From Pseudomonadota bacterium (lineage in GTDB: Bacteria > Pseudomonadota > Alphaproteobacteria > Micropepsales > Micropepsaceae), in the NCBI GenBank assembly GCA_021804785.1, contig JAJZGY010000022.1, forward strand, positions 1 through 39,389: DNA of 39,389 nucleotides, given 5' to 3'. The position numbers were made by a program, and so were the translations under genes. The notes under the pieces are model-generated. The model had not been told where the DNA came from, made no database searches, and saw only the letters and a list, made by a program, of their open reading frames with translations. Below are positions 1-39,389 of this stretch, piece by piece. Position 1 is the stretch's first letter; each line of letters starts with the position of its first letter.

Positions 1-79
1 CCCCGCCATCCCCATATCGCCCCGGGGAAGACTTGCGTTGCACCTCTACGGCGGTGAGTCGGTTCTGCTGCCGGGCCAT
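1..79 (-). CDS. Tyrosine recombinase/integrase, N-terminus only (runs off left edge)
   Basis: Reading the minus strand from the ATG at 79 gives 26 codons without a stop. They begin MARQQNRLTAVEV and end with PGRYGDGG, which resembles the N-terminal arm-DNA-binding domain (DUF4102 type) of phage and island tyrosine integrases, where a conserved 'LT...V....PGRYxDGGGLYL' stretch sits at the start. A good ribosome binding site, GGAGGAG at 84-90, lies just upstream. The catalytic domain is outside the window. The gene points away from tRNA-Ser (240-332) and starts about 160 bp from its 3' end, the usual layout of an element integrated into a tRNA gene. Only 26 residues are visible, so the family call rests on one short motif plus context. 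Confidence 0.75.
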   Translation of the reverse strand, partial: MARQQNRLTAVEVQRKSSPGRYGDGG

Positions 80-90
80 GGGGCTCCTCC

Positions 91-117
91 ATCTGAGGTA
101 CAATCTGAGGTACAATC
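91..117. repeat. 12-bp tandem repeat upstream of the integrase start
   Basis: The unit ATCTGAGGTACA occurs twice head to tail (91-102 and 103-114), followed by the first three bases of a third copy. It abuts the integrase ribosome binding site (84-90), so it lies in the integrase leader or promoter. Direct repeats here could be arm-type integrase or excisionase sites, or an operator; that role is inference. Confidence 0.7.
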
Positions 118-170
118 AGATCCCCGCTTGACCGCTATCGGGCGACACGGAGTCGGACAGCTAAGCACCG

Positions 171-197
171 AAAAAAGCCCATTTCACGGGCTTTTTC
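171..197 (-). terminator. Rho-independent terminator of tRNA-Ser
   Basis: AAAAAGCCC (from 172) pairs with GGGCTTTTT across a 7-nt loop. Read on the minus strand, the stem is followed by a T-run, and it lies about 45 nt beyond the tRNA 3' end. Confidence 0.75.
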
Positions 198-239
198 GAG
201 ATGATCTCGGACGTTGATGTACGTGGAGGGAGAGTATAT

Positions 240-332
240 TGGCGGACAGGGAGGGATTCGAACCCTCGAAACGGCTCATCACCGTTTACACACTTTCCAG
301 GCGTGCGCCTTCAACCGCTCGGCCACCTGTCC
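240..332 (-). tRNA. tRNA-Ser, anticodon GGA
   Basis: The minus strand starts GGACAGGTGGCCGAGCGG. It has the anticodon loop CTGGAAA between CACGC and GTGTG stems (anticodon GGA, reading UCC and UCU), a long variable arm with an AAACGG/CCGTTT stem as expected for a class II tRNA, the T-loop GGTTCGAATCC, and an acceptor stem GGACAGG/CCTGTCC. The discriminator G is followed by an encoded CCA (240-242). The gene is complete, so if an element is integrated at its 3' end the tRNA has been rebuilt, as is usual for such insertions. Confidence 0.97.
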
Positions 333-368
333 ACATCCGGGAGGCTAGCCTCTGCCGGGAGGGGCGGG

Positions 369-396
369 AATATACCTAGTTGGATTGGTACGGCAA
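369..396 (-). promoter_or_regulatory. Sigma-70-type promoter of tRNA-Ser
   Basis: On the minus strand TTGCCG (391-396) is followed after 16 nt by TATATT (369-374), about 37 nt upstream of the tRNA 5' end. Both the spacing and the distance fit a strong stable-RNA promoter. Confidence 0.6.
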
Positions 397-505
397 GCGC
401 TACCTGGCGATTCTAAGAGCGTCTTCACTTCAAATGCCGCGCTTTGCACTTTGAGTAGTGATGATCCCGAACCCTGTGCCTATACGGTGCAAACCCGACA
501 ATCCG

Positions 506-832
506 TTACTGGGAGGATCCTTCGGAGGCTGCCGAAGCCCGGAGCATGGCGCGTTCACGCCAAATCAGGCGCAGGTTGCGGCTGTAAACCACCAGACCGG
601 TTGTCTGTCCAAGGATAAGCGCGGCGCTGCCAAGATGAACGGCATAAGCGGTCATTACGATACCGCCGAAGAGGCTGACATACCAAAAGCTTACGGGAAT
701 AACGCTGCGCCCTTCCACCTCGCTCTTGTACCACTGGATTATGAAACGGGAAGCAAACAGACCCTGTGCCCCAAGGCCTACTAACGCCCAGGTATGATCA
801 ACCGTGAACCAATTTGCCATGGCCGCACCCAT
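506..832 (-). CDS. LAB_N (lipid A biosynthesis N-terminal domain) membrane protein
   Basis: This 108-residue protein is nearly all LAB_N domain: about three hydrophobic helices with the family pattern QGLFASRF.IQW, SFWYVSLFGG and YSRNL. Such small proteins occur alone or fused to other envelope glycan enzymes and are usually encoded beside polyprenyl-phosphate glycosyltransferases. Its ATG overlaps the stop of the upstream GT2 gene (TGATG), so the two are translationally coupled. With that GT2 enzyme it probably helps to make or present a lipid-linked sugar at the inner membrane for the GT39 transferases encoded divergently. The domain is secure; the exact role (lipid-linked donor synthesis or flipping) is inference. 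Confidence 0.85.
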   Translation of the reverse strand: MGAAMANWFTVDHTWALVGLGAQGLFASRFIIQWYKSEVEGRSVIPVSFWYVSLFGGIVMTAYAVHLGSAALILGQTTGLVVYSRNLRLIWRERAMLRASAASEGSSQ

Positions 833-1557
833 CAGAGTTCCTCGGTCATTAATGCCCCACCACGAAAGCGGTGCTGTAGCCAGCGAACCCCTATGAGATC
901 GGTGATACCGACCAACGCACGGTCCCAGACACCATATTTGGAACTTCCATGAAGTCGAGGACGATGCGAGACGTTCACATAGTGAACCGCGTAGCCCTCG
1001 CGCAGCATCAACGTAATTAGGTAGCGATGCATGTGGTCGAAATAGGGCAGAGCCATGAACGCGGTACGCCGAAATGCCTTAAGGCCGCATCCCGTGTCCA
1101 CTGCTCCATCCCTCAAGATCCAGTTGCGAAAACGATTTGCGAACCGTGACGCCAGACGCTTTGCCCACTTGTCCTGGCGCCGCACACGGGTTCCGGCGAC
1201 CAGGCCGAGGCCAGCACCTCCGTCGCGTATCTCTGCAAGCAGCTTGGGCAGGTCGGCGGGGTCATTCTGGCCGTCGCCGTCCAGGGTTGCAATGATCTCG
1301 CCACTAGCTGCGTTAACGCCTGTTCTTAGCGCGCGGCTTTGCCCTGCGTTGCGCTCATGCCGAAGAATTCGCAAGTGCGGGACTTCTAGCTTCAGTTGGC
1401 TCAAGGCATTTGCTGTCCCGTCGGTCGAACCATCATCGACAAAGATGATTTCATAGGAGCGTTCCTTTGCAAGCGCTGCTGTGATCTCTCGGAACAGCGT
1501 CCCAACATTTTGGGCCTCGTCTTTGACGGGTACGACGATACTGAGTGCCATTGCCAT
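832..1557 (-). CDS. Glycosyltransferase family 2, dolichol/undecaprenyl-phosphate sugar synthase type
   Basis: This 241-residue GT-A enzyme resembles dolichyl-phosphate mannose synthase and ArnC/RgtE-type enzymes. Visible motifs are VVPVKDE near residue 8, the nucleotide-binding FVDDGSTDGT near 40, and the metal-binding LDGDGQND near 92. It lacks the C-terminal membrane helices of the ArnC branch and so looks like the short DPM1-like form. The expected reaction is transfer of a sugar from a nucleotide sugar to a polyprenyl phosphate on the cytoplasmic face. The product would serve as donor for the two GT39 proteins (1812-4960). It is co-transcribed with the LAB_N gene, which overlaps its stop codon. 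The sugar cannot be read from sequence. Confidence 0.88.
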   Translation of the reverse strand: MAMALSIVVPVKDEAQNVGTLFREITAALAKERSYEIIFVDDGSTDGTANALSQLKLEVPHLRILRHERNAGQSRALRTGVNAASGEIIATLDGDGQNDPADLPKLLAEIRDGGAGLGLVAGTRVRRQDKWAKRLASRFANRFRNWILRDGAVDTGCGLKAFRRTAFMALPYFDHMHRYLITLMLREGYAVHYVNVSHRPRLHGSSKYGVWDRALVGITDLIGVRWLQHRFRGGALMTEEL

Positions 1558-1811
1558 GGATTATCTTGTCCGTCCCTGTATTAAACTCCAGCCCAATCAG
1601 TCAATTGCCGAGGGAGGATACGGCAAGGTATGGCCGCTTGGGCCTTATAGCGGGAGTAAGCCCCCGGCAATAGACCGAATAACCCTCGCCATGTTAGGGC
1701 CCTGGCTGGACCGTTCCGGCCAAAGGACAGGGCTGTGCTAAACACTCAGCCTGGCCCCTTCTGTCCCTGTCCTCAGGCTCGGTAAGGGGTGTCAATTTAT
1801 GGGGACTTACT
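1558..1811. promoter_or_regulatory. Divergent promoter region between the GT2 and GT39 operons
   Basis: This 254-bp non-coding spacer serves both divergent transcripts. For the minus side, TTGACT (1599-1604) lies upstream of an A+T-rich TTTAATAC stretch, a weak promoter candidate. On the plus side GGACAGGG (1725-1732) is mirrored by CCCTGTCC (1765-1772), with a smaller nested AGCCTG/CAGGCT pair, so the leader of the GT39 transcript could fold. Confidence 0.4.
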
Positions 1812-3494
1812 TTGGCGGACGAAATTGTTCCAGTTGGACCTTTGAACTCAGGCTTGTGGGATCGGCTTGCTAGCCGCCCGTTCACCGTGCTCCTCCTGAT
1901 CTGCCTCCTGGCGTGGCTTCCCGGCTTTTTCAGTCTCCCGGTGCTTGACCGCGATGAAGCGCGCTTTGCCCAAGCGTCCAAGCAGATGGTGCAGAGCGGC
2001 GACTGGATCAACATTCGCTTCGGTCAGGAACCGCGTTACAAGAAACCCGCGGGGATCTACTGGCTCCAAGCGGCTGCCACGAAGATGCTTGGGCGGCCAC
2101 CCTATACCGCAATTTGGACTTACAGATTGCCATCCTTGCTAGGAGCGATGGCCGCGGTTCTTCTCACGTTCTGGTGTTTTCGGGCGCTCGCGCCTCCCAA
2201 GGCCGCTCTTGGCGCCGCCCTGATGTTGGGCTTATCGCTGGCCGTCAGCGCTGAGGCTCATATCGCGAAGACTGATGCCGTACTTTTGGCCTGCACTGTG
2301 GCGGCGCAGGGTATCGCCTTGAGGATCTATCTTCGCGCACGTGCGAAGGCGGCGCCTCTTTCCCTGCCTCTCATTTTGCTGGGTTGGGCGGCTGTGGCTG
2401 CGGGCATCCTGATAAAAGGTCCCGTAATCGTTGGGGTTCTGGCGCTAAGTGCGCTCTCTGTCTCACTTTGGGACCGCAATTGGGAGTGGCTTAAGCAGTG
2501 CCAGCCCGTGCTTGGCATTGCATTGGTTGTCGTACTCGTTGCGCCATGGCTCATTGCCATTGGTATCGTCAGTCACGGCCAATTTTTCGTGCGCGCTTTA
2601 GGTCATGATTTTGCCGCCAAGCTCGCCAATGGACAGGAGGGGCATGGTGCTCCTCCAGGCTATTACGTACTTCTCAGTACGATTACGCTTTGGCCTGCAA
2701 CGATTGGCGTCCTGCCGGGATTGAGTCGCGCGTTCGCATCGCGTGACAAGCCCGCGTTGCGATTCGTTTTGTCATGGACGGTCGCAAACTGGCTCTTGTT
2801 TGAGCTGGTTCCCACCAAGCTCCCACATTACATCCTTCCGATTTACCCACCTCTAGCAGCGCTTTCTGGACTTTGGCTGGCAGATATTGGTCCGCGCGGA
2901 AGATGGGAAAGCGTCCTTCGAAAGGCCGCCGCAATTCAGTTTGCTGTGGGCGCTACTATCTTGGCTATCGCCATCACTTACGCGCCCATGCGGTACGGCG
3001 AGGGCTCACCAATATGGTTACTGGGGCTTAGCGCGGTTGGAATTGCGGTTGCCGTCTTCTCAGCATATCAGCTGTGGCAAGAGCAACGTGGTATGGCGCT
3101 TCTGGCAGCGGTATTGGCCGCCTTGATCTTTTACCCCAGTTTAATGTGGGGTACGGCACCGAGGTTACAACGCATCTGGCTATCCCCGCGCCTGGCCAGG
3201 ATCGTCGACAGAGAGCGCCGTCCAGGTGATCCGCCGATCATCGTCAGCGGTTATGATGAGCCGAGTGTGATTTTTTTACTCGGCACCAACACGCGGATTG
3301 AGACTGGCGCGCGGGCGGCGCGCATCGCTGCGCAATCCGGTGGGCTCGTCCTTGTTGACCAATATCAGCGGGCAGCTTTTCTTGAGCAGATCGCTGAAAG
3401 TCACGTTCAGATTCGAATTGAAGGTGTTGTTAGAGGTGTAAACTATTCACGGGGACGCAAGGAAACCATTACTGTTTATCGGGTTACAGGATGA
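1812..3494 (+). CDS. ArnT-like GT39 membrane glycosyltransferase
   Basis: A 560-residue, highly hydrophobic protein of the PMT/ArnT (GT-C) superfamily, with roughly eleven or more membrane segments. The first periplasmic loop carries the family signature LDRDEARFAQASKQM (about residues 42-56), with the acidic pair expected to be catalytic, followed by PRYKKPAGIYWLQ. Enzymes of this type transfer a sugar from a polyprenyl-phosphate donor to lipid A, core sugars or other acceptors on the periplasmic side. The start is taken as TTG at 1812 because no in-frame ATG or GTG lies before the first membrane segment; this makes the start uncertain. The next GT39 gene overlaps its end (ATGA), so the two form an operon. 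Donor sugar and acceptor are unknown. Confidence 0.9.
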   Translation: MADEIVPVGPLNSGLWDRLASRPFTVLLLICLLAWLPGFFSLPVLDRDEARFAQASKQMVQSGDWINIRFGQEPRYKKPAGIYWLQAAATKMLGRPPYTAIWTYRLPSLLGAMAAVLLTFWCFRALAPPKAALGAALMLGLSLAVSAEAHIAKTDAVLLACTVAAQGIALRIYLRARAKAAPLSLPLILLGWAAVAAGILIKGPVIVGVLALSALSVSLWDRNWEWLKQCQPVLGIALVVVLVAPWLIAIGIVSHGQFFVRALGHDFAAKLANGQEGHGAPPGYYVLLSTITLWPATIGVLPGLSRAFASRDKPALRFVLSWTVANWLLFELVPTKLPHYILPIYPPLAALSGLWLADIGPRGRWESVLRKAAAIQFAVGATILAIAITYAPMRYGEGSPIWLLGLSAVGIAVAVFSAYQLWQEQRGMALLAAVLAALIFYPSLMWGTAPRLQRIWLSPRLARIVDRERRPGDPPIIVSGYDEPSVIFLLGTNTRIETGARAARIAAQSGGLVLVDQYQRAAFLEQIAESHVQIRIEGVVRGVNYSRGRKETITVYRVTG

Positions 3495-4960
3495 AATCCG
3501 AGCTGCGCACGCCTGAGTGGCAGGCCGTGTGGATTGCAGTCTGCGCTGTTGGCATTATTACGATTATCCGGGTGTGGCTTCTTATCATAACGCCGTTGCA
3601 GCTTTATCCTGACGAGGCGCAATATTGGTGGTGGGCTCAGCATCCAGCTCTAGGTTATTTCTCTAAACCGCCTCTGATCGCCTGGTGTATCTGGCTGGCC
3701 ACTCATGTTTTTGGTCGATCAGTCTGGGCCATTCGTCTTGCTTCGCCGTTGCTCCATGCGGGTACAGCCCTTCTAGTCTATGCCATTGCCAAACTTTTGG
3801 GTGGACGGCGTCTAGCCTTGTGGAGCACGCTGGCCTACGCGACGCTTCCCGGTGTTGCCTATTCATCTGGCCTGATGACCACCGATGTACCGCTCCTTTT
3901 TTTCTGGGCAATGGCTCTTTATGCGCTTTTGAGGGCGCTGGAGGAGCGTGGTTGGCGCTGGACAGCTATTTGCGGCGCGGCGATTGGATTAGGCATCCTC
4001 GCCAAATACGCCATGCTCTTCTTTGCAGTGGGGCTGCTTTTAGCGGCAACGATGTCAGTCAAAATACGGAAATTCGTCTTCGGCCGGCGTGGACTCTTGG
4101 CAGCAGCAATCGGGATTATACTGATCTCCCCCAATGCTTACTGGAATTGGCACCACCATTTTTTGACATTCGGGCACACCGCCGCCGATGCCGATTGGAG
4201 GGCCGCCAGCTTCAGCGTGAGCAATATGCTCTATTTCATGGCTGGACAATTTGGTGTGTTCGGTCCGCTGCTGATGGCGGGCTTTTTGATCGGACTTTGG
4301 CGTCTCTGGACCTCAGACCAACGGTCTGAAACCGAACTCTTGCTTGCCGTGATGGCGCTTCCCCCCCTTCTGGCGATGCTTGTGCAGAGTTTTATCTCGG
4401 TAGCCAACGCCAATTGGGCGGCACCGACATATATTTCTGCGACGCCTCTGGCGGTCATGGTGCTGATGGAGGCGCCATGGGCCCTGCTGGGATCCCTCGT
4501 TGTCGACGTGGCCGCCATGCTTTTGCTGTGGCTTGTTCTTATCTGGCCGGGTGTCGCCGGTGCGCTGGGCCAGGCCAACGCCTTCAAGCGTGAGGAGGGT
4601 TGGAGGCAACTGGGCCAAACGATCACCGCTGAAGTTCGCTCCCACCGCTATAACGTGATTGCGGCGGCCAACCGGTCTTTGCTGGCAGAGCTTACTTACT
4701 ATGCACCGTCCAGGCGGGTGCCGTTACGGGCTTGGGAGAAAAACGGGGTTGTCGCTAACAGCTTTGACATGACCATGCCTCTCTCGCGGCATGATAGCCA
4801 TGTGCTGTTGGTGCTGCTTCCACAGGAGGTCGGGGCGGTACTGCCCAGCTTCGAATCAGTCCGGCTCGTCCGGAAGCTTCAGATCCACGTTGGTGGCGGC
4901 ATCACCCGTACCGTGATGCTCTTTGAAGCGCGCAGCTTCAAGATCAGTCCCCGTCCGTAA
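3491..4960 (+). CDS. Second GT39 membrane glycosyltransferase
   Basis: A 489-residue polytopic GT-C protein starting within the ATGA overlap with the preceding gene. Its first loop has PDEAQYWWWAQHP and YFSKPPLIAW (about residues 38-65), the motif of the GT39 branch with a DEAxYW acidic site. It is clearly related to, but distinct from, the upstream protein, which has DRDEARFAQ and YKKP. The two therefore probably act on different acceptor positions or with different sugars, using lipid-linked donors made by the divergent GT2/LAB_N pair. The C-terminal part, about residues 370-489, is less hydrophobic and looks periplasmic. Confidence 0.88.
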   Translation: MKSELRTPEWQAVWIAVCAVGIITIIRVWLLIITPLQLYPDEAQYWWWAQHPALGYFSKPPLIAWCIWLATHVFGRSVWAIRLASPLLHAGTALLVYAIAKLLGGRRLALWSTLAYATLPGVAYSSGLMTTDVPLLFFWAMALYALLRALEERGWRWTAICGAAIGLGILAKYAMLFFAVGLLLAATMSVKIRKFVFGRRGLLAAAIGIILISPNAYWNWHHHFLTFGHTAADADWRAASFSVSNMLYFMAGQFGVFGPLLMAGFLIGLWRLWTSDQRSETELLLAVMALPPLLAMLVQSFISVANANWAAPTYISATPLAVMVLMEAPWALLGSLVVDVAAMLLLWLVLIWPGVAGALGQANAFKREEGWRQLGQTITAEVRSHRYNVIAAANRSLLAELTYYAPSRRVPLRAWEKNGVVANSFDMTMPLSRHDSHVLLVLLPQEVGAVLPSFESVRLVRKLQIHVGGGITRTVMLFEARSFKISPRP

Positions 4961-5232
4961 CAGGAATTCGTCACAGTGTTTGGGCAGGCAGCAGCAATCC
5001 CGTTGCCGGTCCACCGCGCGATTGATGTCCCCCGGTAGGGACCGAGTGAATTGTAGGGAAGAGATCAGTTTGATGTTTGCTTAAACGCGCCTTGCTAAGT
5101 TTTTTTGCGGACGGGGGAGGGTGGTGTGATTAGTAGTGCTTTTTTATTTGAGCAGACTTCAATAAAACTGATAAAAGTCATGACGAATTATTTATTCCAT
5201 TTGGGCGGTTCACAGTATTCGATACGGTTCTC

Positions 5233-5260
5233 TTGACGAATTGCGGAGACTGCATAAATA
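5233..5260 (+). promoter_or_regulatory. Candidate sigma-70 promoter of the kamA operon
   Basis: TTGACG (5233-5238) and TAAATA (5255-5260) are separated by 16 nt, at the end of an A+T-rich 280-bp spacer (4961-5240) that otherwise shows only T-runs and no gene. Transcription from it would start near 5267. That excludes the upstream TTG at 5241 as a start and supports translation from the ATG at 5346. Confidence 0.45.
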
Positions 5261-5345
5261 TCCGACCCAACGACGGTGCCGTGCGACGCTGGGCCAATGG
5301 GGTTCGGAGCTGCGGCACCCGATCAAGGAGCCAAGCGAGACCACA

Positions 5346-6650
5346 ATGAGTCTCCATCTGGTTCGGGGACACGATCTTAGGCCCCCGTCGCGGCAAGCCC
5401 GCAATCATTCAATCATCAACGAACAAAACATCGATCTACAGAAGGTGGCGGCAACAACAAAGCTCGGGTCGCAACGCTTTCCAGTGAGCGATACAAGCAA
5501 GCGCTTCTACCGTCGGTTCTGGCCAGAGAGTGGTCCGGGGGAGTGGAACGATTGGCACTGGCAGTTCCGCAATCGCGTTCGTAGCCCGGAAGAGTTGGCG
5601 CGGATTTTCAGGTTGTCTGCTGACGAACATGAGGCGGTCACAAACCACAAGGGCCCGCTTCCTGTCGGCATAACGCCCTATTATGCGTCCTTGATGTCGT
5701 TGGAGGACCCGCAGGAGCCTCTGCGGCGTACACATATCATGACGGGTAAGGAAGCCTTGCGTCTTCCTGGCGAAGCCGATGATCCACTGGGTGAGGATCA
5801 CGACACCGTAGTGCCGGGATTGGTGCACCGCTATCCAGATCGCGTGTTGTTTCTGACGACGGGTACATGTTCTACCTATTGTCGTTATTGTACCCGAGCA
5901 CGGGCAGTCGGAAATCCCGGCGGCGAGTACCAGTTTTCCCCAAAGCAGTGGGAACAGGCTCTGGCCTATCTGGCCGATCACACGGAAGTCCGTGATGTTC
6001 TCCTGTCTGGGGGTGATCCGCTCTCGATCGCCGATGACAAACTCGACTGGCTGCTAACCCGCTTGCGCGCCATTCCTCATATCGAGTTCCTGCGCATTGG
6101 TACGAAGATGCCGGTGGTTTTACCGCAGCGCATCACGCGCAGTCTGGTGAAGATGCTAAAGCGGCATCACCCATTGTGGATGAGCATTCATGTGACCCAT
6201 CCGCATGAGTTGACTTTGGAAGTGACGGAGGCCTTTGGCCGTTTGGCGGATGCCGGAATTCCCCTCGGCAGTCAGACGGTCCTCCTCAAGGGTATCAATG
6301 ATGACATAGGCGTCATGAAACCCTTGATGCAGGGTCTCCTGAAGCGTCGCGTCAAGCCTTACTATCTCTATCAATGTGATCCCATCCGAGGGTCAGGGCA
6401 TTTCCGCACCAGTGTTGAAAAGGGGTTGGAAATCATTGACGGGCTGCGAGGCCACACCACGGGCTATGCCTGTCCGCAGTTTGTCATTGACGCCCCTGGC
6501 GGTGGCGGCAAGATCCTGATGGCACCCAATGCAGTGGTTGGTCGAGATGGTGATGATCTGCTGCTGCGCAACTTTGAGGGTGCGGTCTACCGCTATCCCG
6601 ATCCGGAGGGGAGTATTGGCTCAGGTGCCGTGCGCCTTGCTGCGGAGTAG
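5346..6650 (+). CDS. kamA: Lysine 2,3-aminomutase-type radical SAM enzyme (KamA family)
   Basis: This 434-residue protein (clostridial lysine 2,3-aminomutase has about 416) converts an alpha- to a beta-amino acid using a 4Fe-4S cluster, SAM and PLP. The cluster motif CxxxCxxC is C175, C179 and C182. The PLP lysine is K389 in PGGGGK. D345 and D382 fall at the same spacing from that lysine as the two aspartates that bind the substrate side-chain amine in the clostridial enzyme (D293, D330, K337), which favours lysine or another diamino acid as substrate. It lacks the short form typical of EpmB, and no efp gene is adjacent. A longer reading from TTG 5241 is possible, but a promoter overlaps it. 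It heads a four-gene operon; the next gene starts 3 nt after its stop. Confidence 0.9.
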   Translation: MSLHLVRGHDLRPPSRQARNHSIINEQNIDLQKVAATTKLGSQRFPVSDTSKRFYRRFWPESGPGEWNDWHWQFRNRVRSPEELARIFRLSADEHEAVTNHKGPLPVGITPYYASLMSLEDPQEPLRRTHIMTGKEALRLPGEADDPLGEDHDTVVPGLVHRYPDRVLFLTTGTCSTYCRYCTRARAVGNPGGEYQFSPKQWEQALAYLADHTEVRDVLLSGGDPLSIADDKLDWLLTRLRAIPHIEFLRIGTKMPVVLPQRITRSLVKMLKRHHPLWMSIHVTHPHELTLEVTEAFGRLADAGIPLGSQTVLLKGINDDIGVMKPLMQGLLKRRVKPYYLYQCDPIRGSGHFRTSVEKGLEIIDGLRGHTTGYACPQFVIDAPGGGGKILMAPNAVVGRDGDDLLLRNFEGAVYRYPDPEGSIGSGAVRLAAE

Positions 6651-6653
6651 CCC

Positions 6654-7655
6654 ATGCGTATCGCTGTTACCTATGACTTGCGTAAGGACTATCTGGCGCT
6701 GGGTTACAGCGAAGAGGAAACGGCAGAATTTGACAGTGATCTGACAGTGGAGGCGCTTTGTGAGTCTCTAAGCGCGTTAGGATACGAACCGGTGCGGATC
6801 GGAAATATCCGCGCGCTGGTGATGCGCTTGGCGGCAGGTGAGCGCTGGGATGCGGCCTTCAACATCTGCGAGGGCCTCAAGGGGGTGTCCCGAGAGGCCC
6901 AGGTGCCGGCTCTCCTTGAAGCGTACGATATCCCATATGTGTTCTCTGATCCGCTCACCCTTGCGCTGTCGCTGGATAAGGCGATGGCCAAGCGCGTCGT
7001 CGCATCCCATGGCGTGCCCACTGCGGATTTTGCCGTGATCGAGCAGGAGAGCGAGGTTGACCAGATCGCCTTGCCTTACCCACTCTTTGCCAAGCCGGTT
7101 GCCGAGGGCTCGGGAAAGGGAGTTGATGCCCATTCTCTGGTACGTAACCCGGACGAACTTGCCCATACAGTGAGGGAGCTCGTTCGCCGCTTTCAGCAGC
7201 CGGTGCTAGTGGAAACCTATCTGTCGGGACCCGAGTTTACCGTTGGCATAACCGGTACGGGGGCGCTTGCGGAGGTACTCGGAGTCACTGAAATCCGCCC
7301 ATTGCCCAATTATGTCGGCCACGGTTACGGTCTCGCCAACAAGGAAACCGGCTGGGAAGACAAGGTAGAGATCCTTCTGGCCGATCCGGCTAATGCCGCT
7401 CAGGCTGCTGAAGTGGCTCTGGCGGCGTGGCGGGCGCTGCGCTGTCGCGACGGTGGGCGGGTAGATATTCGTTGCGACGGTTCTGGTAAGCACCATTTCA
7501 TAGAAATCAATCCGCTTGCTGGTATCCGGCCACATCACTCAGATCTCTGTCTGATGGCCGACAGGAAGGGCATCTCCTATCGAGAGTTGATCTCCCGCAT
7601 TATGGTATCCTTTGAGCAGCGTCAGCCGCACCTCAAGCGTCGCGCTGCAGCTTGA
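6654..7655 (+). CDS. ATP-grasp ligase, D-Ala-D-Ala ligase-like (first of two)
   Basis: A 333-residue protein with the full ATP-grasp layout. The N-terminal domain contains FNICEG (about 69-74, matching the FN..EG of Ddl). A glycine-rich ATP loop AKPVAEGSGKG lies at about 147-156, and the Mg-binding EIN (E284, N286) sits in FIEINPLAGI. Ddl-type enzymes form an acyl phosphate and join it to an amine. Context makes cell-wall Ddl unlikely: it sits 3 nt after the aminomutase gene, there are no mur genes nearby, and a second ligase follows. A beta-amino acid made by KamA is the natural guess for one substrate. The nearest general annotation would be 'D-alanine-D-alanine ligase-like protein'. Confidence 0.88.
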   Translation: MRIAVTYDLRKDYLALGYSEEETAEFDSDLTVEALCESLSALGYEPVRIGNIRALVMRLAAGERWDAAFNICEGLKGVSREAQVPALLEAYDIPYVFSDPLTLALSLDKAMAKRVVASHGVPTADFAVIEQESEVDQIALPYPLFAKPVAEGSGKGVDAHSLVRNPDELAHTVRELVRRFQQPVLVETYLSGPEFTVGITGTGALAEVLGVTEIRPLPNYVGHGYGLANKETGWEDKVEILLADPANAAQAAEVALAAWRALRCRDGGRVDIRCDGSGKHHFIEINPLAGIRPHHSDLCLMADRKGISYRELISRIMVSFEQRQPHLKRRAAA

Positions 7656-7660
7656 CGCGA

Positions 7661-8617
7661 ATGCGAATTCTTGTCCTGCATTCCTGTGTTGATGCAACTG
7701 CCCGTCCCGATGAACTGGATACGCTTGCCGTGGCCGATGCGGTATGTGACGCCTTACGCCAGAACGGTCACAGTGTGACCCGTGCAGCCTTTGTGCCGGA
7801 ACAACTGGATGCGAAGCTGGGTGACTGCGATCTTGTCTTCAATCTGGTTGAAAGCGTTGATGGGCAGGACGAACTATGTGCCATGATCCCGGCACTGCTC
7901 GAGAAGCGTGGGGTGCCATTTACCGGAGCATCGGCAGCAGCCATCCAGATCACCTCTGACAAGCCAGCAAGCAAACGCATATTGCGGGCGGTGGGGATTT
8001 CTACGCCAGATTGGTACGAAGGTCCCAATTGGGTGGGACTCGATGGCTCACGCCGCTATATCGTCAAGTCGGCGACGGCAGATGCTTCACTCGGGTTGGA
8101 TGACAGTGCGGTGGTCATTGGCTCAGGCGTCGGTGCGCGGGCGGAGGTCTGCAGGCGGCGCTTTGGCGGACGCTGGTTTGCAGAAGCCTTTGTTGACGGC
8201 CGTGAATTCAATATCGCGCTGATTGAAGACCAGTCCGCCGTCAAGGTTTTACCGCTGGCTGAAATGCGTTTCGTTGACTGGGATGACCGACGCCCCCGCA
8301 TCGTCGGTTATGGGGCGAAGTGGCACACAGAAGATCCCGCCTTCCGCGCGACTGAACGCCACTTTGGCTGTGAGAACTTGGAGCCGGAGCTGTCCGCAAG
8401 CCTGCACATGATTGCCAACCGGTGTTGGGAGATTTTCGGGCTTTCCGGCTACGGGCGCATTGACCTGCGCTTGGATTCCTGCGGAGAGCCATATGTTCTT
8501 GAACTCAACTGCAACCCCTGCTTATCGCCAGAGGCCGGCTTTGCCGCAGCTGCTCACCAGGCAGGGTTTGATTATTGCCAGCTCATCGATAACATTGTCC
8601 GGGCAGCCATTCCATGA
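7661..8617 (+). CDS. ATP-grasp ligase, D-Ala-D-Ala ligase-like (second of two)
   Basis: A 318-residue ATP-grasp protein only distantly similar to its neighbour. It has FNLVES (about 60-65) in place of FN..EG, GVPFTGASA (about 84-92) and a C-terminal Mg site E281, N283 in ELNCNPCLSPEAG. The shortened NPCLSPEAG replaces the NP.PG of classical Ddl, so the acceptor pocket probably differs. The start is taken as ATG 7661; TTG 7652 overlaps the previous stop (TTGA) and would add three residues. The next gene overlaps its stop by ATGA. Two non-identical ligases in one operon suggest two successive amide bonds, or a heteromeric ligase. Confidence 0.85.
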   Translation: MRILVLHSCVDATARPDELDTLAVADAVCDALRQNGHSVTRAAFVPEQLDAKLGDCDLVFNLVESVDGQDELCAMIPALLEKRGVPFTGASAAAIQITSDKPASKRILRAVGISTPDWYEGPNWVGLDGSRRYIVKSATADASLGLDDSAVVIGSGVGARAEVCRRRFGGRWFAEAFVDGREFNIALIEDQSAVKVLPLAEMRFVDWDDRRPRIVGYGAKWHTEDPAFRATERHFGCENLEPELSASLHMIANRCWEIFGLSGYGRIDLRLDSCGEPYVLELNCNPCLSPEAGFAAAAHQAGFDYCQLIDNIVRAAIP

Positions 8618-9090
8618 ACCAGTTTCGTAACGAACTTAAGGAAGAGGATGAGGCCAGTCTCGCCCTGCTCGTGACGCGCACAGGAGTCTTCAGCGATGAA
8701 GAAATTGCGATTGCGCGAGACCTTGTCAGGGAAACGCGTTTAGGCATGCCAGGCGCGGATTATCTGTTTCTGATTGCCGATGGTATCGCACAGATTGACG
8801 GCTATACCTGTTATGGTCGCATTCCGGCAACCGATAACCGCTTTGAGCTCTACTGGATCGCAGTGGATCCAGGCAGCCATCGTCATGGACTGGGACGTGC
8901 CCTGCTCGAGGCGAGCGAGCAAGATGTACGCAGGCGGGGTGGTACTCACCTGTTTGCAGAGACATCTACCCGGGATGATTATGCGCCAGCGCGGCGCTTC
9001 TACAAGGCCAATGGCTATAGCTTTTACGCCGAGGTGCCGGATTTTCACGCGGATGGCGATGGGCTGGCCATTTTTGGCAAGCGGCTATAG
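8614..9090 (+). CDS. GNAT-family N-acetyltransferase
   Basis: A 158-residue GNAT protein with the acetyl-CoA-binding motif A, WIAVDPGSHRHGLGRALLE (about residues 88-106, R/Q-x-x-G-x-G as RHGLGR), and a C-terminal ARRFYKANGY segment typical of the fold. It would acetylate an amine. In methanogens a KamA-type aminomutase is paired with an acetyltransferase (AblB) to make N-epsilon-acetyl-beta-lysine, but AblB is much longer, so this is an analogy and not homology by length. It is coupled to the upstream ligase (ATGA overlap) and ends tail to tail with the DMT transporter; one CTATAG palindrome (9085-9090) supplies both stop codons. Confidence 0.88.
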   Translation: MNQFRNELKEEDEASLALLVTRTGVFSDEEIAIARDLVRETRLGMPGADYLFLIADGIAQIDGYTCYGRIPATDNRFELYWIAVDPGSHRHGLGRALLEASEQDVRRRGGTHLFAETSTRDDYAPARRFYKANGYSFYAEVPDFHADGDGLAIFGKRL

Positions 9091-9996
9091 CACGGGCTCC
9101 GCTTCCACCACGGTTGGTTGTCGCAACTGTCGTTCTCGCCAGATGATAAAAAGTCCCGACGCGATCACGATGGTGGCACCCAGCATGATCCAGAAATTCG
9201 GTATTTCGGCAAACAGATACCAGCCAAGTGCGACTGCCCAAATCATCGACATATAGTCAAAGGGTGCAAGCAGTGATGGTTCAGCATAGCGATAGCTGAA
9301 CGTCATGCCAATCTGTCCGAGCCCGCCGAGAATGCCACTTACCACCAACCACAGAGTTGCCTCCCAGCTAAGGGGCACGCGGTCAAACACCATGCTAAAT
9401 CCGCCAACGAGTGAACATGTCAACATGAAGTAAAAGACGATTGTTTCGCCACGTTCGGTCTGGTGCATGGAGCGGATGAGGACGACAACTACTGCGCTGA
9501 GAAAGGCTCCGCTGAGGGCAAGGAATGCGCCTGCGGAGGAGTCAAAATGTGCCAGATCGCTCAGTCCTCCATGTGGTGCTAGCATCACCAAGACACCGAG
9601 AAATCCCACTGCGACTGCACTCCACCGGCGCGGACCCACTTTCTCGCGAAGAACGAGCGCGGCCAGTACGACTGCAAAGATGGGACTGGCAAAGCCGAAG
9701 GCCGTCAGGGCAGCCAAGGGCAGCATGGCAAGGGCCGTGAAGTTCAGAAACATCGATGACACTCCAATCAGAGAGCGTATCGCATGCACCAGAGGCCGCT
9801 GGGTACGGATAGTGGCGCGAAGTCCGATGGTCCGCGAGGAAAGCAGCAGAACTGGAATCAGGGCAAAGAAGGCACGGAAGAAAATTTCTTCTCCGACCGG
9901 GATGGAGCCGGCAAGGCGCAAGGTGGCGTACATCAACGAAAAGCAAATGGTCCCGCCGAACTTCAGGGCAACGCCTCTGCCAGATACGTTACTCAC
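9085..9996 (-). CDS. EamA/DMT-superfamily transporter
   Basis: A 303-residue protein with about ten membrane helices in two EamA repeats; the end of the first reads SPIFAVVLAALVLREKVGPRRW, the usual EamA hinge. The start is GTG 9996, with GGAAGGG at good spacing. Members export amino acids, nucleosides or other small metabolites, but specificity cannot be predicted. It converges on, and overlaps by 6 nt, the aminomutase/ligase/GNAT operon. A role in exporting that product is possible, though opposite orientation means separate regulation. Confidence 0.88.
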   Translation of the reverse strand: MSNVSGRGVALKFGGTICFSLMYATLRLAGSIPVGEEIFFRAFFALIPVLLLSSRTIGLRATIRTQRPLVHAIRSLIGVSSMFLNFTALAMLPLAALTAFGFASPIFAVVLAALVLREKVGPRRWSAVAVGFLGVLVMLAPHGGLSDLAHFDSSAGAFLALSGAFLSAVVVVLIRSMHQTERGETIVFYFMLTCSLVGGFSMVFDRVPLSWEATLWLVVSGILGGLGQIGMTFSYRYAEPSLLAPFDYMSMIWAVALGWYLFAEIPNFWIMLGATIVIASGLFIIWRERQLRQPTVVEAEPVL

Positions 9997-10648
9997 AGCC
10001 AGCCCTTCCGCTTGGTCACAAGGCAGGGAATAATTGCCGTGGTTCTGAATTGATTTTCGCCCATGGCAGGATCACTGCGGAGCTGCCAGTTGTCGTGGTC
10101 TCCGTAAGAGGTAGGTTGCGTCGCGACGCTGGTGCTGAACCGTAGAGGTATGTTTGGTGTCTCAGGCATCATCTTTAAGGGGTGCTTTGATCGATCATGG
10201 TTTGTCGGGTATGGACGCCTTGGGACATGGGGGCGCCATCCGCATTAGGCTGGTGATTCAGCAAGGAGGCACTATAGACCTTCGCGATCACGCATCCGCT
10301 CCAGACAATCATGATTGCCTTGCACCTAGTGCCCAGCTGTGCCGCCCAAGAGGGCATTCCGGCTATCGCGATTGGGCCGCGTGGTTAGGTCCGCCTTACG
10401 TCCAGGAGCTCTACTTCTCCTTTGTTCAGGCGGCAAGGGATCATTGCGAGCTACGCGTAAGGCCCGAGGGGAGTTGCCGCCGGAGCTCGTTGTCCCCATG
10501 GTCCGGACGGTTGAGCCGGGCCGTAGTACCGTTGGCCGGCGTTCTGATGGGCATACCGGGCACTTTTGTGAGGAGTGCTTGATCGTGACGCGACGCGCGG
10601 AGGCCGGCGTGTTATGTCTAATACTGAAAGCCGTTTAGCAAATTGGAC
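9997..10648. other. 650-bp spacer with no supported gene
   Basis: The reading frames here (for example 10154-10582 plus, 10175-10357 minus) have no recognisable motifs, poor starts and mixed codon use, so I do not call them. The spacer must contain the promoters of the DMT gene (minus) and the dehydratase gene (plus). It may be a decayed gene or insertion-sequence remnant, but I see no inverted ends or transposase motif. Confidence 0.5.
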
Positions 10649-11635
10649 ATGCACAGTCTTCCCAAGCCCACGGATATCGAGGCTGCAGCTTTGCGCCTTG
10701 CTCCCTATGCGCAGCTCACCCCGGTGTTGGAAAGCCGGGCTCTAAACGCGCGGATGGGCTGTCGGGTTTTGCTCAAGGCGGAAATGTTCCAACGCACTGG
10801 CTCGTTCAAATTTCGCGGAGCCATGAATTTTCTCCTGCAGCTGCCTGTGGACGCCCGCGCGCGGGGGGTTGTTGCCTTTTCCTCGGGCAATCATGCCCAA
10901 GGTGTGGCGGCAGCTGCGGCCGAACTTGGACTGGGTGCAACCATTGTCATGCCCAAGGATGCGCCTGTGGCCAAAATTGCCGGCACCAAGGCTTTTGGCG
11001 CCCGTGTCGTTTTTTATGACCGTCAGGTTGATGATCGTGAAGCTATTGCGCGCCGCATAGTTGATCAAACTGGTGCGGCCTTGTTGCGCCCGTTTGATGA
11101 TGCGGCGGTGCTGGTGGGCCAGGGTACGGTGGGGTTGGAATTTGCCCAGCAGGCTGCGGAGGTTGGGGTCACTTTGGATCACGTCGCGGTACCCTGCAGC
11201 GGTGGCGGGCTCGTGGCCGGGGTAAGTCTGGGTTTTTTGGCGGCCGGGGCCGCGACAAAGATTCTCGCCGTCGAACCAGAAGACTTTGACGGAATGGGAC
11301 GCTCGCTGCGCGCGGGACGGAGGTCATCCGCATCAGGTGGTCCGATGAGCATCGCCGATGCCTTGATGGCCCCAACGCCTGGGGCGATCCCTTTTGCAGT
11401 GGCTCAGCAAACGCTCGCAGCTGGGGTTGCGGTCAGTGATGCGGAATTGGCCCGCGGTGTAGCCTACGCCGTGCAGGTGCTGAAGCTTGTGGTTGAGCCT
11501 GGAGGAGCGGCTGGCCTCGCGGCATTGCTTTCGCGCAAGTTTAGCTGTGGCTCGACGGTGGGAGTGATCCTCTCAGGAGGCAATTGTGACCCGGAGCGCC
11601 TTGCCGCTTGCTGTCACCGCTGGCCTGAGCCCTGA
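10649..11635 (+). CDS. Serine/threonine dehydratase-like PLP enzyme (threonine ammonia-lyase or serine racemase)
   Basis: A 328-residue fold-type II PLP enzyme. The PLP lysine is in SFKFRGA (about residues 50-56), the phosphate and substrate loop in SSGNHAQG (about 77-84) and the PLP phosphate-binding glycine loop in CSGGGLVAG (about 178-186). It ends without the C-terminal ACT/regulatory domain of biosynthetic IlvA, so it matches the short catabolic TdcB/serine-racemase group that releases ammonia from threonine or serine. ATG 10649 is preferred to TTG 10643, but neither has a clear ribosome binding site. It converges on infC. Confidence 0.88.
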   Translation: MHSLPKPTDIEAAALRLAPYAQLTPVLESRALNARMGCRVLLKAEMFQRTGSFKFRGAMNFLLQLPVDARARGVVAFSSGNHAQGVAAAAAELGLGATIVMPKDAPVAKIAGTKAFGARVVFYDRQVDDREAIARRIVDQTGAALLRPFDDAAVLVGQGTVGLEFAQQAAEVGVTLDHVAVPCSGGGLVAGVSLGFLAAGAATKILAVEPEDFDGMGRSLRAGRRSSASGGPMSIADALMAPTPGAIPFAVAQQTLAAGVAVSDAELARGVAYAVQVLKLVVEPGGAAGLAALLSRKFSCGSTVGVILSGGNCDPERLAACCHRWPEP

Positions 11636-11787
11636 GTGGTGTGGGGATTGCTGCTGGCGCTTTGATGGGGCGAGGCAAGACGCAGCGTCCGGCTCGGGCA
11701 CTCCTGCGCTGCCCCACCACGACCACTGCTGTTGCTGCTGGCAGGGGGGAATGACTGCTGTGCCACTCCCCAGCCTGTTGCCGCATG

Positions 11788-12333
11788 TTACCGCGGAGCC
11801 AGGACCATCATCATCTGACGGCCCTCCATCTTGGGATATTGCTCCATTTTCGCAAACTCTTCGGTGTCGCGTTGGACGCGGCTCAGCAGTTCCATACCGA
11901 TTTCCTGGTGGGCCATTTCACGACCGCGGAAGCGCAAGGTGACTTTCACCTTATCACCCTCGTCAAAGAAGCGCTTCATCGCCCGCATCTTCACGTCATA
12001 ATCGTGATCGTCGATGGTGGGGCGCATCTTAATCTCTTTGATCTCGATGACCTTCTGCTTTTTGCGGGCTTCGGCGGCCTTTTTCTGCTGTTCATATTTG
12101 TACTTGCCGTAGTCCATAAGCTTGACCACGGGAGGGTGGGCCTCGGGAGAAACCTCGACGAGATCGAGGCCCTTTTCCTCAGCAATTGCCAGGGCATCGT
12201 CCAGCCCAAGCTCACCATATTTGTGGCCATCATCGCCGATGAGCAGCATCGTGCGGGTGTGGATCTCTTCATTGACACGGGGGCCACCCTTGGCTGGTGC
12301 CGGGGCAGTACCTTGCATACGTCTGGCGACTAT
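11788..12333 (-). CDS. infC: Translation initiation factor IF-3, probable ATA start
   Basis: IF-3 binds the 30S subunit and checks start-codon and initiator tRNA pairing. The protein has both halves: an N-terminal [18 protein letters not shown] segment, the [15 protein letters not shown] linker helix, and the C-terminal domain with [31 protein letters not shown] start at ATG 12318 would leave the ribosome binding site AGGGAG (12340-12345) 21 nt away. The in-frame ATA at 12331-12333 lies 6 nt from it and gives a more family-like N-terminus (VARRM...). infC is known to use AUU/AUC/AUA starts so that IF-3 represses its own synthesis, so I place the start at ATA (181 residues). It lies downstream of thrS; no rpmI or rplT follows. 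Confidence 0.93.
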
Positions 12334-12530
12334 GACTCTCTCCCTTCAAAAGCCGGCCTCGCGCTTCGCGACCGGCCCAAGAAACGTCGCAAACGTATCA
12401 TTGGCTGGCCTGATTTCTCCTTCGGGCGCTGGCGCCGGCGCTGTGGACAACGCTGAACGCGCAAAGCGGTCGACTCCGAGAGGCGGCCGCATGGATCTGA
12501 GAATAGGAATGCGCAGGCATTTCGCAAGGG

Positions 12531-12568
12531 GTATTTCGGCCACGCCGGCTGGGTAAGCCGAAATATAC
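12531..12568 (-). other. Hairpin between thrS and infC
   Basis: ATTTCGGC (ending 12540) pairs perfectly with GCCGAAAT (from 12557) across a 16-nt loop, and the outer GTAT/ATAC bases extend the stem with a bulge. On the minus strand it begins about 10 nt after the thrS stop and has no T-run. It may be an RNA-stability or processing element in the thrS-infC message, or a weak terminator. Confidence 0.5.
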
Positions 12569-12577
12569 GGGTCAATA

Positions 12578-14557
12578 TCAAACTTGCCGCAGGTCCGGCG
12601 GGACGGCCTCGGCCTTCAGCATGGCGAGCGCCTCGTTCAGGCTCATAACTTTTTGCGCGTTGGATCCCAGCTGGCGGAGGGTCAAGGTGCGTTCCTCTGC
12701 CTCTCTGCGGCCGGCAACCAGGAGGTAAGGGACCTTGGCAAGGCTATGGCGACGAACCTTATAGTTAATCGTCTCATTTGAGGTATCGAGTTCCGAACGC
12801 AGCCCCGCTGCAGCAAGAGCCCTTTGGACCTCCTCTGCGTAAGTGGCCGCATCCGAGACGATGGTCGCGACTACCGCCTGCACTGGAGCCAGCCAAAGCG
12901 GAAACTTGCCAGCATAATGCTCGATGAGCATGCCTATAAAACGCTCGAGCGAACCCAGGATCGCGCGGTGGAGCATCACCACGTATTTTCGCGATCCGTC
13001 TTCGGCGATGTAGGTTGCATCCAACCTCTCGGGAAGTACGTAGTCGAGCTGCAGCGTGCCAACCTGCCAGGATCTGCCAATGGCATCGCGCAGATGGAAC
13101 TCAAGCTTCGGTGCGTAGAATGCGCCTTCGCCATGAGCGACCTCGAAGTCATACCCTGTGGCGCGCAGTGCATCACCGAGGGCCTTTTCTGCGGCTTCCC
13201 AGCGTTCTTTGGTGCCACCGAATTTCTCGGGTCTGGTGGCCAGCCGGATCACCACCTCCTCGAAGCCCATGTCCCTGTAGATCTTGTAGAGAAGCGTTAC
13301 GAAATGCTCCGTCTCGGATTGGATCTGGTCTTCACGGCAAAATATGTGCGCGTCGTCCTGTGTCATCTGGCGAACCCGCATCAGCCCATGAAGCGCGCCG
13401 TGCGGTTCATTACGATGGCAACAGCCAAATTCAGCCATGCGGATCGGAAGTTCGCGATAACTGCGGATATGCTGGTTAAAAATCTGAATATGTGCCGGGC
13501 AGTTCATCGGTTTCAGCGCCATCAACTCGGCCTTGCCGCTGAGGATCGGTGCCTCGTCGTCAGTACTTGGCACCTCGTCAGGTACGACGAACATGTTCTC
13601 CCGATACTTGCCCCAGTGGCCGGATTGCTCCCAGAACTTCGAATCCATGAGCTGCGGTGTCTTCACTTCGACATAACCCGCACGTCCCAGCTGGCGCCGA
13701 ATATAGGCCTCCATCTGGTTGTAAAGCACATAGCCGTTCGGATGCCAGAACACCGAGCCCTGCGCCTCGGGCTGCAAGTGGAACAGACCCATTTCGCGGC
13801 CAATCTTGCGATGATCGCGCTTCTCGGCTTCCTCTATGCGGGTAAGATAAGTGTCGAGTTCCTTCTTGTCCCGCCAGGCCGTTCCGTAGATCCGCTGTAG
13901 TTGTGCGTTCCTGGCGTCGCCGCGCCAATAGGCGCCTGCGATCTTGGTGAGCTTGAAGGCTTCTCCGATCTGCGCCGTACTGGCAAAATGTGGGCCACGG
14001 CACAGGTCATGCCATTCGCCGTGAAAATATATTGAGATCTCGTCGCCCGAGGGGATGCTTTCGATCAGTTCGGCCTTGTAGGTCTCGCCAATGCCACGGA
14101 AATGGGCAATCGCGGCGTCACGGGACCAGACCTCACGCCGGGTGGGAAGAGCTGCCGCGATGATCTCATGCATCTTGGCTTCGATCTTGGGCAGGTCCTC
14201 GGGCGTAAAGGGCTCATTGCGGGCGAAATCGTAGTAAAACCCATCCTCGATGGAGGGGCCGATCGTGACCTGGGTGCCAGGGTAAAGCGCCTGGACCGCC
14301 ATGGCCAGAACATGGGCGGTATCGTGCCGTATCATCTCCAGGGCCTCAGGGTCCTTTCGGGTCAGGATGCGTACCGCCCCATCGGTCTCGATCGGACGAA
14401 ACAGGTCGATGATCCTGCCGTCTAGCTCCAGGGCGAGTGCTGCCTTTGCCAGACCAGGCCCAATCGCGGCGGCAATCTCCGCACCCGTAACACCGCGGGT
14501 AAAGTCCATAATCTTGCCGTTGGGTAATGTTATGGTCACGGCTGAGGACGAGCGCAC
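12578..14557 (-). CDS. thrS: Threonyl-tRNA synthetase
   Basis: A 659-residue class II synthetase that charges tRNA-Thr. Domains in order are TGS (about 1-65), the editing domain with the HxxxH of [12 protein letters not shown] (about 78-89) and CRGPHFAS, the catalytic core, and the anticodon-binding domain starting near FPLWLAPVQ. The core contains the zinc cysteine in MKPMNCPAH, motif 2 in [17 protein letters not shown] followed by [11 protein letters not shown], and a histidine in [12 protein letters not shown] (motif 3). The length is close to the usual 640. The start is GTG 14557, with AAGGAGA about 9 nt upstream. No T-box-like leader is evident. Confidence 0.97.
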
Positions 14558-14720
14558 GGCACGGGTCTCCTTGCTAAAATGGGAACCGGACCATCATCAG
14601 TCCCGGACCGGAAGTCAATGCGCCGGAGGATCCTTCGGGAACCAAGCTCGACTTCGAACTTTTCCGATAGGCACAGACCGGGCTTCCCGCCAAGATGGCG
14701 GATCCCGTGGAGGTCCTCCT

Positions 14721-15077
14721 ATGAAATCCCTACTGGTCGCAACAGTCCTTTCCGTCGCCGCCAGCGCAGGGCTGGCCCATGCCGCTGCCAGGCCGAAGCC
14801 TGACGTGCCGAATGTCTGCATTGACACCACACGCATCAGCAACACGACAGTTCCCAACGACCGCACCATCCTTTTCCACATGGATGACGGGACGGTGTGG
14901 GCCAACCACCTGCACAATTACTGCAGTGGATTGAGGTTTCATGGCTTTGCCTATGTTGCCACACCACCCCATCAGATCTGCGGTAACCTGATGACAATAC
15001 GTGTGCTGCAGAGCGGTGCCATTTGCATGCTTGGCCGCTTCGAAAAGGCAAGCGGACCCCAGGGAGAGAAGAAATGA
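14721..15077 (+). CDS. Small secreted four-cysteine protein (DUF6491-like), first tandem copy
   Basis: A 118-residue protein with a signal peptide MKSLLVATVLSVAASAGLAHA, probably cut near residue 21. The mature part has four cysteines (the C of VCIDTT, NYCSGL, HQICGN and AICMLGRF) around a beta-rich core with TILFHMDDGTVWANHL. The pattern matches small proteobacterial DUF6491-type proteins of unknown function. The strong ribosome binding site (GGAGG before ATG 14721) fixes the start. The next gene overlaps its stop (ATGA) and encodes a paralogue. The cysteines probably form two disulphides in the periplasm. Confidence 0.8.
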   Translation: MKSLLVATVLSVAASAGLAHAAARPKPDVPNVCIDTTRISNTTVPNDRTILFHMDDGTVWANHLHNYCSGLRFHGFAYVATPPHQICGNLMTIRVLQSGAICMLGRFEKASGPQGEKK

Positions 15078-15424
15078 AGCCCTACATGCGGCAGGTTACA
15101 GGGCTCGCCGCCACGTTGTGTTTGGCCGCCGGAATTTCCGCTGCTGCCGCGGCACCGAAGGCGGATGGGGTCACGTGTCTGCGCTCCCAGGAGATCAGCG
15201 ATACCCACACTCCTAATAATCAGACGATCATCTTCGTCATGCGTGACGGCACGCGCTGGCGCACGCGCCTGTCCGGGTATTGTCCGGCCCTCAAAACCTA
15301 CGGCTTTAACTACAGAATACCCGAGAGCCGGATCTGTGATCGCATGATCATCCATGTTAATCGTACTCACACCCCCTGTGCGTTGGGCTCACTTCAGCGA
15401 TTACCACCCCCCCCATCCCATTAG
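15074..15424 (+). CDS. Small secreted four-cysteine protein (DUF6491-like), second tandem copy
   Basis: A 116-residue paralogue of the upstream protein, coupled to it by ATGA. After a signal peptide (about residues 1-26, ending AAAAA) the mature domain aligns without large gaps: EISDT..PNNQTIIFVMRDGT matches RISNT..PNDRTILFHMDDGT. All four cysteines (TCLRS, GYCPAL, RICDR, PCALGSL) are in register. The C-terminus is short and proline-rich. The pair has diverged strongly outside the core, so the duplication is old or selected for different partners. Function unknown. Confidence 0.78.
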   Translation: MKPYMRQVTGLAATLCLAAGISAAAAAPKADGVTCLRSQEISDTHTPNNQTIIFVMRDGTRWRTRLSGYCPALKTYGFNYRIPESRICDRMIIHVNRTHTPCALGSLQRLPPPPSH

Positions 15425-15514
15425 TGCACCTACGTGTTATCCTAGGAACTGTTGTGCGCCGGCCTTCTACTATGTGGACGGAAAGAGCGGACAAAGGAAT
15501 CAGAGGTACAGAAC

Positions 15515-16090
15515 ATGAGTGACAGCCCGCAGCTGCCCGGCCTGCCTGCCACTGCCAAAACAGTTCATGATCATTGGCTCTGGTTTTTGCTGGAGGGATG
15601 TGTACTGATCGTGCTTGGTGGAGCGGCCATTGTTCTGCCCACCATTGCGGGTCTTGCGACCACCATTTTTTTTGGCTGGCTGTTGATGCTTGGCGGGCTT
15701 GTCGGGCTCCTGTCGGGCTGGCGCGCGCGCAATGCTCCCGGACGCTCCCTCGCTCTGTTGTCGGCACTGCTTGCCATCGTGGCAGGAGGCATTTTGGTCG
15801 TGTTCCCAATAGCCGGCTTGATGTCCTTGACCTTAGTGCTGGCGGGGTTCCTGACGGTCGATGGTGTGGTATCGATCCTTTACGCACTTGACCATCGCCG
15901 CCATGCCAGCCAGCGGTGGGGCTTTCTCCTCGTCAATGGCCTCCTCGACATCGCTTTAGCCGCCCTCATTCTCGCGTGGTTGCCGGCTTCGGCGGCCTGG
16001 ATCCTTGGCCTCGTCCTTGGCATTGACCTTGTCTTTGCCGGGGTTTCGCTTGTCGCCATGGCTTTGGCCGCGCGCAAGCTGGCGCAATAG
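15515..16090 (+). CDS. HdeD-like DUF308 membrane protein
   Basis: A 191-residue protein with six predicted membrane helices in short DUF308 repeats, seen in EGCVLIVLGGAAIVLPTIAG and its later counterparts. HdeD in E. coli is a membrane protein linked to acid resistance, but most homologues are uncharacterised. The start is ATG 15515, with AGAGG upstream; a longer frame from 15452 adds only a cysteine-rich, non-family extension. It has its own spacer from the upstream secreted-protein pair. Confidence 0.87.
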   Translation: MSDSPQLPGLPATAKTVHDHWLWFLLEGCVLIVLGGAAIVLPTIAGLATTIFFGWLLMLGGLVGLLSGWRARNAPGRSLALLSALLAIVAGGILVVFPIAGLMSLTLVLAGFLTVDGVVSILYALDHRRHASQRWGFLLVNGLLDIALAALILAWLPASAAWILGLVLGIDLVFAGVSLVAMALAARKLAQ

Positions 16091-16298
16091 CCGTACACGC
16101 TCTCGTCAACATCACTTATGTGATCGCGGGATGAGTGAATTGATCGCGGCCGATCGCGGCAAAAGCAGGAAATTTCCATGCCGCGGGCGGCCACAAAGAT
16201 GTACGCCGAGCTGATGTGCCAGGCCGCAGTATCACGCGTGAACTTGACTGCGATCTGCACTAAGGTTGCGATCTGAGACTCAAATTCGTCCGGATACC

Positions 16299-16541
16299 AT
16301 GACCGATATTCTCCCAGATCGGCTCTCGGCCAACCCGAGAAGTCCCTATTACGATGAAGCTCTTATCGAACGGGGAGTTGGTGTACGCTTCAACGGCGTT
16401 GAAAAGACCAATGTTGAGGAATACTGCGTGAGTGAAGGCTGGGTACGCCTTGCGGTCGGCAAGACCGTGGACCGCAAGGGTAGTCCCATGACCATCAAAT
16501 ACAAGGGGCAGGTTGAACCCTATTTTCGTACCGCCGGCTGA
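16299..16541 (+). CDS. DUF3297 family protein
   Basis: An 80-residue soluble protein matching the small conserved DUF3297 family: LPDRLSANPRSPYYDEALIERGVGVRFNG and a C-terminal MTIKYKGQVEPYFR. No enzyme motif is visible and the function is unknown. ATG 16299 is chosen because the family N-terminus starts there; an in-frame start at 16266 would add 11 residues. The 200-bp spacer upstream has three GATCGCGG copies (around 16121-16160) and no gene. Confidence 0.85.
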   Translation: MTDILPDRLSANPRSPYYDEALIERGVGVRFNGVEKTNVEEYCVSEGWVRLAVGKTVDRKGSPMTIKYKGQVEPYFRTAG

Positions 16542-16568
16542 GCTCTGGCCTGCAGCAGAAAGCCCTGC

Positions 16569-17075
16569 TTAGTTTCCGCCCAGATAGTCAGCCTTGCCGA
16601 TATCGATGCCCTTGTGCCGCAGTAGCCCGTAGGCGGTGGTGACATGGAAGAAGAAATTTGGCAGCGCATAGCTGGTTGCGAAGTCGCGCCCGTTCATCTC
16701 GAAATTGCGGTGAGGCGTCTTGATAACGATGTGACGGTCTTCGGCGCCGTCAAACTGTGCGGGCTTGAAGCTTTTGAGGTAGTCCAGCGTCTTGGTAATA
16801 CGCTGACGCAACTCGTCGAAGGTGTGCTCGGTGTCCGGAAAGCTTGGGGCTTCGCTGCCGCTCAGTCGCGCTGCACAACCCTTGGCGGCGTCCGAAGCGA
16901 TCTGAATTTGGCGCTTGAATGGGTGCATATCCGGCGCGAGGCGGGCTTCAACCAGGTCTTCAAGGGCTACCCCCTTGGCTGCCGCCTGGTCCTTCGCCTT
17001 GTCGAGGATCGCGCCGAGATTATGCAGCATGCGCATCATTGGAGGAAGTGTAGCTTCATAAATGGAAAAGGACAT
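16569..17075 (-). CDS. DUF1993 family protein
   Basis: A 168-residue, mainly helical protein of the DUF1993 family, which is distantly related to DinB-like four-helix bundles. Family patterns are LPPMMRMLHNLGAILDKA near the start, the RLAPDMHPFKRQIQIASD stretch (about 45-65), and FHVTTAYGLLRHKGIDIGKADYLG at the end. Function is unknown. The start at ATG 17075 has AGGAG at correct spacing; the longer frame to 17180 lacks family similarity. Confidence 0.87.
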   Translation of the reverse strand: MSFSIYEATLPPMMRMLHNLGAILDKAKDQAAAKGVALEDLVEARLAPDMHPFKRQIQIASDAAKGCAARLSGSEAPSFPDTEHTFDELRQRITKTLDYLKSFKPAQFDGAEDRHIVIKTPHRNFEMNGRDFATSYALPNFFFHVTTAYGLLRHKGIDIGKADYLGGN

Positions 17076-17180
17076 TATCCGGCTCCTAAAGATTGGACTG
17101 GTTAATTTTGCCAACACACGATTGCTTGCCACACCTAGCTGCGCAGTCGGGCGCATGATGGCGTGGGAGAGGTGGTACAC

Positions 17181-17210
17181 AAAAGGCCCGGTGGTTCCAC
17201 CGGGCCTTCC
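17181..17210 (-). terminator. Rho-independent terminator of groESL
   Basis: AAGGCCCGGTGG (17183-17194) pairs with the following CCACCGGGCCTT. On the minus strand the stem is followed by TTTTGTG. It lies about 60 nt beyond the groEL stop. Confidence 0.85.
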
Positions 17211-17267
17211 GTAACTTGGTCAGGCAGGCAATGCGGCTCAGTCGAGCCACACTGCCGGATGACGGAC

Positions 17268-18920
<1,653 letters not shown>

Positions 18921-19005
18921 CTAAATTACAAAATACGAAGGTCGGCCGGCATGCCCGATACCCAGGACTGAAAGATCCCGCGGGCGCGCTGCCGGTCCTG
19001 GTGGG

Positions 19006-19323
19006 TCAAGCGGCCTTCTTGGCGGGGGCCTTGCGGCCTTCGATGATGCCCATGATGTCGGACTCCTTCATGATCAGGAGTTCTTGACCATCAATTTTGA
19101 CCTCAGTGCCCGACCACTTGCCGAAGAGCACAAAGTCGCCAACCTTGACTTCCGGGGCGACGCGCTTGCCGTGCTCGTCAAGAGCGCCCGGGCCGACGGC
19201 GATGATCTCGCCTTCCTGTGGCTTCTCCTGGGCGGTCTCTGGGATGATGATGCCGCCGGAGGACTTTTGCTCCTCCTGCACGCGGCGGACGACCACGCGG
19301 TCGCCGAGCGGACGGAACTTCAT
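19006..19323 (-). CDS. groES: Co-chaperonin GroES
   Basis: A 105-residue GroES subunit: [14 protein letters not shown] at the start, the mobile loop [20 protein letters not shown] (about residues 16-35) and [21 protein letters not shown]. The tail RKAPAKKAA is slightly longer than usual and lysine-rich, as in several alphaproteobacteria. ATG 19323 is chosen over an upstream in-frame GTG/TTG because GAGGAG lies just before it. It is the first gene of the operon, below a CIRCE element and a heat-shock promoter. Confidence 0.98.
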
Positions 19324-19384
19324 AGTAATTCTCCTCAATAATTCAATTACTTAACCTGATGTGACGGCCCCGATCACGGGGCTG

Positions 19385-19411
19385 GCAGCACTCCTCCGGG
19401 GAGAGTGCCAG
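19385..19411 (-). promoter_or_regulatory. CIRCE operator (HrcA site)
   Basis: GCACTC (19388-19393), a 9-nt spacer and GAGTGC (19403-19408) form the CIRCE inverted repeat. The core hexamers match the TTAGCACTC-N9-GAGTGCTAA consensus exactly, while the outer bases diverge (GCA/CAG instead of TTA/TAA). It lies in the groES leader just after the expected transcription start, so HrcA would repress groESL. Confidence 0.88.
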
Positions 19412-19423
19412 TCAACGGTGGGG

Positions 19424-19452
19424 ACATAGTCACGCAGCCGTGAAGAGTCAAG
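19424..19452 (-). promoter_or_regulatory. RpoH-type heat-shock promoter of groESL
   Basis: On the minus strand CTTGAC (19447-19452) and CTATGT (19424-19429) are 17 nt apart, fitting the alphaproteobacterial RpoH pattern (CTTG, 17-18 nt, CYTAT-like). TTGACT-N17-TATGTC could also serve sigma-70. The predicted start near 19416 lies immediately upstream of the CIRCE repeat. Confidence 0.65.
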
Positions 19453-19568
19453 AGGCGAGGCCAGTACCGCGGTCAGCTTGTGGCGCGGGGACCCGGGGGG
19501 CCCATGGACTTGCGATACCCTCGTCGCGCGGCTAGGCCTTGGAAGGTGGAATTATCAGAAAGACCGGT

Positions 19569-20051
19569 ATGAGCTCGTTTCCAGAAGGTTTTGCGCCCAT
19601 GCGCCTGTCGATGGGCTTTCTTGAAGCCAATGGTCCCTTGTTTGGACGTTGGGACGGAACGCAGCTGCGCCTCGGCTTTCGCGTCGAGGAGCGGCATTGC
19701 AATCCGGGCAAGGTCTGCCACGGCGGCATGCTCGCGCTTTTTGCCGACATGCTGCTTCCGATCGCCGCCCGGTTTCAGGCCAAACAGGACATGGGGTTCT
19801 TGCCCACCATCAACTTGACCTGTGATTATCTCGCGCCGGCGCCATTGGGAGCTTGGGTGGAAGGGACGGCTGGGCCGGTACGCATCACCAAAAACCTCCT
19901 GTTCGCCCAGGGCATCGCAACAGCGGACGAGGTTCCGGTTTTGCGGGCTAATGGCATTTTCAAGATCACCTCTGCGGGTTCCAGCAAGGCGGGAGATATT
20001 TCGGTGAACAGTCTCTTTGGCTTCGTGAAGCAGGATCCTGCGCAAATTTAG
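19569..20051 (+). CDS. PaaI-type hotdog thioesterase
   Basis: A 160-residue hotdog-fold protein with the PaaI family motif CNPGKVCHGGMLALFADMLL (about residues 45-64), where HGGM..L.D carries the active-site region, followed by LTCDYLAPAPLGAWVEGTA. Such enzymes hydrolyse acyl- or aryl-CoA thioesters; the acyl group is not predictable. The start is ATG 19569; an in-frame TTG at 19539 would add ten residues. Confidence 0.87.
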   Translation: MSSFPEGFAPMRLSMGFLEANGPLFGRWDGTQLRLGFRVEERHCNPGKVCHGGMLALFADMLLPIAARFQAKQDMGFLPTINLTCDYLAPAPLGAWVEGTAGPVRITKNLLFAQGIATADEVPVLRANGIFKITSAGSSKAGDISVNSLFGFVKQDPAQI

Positions 20052-20130
20052 GGACGGTTTTCAGTTTGAATCATTATGAGCCGCCATAAGCCAGCAGGTC
20101 ACTCTGCGCAGTCTCTGCTAGATTTTGAGC

Positions 20131-20364
20131 ATGAGCGAACCTCCTGTTCAACCTCCTGGCTTCAAGGCTCCTTCCCGCGGCCGCATGCGCTTTCTGCACG
20201 ATGTTGCAGTATTTCAGGGAAAGCTTCTTCTGGATAATGTGCGCAACCTCACGCTCGTAGCCTTGTCACGTGTTGCCGTGCTCCTCGATCTCACAAGCAA
20301 AGACGCAGTGGACGGGAAGAAATTCTGTGCGGTCCTGCGCTGGGGTCAGACGTGTCAGCAGTGA
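20131..20364 (+). CDS. Small conserved hypothetical protein
   Basis: A 77-residue protein beginning MSEPPVQPPGFKAPSRGR, with a central FQGKLLLDNVRNLTLVALSRVAVLLDL segment. I have the impression that similar 'FQ.KL..D..R.L...P.S..A.LLDL' small proteins occur in other proteobacteria, possibly as membrane-associated amphipathic helices. No function can be given. ATG 20131 is preferred to TTG 20125. Confidence 0.55.
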   Translation: MSEPPVQPPGFKAPSRGRMRFLHDVAVFQGKLLLDNVRNLTLVALSRVAVLLDLTSKDAVDGKKFCAVLRWGQTCQQ

Positions 20365-20469
20365 CCAAGCTTTACAGCATGCTCAAGGGCGAATGAGGCT
20401 CTGCTACAGGGCGTGCGGCGTTGCGGGTGTAGACCGCCTGACTGGGCCCGCCGCGCAGGCTAGCTCCAG

Positions 20470-21510
20470 CTAGGCCCCGATGAAGCCTTCGAGCACGTTC
20501 ACGGTGTTTTCGGCGAGATGGGCAAGGTCATAGCCGCCTTCAAACACGAATACGGTCGGTTGGTTAAGCTGCGCGATGGCCTCTCCCAGCCTGAGATAGT
20601 CTGCACTTTGAAGCCGAAAGCGGCAAATGGGATCAAGGGCGAAGGTATCAAGCCCCAGCGACACCAGCAATACATCCGGGGAAAAAGCGCTGATACGCGT
20701 TATGGCCGTGCCCAGAGCCTCGCTATAGCCCTGCCAATCCGTCGCAACCGGCAGTGGCAGGTTGAGATTGAAACCCTCACCCTGTTCCTGACCTGTTTCC
20801 TCGGCAAAGCCCCAATACACCGGATAGGCGAATGCCGGGTCGGCATGGAGCGAAACGAACAGAACATCGTTGCGCGCGTAGAATATGTCCTGTGTCCCAT
20901 TACCATGATGATAATCAACATCAATGATCGCGCAGCGGGCGCCATGATCGACCAGGAACTGCGCTGCGATGGCCACATTATTCAGATAGCAATAGCCGCC
21001 AAACAGTGTCGCGCTCGCATGGTGACCCGGGGGGCGGGTGAGGGCAAAAGCTGCCCTTTCTCCGTCACCTACCGCAAGAGCTGCTGACAATGCCGTGTTG
21101 ACGGCAGCTAATGCAGCGCTCCATGAACCCTTGGTGAGCGGGGTGCCAGTGTCGAAACAGTAGCGGCCAAGCTGGGCTAAAACATCTTCCCGCAACAGGC
21201 CATCGGAGTGACGAAAGCCGAGGACCTGCGGAGAAAATACCGAAGGTATGGCATCGATGTTTGGGTGCATGTCGGCCCATCGCGCGTATGCGCTTTTCAG
21301 AAAGGCGACAAACGCCGGATCATGAACTCTGAGAGCCGGCGCAGAGGTAAATTCAGAGGGAGCGAGGATTGGCCCCAGGCCGCGGCTGACAATACGGCTG
21401 CGAACGGCTTCAACCCGTTCAGGGATTTCCACTGCGGGCGTCATGCGACCAGCTTCGAATTCCTGCAGGGGGGCGTGGGCACTGTGCTGTGCAGTATAGA
21501 AGGTCTTCAT
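20470..21510 (-). CDS. Histone-deacetylase-fold amidohydrolase, acetylpolyamine amidohydrolase type
   Basis: A 346-residue arginase/deacetylase-fold zinc enzyme. The complete active site is visible: the histidine pair in RPPGHHA, the zinc ligands Asp and His in DVDYHHGNGTQ, the third zinc Asp in LGLDTFALDP, and the transition-state tyrosine in FEGGYDL. The N-terminal half (AGRMTPAVEIPERVEAV, VHDPAFVAFLKSAYARW) and the DTFALDP form resemble bacterial acetylpolyamine amidohydrolases more than AcuC. The likely reaction is removal of acetyl groups from acetylated polyamines or related amines. Three neighbouring genes (this one, the DMT transporter, and the D-threonine-aldolase-like gene facing away) act on amines or amino acids, but no shared pathway is proven. 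Confidence 0.9.
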   Translation of the reverse strand: MKTFYTAQHSAHAPLQEFEAGRMTPAVEIPERVEAVRSRIVSRGLGPILAPSEFTSAPALRVHDPAFVAFLKSAYARWADMHPNIDAIPSVFSPQVLGFRHSDGLLREDVLAQLGRYCFDTGTPLTKGSWSAALAAVNTALSAALAVGDGERAAFALTRPPGHHASATLFGGYCYLNNVAIAAQFLVDHGARCAIIDVDYHHGNGTQDIFYARNDVLFVSLHADPAFAYPVYWGFAEETGQEQGEGFNLNLPLPVATDWQGYSEALGTAITRISAFSPDVLLVSLGLDTFALDPICRFRLQSADYLRLGEAIAQLNQPTVFVFEGGYDLAHLAENTVNVLEGFIGA

Positions 21511-21811
21511 CGCTTTGCCCCACCGCTATGCTCCACTCTGGATTTTGTGGACGCGACGGATCGCCCTTTAATGTCTCTTCTCGAATATTCGGTTTGATAA
21601 CGCGCCAGTCATCCACTCATTTTGCAGCGCATACAGTGTAGTCTCTTTCCACGTCATCACACCTTCCACGCCTGAGGTGGCTGGAGGCCATGGCTTCGAC
21701 ATGGCCTTAAATCCGCCCCCCGATAAGACAGCGACCCTCTTAAGGACCTTCTCAGGTCGCAGTTGGAGGGCGGTAGCTATGCCGCAGCATGCCGCCAACG
21801 CTGCCAGGAAC
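21511..21811. other. 300-bp spacer between the DMT transporter and deacetylase genes
   Basis: A minus-strand frame (21568-21798) ends in MTWKETTLYALQNEWMTGAL but has no recognised family and a doubtful start, so I leave it uncalled. The stretch should contain the deacetylase promoter; I see no convincing -35/-10 pair. Confidence 0.4.
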
Positions 21812-22645
21812 TCAAGCGCCCGCCAGAACCATGGCCCCGACAGCGATGGCCGCCGCCGCGAGCCATCGCCTCGGTCCCATCCGTTCGCGCAGAAAAATCA
21901 CGGCGAGCGCTGTTCCAAAGAGCACGCTTGTTTCACGCAAGGCCGCCAGGCGCGCAGTAGCGCCCCAGCGATAAGCTAGGAGGGCTGCGCCATAACTCGC
22001 TATCGCCAGCGTCCCGAGCAGTGGTGCCTTGACTACCTGGTGACGGGCTGCAACCAGAACCCTCCATCCCCGCACGGCAGGCGCCACCACTGCAACCGCT
22101 GCGCCATAGGCGATGAAGAACCAGGCAATATAGACGTATGGATCAGCCACAGCGCGTATGCCTGTCGCATCGATCAGCGTGTAGGTCCCGATGGTGCACC
22201 CCGTTGCCAGAGCATAGGCCATGCCTGTACCTGCGCCTGCGGTCTTGCGATGTGACCAGCCAAGGCCCACCACGCCACCACAGACAAAGACAATACCCAA
22301 TATTTCAAGCCCACCCACCGGTTGGTGGAGGACAAGCACGACGCCGAGCGCTGCAAAGAGTGGGCCGCTACCCCTGGCCACCGGATAAGCCACTGAAAAG
22401 GCGGCACTCTCATAGGCGCGAACCAGAAGATATTCGTATACCGCGTGAACCACGGCCGTCGCCAGCAGCAGCCTGGCTGCGAGGCCTTGGGGTTCTGGCA
22501 ACAGGACGAGAGCTGGGATCATCACCACCGCAGAACTCGCGCCGATCAGAAGCCGGATCGCAAATTTGTCTTCCGCCTGCTTGGTCATGAGGTTGATGAC
22601 GGCATGAAGGAAGGCCGATATCAGGATGAGAAACAGTGCAGACAT
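21812..22645 (-). CDS. EamA/DMT-superfamily transporter
   Basis: A 277-residue protein with about ten membrane helices and two EamA repeats; the second ends VIFLRERMGPRRWLAAAAIAVGAMVLAGA. It starts MSALFLILISAFLHAVINLMTKQ, which has the DMT N-terminal helix; the longer frame to 22708 adds a non-hydrophobic extension that overlaps the divergent gene's leader. The substrate is unknown. It shares a 68-bp divergent promoter region with the D-amino-acid enzyme and lies upstream of the deacetylase gene on the same strand. Confidence 0.86.
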   Translation of the reverse strand: MSALFLILISAFLHAVINLMTKQAEDKFAIRLLIGASSAVVMIPALVLLPEPQGLAARLLLATAVVHAVYEYLLVRAYESAAFSVAYPVARGSGPLFAALGVVLVLHQPVGGLEILGIVFVCGGVVGLGWSHRKTAGAGTGMAYALATGCTIGTYTLIDATGIRAVADPYVYIAWFFIAYGAAVAVVAPAVRGWRVLVAARHQVVKAPLLGTLAIASYGAALLAYRWGATARLAALRETSVLFGTALAVIFLRERMGPRRWLAAAAIAVGAMVLAGA

Positions 22646-22713
22646 GCTTGAATTTGCCGCCCGTCTCGGAAAGTCTTCAGGGCGAAGCCAAGCATGAAGT
22701 GGGCGCAAAGACG

Positions 22714-23850
22714 ATGGCGGAATTTCTCAACGCGGACCTGATCGGGGTACAAGGTGGCGCGGCGCGGCTGCAGACCCCGGCTCTGGTCGTCGATCTTGAT
22801 ATACTTGATACCAATATTGCCGCGATGACGGCGTATGCGAACCAGTGCGGCATCGGTCTGCGTCCCCATGCCAAGACCCACAAGTGCGTGGAGATTTCAA
22901 AGCGCCAGATCGCAGCGGGGGCACTTGGGATCTGCGTGGCCAAACTTGGGGAGGCTGAGGCGCAGGCGGATGGTGGAATCGATTCGGTGCTGATCACCTC
23001 GCCGGTGGTCAGTGAGGCCGGCATCCGCCGGCTTGTGACGCTCAATGGACGGCTGGGCGAGTTGATCACGGTCTGCGACAACGCGGAAGTCAGCTTGCGG
23101 TTGTCCGCCGCGGCGCAGGCCATGGGAAAGCGGTTGAAGGTGCTGGTTGATATTGATCCGGGCCTCGGGCGCACCGGGGTGCTGCCGGGCGAACAAGCCT
23201 ACGACCTGGTTCGTCGTGTGGCCGCAGCTCCTGGTCTCGAATATGTTGGCCTGCAGTGCTATGCGGGTCAGGTTCAACATCTTGAATCAGCCAACGAGCG
23301 ACGCACTGCGTCGCTTGCGGTCTTGGCCGAACTCAGACGATTTTGCGGCGGACTGGATGACCTGGGCCTGATGCCCAAAATTGTCTCCGGTGGTGGTACA
23401 GGGACGTTTGACATCGACCCGGACGCCAGAACGCTCACCGAATTGCAGGTGGGGTCCTATGTGTTCATGGATCGTCAGTATAACGAGGTGTGGGAAAAAA
23501 CTGGAGGTCAGGCCCCGTTCGCAACCTCGCTGTTTGTGCAGGCGACAGTGATCAGTGCCAATCGCGATGGCCTGGCCACAACCGACGCGGGATACAAATC
23601 ATTCGCGACCGATGCGGGGCCTCCTCAGCTCATTGCGGGCGCGCCAGAGGGAGCAAGCTATTTCTTTTTTGGCGATGAACAGGGGGGCATATTCTATTCA
23701 GGTGCCACGAAGCTCGTTCCCGGTCAGGCCGTGGGCTGTATTGTGCCGCATTGTGATCCGACTGTTAACCTCTACGACTGCCTTCATGCGGTTCGCGGAG
23801 ATACGCTGGAGGCAGTCTGGCACATCGAGGGACGTGGACGTTCTGCCTAA
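22714..23850 (+). CDS. D-threonine aldolase / D-serine dehydratase-type PLP enzyme (DSD1 family)
   Basis: A 378-residue fold-type III PLP enzyme with an alanine-racemase-like N-terminal barrel; the PLP lysine is K54 in RPHAKTHKC. The C-terminal domain carries the metal site in VPHCDPTVNLYD: H346, C347, D348. D-threonine aldolases bind their metal through H-x-D, while D-serine dehydratases use H-x-C. The His/Asp pair here, at nearly the same numbers as in the Achromobacter (Alcaligenes) xylosoxidans aldolase, favours aldolase (D-threonine to glycine and acetaldehyde). D-beta-hydroxy amino acids in general may be substrates. ATG 22714 is used; the longer frame from 22636 overlaps the divergent transporter start. 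Confidence 0.85.
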   Translation: MAEFLNADLIGVQGGAARLQTPALVVDLDILDTNIAAMTAYANQCGIGLRPHAKTHKCVEISKRQIAAGALGICVAKLGEAEAQADGGIDSVLITSPVVSEAGIRRLVTLNGRLGELITVCDNAEVSLRLSAAAQAMGKRLKVLVDIDPGLGRTGVLPGEQAYDLVRRVAAAPGLEYVGLQCYAGQVQHLESANERRTASLAVLAELRRFCGGLDDLGLMPKIVSGGGTGTFDIDPDARTLTELQVGSYVFMDRQYNEVWEKTGGQAPFATSLFVQATVISANRDGLATTDAGYKSFATDAGPPQLIAGAPEGASYFFFGDEQGGIFYSGATKLVPGQAVGCIVPHCDPTVNLYDCLHAVRGDTLEAVWHIEGRGRSA

Positions 23851-23963
23851 ATTTCGAGCACCGTGACAAAGGTTGGTTCCGTCTTGACCGTGGATCCTTG
23901 TTCATTTCGGGTTCAGGTGACAGGACAAAAATTGCCTCCGATGGGTTGAGGCAGGAGGAACCT

Positions 23964-24536
23964 ATGAAGAATTTCACCAAGCTTGTCTGCGGAGCTGCGT
24001 TGGCGGGGGTGATATCCCTGGCCGCAGCCGTGCCCGCTGTTGCTGGCTGGGGTGTTTCGATCGGCGTGGGCCAACCGGTCTACGGTTATGGCTATGCTTA
24101 CGGTCCCGGTTACGCTTACGGCCCTCCCACCTGCGGGGGTTATTACGGCTCCTATTATTACGGGGAGCCATATTGCGGCTACGATGTCTACAAGGGGCCC
24201 GTATATTGGAACGGATACTGGTATCAGGGCCCAATCTATTACCGCTGGTATGGTGGCCGGCGACTGTTCTGGCTAGATGGTGAATGGCATGACTGGGATC
24301 ATGCGCGCTGGTCGGGCTGGGACGGCGAACGCTTCCACGACTGGCTCCGTGTGGGCGGAGACTGGCACGGTGACCGTGGTGAGTGGCACGGTGACGGCGG
24401 AGACTGGCACGGCGACCGCGGTGAGTGGCACGGCGGCCATGGAGACTGGCACCGTGATCATGGAGACCGGCATGGTGGCCGTGGAGACTGGCACGGTGAC
24501 CACGGCGATCATCACGACCATGGGCATCATCACTAG
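23964..24536 (+). CDS. Secreted Gly/Tyr-rich protein with His-rich heptad repeats
   Basis: A 190-residue protein with a clear signal peptide (residues 1-27, ending AVPAVA) and GGAGGAA before ATG 23964. Residues 28-105 are rich in Gly, Tyr and Trp with a YGYGYAYGPGYAYG-type stretch, like small outer-surface YXWGXW-type proteins. Residues 132-180 are seven tandem heptads of the form G-D/E-W-H-G-D-x, and the end is GDHHDHGHHH. The dense His/Asp array suggests binding of divalent metal ions in the periplasm or at the cell surface; this is inference. No cognate metal-transport gene is adjacent. The protein is not assignable to a characterised family. Confidence 0.85.
   Translation: MKNFTKLVCGAALAGVISLAAAVPAVAGWGVSIGVGQPVYGYGYAYGPGYAYGPPTCGGYYGSYYYGEPYCGYDVYKGPVYWNGYWYQGPIYYRWYGGRRLFWLDGEWHDWDHARWSGWDGERFHDWLRVGGDWHGDRGEWHGDGGDWHGDRGEWHGGHGDWHRDHGDRHGGRGDWHGDHGDHHDHGHHH
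24357..24503 (+). repeat. Seven tandem 21-bp repeats within the His-rich protein gene
   Basis: Seven consecutive 21-bp units, GGAGACTGGCACGGTGACCG-like, alternate GAC/GAG in the second codon (D/E) in units 1-4. Several third-position differences between units (GGT/GGC, CGT/CGC) show age or selection on the protein rather than recent slippage. They encode heptads 132-180. Confidence 0.9.
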
Positions 24537-25051
24537 ATCCTCTTAGGAGGTGGAGCAGTGAGGTCCGGATGGCACCTCACTGCCCGCTCTGGATCATGTC
24601 CATGAGCCGCCCTGCGTATCCCGGTGGCACGACTGCATAGCCTGACACTCTCCAGTTGTGCTTTAATTGTTGGATTAGGCGGTGTTTCTGTACAAAGATG
24701 TCGCAATGGAGCTATGCATTGCACGCATCTTTGATCACGTTAGGTTCTTTGTTAGCTTCCGCCCGATTTTTCAAAGACATCGGGCATGGCCATCACGCGC
24801 CGTTCGTCGAAGCTTCCGAACCTGAGTTCCCGCCTTTGGCGTGACCTCGCCCCTAATTTTTGCGGGGTCGTCACGACGTCCGTCAGCGCGTGCCGTGATC
24901 TGCTGATCACTAACATCAAAATTTGCGTGTCTGCGGGAACTTCAGCCGGCCAGGAATGCTGGACCGTGACGGGCAGGCACTCGCCACACGGTTTGGCAGC
25001 CCTACAGCCTCGTCCCACCATCTGAACTGATACTTCAACAAGAGGACTGTC
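24537..25051. other. 515-bp spacer upstream of ald
   Basis: No gene is supported; short frames such as 24786-25025 lack motifs. The middle (about 24650-24790) is A+T-richer than its surroundings and probably contains the ald promoter, but I cannot assign boxes. A strong hairpin (24555-24583) lies at the left end. Confidence 0.5.
24555..24583 (+). terminator. Perfect 10-bp hairpin after the His-rich protein gene
   Basis: GCAGTGAGGT (24555-24564) and ACCTCACTGC (24574-24583) pair perfectly across a 9-nt loop, 19 nt after the stop codon. No T-run follows, so it may act as a transcript-end stabiliser or a T-less terminator. Confidence 0.5.
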
Positions 25052-26170
25052 ATGCGTATTGGAGTACCAAAAGAGATCAAGAATCACGAATACCGGGTTG
25101 GAATGACGCCAGCAGCGGTGCGTGAAGTGACGGCCCATGGCCACGAGGTGGTGATCCAGACCATGGCGGGCGAGGCCATCGGGTTGCATGACGAGCTCTA
25201 TGTGAAGGCTGGTGCAAAGATCCTGCCCTCTGCTGAGGAGGTGTTTGCGCGTGCCGACATGATCGTGAAGGTCAAGGAGCCGCAGGCCGAGGAAATCAAG
25301 CGTCTGCGCAAGGGACAAACGCTCTTTACCTATCTGCATCTGGCGCCTGATCCGGAGCAGACGCAGGGCCTGCTAAGATCTGGTGCCACCTGCATCGCTT
25401 ACGAAACGGTGACGGATGGACGTGGCGGGCTTCCTCTGCTCGCGCCAATGAGCGAAGTGGCAGGACGCATGTCGATTCAGGCCGGCGCACATTGTCTTGA
25501 AATCGCGCAAGGCGGGCGCGGCCAGCTTCTGGGCGGAGTACCGGGAGTGCCGGCCGCGAAGGTTGTCGTTCTGGGGGGAGGCGTGGTTGGTACAAATGCT
25601 GCTCGCATGGCGATGGGACTTGAGGCACATGTCGTTGTGCTCGACGTTTCGCTTGGCAGGCTGAAAGAGCTCGATGAACAGTTTGGCTCGCGCATGCAGA
25701 CCCTGTTCTCGACGATTGATGCCATCGAGGAGCAGGTGATCAGCGCCGACCTCGTGATTGGTGGTGTATTGCTGCCGGGAGCCGCAGCACCCAAGTTGAT
25801 CAGGGAATCCATGGTCAGGCAGATGAAGAAGGGTTCTGTGATCGTAGACGTGGCAATTGACCAGGGCGGCTGTGCAGAAACCAGCCATGCCACAACCCAT
25901 GCCGATCCAACCTATATCCTGCATGATGTTGTACATTATTGCGTGGCAAACATGCCCGGTGGCGTCGCCCGCACGTCAACATTCGCACTTAACAATGCAA
26001 CCCTGCCGTTCATCTTGGCGCTGGCGCAGCTGGGGCCTGAGGCGGCAATGAAGAAGAACCCACACCTGCGCGCCGGGCTCAATGTGTATCAGGGCACGCT
26101 GACCTATGGTGCCGTGGCCGAAGCGCAGAATTTACCTTTCGAGCCGGCGGAAAAAATTCTCCGAATTTAA
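25052..26170 (+). CDS. ald: Alanine dehydrogenase
   Basis: A 372-residue NAD-dependent L-alanine dehydrogenase (alanine to pyruvate and ammonia, reversible). Key residues are visible: the substrate arginine in EYRVGMTP (R15), the lysine in IVKVKEP (about 74), the catalytic histidine in TYLHLAPD (about 95), the Rossmann loop VLGGGVVGTNAA (about 172-183), and the catalytic aspartate in DVAIDQGG (about 269). Length and motifs are canonical. AGAGGA precedes the ATG. It may link amino-acid catabolism to ammonia release, alongside the dehydratase and aldolase genes in this window. Confidence 0.97.
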   Translation: MRIGVPKEIKNHEYRVGMTPAAVREVTAHGHEVVIQTMAGEAIGLHDELYVKAGAKILPSAEEVFARADMIVKVKEPQAEEIKRLRKGQTLFTYLHLAPDPEQTQGLLRSGATCIAYETVTDGRGGLPLLAPMSEVAGRMSIQAGAHCLEIAQGGRGQLLGGVPGVPAAKVVVLGGGVVGTNAARMAMGLEAHVVVLDVSLGRLKELDEQFGSRMQTLFSTIDAIEEQVISADLVIGGVLLPGAAAPKLIRESMVRQMKKGSVIVDVAIDQGGCAETSHATTHADPTYILHDVVHYCVANMPGGVARTSTFALNNATLPFILALAQLGPEAAMKKNPHLRAGLNVYQGTLTYGAVAEAQNLPFEPAEKILRI

Positions 26171-26225
26171 GCCTGTTCCGCCGCGACGCTTATGAAAGGC
26201 ACGGCGGCGTTGGTGCGAGCTTTGC

Positions 26226-27071
26226 TCAGCTCTGAGCCGTCGAGTGATTGAGATAGAGGTAGATGGCTCGTACCTCGGCGGTCGTAAGCAGATGAAAGCG
26301 CCTGCGGATCAATGGGGTCATGGTGGAGGTGCCGTGACCCAATTGGCCGATGCCGGTATGGAAGAAGGACTCAAATGCGCTCAGTGAGTAGTGCTTTATG
26401 GCAAAGCGCAGATCCGGCGAGTCCACATCTGCCTCACCCGAAAGGTGTCGTCCATGACAGGCCGAACATTGCGTGTGCGTGAGGTAGCGGCCAAGTGCCA
26501 GTGGTGCCACGGGGGTCGTTAAGGGCCCGCGTTCGCTGGTGCGCAGATGCTGGGCCGCAACCGGAATGAGACCTGTGGCCAGCATGGCTCTTCCGATCAG
26601 CCCCCAACGGGTCGCACCAGCGGTGTTCGCCCTTGGTGGGCGGGATTGCAGATAGGCGATCATGGCGGCGACATCAGCGTCCGATTCGCGCAGAAAACGC
26701 ACAACCGGCATGGAGATCACGGCCCTGCCATCGGGTTTGACACCATAGCGGATGGCGGTGGCTAGCTGCTGCGTCGATAGCCGGTGGGCAAGGACCGTCA
26801 GATTGGGCGCGACCAGGCGTGTGCCAAGCCAGGCTGTCAGAACTACATGGCCGGTTTCGCCAGCCCCGTGACAGTCTGAGCAGCCATTGATACGAACCAA
26901 GCGTTGGCCCGCGCTGACCATCTGCGCGCTGGGCGCGATCGCCAAGGGGAGGCGTGGTCGCTCGTATACATGAGTCAGCACGGCCTGCGACGCCACTTCG
27001 ATGCGCCAGACCCCAAGCGCAATCAAACCCAATACGACCAACCCTGTGGTCCACTTTATACCAGAACGCAC
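26226..27071 (-). CDS. Membrane-anchored dihaem cytochrome c
   Basis: A 281-residue protein with one N-terminal helix (about residues 8-22, uncleaved anchor or signal) and two class I cytochrome c domains, each with a CxxCH haem site: CSDCH at 64-68 and CSACH at 202-206. M121 and M251 are candidate axial ligands. The layout resembles the c-type subunits that feed electrons from periplasmic dehydrogenases to oxidases. The start is GTG 27071, with GGGGAG about 7 nt before it. No partner dehydrogenase is adjacent; the neighbouring SDR is cytosolic. Confidence 0.9.
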   Translation of the reverse strand: MRSGIKWTTGLVVLGLIALGVWRIEVASQAVLTHVYERPRLPLAIAPSAQMVSAGQRLVRINGCSDCHGAGETGHVVLTAWLGTRLVAPNLTVLAHRLSTQQLATAIRYGVKPDGRAVISMPVVRFLRESDADVAAMIAYLQSRPPRANTAGATRWGLIGRAMLATGLIPVAAQHLRTSERGPLTTPVAPLALGRYLTHTQCSACHGRHLSGEADVDSPDLRFAIKHYSLSAFESFFHTGIGQLGHGTSTMTPLIRRRFHLLTTAEVRAIYLYLNHSTAQS

Positions 27072-27149
27072 ACCCCATCTCCCCGGCCGATTGCGCCAGC
27101 CTAGCCGATCTTGGCGGGGCCGCGCAGTGAAGCGATTGTCATACAGCCT

Positions 27150-27914
27150 TCAGATGGTTGCTCCGCCATCGCAGACAATAACCTGACCGGTGGTGAACGA
27201 TCCGGCCCGCGACGCCAGAAATACGGCGGCGCCGGCGATCTCGTCCGGCTCGCCGATGCGGCGCAGCGGGGCTCCAGAAGTGGCTCGCTTGAGCGTGTCA
27301 GGGTTTTCCCAAAGAGCGCGGGCGAAATCGGTCTTGATCAGGCCAGGTGCGATGCAATTGGCACGAATATTGTGCGCACCGTACTCGACGGCGATGTTGC
27401 GGGCCAGCTGCATATCTGCTGCCTTGGAAATGCAATAGGCGCCGATCACCGGCGAGCCCCTCAGCCCTCCAATGGAGGATACGATGATGATCGAGCCATC
27501 CTTTCGCTCCATCATCTCCGGTATGACCATCTGACAAAGCCAGTGATTGGACCGGATATTGGCCCCCATGATCTTGTCGAAGGCCTCGTCAGGAATATCG
27601 AGGCTCGACCCGTAATAGGGGTTCAGAGCTGCGTTGCAGACCAGGACGTCGATCCTGCCCCATTGCCCGCGGGTCTTGGCAACCAGAGCCTCGAGCTGTT
27701 CTTTGTAATTGATGTTGGCGGCGATCGGGATTGCGACCTCGGCGCCACGCTCCCGATTGATGGCCTCGGCGACTTTGATGCAGGCATCCTCTTTGCGGCT
27801 CGATACCACCACCTTGGCGCCATGTTCGGCGAGGCGATGAACGATGGCCTCGCCAATGCCCTTGGTCGACCCGGTCACGAGTGCAACCTTGCCGCTCAGG
27901 TCGAAGAGGTTCAT
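27150..27914 (-). CDS. Short-chain dehydrogenase/reductase
   Basis: A 254-residue classical SDR. The cofactor loop is TGSTKGIG (about 14-21), followed by CNAAL (about 92-96), the catalytic serine in IVSSIGG (about 144), YCISK (Y and K about 157-161) and the IAPGLIKTDFAR loop. An SSRK after the second strand favours NADP(H). The protein ends FTTGQVIVCDGGATI, typical of the family. ATG 27914 has GGGAG at good spacing; the longer frame to 27977 is not supported. The substrate is unknown; alcohol, 3-oxoacyl or sugar oxidoreductases are all possible. Confidence 0.92.
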   Translation of the reverse strand: MNLFDLSGKVALVTGSTKGIGEAIVHRLAEHGAKVVVSSRKEDACIKVAEAINRERGAEVAIPIAANINYKEQLEALVAKTRGQWGRIDVLVCNAALNPYYGSSLDIPDEAFDKIMGANIRSNHWLCQMVIPEMMERKDGSIIIVSSIGGLRGSPVIGAYCISKAADMQLARNIAVEYGAHNIRANCIAPGLIKTDFARALWENPDTLKRATSGAPLRRIGEPDEIAGAAVFLASRAGSFTTGQVIVCDGGATI

Positions 27915-28315
27915 GAAGGCTCCCGGTTTCCAAATTTGCGATAGCGGCGATGTTAGCCGGGTGTGCCCGAACCACAAGTGGGCAGGCAGTGTCAGGCGGC
28001 ATGAGGCCGCTTATTTTGTTTGGGCGTGCCGGCAGTACTCTGGCAAGGCCGAGGTCTGGATCGCCACAGGATGCCTCCTGGCACTGCGATCGGTCCGACC
28101 TGACAAGGTCACAGCGGGTGCAGGCGCTCGGACAGATTGGCAAAATCCAGACCCTGAGGGTGTTCAGGAGGGTGCGGGAGCTGGGTGCACCCAGGGCGCA
28201 GCACAGTGTCGCTGCTGGTCACATGGGCGCAATATTCCAGCCAGCAGCGGCTGGCTGGTCCATAAGGTTAACGGATGGGCAACCATAAGACAGCCATTAT
28301 GGGGGTCGTCAGACT
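27915..28315. promoter_or_regulatory. 400-bp divergent spacer upstream of the TipF-like gene
   Basis: No gene is supported; a frame at 27950-28288 has no family features. Just before the TipF-like gene lies GGTTAACGGATGGGCAACC (28264-28282), flanked on both sides by CCATAAG. Its TTAA-N7-GCAA form is a degenerate relative of the CtrA box (TTAA-N7-TTAA), which controls flagellar genes in related bacteria. Confidence 0.35.
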
Positions 28316-29584
28316 GTGCGCGAGGTCCCTTTGACCAACCCCCTGATTGCTCTTGCCTATGCCGTCGCGGCCGCGGTCACCGGCATCGCTCTGCACATGC
28401 TGGGTGCGGTGTCAGCCCCGATCGCCGTCATGGTGGCATTTTCTCAGATCCTGCTGTCGCTACAGTTGCACCTGCTCGTGATCAGGCGGCGGGCGTCGCA
28501 GCGCCTGGCCGCGGAATTGAAGGCGCTAAAGGAGGCAAGTAGCGAAACCAGGGCCGAACTCGCGCAGCAGCGTGACCAGATGCAGTCGATGCGCGATAGT
28601 TTTGAAAACCGCGCGAGTGCCCAGAACAAGAAGATCGTTTCAGAGCTGAAAATGCTTGAAGGCCTGATGCGCGAGTTCGCTGGGAGGATTTCCGAACGGG
28701 CCAAAGCTGTGGCGCCCGCGGACGTGACACCTCAACTCGATGCGCCGCGCCAAGAGGGTCCTGCCTACCTCGAGACACTCGGCGAAGACGACCTGCTAGA
28801 GACCATCCGGGCAAGCCTGGAGGAAAATCGCGTCGATCTCTATCTGCAGCCTATCGTCAGTCTGCCTCAACGCAAGCTGCGTTACTACGAAGCCCTGTCG
28901 CGGTTAAGAGCCGAGGACGGGACGCTGATCATGCCTGAGCAGTATATCCGGATTGCAGAGCCAGTGGGGTTGATGAGTGTCGTCGACAATCTGCTGCTGT
29001 TTCGTTGCGTGCAGATCGTGCGCAAGCTGATTCAGCGGCAGCGTGATATCGCGGTGTTCTGTAATATTTCGGGAGATACACTCACGGACGTGGAGTTTTT
29101 TCCTCAGTTCCTCGAATACATGCATCACAACCGAGATCTCGCCGGGCGCATTGTTTTTGAATTCGCGCAGGATGCGGTCGTCAAAGCGGGGTTGAAGGGA
29201 GAGGAAAACCTGTCCTATCTCGCCGGCCTGGGGTTCAGTCTTTCCATGGATCACACTAATGCGCTTGATCTGGATCTCATGCGCCTGAAGACGATAGGCT
29301 TTCGTTTCATCAAGGTGCGCGCTGCGACGCTGATCCGGGGCATGCAGGATGCTCAGGCCGCGGTAGCGGCGGAAGATTTCAAGAAGCTTCTGGCCCGTCA
29401 TGGCCTCAATCTCATTGCCGAACACGTCGAAGACGAGAAGACTGTGGTGCAGCTCCTGGACTTCAGCGTCGATTTTGCCCAGGGCTACCTCTTTGGCGAA
29501 CCGCGGGCGGTGCGCGAAGATGGGACCAAGCCGTCACAGGCGCCGTCCGCAGCCCCGGTCATACCATTCCGCCGCGCCGGTTGA
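28316..29584 (+). CDS. tipF: TipF-like flagellar regulator with degenerate EAL domain
   Basis: A 422-residue protein with two N-terminal membrane helices (about residues 10-55), a coiled-coil stretch (about 58-130) and a C-terminal EAL domain (about 155-400), the layout of Caulobacter TipF, which recruits flagellar assembly factors to the pole. The EAL triad is present (YYEALSRLR), but the metal-binding DDFG-type motif is replaced by SMDHTNALDL and NLS by CNISGD, so phosphodiesterase activity is unlikely; it may bind c-di-GMP instead. The start is GTG 28316 and the ribosome binding site is weak. The HAD gene follows within about 30 nt. No flagellar structural genes are in the window. Confidence 0.75.
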   Translation: MREVPLTNPLIALAYAVAAAVTGIALHMLGAVSAPIAVMVAFSQILLSLQLHLLVIRRRASQRLAAELKALKEASSETRAELAQQRDQMQSMRDSFENRASAQNKKIVSELKMLEGLMREFAGRISERAKAVAPADVTPQLDAPRQEGPAYLETLGEDDLLETIRASLEENRVDLYLQPIVSLPQRKLRYYEALSRLRAEDGTLIMPEQYIRIAEPVGLMSVVDNLLLFRCVQIVRKLIQRQRDIAVFCNISGDTLTDVEFFPQFLEYMHHNRDLAGRIVFEFAQDAVVKAGLKGEENLSYLAGLGFSLSMDHTNALDLDLMRLKTIGFRFIKVRAATLIRGMQDAQAAVAAEDFKKLLARHGLNLIAEHVEDEKTVVQLLDFSVDFAQGYLFGEPRAVREDGTKPSQAPSAAPVIPFRRAG

Positions 29585-29615
29585 CGTCGCGGCCCCTACG
29601 TGCCAAGCGCATGGG

Positions 29616-30470
29616 ATGGATGATATTCCAATCCTTGCCGGTCTCGGTCAGATTGCCGAGAGCTATGACTGCCTGCTCTGCGACGTCTGGGGTGTGCTCC
29701 ACAATGGCGTGAGCGCCCGCCGTCCTGCAGTCGAGGCCTTGCGGCGGTTTCGTACGAAAGGCCCCGTGATCCTGCTCTCCAATGCGCCGCGGCCAGCCTC
29801 CGACCTCAGGCAGCAGTTCGCTCGGGTTGGCGTTCCTGCCGATTGCTATGATGCGATTCTGACCTCCGGCATGGCAGCCCGCCAGGCGTTGGAGCGTTGG
29901 CAGAGCGGGGCCCCCGTGCGGCTCTTCCATCTTGGTCCCGAGCGTGATCGGGGCGTATTCGCGGGACTTGATGTCACGCTCTGCGATGTGCGGGAGGCGG
30001 ACATTATTCTTTGCACTGGTCTGTACGACGACGAACATGAAACGCCGGAGGACTACCGCGCGCTGCTAGGTCCGGCGGCAGAGGCATGCCTGGGTTTCAT
30101 CTGTGCCAATCCCGATCTCAAGGTGCAGCGGGGTGCCCAACTCGTCTATTGCGCCGGGGCGCTGGCGGCTCTCTATGAGGAATTGGGCGGGGAGGTCACC
30201 TATTACGGTAAGCCACACCGGCCGATCTATGATGCCGCACTTGCCCTGGCGGCAGACCTTGGCGGCCACACCATCCTGCGCCCCTTGGCGATTGGCGATG
30301 GACTGAAGACTGATGTTGCGGGTGCTAATCGGGCAGGCGTTGACGTCCTCTTCATCGCCGACGGGGTTCATGGCGAGGACCTTGGTGTGCTGAATGAACG
30401 TAATCTGGCGCGCCTGTTCGCCGACGCCAAGGCGCACGCCGTCGGCGCTATGGCCGCCCTTATGTGGTAG
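29616..30470 (+). CDS. HAD superfamily class IIA hydrolase (TIGR01459-like)
   Basis: A 284-residue HAD phosphatase-like protein. Motif I is LCDVWGVLHNG (about residues 19-29, nucleophile Asp), motif II lies around VILLSNAPRP, the class IIA cap sits between motifs II and III, and the end has YYGKPHRPIYDAAL and AIGDGLKTDVAGANRAG (motif IV). The family is described mainly from alphaproteobacteria and is often found near ribF, as here; a nucleotide or sugar phosphate substrate is inferred, and FMN-related phosphatase work is one idea. ATG 29616 fits the family N-terminus. Confidence 0.88.
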   Translation: MDDIPILAGLGQIAESYDCLLCDVWGVLHNGVSARRPAVEALRRFRTKGPVILLSNAPRPASDLRQQFARVGVPADCYDAILTSGMAARQALERWQSGAPVRLFHLGPERDRGVFAGLDVTLCDVREADIILCTGLYDDEHETPEDYRALLGPAAEACLGFICANPDLKVQRGAQLVYCAGALAALYEELGGEVTYYGKPHRPIYDAALALAADLGGHTILRPLAIGDGLKTDVAGANRAGVDVLFIADGVHGEDLGVLNERNLARLFADAKAHAVGAMAALMW

Positions 30471-30500
30471 AGAGCGCACGCGAGCAGAAACGAGCAGCCC

Positions 30501-30923
30501 ATGACCTACTATGTAGACCAATTAGAGCCTGGCATGTCGGAGCGGTATACACACACCGTGACGGAGCATGACATCGCGTTGTTTGGCGAGGTTTCCGGCG
30601 ACACCAATCCTATGCATTTCGACGAAACTTTCGCTGCGTCGACGCCGTTCAAGACCCGGATTGCGCACGGCATGTTGAGCGCAAGCTACATCTCTACCAT
30701 TTTGGGTCTGAAAATGCCGGGGCCAGGCACCATCTTCCTCAGCTTCTCTTGCCGCTTCAAGGCGCCGGTACGGATTGGCGACACGGTTGTGGCCGAGGTC
30801 CGCGTGCGCGACGTCATAGTGCAGAAGCGGCGCGTCGCATTTGATTGTGACTGCAAGGTTGGCGATACAGTGGTCATAGAAGCCGAGGCGGTCGTCATGC
30901 CCCCGGCGCGGCCCCAGATCTGA
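30501..30923 (+). CDS. MaoC-like (R)-specific enoyl-CoA hydratase
   Basis: A 140-residue hotdog protein with the MaoC hydratase motif FGEVSGDTNPMHFDETFAAS (about residues 28-47), containing the Asp/His catalytic pair, followed by IAHGMLSASYIS. Such enzymes hydrate trans-2-enoyl-CoA to (R)-3-hydroxyacyl-CoA in fatty acid degradation or polyhydroxyalkanoate precursor supply (PhaJ type). It is preceded by the HAD gene (30 nt) and followed 8 nt later by ribF, so it is part of the same run. Confidence 0.88.
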   Translation: MTYYVDQLEPGMSERYTHTVTEHDIALFGEVSGDTNPMHFDETFAASTPFKTRIAHGMLSASYISTILGLKMPGPGTIFLSFSCRFKAPVRIGDTVVAEVRVRDVIVQKRRVAFDCDCKVGDTVVIEAEAVVMPPARPQI

Positions 30924-30931
30924 GAGCCGGC

Positions 30932-31906
30932 ATGCACATCCTTCGCCACTATGACGATGTTCCCGCGCAGTTGCGCGGAGCCGTTGTAGCCCTGGGCAAT
31001 TTTGATGGCGTACATCGCGGTCACCAGGCGCTGATCGCGCAGGCGCAGCGGATGGCTGGGAGCTGTTCAGCGCCGGTGGGCGTGGTCGCCTTTGAGCCGC
31101 ATCCCCAGGAATTCTTCAAGCCCAACGAAGCCGCCTTTCGCTTGACGCCATTCCGGATCAAGGCGCGGCTGATTGCCGAATTAGGCGCTGACGTCCTCTT
31201 TGCATTGTCCTTTGACCTTGCGATGTCGCAAATGACTGCGGAGGAGTTTGTCCAAACGGTCCTGATGCGGGGGCTTGGGGTCAAAGGTGTGGTGGTCGGC
31301 CGGGACTTCCGCTTCGGTAAGGGTAGGGCCGGTGATGGCGCGATGCTCGCGGCCCTGGGCAAGGAACGCGGTTTTGCCGTTCACCTTCACGCTCCGGTCG
31401 GAGCTGGTCCACGCGGGGTCAAGATTTCCTCGACCCTCATTCGCGAAACACTCAAAGCCGGTCGGCCCGAGGAAGCGGCCCGGCTCCTCGGCCATTGGTG
31501 GACAATTGAAAGCCACGTCGAGCATGGAGACAAGCGGGGGCGGGTGATCGGCTTTCCAACCATCAATATGCGGTGGGAGGGCTCATTGGCCCCTGCCTAC
31601 GGCGTCTATGCGGTCAGGGCACGCGACCTGGATGGCACTCATGGTGTTCAGCGCTATGATGGGGTAGCAAATTTTGGCATCCGTCCCATGTATGCCTTGC
31701 CCCACCCGCTGCTGGAGACCTATCTGCTGGATTTTGATGGTGATCTTTATGGCCGCCACATGGCGGTCGAACTCATCGCCTATCTGAGGCCCGAGGCCAA
31801 GTTTGATTCGATCGAGGCGCTCAAGGCCCAGATCGACCGCGATCTAGCCGCGGCGCGGCTGGCTCTCAGCCAGAGCAGCCAGGTTCCTCCGCCGCTGGAC
31901 CACTGA
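30932..31906 (+). CDS. ribF: Bifunctional riboflavin kinase / FAD synthetase
   Basis: A 324-residue enzyme that turns riboflavin into FMN and FAD. The N-terminal nucleotidyltransferase has ALGNFDGVHRGHQ (about residues 16-28) and VVGRDFRFGKGRAG (about 111-124). The C-terminal kinase begins near EHGDKRGRVIGFPTIN (about 196-211) and has GVANFGIRP and LLDFDGDLYG. Its place just before ileS-lspA follows the conserved ribF-ileS-lspA order of many proteobacteria. Confidence 0.96.
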   Translation: MHILRHYDDVPAQLRGAVVALGNFDGVHRGHQALIAQAQRMAGSCSAPVGVVAFEPHPQEFFKPNEAAFRLTPFRIKARLIAELGADVLFALSFDLAMSQMTAEEFVQTVLMRGLGVKGVVVGRDFRFGKGRAGDGAMLAALGKERGFAVHLHAPVGAGPRGVKISSTLIRETLKAGRPEEAARLLGHWWTIESHVEHGDKRGRVIGFPTINMRWEGSLAPAYGVYAVRARDLDGTHGVQRYDGVANFGIRPMYALPHPLLETYLLDFDGDLYGRHMAVELIAYLRPEAKFDSIEALKAQIDRDLAAARLALSQSSQVPPPLDH

Positions 31907-32088
31907 GGCTGGCGCTGCTAGAAGCGTGGCCGGCCCAATTTCCTGATCCGGCAAGGGATTTGCTGCTTTTGGCGCACGGGCCTCGAATGCGCCCTTTGCC
32001 GCTACACCCGGGCACTGGATTTACGCCACGCTGGGCCGGCCGGATACCGGCTTGCTGGCAATAACTGACGATCTGAGACGAAGTGCAC

Positions 32089-34971
32089 ATGTCTGACACG
32101 CCGACGCGCGATTTTCGTTCCACCCTGTTCCTGCCGACGACGGATTTTCCGATGAAGGCGGGGCTACCTGCGGCGGAACCCCAGTGGCTTGAGCGTTGGG
32201 CAAAAAACGACCTTTACCTGCAGATGCGTCAGCGGGCCCGGGGCCGAGAGGTCTTTGTGCTCCATGACGGGCCGATCTATGCCAATGGCGACATTCACTC
32301 CGGCACCGGCCTCAATCATATCCTCAAGGATTTTGTGGTCCGCTCGCAGGGCATGTTGGGCAAGGATGCGCCCTATGTTCCGGGCTGGGACTGCCATGGC
32401 TTGCCCATCGAATGGAAGGTAGAAGAGCAGTACCGCTCCAAGGGGATCGCCAAGGACAGTGTTCCTACCGATCAGTTACGCAGGGATTGCCGTGCATTTG
32501 CCCAATACTGGCTTGGCATCCAGCGTGAGCAGATCAAGCGTCTTGGCTGCATTGGTGCCTGGGACCAGCCTTACACCACCATGGATTTTCGGGCCGAGGC
32601 ATTGATTGCAGGTGAATTGCACAAATTCGTCGAGCACGGACTTGTTTATCGAGGCTTCCGTCCGGTCATGTGGTCGCCGGTTGAAAAAACGGCTTTGGCC
32701 GAGGCGGAAATCGAATATCATGAAAAGACCAGCCCAACGATCTATGTGAAGTTTCCGCTGCGTGGGTCTGCGCATCGAGACGTCAGCGTGGTGATCTGGA
32801 CCACAACTCCATGGACCATTCCGGCCAATCGCGCGATCGCCTTTTCGGAAGCCGTTTCTTACGGGCTTTATGAAGTCGGTGAGATAGAGGAAGGCGGTTT
32901 CGCACATCTCGGCGAAAGGATCATCCTCGCCGATGCGCTCGCCCTTCAGACCGCGCAGCATGCCAAACTTGTGCTGCGACGTCTGGGTGATGTCGATCCG
33001 CATGGCCTTGTGTGCAGCCACCCCTTGCACGGTAACGGCTATGATTTTGCAGTGCCGTTGCTACCTGCCGGGCACGTCACGGCCGACGCCGGCACCGGAT
33101 TCGTGCATACTGCGCCTGGCCATGGTGAGGAAGACTACGAGGTCTATGTCGCCAACAGGGCAGCATTTGCGCAGTCTCCGGATCCGTTCCACGTGGTCAC
33201 CGAGGACGGCATATTTGGTTCCGAGGTTCCGCTATTTGCAGGCAAACGCATTCTGACGGCGGATGGCAAGGATGGCGATGCCAATGGTTCGGTAATCCGT
33301 GAATTGATTGAGGCCGACCGGCTTCTTGCCAAGGGGAGCCTGCGCCATTCCTATCCGCACAGTTGGCGTTCCAAGGCACCGGTGATCTTCCGCGCTACCC
33401 CACAATGGTTTGCCAGTCTCGATAAGAAGCTTTCGCCGTTTGGTGGGCGCACGTTGCGCGAGATGGCCCTGACGGCGATTGCGCAAACCAGGTGGTTTCC
33501 GCCTCAAGGTCAAAATCGCATTGGAGCCATGGTCGAGGGGCGACCGGACTGGGTTCTGTCACGGCAACGAGCCTGGGGGGTGCCGCTGGCCATCTTCGTG
33601 CGCAAGGCAGACGGCCAAATTCTCCACGATGCGGAGGTCAATGCCCGCATCCTCGATGTCTTCCGCAAGGAAGGTGCAGATGCCTGGTTTACCCGTCCGG
33701 CGTCGGATTTTCTTGGTGCCAGCTATGTGGCTGACGACTACGAACAGGTTCGTGACATCCTAGATGTCTGGTTTGACTCTGGTTCCACCCATGTGTTTGC
33801 GGTGGAGCAGCCGATCGATCCATCCTGGCCGCGCGCGACCCAGGCAGATCTCTATCTTGAAGGCTCGGATCAGCATCGTGGCTGGTTCCAATCCTCGCTG
33901 CTCGAAGCTTGTGCGACGCGTGGTCAGGCTCCCTATAAGGCGGTACTGACCCACGGCTTCGTGCTGGACGAAAAGGGACACAAGATGTCCAAGTCGCTGG
34001 GCAACACCCTGGCGCCACAAGTGATCGCGGACAAAAATGGCGCCGACATCCTGCGATTGTGGGCAGCATCCTCCGATTTCACCCAGGATCTGCGCATCGG
34101 TCAGGATATTATCAAGGCCAATGTCGAGGCCTACCGTCGCCTGCGCAATACCATCCGTTTCATGCTTGCCAATCTTGCCGGTTATGACGCGCATGAGCAG
34201 CTCGATAAGATGCAGATGCCGGAGCTTGAGCAGTATATGCTCGCGCGCGTTGCGGAAATCGACTTCGAGGTTCGTTCTGCCTATAGCGCATTCGATTTCA
34301 ACCGCGCTTTTTCGGTGCTTTTCAATTTCTGCACCAATGATCTGTCGGCATTTTATTTTGATGTGCGCAAGGACGCGCTTTACTGCGACGATCGCAGCTC
34401 TGTGCGCCGCCGTGCTGCAAGGACGGTGACAGACGAGATTTTCCGCCGCGTCGTAACCTGGCTTGCGCCGATCCTGGTCTTCACCATGGAAGAAGCCTGG
34501 CTGGCCCGCTTCGGCAATACCGCGCAGAGCGTTCATCTGCAGGACTTCCTTGCGGTACCGCGGGACTGGAACAATCCCGCCATGGTGGCCAAATGGCATC
34601 GCATCCGCCAGCTTCGGCGGGTGGTCACCGGCGCCCTGGAGCTGGCCCGCCGTGACAAGGTGATCGGCGCAAGTCTTGAGGCTGCCCCGATCCTTCATGT
34701 TGAGTCCGCAGCGGATCTGGCGCTGTTCGAGACCGCCGATCTTGCTGAAATCGCCATTACCTCACAGGCGCAGGTCACTACCGCACCTGCCTCTGCGCAG
34801 GCCTTCCGTCTTGCCGAGGTTCCGGGGGCGGCCGTGGAATTTGCCCGGGCTGAGGGCCATAAGTGTGCCCGCTGTTGGATGATCTTGCCTGAAGTCGGCC
34901 AAGTCAGCGAGGCGCCGGAGCTGTGCCCGCGGTGTGCGCAGGTGGTGGCGCAGCTGGAGACCAGCGCATGA
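32089..34971 (+). CDS. ileS: Isoleucyl-tRNA synthetase (HIGH motif reads HSGT)
   Basis: A 960-residue class I synthetase. WDCHGLPIEWKVEEQ, the CP1 editing region (WTTTPWTIPANRAI, GTGFVHTAPGHGEEDY), the signature KMSKSLGN and a C-terminal zinc ribbon CARCW...CPRC are all present. The first signature, normally HIGH, is HSGT at residues 70-73 (GDIHSGTGLNHILKD): the first His and the Gly remain, the last His is Thr. The enzyme is otherwise intact, is in the conserved ribF-ileS-lspA order, and is surely functional. ATG 32089 is preferred to GTG 32083. The lspA start overlaps its stop (ATGA). The 180-bp spacer from ribF holds nothing recognised. Confidence 0.95.
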   Translation: MSDTPTRDFRSTLFLPTTDFPMKAGLPAAEPQWLERWAKNDLYLQMRQRARGREVFVLHDGPIYANGDIHSGTGLNHILKDFVVRSQGMLGKDAPYVPGWDCHGLPIEWKVEEQYRSKGIAKDSVPTDQLRRDCRAFAQYWLGIQREQIKRLGCIGAWDQPYTTMDFRAEALIAGELHKFVEHGLVYRGFRPVMWSPVEKTALAEAEIEYHEKTSPTIYVKFPLRGSAHRDVSVVIWTTTPWTIPANRAIAFSEAVSYGLYEVGEIEEGGFAHLGERIILADALALQTAQHAKLVLRRLGDVDPHGLVCSHPLHGNGYDFAVPLLPAGHVTADAGTGFVHTAPGHGEEDYEVYVANRAAFAQSPDPFHVVTEDGIFGSEVPLFAGKRILTADGKDGDANGSVIRELIEADRLLAKGSLRHSYPHSWRSKAPVIFRATPQWFASLDKKLSPFGGRTLREMALTAIAQTRWFPPQGQNRIGAMVEGRPDWVLSRQRAWGVPLAIFVRKADGQILHDAEVNARILDVFRKEGADAWFTRPASDFLGASYVADDYEQVRDILDVWFDSGSTHVFAVEQPIDPSWPRATQADLYLEGSDQHRGWFQSSLLEACATRGQAPYKAVLTHGFVLDEKGHKMSKSLGNTLAPQVIADKNGADILRLWAASSDFTQDLRIGQDIIKANVEAYRRLRNTIRFMLANLAGYDAHEQLDKMQMPELEQYMLARVAEIDFEVRSAYSAFDFNRAFSVLFNFCTNDLSAFYFDVRKDALYCDDRSSVRRRAARTVTDEIFRRVVTWLAPILVFTMEEAWLARFGNTAQSVHLQDFLAVPRDWNNPAMVAKWHRIRQLRRVVTGALELARRDKVIGASLEAAPILHVESAADLALFETADLAEIAITSQAQVTTAPASAQAFRLAEVPGAAVEFARAEGHKCARCWMILPEVGQVSEAPELCPRCAQVVAQLETSA

Positions 34972-35525
34972 GCCTCAAGGCGGCTCTGGCCGCGCGCAAG
35001 ATCGGCGTGATCTGCGCCGCGGTGGCCCTTTTTCTCGATCAGGCGAGCAAGCTGATCCTGCTCTATGGGGCTGGGTTCATAAACATGCCACCAGGGGCAC
35101 GGGTTCCGGTACTTCCCTTCTTTGACCTGGTGATGGTGTGGAATCCCGGGGTTTCGTATGGCCTGTTCCCAGCCCACTCAGTCCTTGGCCGGGAACTTTT
35201 GGTCGGCCTCGCGCTCCTTGCCATTGTCGGCCTGTCGCTCTGGCTCTGGACCGCCGTCCGCCCCCTGCTGGCGGCGGGGCTTGGGCTCATTATCGGCGGG
35301 GCGATTGGCAATAATTTGATTGACCGGCTGGTCTATGGCCGGGTAGCCGACTTTTTTCATTTTTACGCATTCGGCTACGACTGGTATGTGTTCAACGTGG
35401 CCGATGCGGCGATCGTGGTCGGCGTCATTGTGATCCTCTATGATTCCCTGCTGCGCGCCCCCGCAGCTGAGGCAGAGGATCGGCGCAGCCGGAGCGAAGC
35501 CGGTGCCAAGCATGAAGGAAGGTAG
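34968..35525 (+). CDS. lspA: Lipoprotein signal peptidase (signal peptidase II)
   Basis: A 185-residue inner-membrane aspartic peptidase that cuts prolipoproteins before the lipidated cysteine. Four membrane helices are visible. The two catalytic aspartates lie in GNNLIDRLVYGRVADFFHF and VFNVADAAIVVG, and WNPGVSYGLF (about residues 58-67) is the conserved first box. A hydrophilic tail of about 25 residues follows the last helix. It is coupled to ileS by ATGA, and a lipoprotein gene follows after a single nucleotide, so enzyme and a probable client are made together. Confidence 0.96.
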   Translation: MSLKAALAARKIGVICAAVALFLDQASKLILLYGAGFINMPPGARVPVLPFFDLVMVWNPGVSYGLFPAHSVLGRELLVGLALLAIVGLSLWLWTAVRPLLAAGLGLIIGGAIGNNLIDRLVYGRVADFFHFYAFGYDWYVFNVADAAIVVGVIVILYDSLLRAPAAEAEDRRSRSEAGAKHEGR

Positions 35526-35526
35526 A

Positions 35527-36114
35527 ATGCCGACGCGTCATATTGCATTTGGAGCGTTGCTGGCGACGCTGGCCCTAAGTCTGGCCGGGTGTCAGAGCCT
35601 TAGGGACGCTGCCGGCATGGAGCGAATCGAGCCCGATGCCTTTGCGATCTCTCCCAAACCGCCACTGGTGATTCCTCCGGACTACAATCTGCGTCCGCCG
35701 GCACCGGGGGCGCCGCCGACCAATACCCTGGACCCTGCCGAAGCCGCGGAAGCGGCGGTGGTTGGCATGCCCTCCAGCACTCCTCCGCCAGGGCATTTCA
35801 GCATGGTGGAACAGGATCTGTTGGCCAAGTCCGGTGCGGCGTCGGCGAGAAACTCCATCCGCCAGCAGATCACTGCAGATAACCGCAACATGCAGATTGC
35901 CGATCACAGCTTTACCAACCAGCTTCTATTCGGCATCTATGGTCCATCGAACAATGCCGATAAAGAGGTGAACGCCTCTGCAGAGGCGGCGCGCCTCGAC
36001 GCCAAGATGACTGGGGCAACAACAGCACCCACGCCTCAAGATCGCATCCATCGGGCCCAACCCCAGAGCCATGATCAGGGCTGGTTTTCCAATTTGTTCG
36101 ATGGCCTTTTCTAG
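35527..36114 (+). CDS. DUF3035-like lipoprotein
   Basis: A 195-residue lipoprotein with a type II signal peptide ending in the lipobox LAGC (about residues 19-22). The mature part has FAISPKPPLVIPPDYNLRPP, the recognisable DUF3035 feature, then a low-complexity Pro/Ala segment and a C-terminal DQGWFSNLFDGLF. No enzyme motif is visible and it is probably an envelope protein. GGAAGG just before ATG 35527 overlaps the lspA stop codon. The M16-like gene starts inside its last codons (14-nt overlap), so lspA, this gene and the M16-like gene are strongly coupled. Confidence 0.85.
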   Translation: MPTRHIAFGALLATLALSLAGCQSLRDAAGMERIEPDAFAISPKPPLVIPPDYNLRPPAPGAPPTNTLDPAEAAEAAVVGMPSSTPPPGHFSMVEQDLLAKSGAASARNSIRQQITADNRNMQIADHSFTNQLLFGIYGPSNNADKEVNASAEAARLDAKMTGATTAPTPQDRIHRAQPQSHDQGWFSNLFDGLF

Positions 36115-37567
36115 GACAATTGCGCGCACCTTGATTCTGCTGGGTCTTGTCTACGGCGCCTCGCCTGCGCAGTCCGCCGTCCCGCCCAGTCGCAGCTTGC
36201 CGGCTCTGTCCGAGCCGCAGCGTGCGGCCGCCCGTGCCAACGGCAAACTCGGGCGACTTGATGAGACGACAACCTCGGCGCGCTCGCGGATCTATCAGTT
36301 CGTTCTGCAAAACGGGCTTGTGGTGGTGGTGGTGCCTGATCTGCGCTCGCCACGCGTCACCCAAATGTTATGGTATCGCGTTGGCGCAGATGATGATCCG
36401 TCTGGGTATTCTGGTCTCGCGAATTTCCTAGAGAAGATGATGTTTCGCGGCACCCGGGCACTGCCAGGAAACGGGTTTGCCCGCACTATTGCCAGTAATG
36501 GTGGCATCGTCGGAGGATTTACCACTCATGATTACACGACGTTTTATGAGCAGGTTCCACCGGGACGGCTGAAGCTCGTCATGGGGCTTGAAGCTGATCG
36601 CATGTCTGATCTGAATCCGACCGATGCCAGCGTAAAACGCGAACGCAAGCTGCTTTTGCAAGATCGCAGGAACGATATCGATCATAATGCCCAGGCGCTC
36701 CTCAAGGAGCAGATGGACGCGGCCCTGTTCCTATCACACCCTTATGGCAAGCCCGTCATCGGCTGGTCTGCAGGAATCCGGCATATCGACCGGCATACCG
36801 TGGCGACCTTCTATGCTCGCCATTATGCGCCCAATAATGCCGTTTTGGTGGTGGCAGGAAATGTCACGGCTGATGCGGTGCGTGCCAACGCGGAGGCCAG
36901 CTTTGGCAAGTTGACCGCCCGGGAGTTGCGTCCCCGCGCCGAACACGCCCAGCCGCCCCGCCTTGGGCCGACACAGCTTTGGCTCCACACCCGCTATACG
37001 CATCATCGCGTGTTCGCCCGCGAATACCGGGTGGTGTCCTATCCGGATGCCCGTCCCGGACAGGCTGAAGCTCTCGATGTGCTGGCGCAGATTCTGGGTG
37101 GCGGCGACGCGGGAGAACTCTACCAGGAGCTCGTGACCAGGGACCGTCTCGCCAAAGATGCGGCTGCCTCTTATCTCGGAATGTGCCGCGATGCAGGCAC
37201 GTTCAGCATCTATGCCGTGCCGCGGCCGGGGGTATCACTGCGCCGATTGAACAACGCGGTCACAGCTGTGATCGCCCGGCTGCGTCACGACCTCGTCAGC
37301 TCGCGCGCTCTGAAGCGGGCCAAGACTGCGCTTGTCGCAGAAGCTGCCACGCGGCGGAGCAGCGATTTTGCCCGGGCCAATGCCTATGGGCAGGCCCTTT
37401 CAATTGGCCTGACGGTGCAGGATGTACGGGATTGGCCTGTGCGGATCACAAGGGTGACTGCCCGTGAGGTCGAGCAGGTCGCCGCAAGTGAACTCACACC
37501 AGCTCAGTCCGTGACGGGGTATTTGCTACCACAAGCTGCGGGGGCAGGTGTGGGACGTCGACCATAG
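36101..37567 (+). CDS. M16-family peptidase homologue lacking the zinc site
   Basis: A 488-residue periplasmic protein (signal peptide residues 1-26, ending PAQSA) with the M16 (pitrilysin/MPP) fold: QNGLVVVVVPD, YRVGADDDPSGYSGLANFLEKMMFRGT, then the second-domain HYAPNNAVLVVAGNV. The zinc motif HxxEH is NFLEK (N108, E111, K112), and the third ligand in ER...E is aspartate (D188 in ERKLLLQDRR). All three metal ligands are therefore changed, and peptidase activity is not expected. In other bacteria M16 genes often occur as an active and inactive pair; no second copy follows here. It is probably a partner or chaperone-like subunit in the envelope. Confidence 0.9.
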   Translation: MAFSRTIARTLILLGLVYGASPAQSAVPPSRSLPALSEPQRAAARANGKLGRLDETTTSARSRIYQFVLQNGLVVVVVPDLRSPRVTQMLWYRVGADDDPSGYSGLANFLEKMMFRGTRALPGNGFARTIASNGGIVGGFTTHDYTTFYEQVPPGRLKLVMGLEADRMSDLNPTDASVKRERKLLLQDRRNDIDHNAQALLKEQMDAALFLSHPYGKPVIGWSAGIRHIDRHTVATFYARHYAPNNAVLVVAGNVTADAVRANAEASFGKLTARELRPRAEHAQPPRLGPTQLWLHTRYTHHRVFAREYRVVSYPDARPGQAEALDVLAQILGGGDAGELYQELVTRDRLAKDAAASYLGMCRDAGTFSIYAVPRPGVSLRRLNNAVTAVIARLRHDLVSSRALKRAKTALVAEAATRRSSDFARANAYGQALSIGLTVQDVRDWPVRITRVTAREVEQVAASELTPAQSVTGYLLPQAAGAGVGRRP

Positions 37568-37642
37568 TCTTAGCGGGTCCCCACCACGCGGTGCTTGTCT
37601 GGGCTCTTGCGGTGGTTTCGTCGAAGGTTCACAGTTCAACAA

Positions 37643-38038
37643 ATGATGGAAGAACCCATAGCTCTGTTCCGCGAGGCGAACCGCTCTGCCTCGCGGAACG
37701 ATAGTCAGAGCGGAGGCGCTGGCGGACGCAGCACCTGCGAGGTGCGCTTTGATCGCCCAGAACTGAACCGCATTCTGTCACTTTACGGGCGCATGGTTGC
37801 AGCTGGGGAGTGGCGGGATTACGCACTGGATTTTGCGGAGGACCGGGCGGTGTTCTCGGTGTTCCGGCGCAGCAGTGAAATGCCGCTTTACCGCATCGTA
37901 AAGCAGCCCAAGCTGCGCACGCGTCAAGGCATGTATGCGGTGGTGGCGGCTGGAGGGCAGATACTCAAGCGCGGACACGAGCTGGGTCTGGTACTGCGGG
38001 TTCTCGAGCGTAAGCTGATCAAGGCGCTCGGCGAATGA
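37643..38038 (+). CDS. DUF2794 family protein
   Basis: A 131-residue soluble protein matching alphaproteobacterial DUF2794: VRFDRPELNRILSLYGRMVAAGEWRDYALDF and FRRSSEMPLYRIVKQPKLR, then VLRVLERKLIKAL. Function is unknown. ATG 37643 is used; a longer frame from TTG 37595 adds 16 basic residues and is less likely. It follows the M16-like gene by 75 nt. Confidence 0.85.
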   Translation: MMEEPIALFREANRSASRNDSQSGGAGGRSTCEVRFDRPELNRILSLYGRMVAAGEWRDYALDFAEDRAVFSVFRRSSEMPLYRIVKQPKLRTRQGMYAVVAAGGQILKRGHELGLVLRVLERKLIKALGE

Positions 38039-38124
38039 AAAGCTATTTTGCTTCTGGGAAGGCGTTGTCGCCTTCTGAGGCAGATCCAGGTAGCCAACTG
38101 CGCATTGCAGGGCTGTAAGAAACA

Positions 38125-38154
38125 AAACCCCCGGCACAATGGCGCCGGGGGTTT
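38125..38154 (-). terminator. Terminator of the Bax-inhibitor-1-like gene (possibly bidirectional)
   Basis: AAACCCCCGGC (38125-38135) and GCCGGGGGTTT (38144-38154) form a perfect 11-bp stem. On the minus strand it is followed by TTTTGTTTC, 23 nt beyond the stop codon. It may also end the plus-strand DUF2794 transcript. Confidence 0.85.
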
Positions 38155-38176
38155 GCACTGTTCAAGGCGAAGCTTG

Positions 38177-38929
38177 TTAGCGCCGCTGTCCCATCAGCTG
38201 CATCAGCATGATGAACAGGTTGATGAAATCCAGGTAGAGGCGCAGGGCACCCATAATGGCCGCACGCTTTTGCAGCGAGCCGTCCAAGTTCGCCGAGTAC
38301 GTCTCTTTGATCGCCTGGGTGTCATAGGCCGTAAGCCCGGTGAAGATCAGGACGCCGACCACAGAAATGGCGAATTGTATGGCTGCAGAATGCAGGAAGA
38401 TATTCACCACCATCGCCAGGATGATGCCGATCAGGCCCATGAACAGGAACGAGCCAAAGCCGGTCAGATTGCGTCCGGTGGTATAGCCATAAAGGCTCAT
38501 GGCACCGAACGTGGCTGCGGTGATGAAAAATACCTCGGCGACACTTGCACCTGTATAAAGCAGAAGGATCGGCGCCAGGGAGATCCCAACCAGCGAAGCG
38601 TAGCCCCAAAAGGCGAGCTGGGCGGCGCCAACACTCATGCGGTTGATGCGAAACGATAGCAGCATGACGAGCCCGATGGGGGCGATCAGGGCGACCCAGC
38701 CCAGCATCGAGAGGCCATAGGTGTAGCCGTTGGCCGTCTGGTGAACCGTATAGAACAGCGCCTGCACGGGTGCGACATTGGCCACGATCCACGCGGTAAC
38801 GCCCGTCAGTCCAAGGCCGACGATCATGTAATTGTAAACCCGCAGCATGTAGCTGCGGAGACCGGCATCATAGTAGCCGGCTGCGCTCTCGCCGGGGGCA
38901 CGCACGGCGCGATTGTAATCATTCGCCAT
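38177..38929 (-). CDS. Bax inhibitor-1 / YccA-YbhL-like membrane protein
   Basis: A 250-residue BI-1 (TMBIM) protein with seven predicted helices. The family-typical segments LRVYNYMIVGLGLTGVTAWIV and, near the end, GLTAYDTQAIKE and ALRLYLDFINLFIMLMQLMGQRR are present; the aspartates in the last segments form the pore/pH sensor in homologues. Bacterial members are thought to be ion leak channels or modulators of the FtsH protease. AAGGAGG lies 8 nt before ATG 38929, fixing the start over the longer frame to 39010. Confidence 0.93.
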   Translation of the reverse strand: MANDYNRAVRAPGESAAGYYDAGLRSYMLRVYNYMIVGLGLTGVTAWIVANVAPVQALFYTVHQTANGYTYGLSMLGWVALIAPIGLVMLLSFRINRMSVGAAQLAFWGYASLVGISLAPILLLYTGASVAEVFFITAATFGAMSLYGYTTGRNLTGFGSFLFMGLIGIILAMVVNIFLHSAAIQFAISVVGVLIFTGLTAYDTQAIKETYSANLDGSLQKRAAIMGALRLYLDFINLFIMLMQLMGQRR

Positions 38930-39230
38930 CTGGCAAACCTCCTTGCCCAGACCTGTTACGGGAGGTCCGGATCTCTCCGCTAATATCGGAGTTTGGCAGG
39001 CTCCGATCAAGGTCAGGACGCAAGGTATTGTGAAGGTTTAAGAAAATAAATCAGTATGAGCCTACTCCGGTGCGCTTTGTGACCAGATTTCCGCCCAGTG
39101 CCGGGGCATCGGCAAGGCGTCTGCACCATGCTGCCTCTGCAAGCCGTGCTGGGGGCGGGCTCCGGCGGCCTGCGGAGCCAGGACTGCCCGCTCTGCGCGG
39201 GTGGATTGTACTTGGCAAGTGCCTCAAGAC
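38930..39230. promoter_or_regulatory. 300-bp spacer upstream of the Bax-inhibitor-1-like gene
   Basis: No gene is supported; frames at 39070-39357 overlap the permease on the other strand and lack motifs. The A+T-rich patch 39030-39060 (read on the minus strand) probably holds the promoter, but no confident boxes can be given. Confidence 0.4.
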
Positions 39231-39389
39231 CTACGGCATGCGCAGCAGCATTGCGGGTTTGGCGCGCAGCGCTGCCAAGCCCGCCACCAATCCAAAGAGC
39301 AGAGTCACAAGAGCTCCGCCCCCAACGGTAAGGACCGCCACCCCCGGATCGAATTGAAAGGGCACGTTGAAGACATGGCGGGCGATCTG
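39231..39389 (-). CDS. FtsX/MacB-type ABC transporter permease, C-terminus only (runs off right edge)
   Basis: The minus strand from the right edge to the stop at 39231-39233 reads 52 residues: a short loop RHVFNVPFQFDPGVAVLTV, a hydrophobic helix GGGALVTLLFGLVAGLAAL and a basic end RAKPAMLLRMP. This is the last helix and tail of FtsX-domain permeases, where LRxKPAxxLR is typical. YbbP-like permeases have the same ending. The rest of the gene is outside the window. Confidence 0.8.
   Translation of the reverse strand, partial: QIARHVFNVPFQFDPGVAVLTVGGGALVTLLFGLVAGLAALRAKPAMLLRMP

Follow-up and report, generated by a model that had tools for sequence, protein, structure and literature searches.

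A conserved gene set encoding a lysine 2,3-aminomutase homologue and two Ddl-fold ATP-grasp ligases, predicted to form beta-lysine peptides

Introduction

In methanogens and some bacteria the AblA/AblB pathway produces the osmolyte N-epsilon-acetyl-beta-lysine with a KamA-family aminomutase encoded beside a GNAT acetyltransferase and with beta-lysine as the intermediate. A KamA-family enzyme also supplies beta-lysine for the amide-forming step in which EpmA and EpmB beta-lysylate EF-P, and an AblA-type KamA is one of the enzymes of lysine fermentation (KamA, KamDE, Kdd, Kce). ATP-grasp pathways, such as those of MysD, dapdiamide and the NAGGN-type solutes, make small peptides and amino acid conjugates, sometimes together with a GNAT. 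To our knowledge, there is no ATP-grasp dipeptide or oligopeptide pathway that includes a lysine 2,3-aminomutase and two Ddl-like ligases. The original prediction for the locus described here likewise knew of no characterised pathway with two Ddl-like ligases; in the open literature searched we found none, nor any description of the set formed by the aminomutase and the ligases LigA and LigB. The neighbourhood may have been mentioned before, most probably in the amidoligase survey that Iyer and colleagues published in 2009, which lay outside that search. The portions of PMC11532494 and PMC4431377 consulted contain no account of the gene set.

Layout of the locus

The window, a 39,389-nt stretch of alphaproteobacterial DNA, contains the following genes:

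KamA, 5346 to 6650, + strand: 434 aa; Pfam PF04055 (Radical_SAM) and PF12544 (LAM_C)
LigA, 6654 to 7655, + strand: 333 aa; Ddl-fold ATP-grasp ligase with PF07478 (Dala_Dala_lig_C)
LigB, 7661 to 8617, + strand: 318 aa; second Ddl-fold ATP-grasp ligase, also with PF07478 (Dala_Dala_lig_C)
GNAT N-acetyltransferase, 8614 to 9090, + strand: 158 aa; PF00583
EamA/DMT transporter, 9085 to 9996, - strand: 303 aa; PF00892; convergent with the operon
Stand-alone gene of the HDAC family, 20470 to 21510: single-domain PF00850 protein, about 11 kb from the operon

The Pfam matches agree with the families originally assigned, and the junction sequences with the tight packing described: a 3-nt gap follows KamA, a 5-nt gap (or a TTGA overlap) separates LigA from LigB, and an ATGA overlap joins LigB to the GNAT gene. 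An in-frame TTG is also located upstream of KamA, at 5241, and LigB has an alternative TTG start at 7652. The transporter gene lies tail to tail with the operon, as had been noted, its end overlapping that of the GNAT gene by 6 nt. No Rfam match, to a riboswitch or to any other RNA, was obtained for positions 4900-5500 at values up to E = 1, and a pattern scan of 4900-9200 for promoters and terminators found sites no more numerous than in shuffled sequences.

Conservation of the gene set

The module of aminomutase, LigA and LigB was found in Alphaproteobacteria, the former Deltaproteobacteria, Bacteroidota, Planctomycetota, Ignavibacteriota and Sumerlaeota. In the neighbourhoods of the best 80 of 420 relatives, counting informative loci only, KamA was encoded on the same strand within 6 kb of LigA in 62 of 70 loci and LigB in 68 of 73. 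Eight genomes in which LigB was not seen beside LigA were checked; in seven it was located elsewhere in the genome and in the eighth a fragment was present. An aminomutase was identified in 93 of the 95 LigA genomes tested. Two genomes (G007 and G011) have LigA without a good KamA, and in both LigA lies no more than 155 bp from a contig end.

Among 198 sampled Bacteroidales genomes, LigA occurs in 26, accompanied by operon-type KamA in 23 and by AblA over its cut-off in 3; the aminomutase frequency of 26/26 compares with 29/172 in genomes without LigA, all of the latter being AblA (Fisher 1.5e-17; the samples contain related genomes, and Fisher values overstate their independence). In 385 alphaproteobacterial genomes KamA was present in all 27 that encode LigA, in one only as a contig-end fragment. 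KamA (E <= 1e-90) without LigA (E <= 1e-40) occurred in 14 of the 385, several of them 98-100% complete, from which it follows that this KamA group also serves other uses. One stand-alone KamA (L221) is followed by a gene for an AmpG-family muropeptide transporter.

On the basis of these counts the gene set is no chance juxtaposition, and both ligases belong with KamA, as had been supposed. The proposal that four genes form a conserved unit holds for KamA, LigA and LigB, which are kept together across phyla, but not for the GNAT, which 19 of the 53 informative loci lack.

The aminomutase

Residues 58-420 of KamA align with 2a5h, the lysine 2,3-aminomutase of C. subterminale (421.8 bits); the positions given here follow the 2a5h chain numbering, counted on this alignment. 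KamA has all the residues recognised in the original prediction: the cysteines of the CxxxCxxC motif, K337 as the PLP lysine, and D293 and D330 as the aspartates for the substrate. These and the carboxylate arginine, which we take to have the same roles as in lysine 2,3-aminomutase, are found throughout the operon KamAs checked: ten catalytic or binding residues do not vary among the 62 + 48 operon-type rows compared, which include a few repeats, and D293 and D330 are the same in each.

The best curated model for the window KamA is the AblA equivalog TIGR03820, at 454.5 bits and below its cut-off of 525.4; in a 30-genome set the best matches to this model, one per genome, scored 453.7-514.2 bits. 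The cut-off of TIGR00238 is exceeded, whereas the scores against the EpmB equivalog (259.5 bits, cut-off 369.3) and the arginine 2,3-aminomutase model (377.5 bits, cut-off 600) fall short. In a tree of a 53-row subset that included 5 AblA rows, AblA formed one clade (100/100) arising from an unresolved fork among the operon KamAs, and a single clade of operon KamAs apart from AblA was not recovered.

Indirect support for lysine as the substrate was obtained from Bacteroidota that encode LigA. AblA exceeded its cut-off in 8 of the 9 such genomes without operon-type KamA and in none of the 58 with it. Since an AblA-family aminomutase replaces the missing operon-type KamA, the distribution points to L-beta-lysine as the intermediate common to both groups, and AblA appears to supply beta-lysine to Bacteroidota whose operon lacks a KamA of its own. 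The one AblA neighbourhood examined, by family search, contains kamD-, kamE- and BKACE-type genes and is a lysine-fermentation cluster. When eight KamA-less Bacteroidota loci were inspected for remnants, L041, L051 and L058 contained open reading frames of 166-180 aa upstream of the GNAT-HDAC gene that match only the N-terminal part of KamA; none were found in L044, L052, L054, L213 and L214.

KamA is thus most likely, as judged from sequence, an enzyme that converts L-lysine to L-beta-lysine, as had been proposed. Another cationic amino acid, such as arginine, ornithine, diaminobutyrate or a lysine derivative, might instead be converted to a different beta-amino acid and ligated in the same manner. 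The match to the arginine 2,3-aminomutase model and the missed AblA cut-off would fit such a substrate, but AblA is the highest-scoring curated model, both substrate aspartates are retained, and the enzyme that stands in for KamA in Bacteroidota is of the AblA type, with lysine fermentation encoded in the neighbourhood examined. A substrate other than lysine is therefore improbable.

The two ligases

LigA and LigB are indeed dissimilar, with 22% identity over 281 columns. LigA is the more conserved of the two and has 54 invariant columns in 66 sequences. The structural models (pLDDT 92.6 for LigA, 94.4 for LigB) are both nearest to Ddl among PDB folds, and that of LigB aligns with 8evz_C in VIA-align with Z 33.3 and an rmsd of 2.2 over 286 residues. 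The positions corresponding to K97, K144, E180, E187, K215, R255, D257 and N272, in what we take to be the numbering and residue roles of Ddl, are retained in 66/66 sequences of LigA and of LigB; that of E270 is retained in 66/66 LigA sequences and is Glu in 62 and Asp in 4 LigB sequences. Both ligases accordingly have the ATP-grasp catalytic residues in a Ddl fold. The positions presumed to contact D-Ala (S150, Y216, S281 and L282) differ. In LigA they are occupied by Thr/Ser, Trp/Cys/Tyr/Phe, Ser and Asp, the last in 66/66 sequences, and in LigB by mostly Ala, Trp (66/66), mostly Ala, and Gly (66/66), such that neither ligase retains the full set. Both score far below the cut-off of every listed curated NCBIfam model for Ddl and Van ligases; for NF002378 (cut-off 243) the values are 142.6 bits for LigA and 99.1 bits for LigB.

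Elsewhere the same genome encodes a canonical Ddl (394 bits, over the cut-off) in a murB-ddl-ftsQ context, and on contig C27 an EpmA (364.2 bits) located with an AblA_like_2 protein (449.7 bits), both over their cut-offs. Because of these separate genes neither cell wall synthesis nor EF-P is needed to explain the operon, and a housekeeping Ddl role for its ligases and EF-P modification as its function were both set aside. Two outcomes that would have contradicted the original prediction, a KamA that acts only on EF-P and ligases that act only on D-Ala-D-Ala, find no support: the partner of EpmA is not this KamA but another homologue, encoded on a separate contig, and the ligases combine sub-threshold Ddl scores with altered D-Ala contacts. 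PF07478 and the Ddl fold, common to both ligases, could also be taken to mean that they form D-alanyl dipeptides or depsipeptides for resistance or a specialised peptidoglycan, their link to the aminomutase being incidental. With these scores and contacts, with a canonical Ddl in its usual place and with an aminomutase accompanying LigA in nearly all genomes tested, this explanation is hardly credible. A lead from ATP-grasp proteins of rhizobial plasmids, with an identity of about 31-34%, was rejected on 3 of 485 matching records: one is a canonical murB-ddl-ftsQ locus, and the other two have no aminomutase or second ligase among the genes listed.

Alternatively, a protein, a lipid or a cell-wall precursor might be the acceptor to which the ligases couple beta-lysine or a beta-lysyl peptide. 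ATP-grasp ligases can modify proteins and beta-lysine is known on EF-P; moreover, the clustered neighbourhoods contain no exporter gene common to all lineages, and the muropeptide transporter gene that follows KamA in L221 is in keeping with this view. Arguing against modification of a macromolecule are the models of both ligases, which are nearest to Ddl, that is, to ligases of small-molecule amino acids, the provision of EF-P with its own EpmA and AblA-like pair, and the lack of a recurrent candidate target gene in the clustered loci. We regard it as unlikely.

Accessory genes

The GNAT gene is present in 34 of the 53 informative loci. Among 19 close relatives it is missing in 13 genomes, in 9 of which an unrelated Cys-rich gene occurs; the product of the latter has no Pfam match, and all its NCBIfam matches are sub-threshold. 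The GNAT, predicted as part of the core, is therefore accessory. The DMT transporter does not generally accompany the operon either, since only some of the alphaproteobacterial loci inspected have a convergent homologue; it is possibly a lineage-specific exporter.

KamA and the GNAT could together produce N-acetyl-beta-lysine by an osmolyte route like that of AblA and AblB, the ligases travelling along for something else. This pathway is known, and in one alphaproteobacterium (G397, locus L226) KamA adjoins a GNAT of the operon type without ligases. However, the GNAT is dispensable and LigB constant, and the window GNAT has no match to the AblB model TIGR03827 at E <= 0.001; the related GNAT of L226 matches it weakly (20.5 versus 205.1 bits). 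N-acetyl-beta-lysine as the end product is very improbable.

In some loci the accessory domains are fused. LigB and GNAT form one open reading frame in L154 and L160, and GNAT-HDAC-GNAT open reading frames occur in L063, L144, L152, L164 and L165. The GNAT-HDAC gene is found in operon copies of Bacteroidales, Ignavibacteria, Deltaproteobacteria and Alphaproteobacteria. The nearest PDB entry to its HDAC domain is 6phr (241.7 bits), of the polyamine-deacetylase type, and the stand-alone HDAC protein of the window is 38-43% identical to this domain.

Proposed pathway

We propose, with a probability of roughly 0.7, that the operon encodes a dedicated pathway for a beta-lysine peptide with the aminomutase, LigA and LigB as its core. 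KamA, a radical SAM and PLP enzyme, would convert L-lysine to L-beta-lysine. Both LigA and LigB would turn a carboxylate into an acyl phosphate and couple it to an amine, and two successive ligations would yield a short peptide that contains beta-lysine. Beta-lysine is presumably a substrate of the ligases, more probably handled by LigA than by LigB, and the product is presumably a small peptide, not a modified protein. Where the GNAT is present, as in the lineage of the window, the product or an intermediate would be acetylated on an amine; in some lineages the attached deacetylase-type domain could remove the acetyl group. The leading candidates for the physiological role are those of a compatible solute and of a small molecule that is secreted.

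According to a more speculative version, which we consider doubtful, N-acetylation serves as a reversible protecting group: the GNAT would mask one amine of beta-lysine, the two ligases would next couple the groups left free, and the fused deacetylase-type HDAC domain would finally take the acetyl group off. All steps would then be encoded in one operon, in some lineages by a single GNAT-HDAC-GNAT polypeptide, and copies without GNAT-HDAC would retain the acetyl group, forgo acetylation or rely on a deacetylase encoded away from the operon, for which the stand-alone HDAC-family gene of the window is a possible example. If this were true, it would represent a new ribosome-independent logic for the synthesis of beta-amino-acid peptides.

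The proposed beta-lysine peptide pathway is seemingly undescribed and widespread; most of the bacteria that carry it are uncultured, and annotation would list its genes there as Ddl, KamA and GNAT. It would make a beta-lysine peptide without the ribosome or an NRPS. The natural replacement of KamA by AblA provides a clear substrate prediction, and the enzymes are few, small and soluble, such that the pathway can be tested in E. coli. The locus also cautions that additional Ddl-like genes are not automatically cell-wall or vancomycin-type ligases.

Comparison with known systems

Unlike the AblA/AblB pathway, the operon contains two Ddl-fold ligases as a constant part, its KamA falls below the AblA cut-off, and its GNAT does not match AblB and is often missing. 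Lysine fermentation is catabolic and has no ligases. In place of the aminoacyl-tRNA-synthetase-like ligase of the EpmA/EpmB system, ATP-grasp ligases are encoded. LigA and LigB share with DdlA, DdlB and VanA-type ligases the fold, the ATP- and Mg-binding positions and the transition-state arginine, but differ from them in the D-Ala contacts and in scoring under every listed curated cut-off. The nearest PDB relatives of the fused HDAC domain are bacterial acetylpolyamine amidohydrolases, which form cluster 4 in the portion of PMC11532494 consulted; in the fusion, however, a GNAT-like domain precedes it, and the operon GNAT follows it in some lineages. With the MysD, dapdiamide and NAGGN-type pathways the operon would have in common the construction of small conjugates by ATP-grasp enzymes, in some cases together with a GNAT.

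The operon and the host genome

The host genome amounts to 3.29 Mb in 171 contigs, the window being one of them. The tight spacing originally described for the gene junctions at 5346-9090, with small gaps and overlaps, was borne out, and Pfam assigned the genes as follows:

5346-9090, + strand: KamA (Radical_SAM and LAM_C), LigA and LigB (Dala_Dala_lig_C in each) and GNAT (GNAT), consecutive
opposite (-) strand, overlapping the operon end by 6 nt: EamA/DMT gene (EamA)

The sole tRNA of the window, tRNA-Ser (GGA) at 240-332 (-), is also its sole Rfam match at the gathering threshold.

According to two other readings, KamA acts only on EF-P and the ligases act only as D-Ala-D-Ala ligases. A separate EpmA and an AblA_like_2 protein, adjacent and each over its cut-off, are encoded in the genome, and so is a canonical Ddl (over its cut-off, within a murB-ddl-ftsQ context). 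With dedicated genes thus available for EF-P modification and for wall synthesis, both were rejected as roles of the operon. Moreover, LigA and LigB score far below every Ddl/Van NCBIfam cut-off listed.

Conservation of the gene set

A LigA scan of a public species-genome collection yielded 420 related stretches; the 80 best of these were all examined, and counts are restricted to loci with sufficient sequence on the relevant side. Among these best 80 of 420, a same-strand KamA is found no more than 6 kb from LigA in 62 of 70 informative loci, LigB likewise in 68 of 73 and GNAT in 34 of 53. The prediction that the four genes stay together as a unit thus holds for KamA and the two ligases but less so for GNAT, and all four occur in 30 of 50 informative loci. 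The eight loci lacking KamA belong to Planctomycetota (three) and Bacteroidota (five).

The loci span Alphaproteobacteria, the former Deltaproteobacteria, Bacteroidota, Ignavibacteriota, Planctomycetota and Sumerlaeota. The operon KamAs mostly cluster by lineage in the KamA tree, despite some exceptions and numerous unresolved forks, which is not what one would expect of a gene set that one group imported recently. Two loci, L159 and L161, are rearranged such that LigA (with KamA in L161) converges on LigB-GNAT; linkage therefore outlives gene order. In five Bacteroidota loci (L052, L037, L044, L054 and L074) a common gene adjoins the operon downstream; the L052 copy encodes a regulator of the Lrp/AsnC type that could serve as an amino acid sensor. 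Literature searches, which covered mostly open-access papers, listed no description of the gene set.

Co-occurrence of the ligases and the aminomutase

LigA was present in 27 of 385 alphaproteobacterial genomes, the host included. KamA adjoins it in 26, once as a contig-end fragment (G063), and lies on another contig in the 27th (G203); the stretches examined contain LigB in all 27 and GNAT in 21. In Bacteroidales, 26 of 198 genomes have LigA, together with either an operon-type KamA (23 genomes; 443-524 bits) or AblA over its cut-off (3 genomes). Of the 172 LigA-less genomes, 29 carry AblA over its cut-off and none has a match in the operon-type range (Fisher 1.5e-17 for the LigA-aminomutase association). 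Taking both samples with 13 and 30 further genomes, and counting G003 once, an aminomutase occurs in 93 of 95 LigA genomes; in the other two, G007 and G011, LigA lies 155 and 22 bp, respectively, from a contig end. Conversely, 15 alphaproteobacterial genomes without a LigA match have KamA at E <= 1e-90. In one (G218) LigA is cut by a contig end; for the other 14, among them several of 98-100% completeness, no LigA reaches E <= 1e-40, and G397 has KamA beside only a related GNAT. The ligases thus seem to depend on the aminomutase, which has other uses as well. Where no LigB was detected next to LigA (eight genomes searched), it was found elsewhere in seven at 360-423 bits and as a contig-end fragment in the eighth.

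Several arrangements without the ligases were seen. At L226 6134-8085, the G397 locus, an alphaproteobacterial KamA (68% identical) adjoins the related GNAT, possibly as an acetyl-beta-lysine pair, near RF3- and PleD-type genes. At L221 7216-9801 the gene right after a stand-alone KamA encodes an AmpG-family muropeptide transporter; at L220 3230-5770, of the same family, the gene in that place is equally long.

The product of KamA

The NCBIfam model nearest to the window KamA is AblA (454.5 bits, below the cut-off of 525.4), and KamA matches the solved C. subterminale enzyme 2a5h with 421.8 bits. The equivalents of the 2a5h residues that bind PLP, carboxylate and the lysine epsilon-amine are identical in 62 of 62 operon KamAs and in 48 further operon-type rows (some repeats).

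The strongest argument as to which beta-amino acid KamA makes comes from its replacement. Nine Bacteroidota genomes have LigA without an operon-type KamA, and AblA exceeds its equivalog cut-off in eight of them (the ninth is G007) and in none of the 58 LigA genomes that do have one (Fisher 1.4e-9, too small a value since the genomes are related); in LigA-less Bacteroidales the background rate is just 29 of 172. AblA, a family known for L-beta-lysine synthesis, therefore seems to substitute for the operon KamA. L137 is the sole AblA neighbourhood subjected to family searches; its neighbouring genes include matches to lysine 5,6-aminomutase alpha, to the B12-binding partner of that enzyme and to BKACE, which make up the lysine fermentation set.

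The position of the lost KamA retains a short open ORF (166-180 aa) upstream of the GNAT-HDAC gene in three of eight KamA-less Bacteroidota loci:

L041 3671-4210: N-terminal KamA match only
L051 3713-4210: N-terminal KamA match only
L058 3680-4210: N-terminal KamA match only

These matches reach 36-51 bits and the ORFs lack the radical-SAM cysteine motif; no KamA remnant was found in the other five loci.

The ligases

LigA and LigB are 22% identical; their structure models (pLDDT 92.6 and 94.4, respectively) have Ddl as nearest structures. Positions in 66 LigA and 66 LigB sequences were compared with the host's own Ddl and are given in E. coli numbering. Both ligases conserve the residues for ATP, Mg and the transition state in 66 of 66 sequences, except at the E270 position of LigB (62 Glu, 4 Asp). 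The D-Ala-contact positions differ from Ddl: at Y216, LigA has mostly Trp or Cys (Tyr in 8) and all 66 LigB have Trp; at L282, all 66 LigA have Asp and all 66 LigB Gly; at S150, LigA has Thr/Ser and LigB mostly Ala. In LigA, invariant acidic E21 and D27 flank the E15-equivalent E25; if the substrate pocket is acidic, a cationic amino acid would fit it.

Acetylation and deacetylation

GNAT is accessory. Among 19 close alphaproteobacterial genomes, 6 have GNAT, 9 an unrelated Cys-rich protein, none both and 4 neither (chance 0.008 for the non-overlap); L027, L045 and L047 carry both genes. The Cys-rich protein (about 195 aa, conserved C..C..C...CC pattern) follows LigB, often where GNAT would be, at L011 2247-2837 and in 14 other alphaproteobacterial/proteobacterial loci; it matched no Pfam family and only faintly resembles flagellin lysine-N-methylase.

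A GNAT-HDAC gene, with an HDAC-family domain behind a GNAT-like domain, occurs in 11 of 80 loci by clustering and 12 of 80 by profile. Pfam searches of two such proteins gave a strong Hist_deacetyl match (E about 1e-74) and a weak N-terminal GNAT match (21 bits). In L063, L144, L152, L164 and L165 this ORF continues into the operon GNAT (GNAT-HDAC-GNAT), and in L154 and L160 LigB and GNAT share one ORF. Through these fusions acetylation is linked to the pathway, and deacetylation probably is as well. The window has a stand-alone HDAC-family (PF00850) gene at 20470-21510 (-), 11 kb from the operon, whose product shares 38-43% identity with the HDAC domain found in operon fusions of other lineages.

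The PDB entry nearest to the one GNAT-HDAC protein searched is acetylpolyamine amidohydrolase 6phr. Bacterial polyamine deacetylases are reported to accept acetylcadaverine-like substrates as well as some acetyl-lysine peptides (PMC11532494), so a lysine-like chain with a terminal acetyl would be a fitting substrate for the deacetylase-type domain of the fusion.
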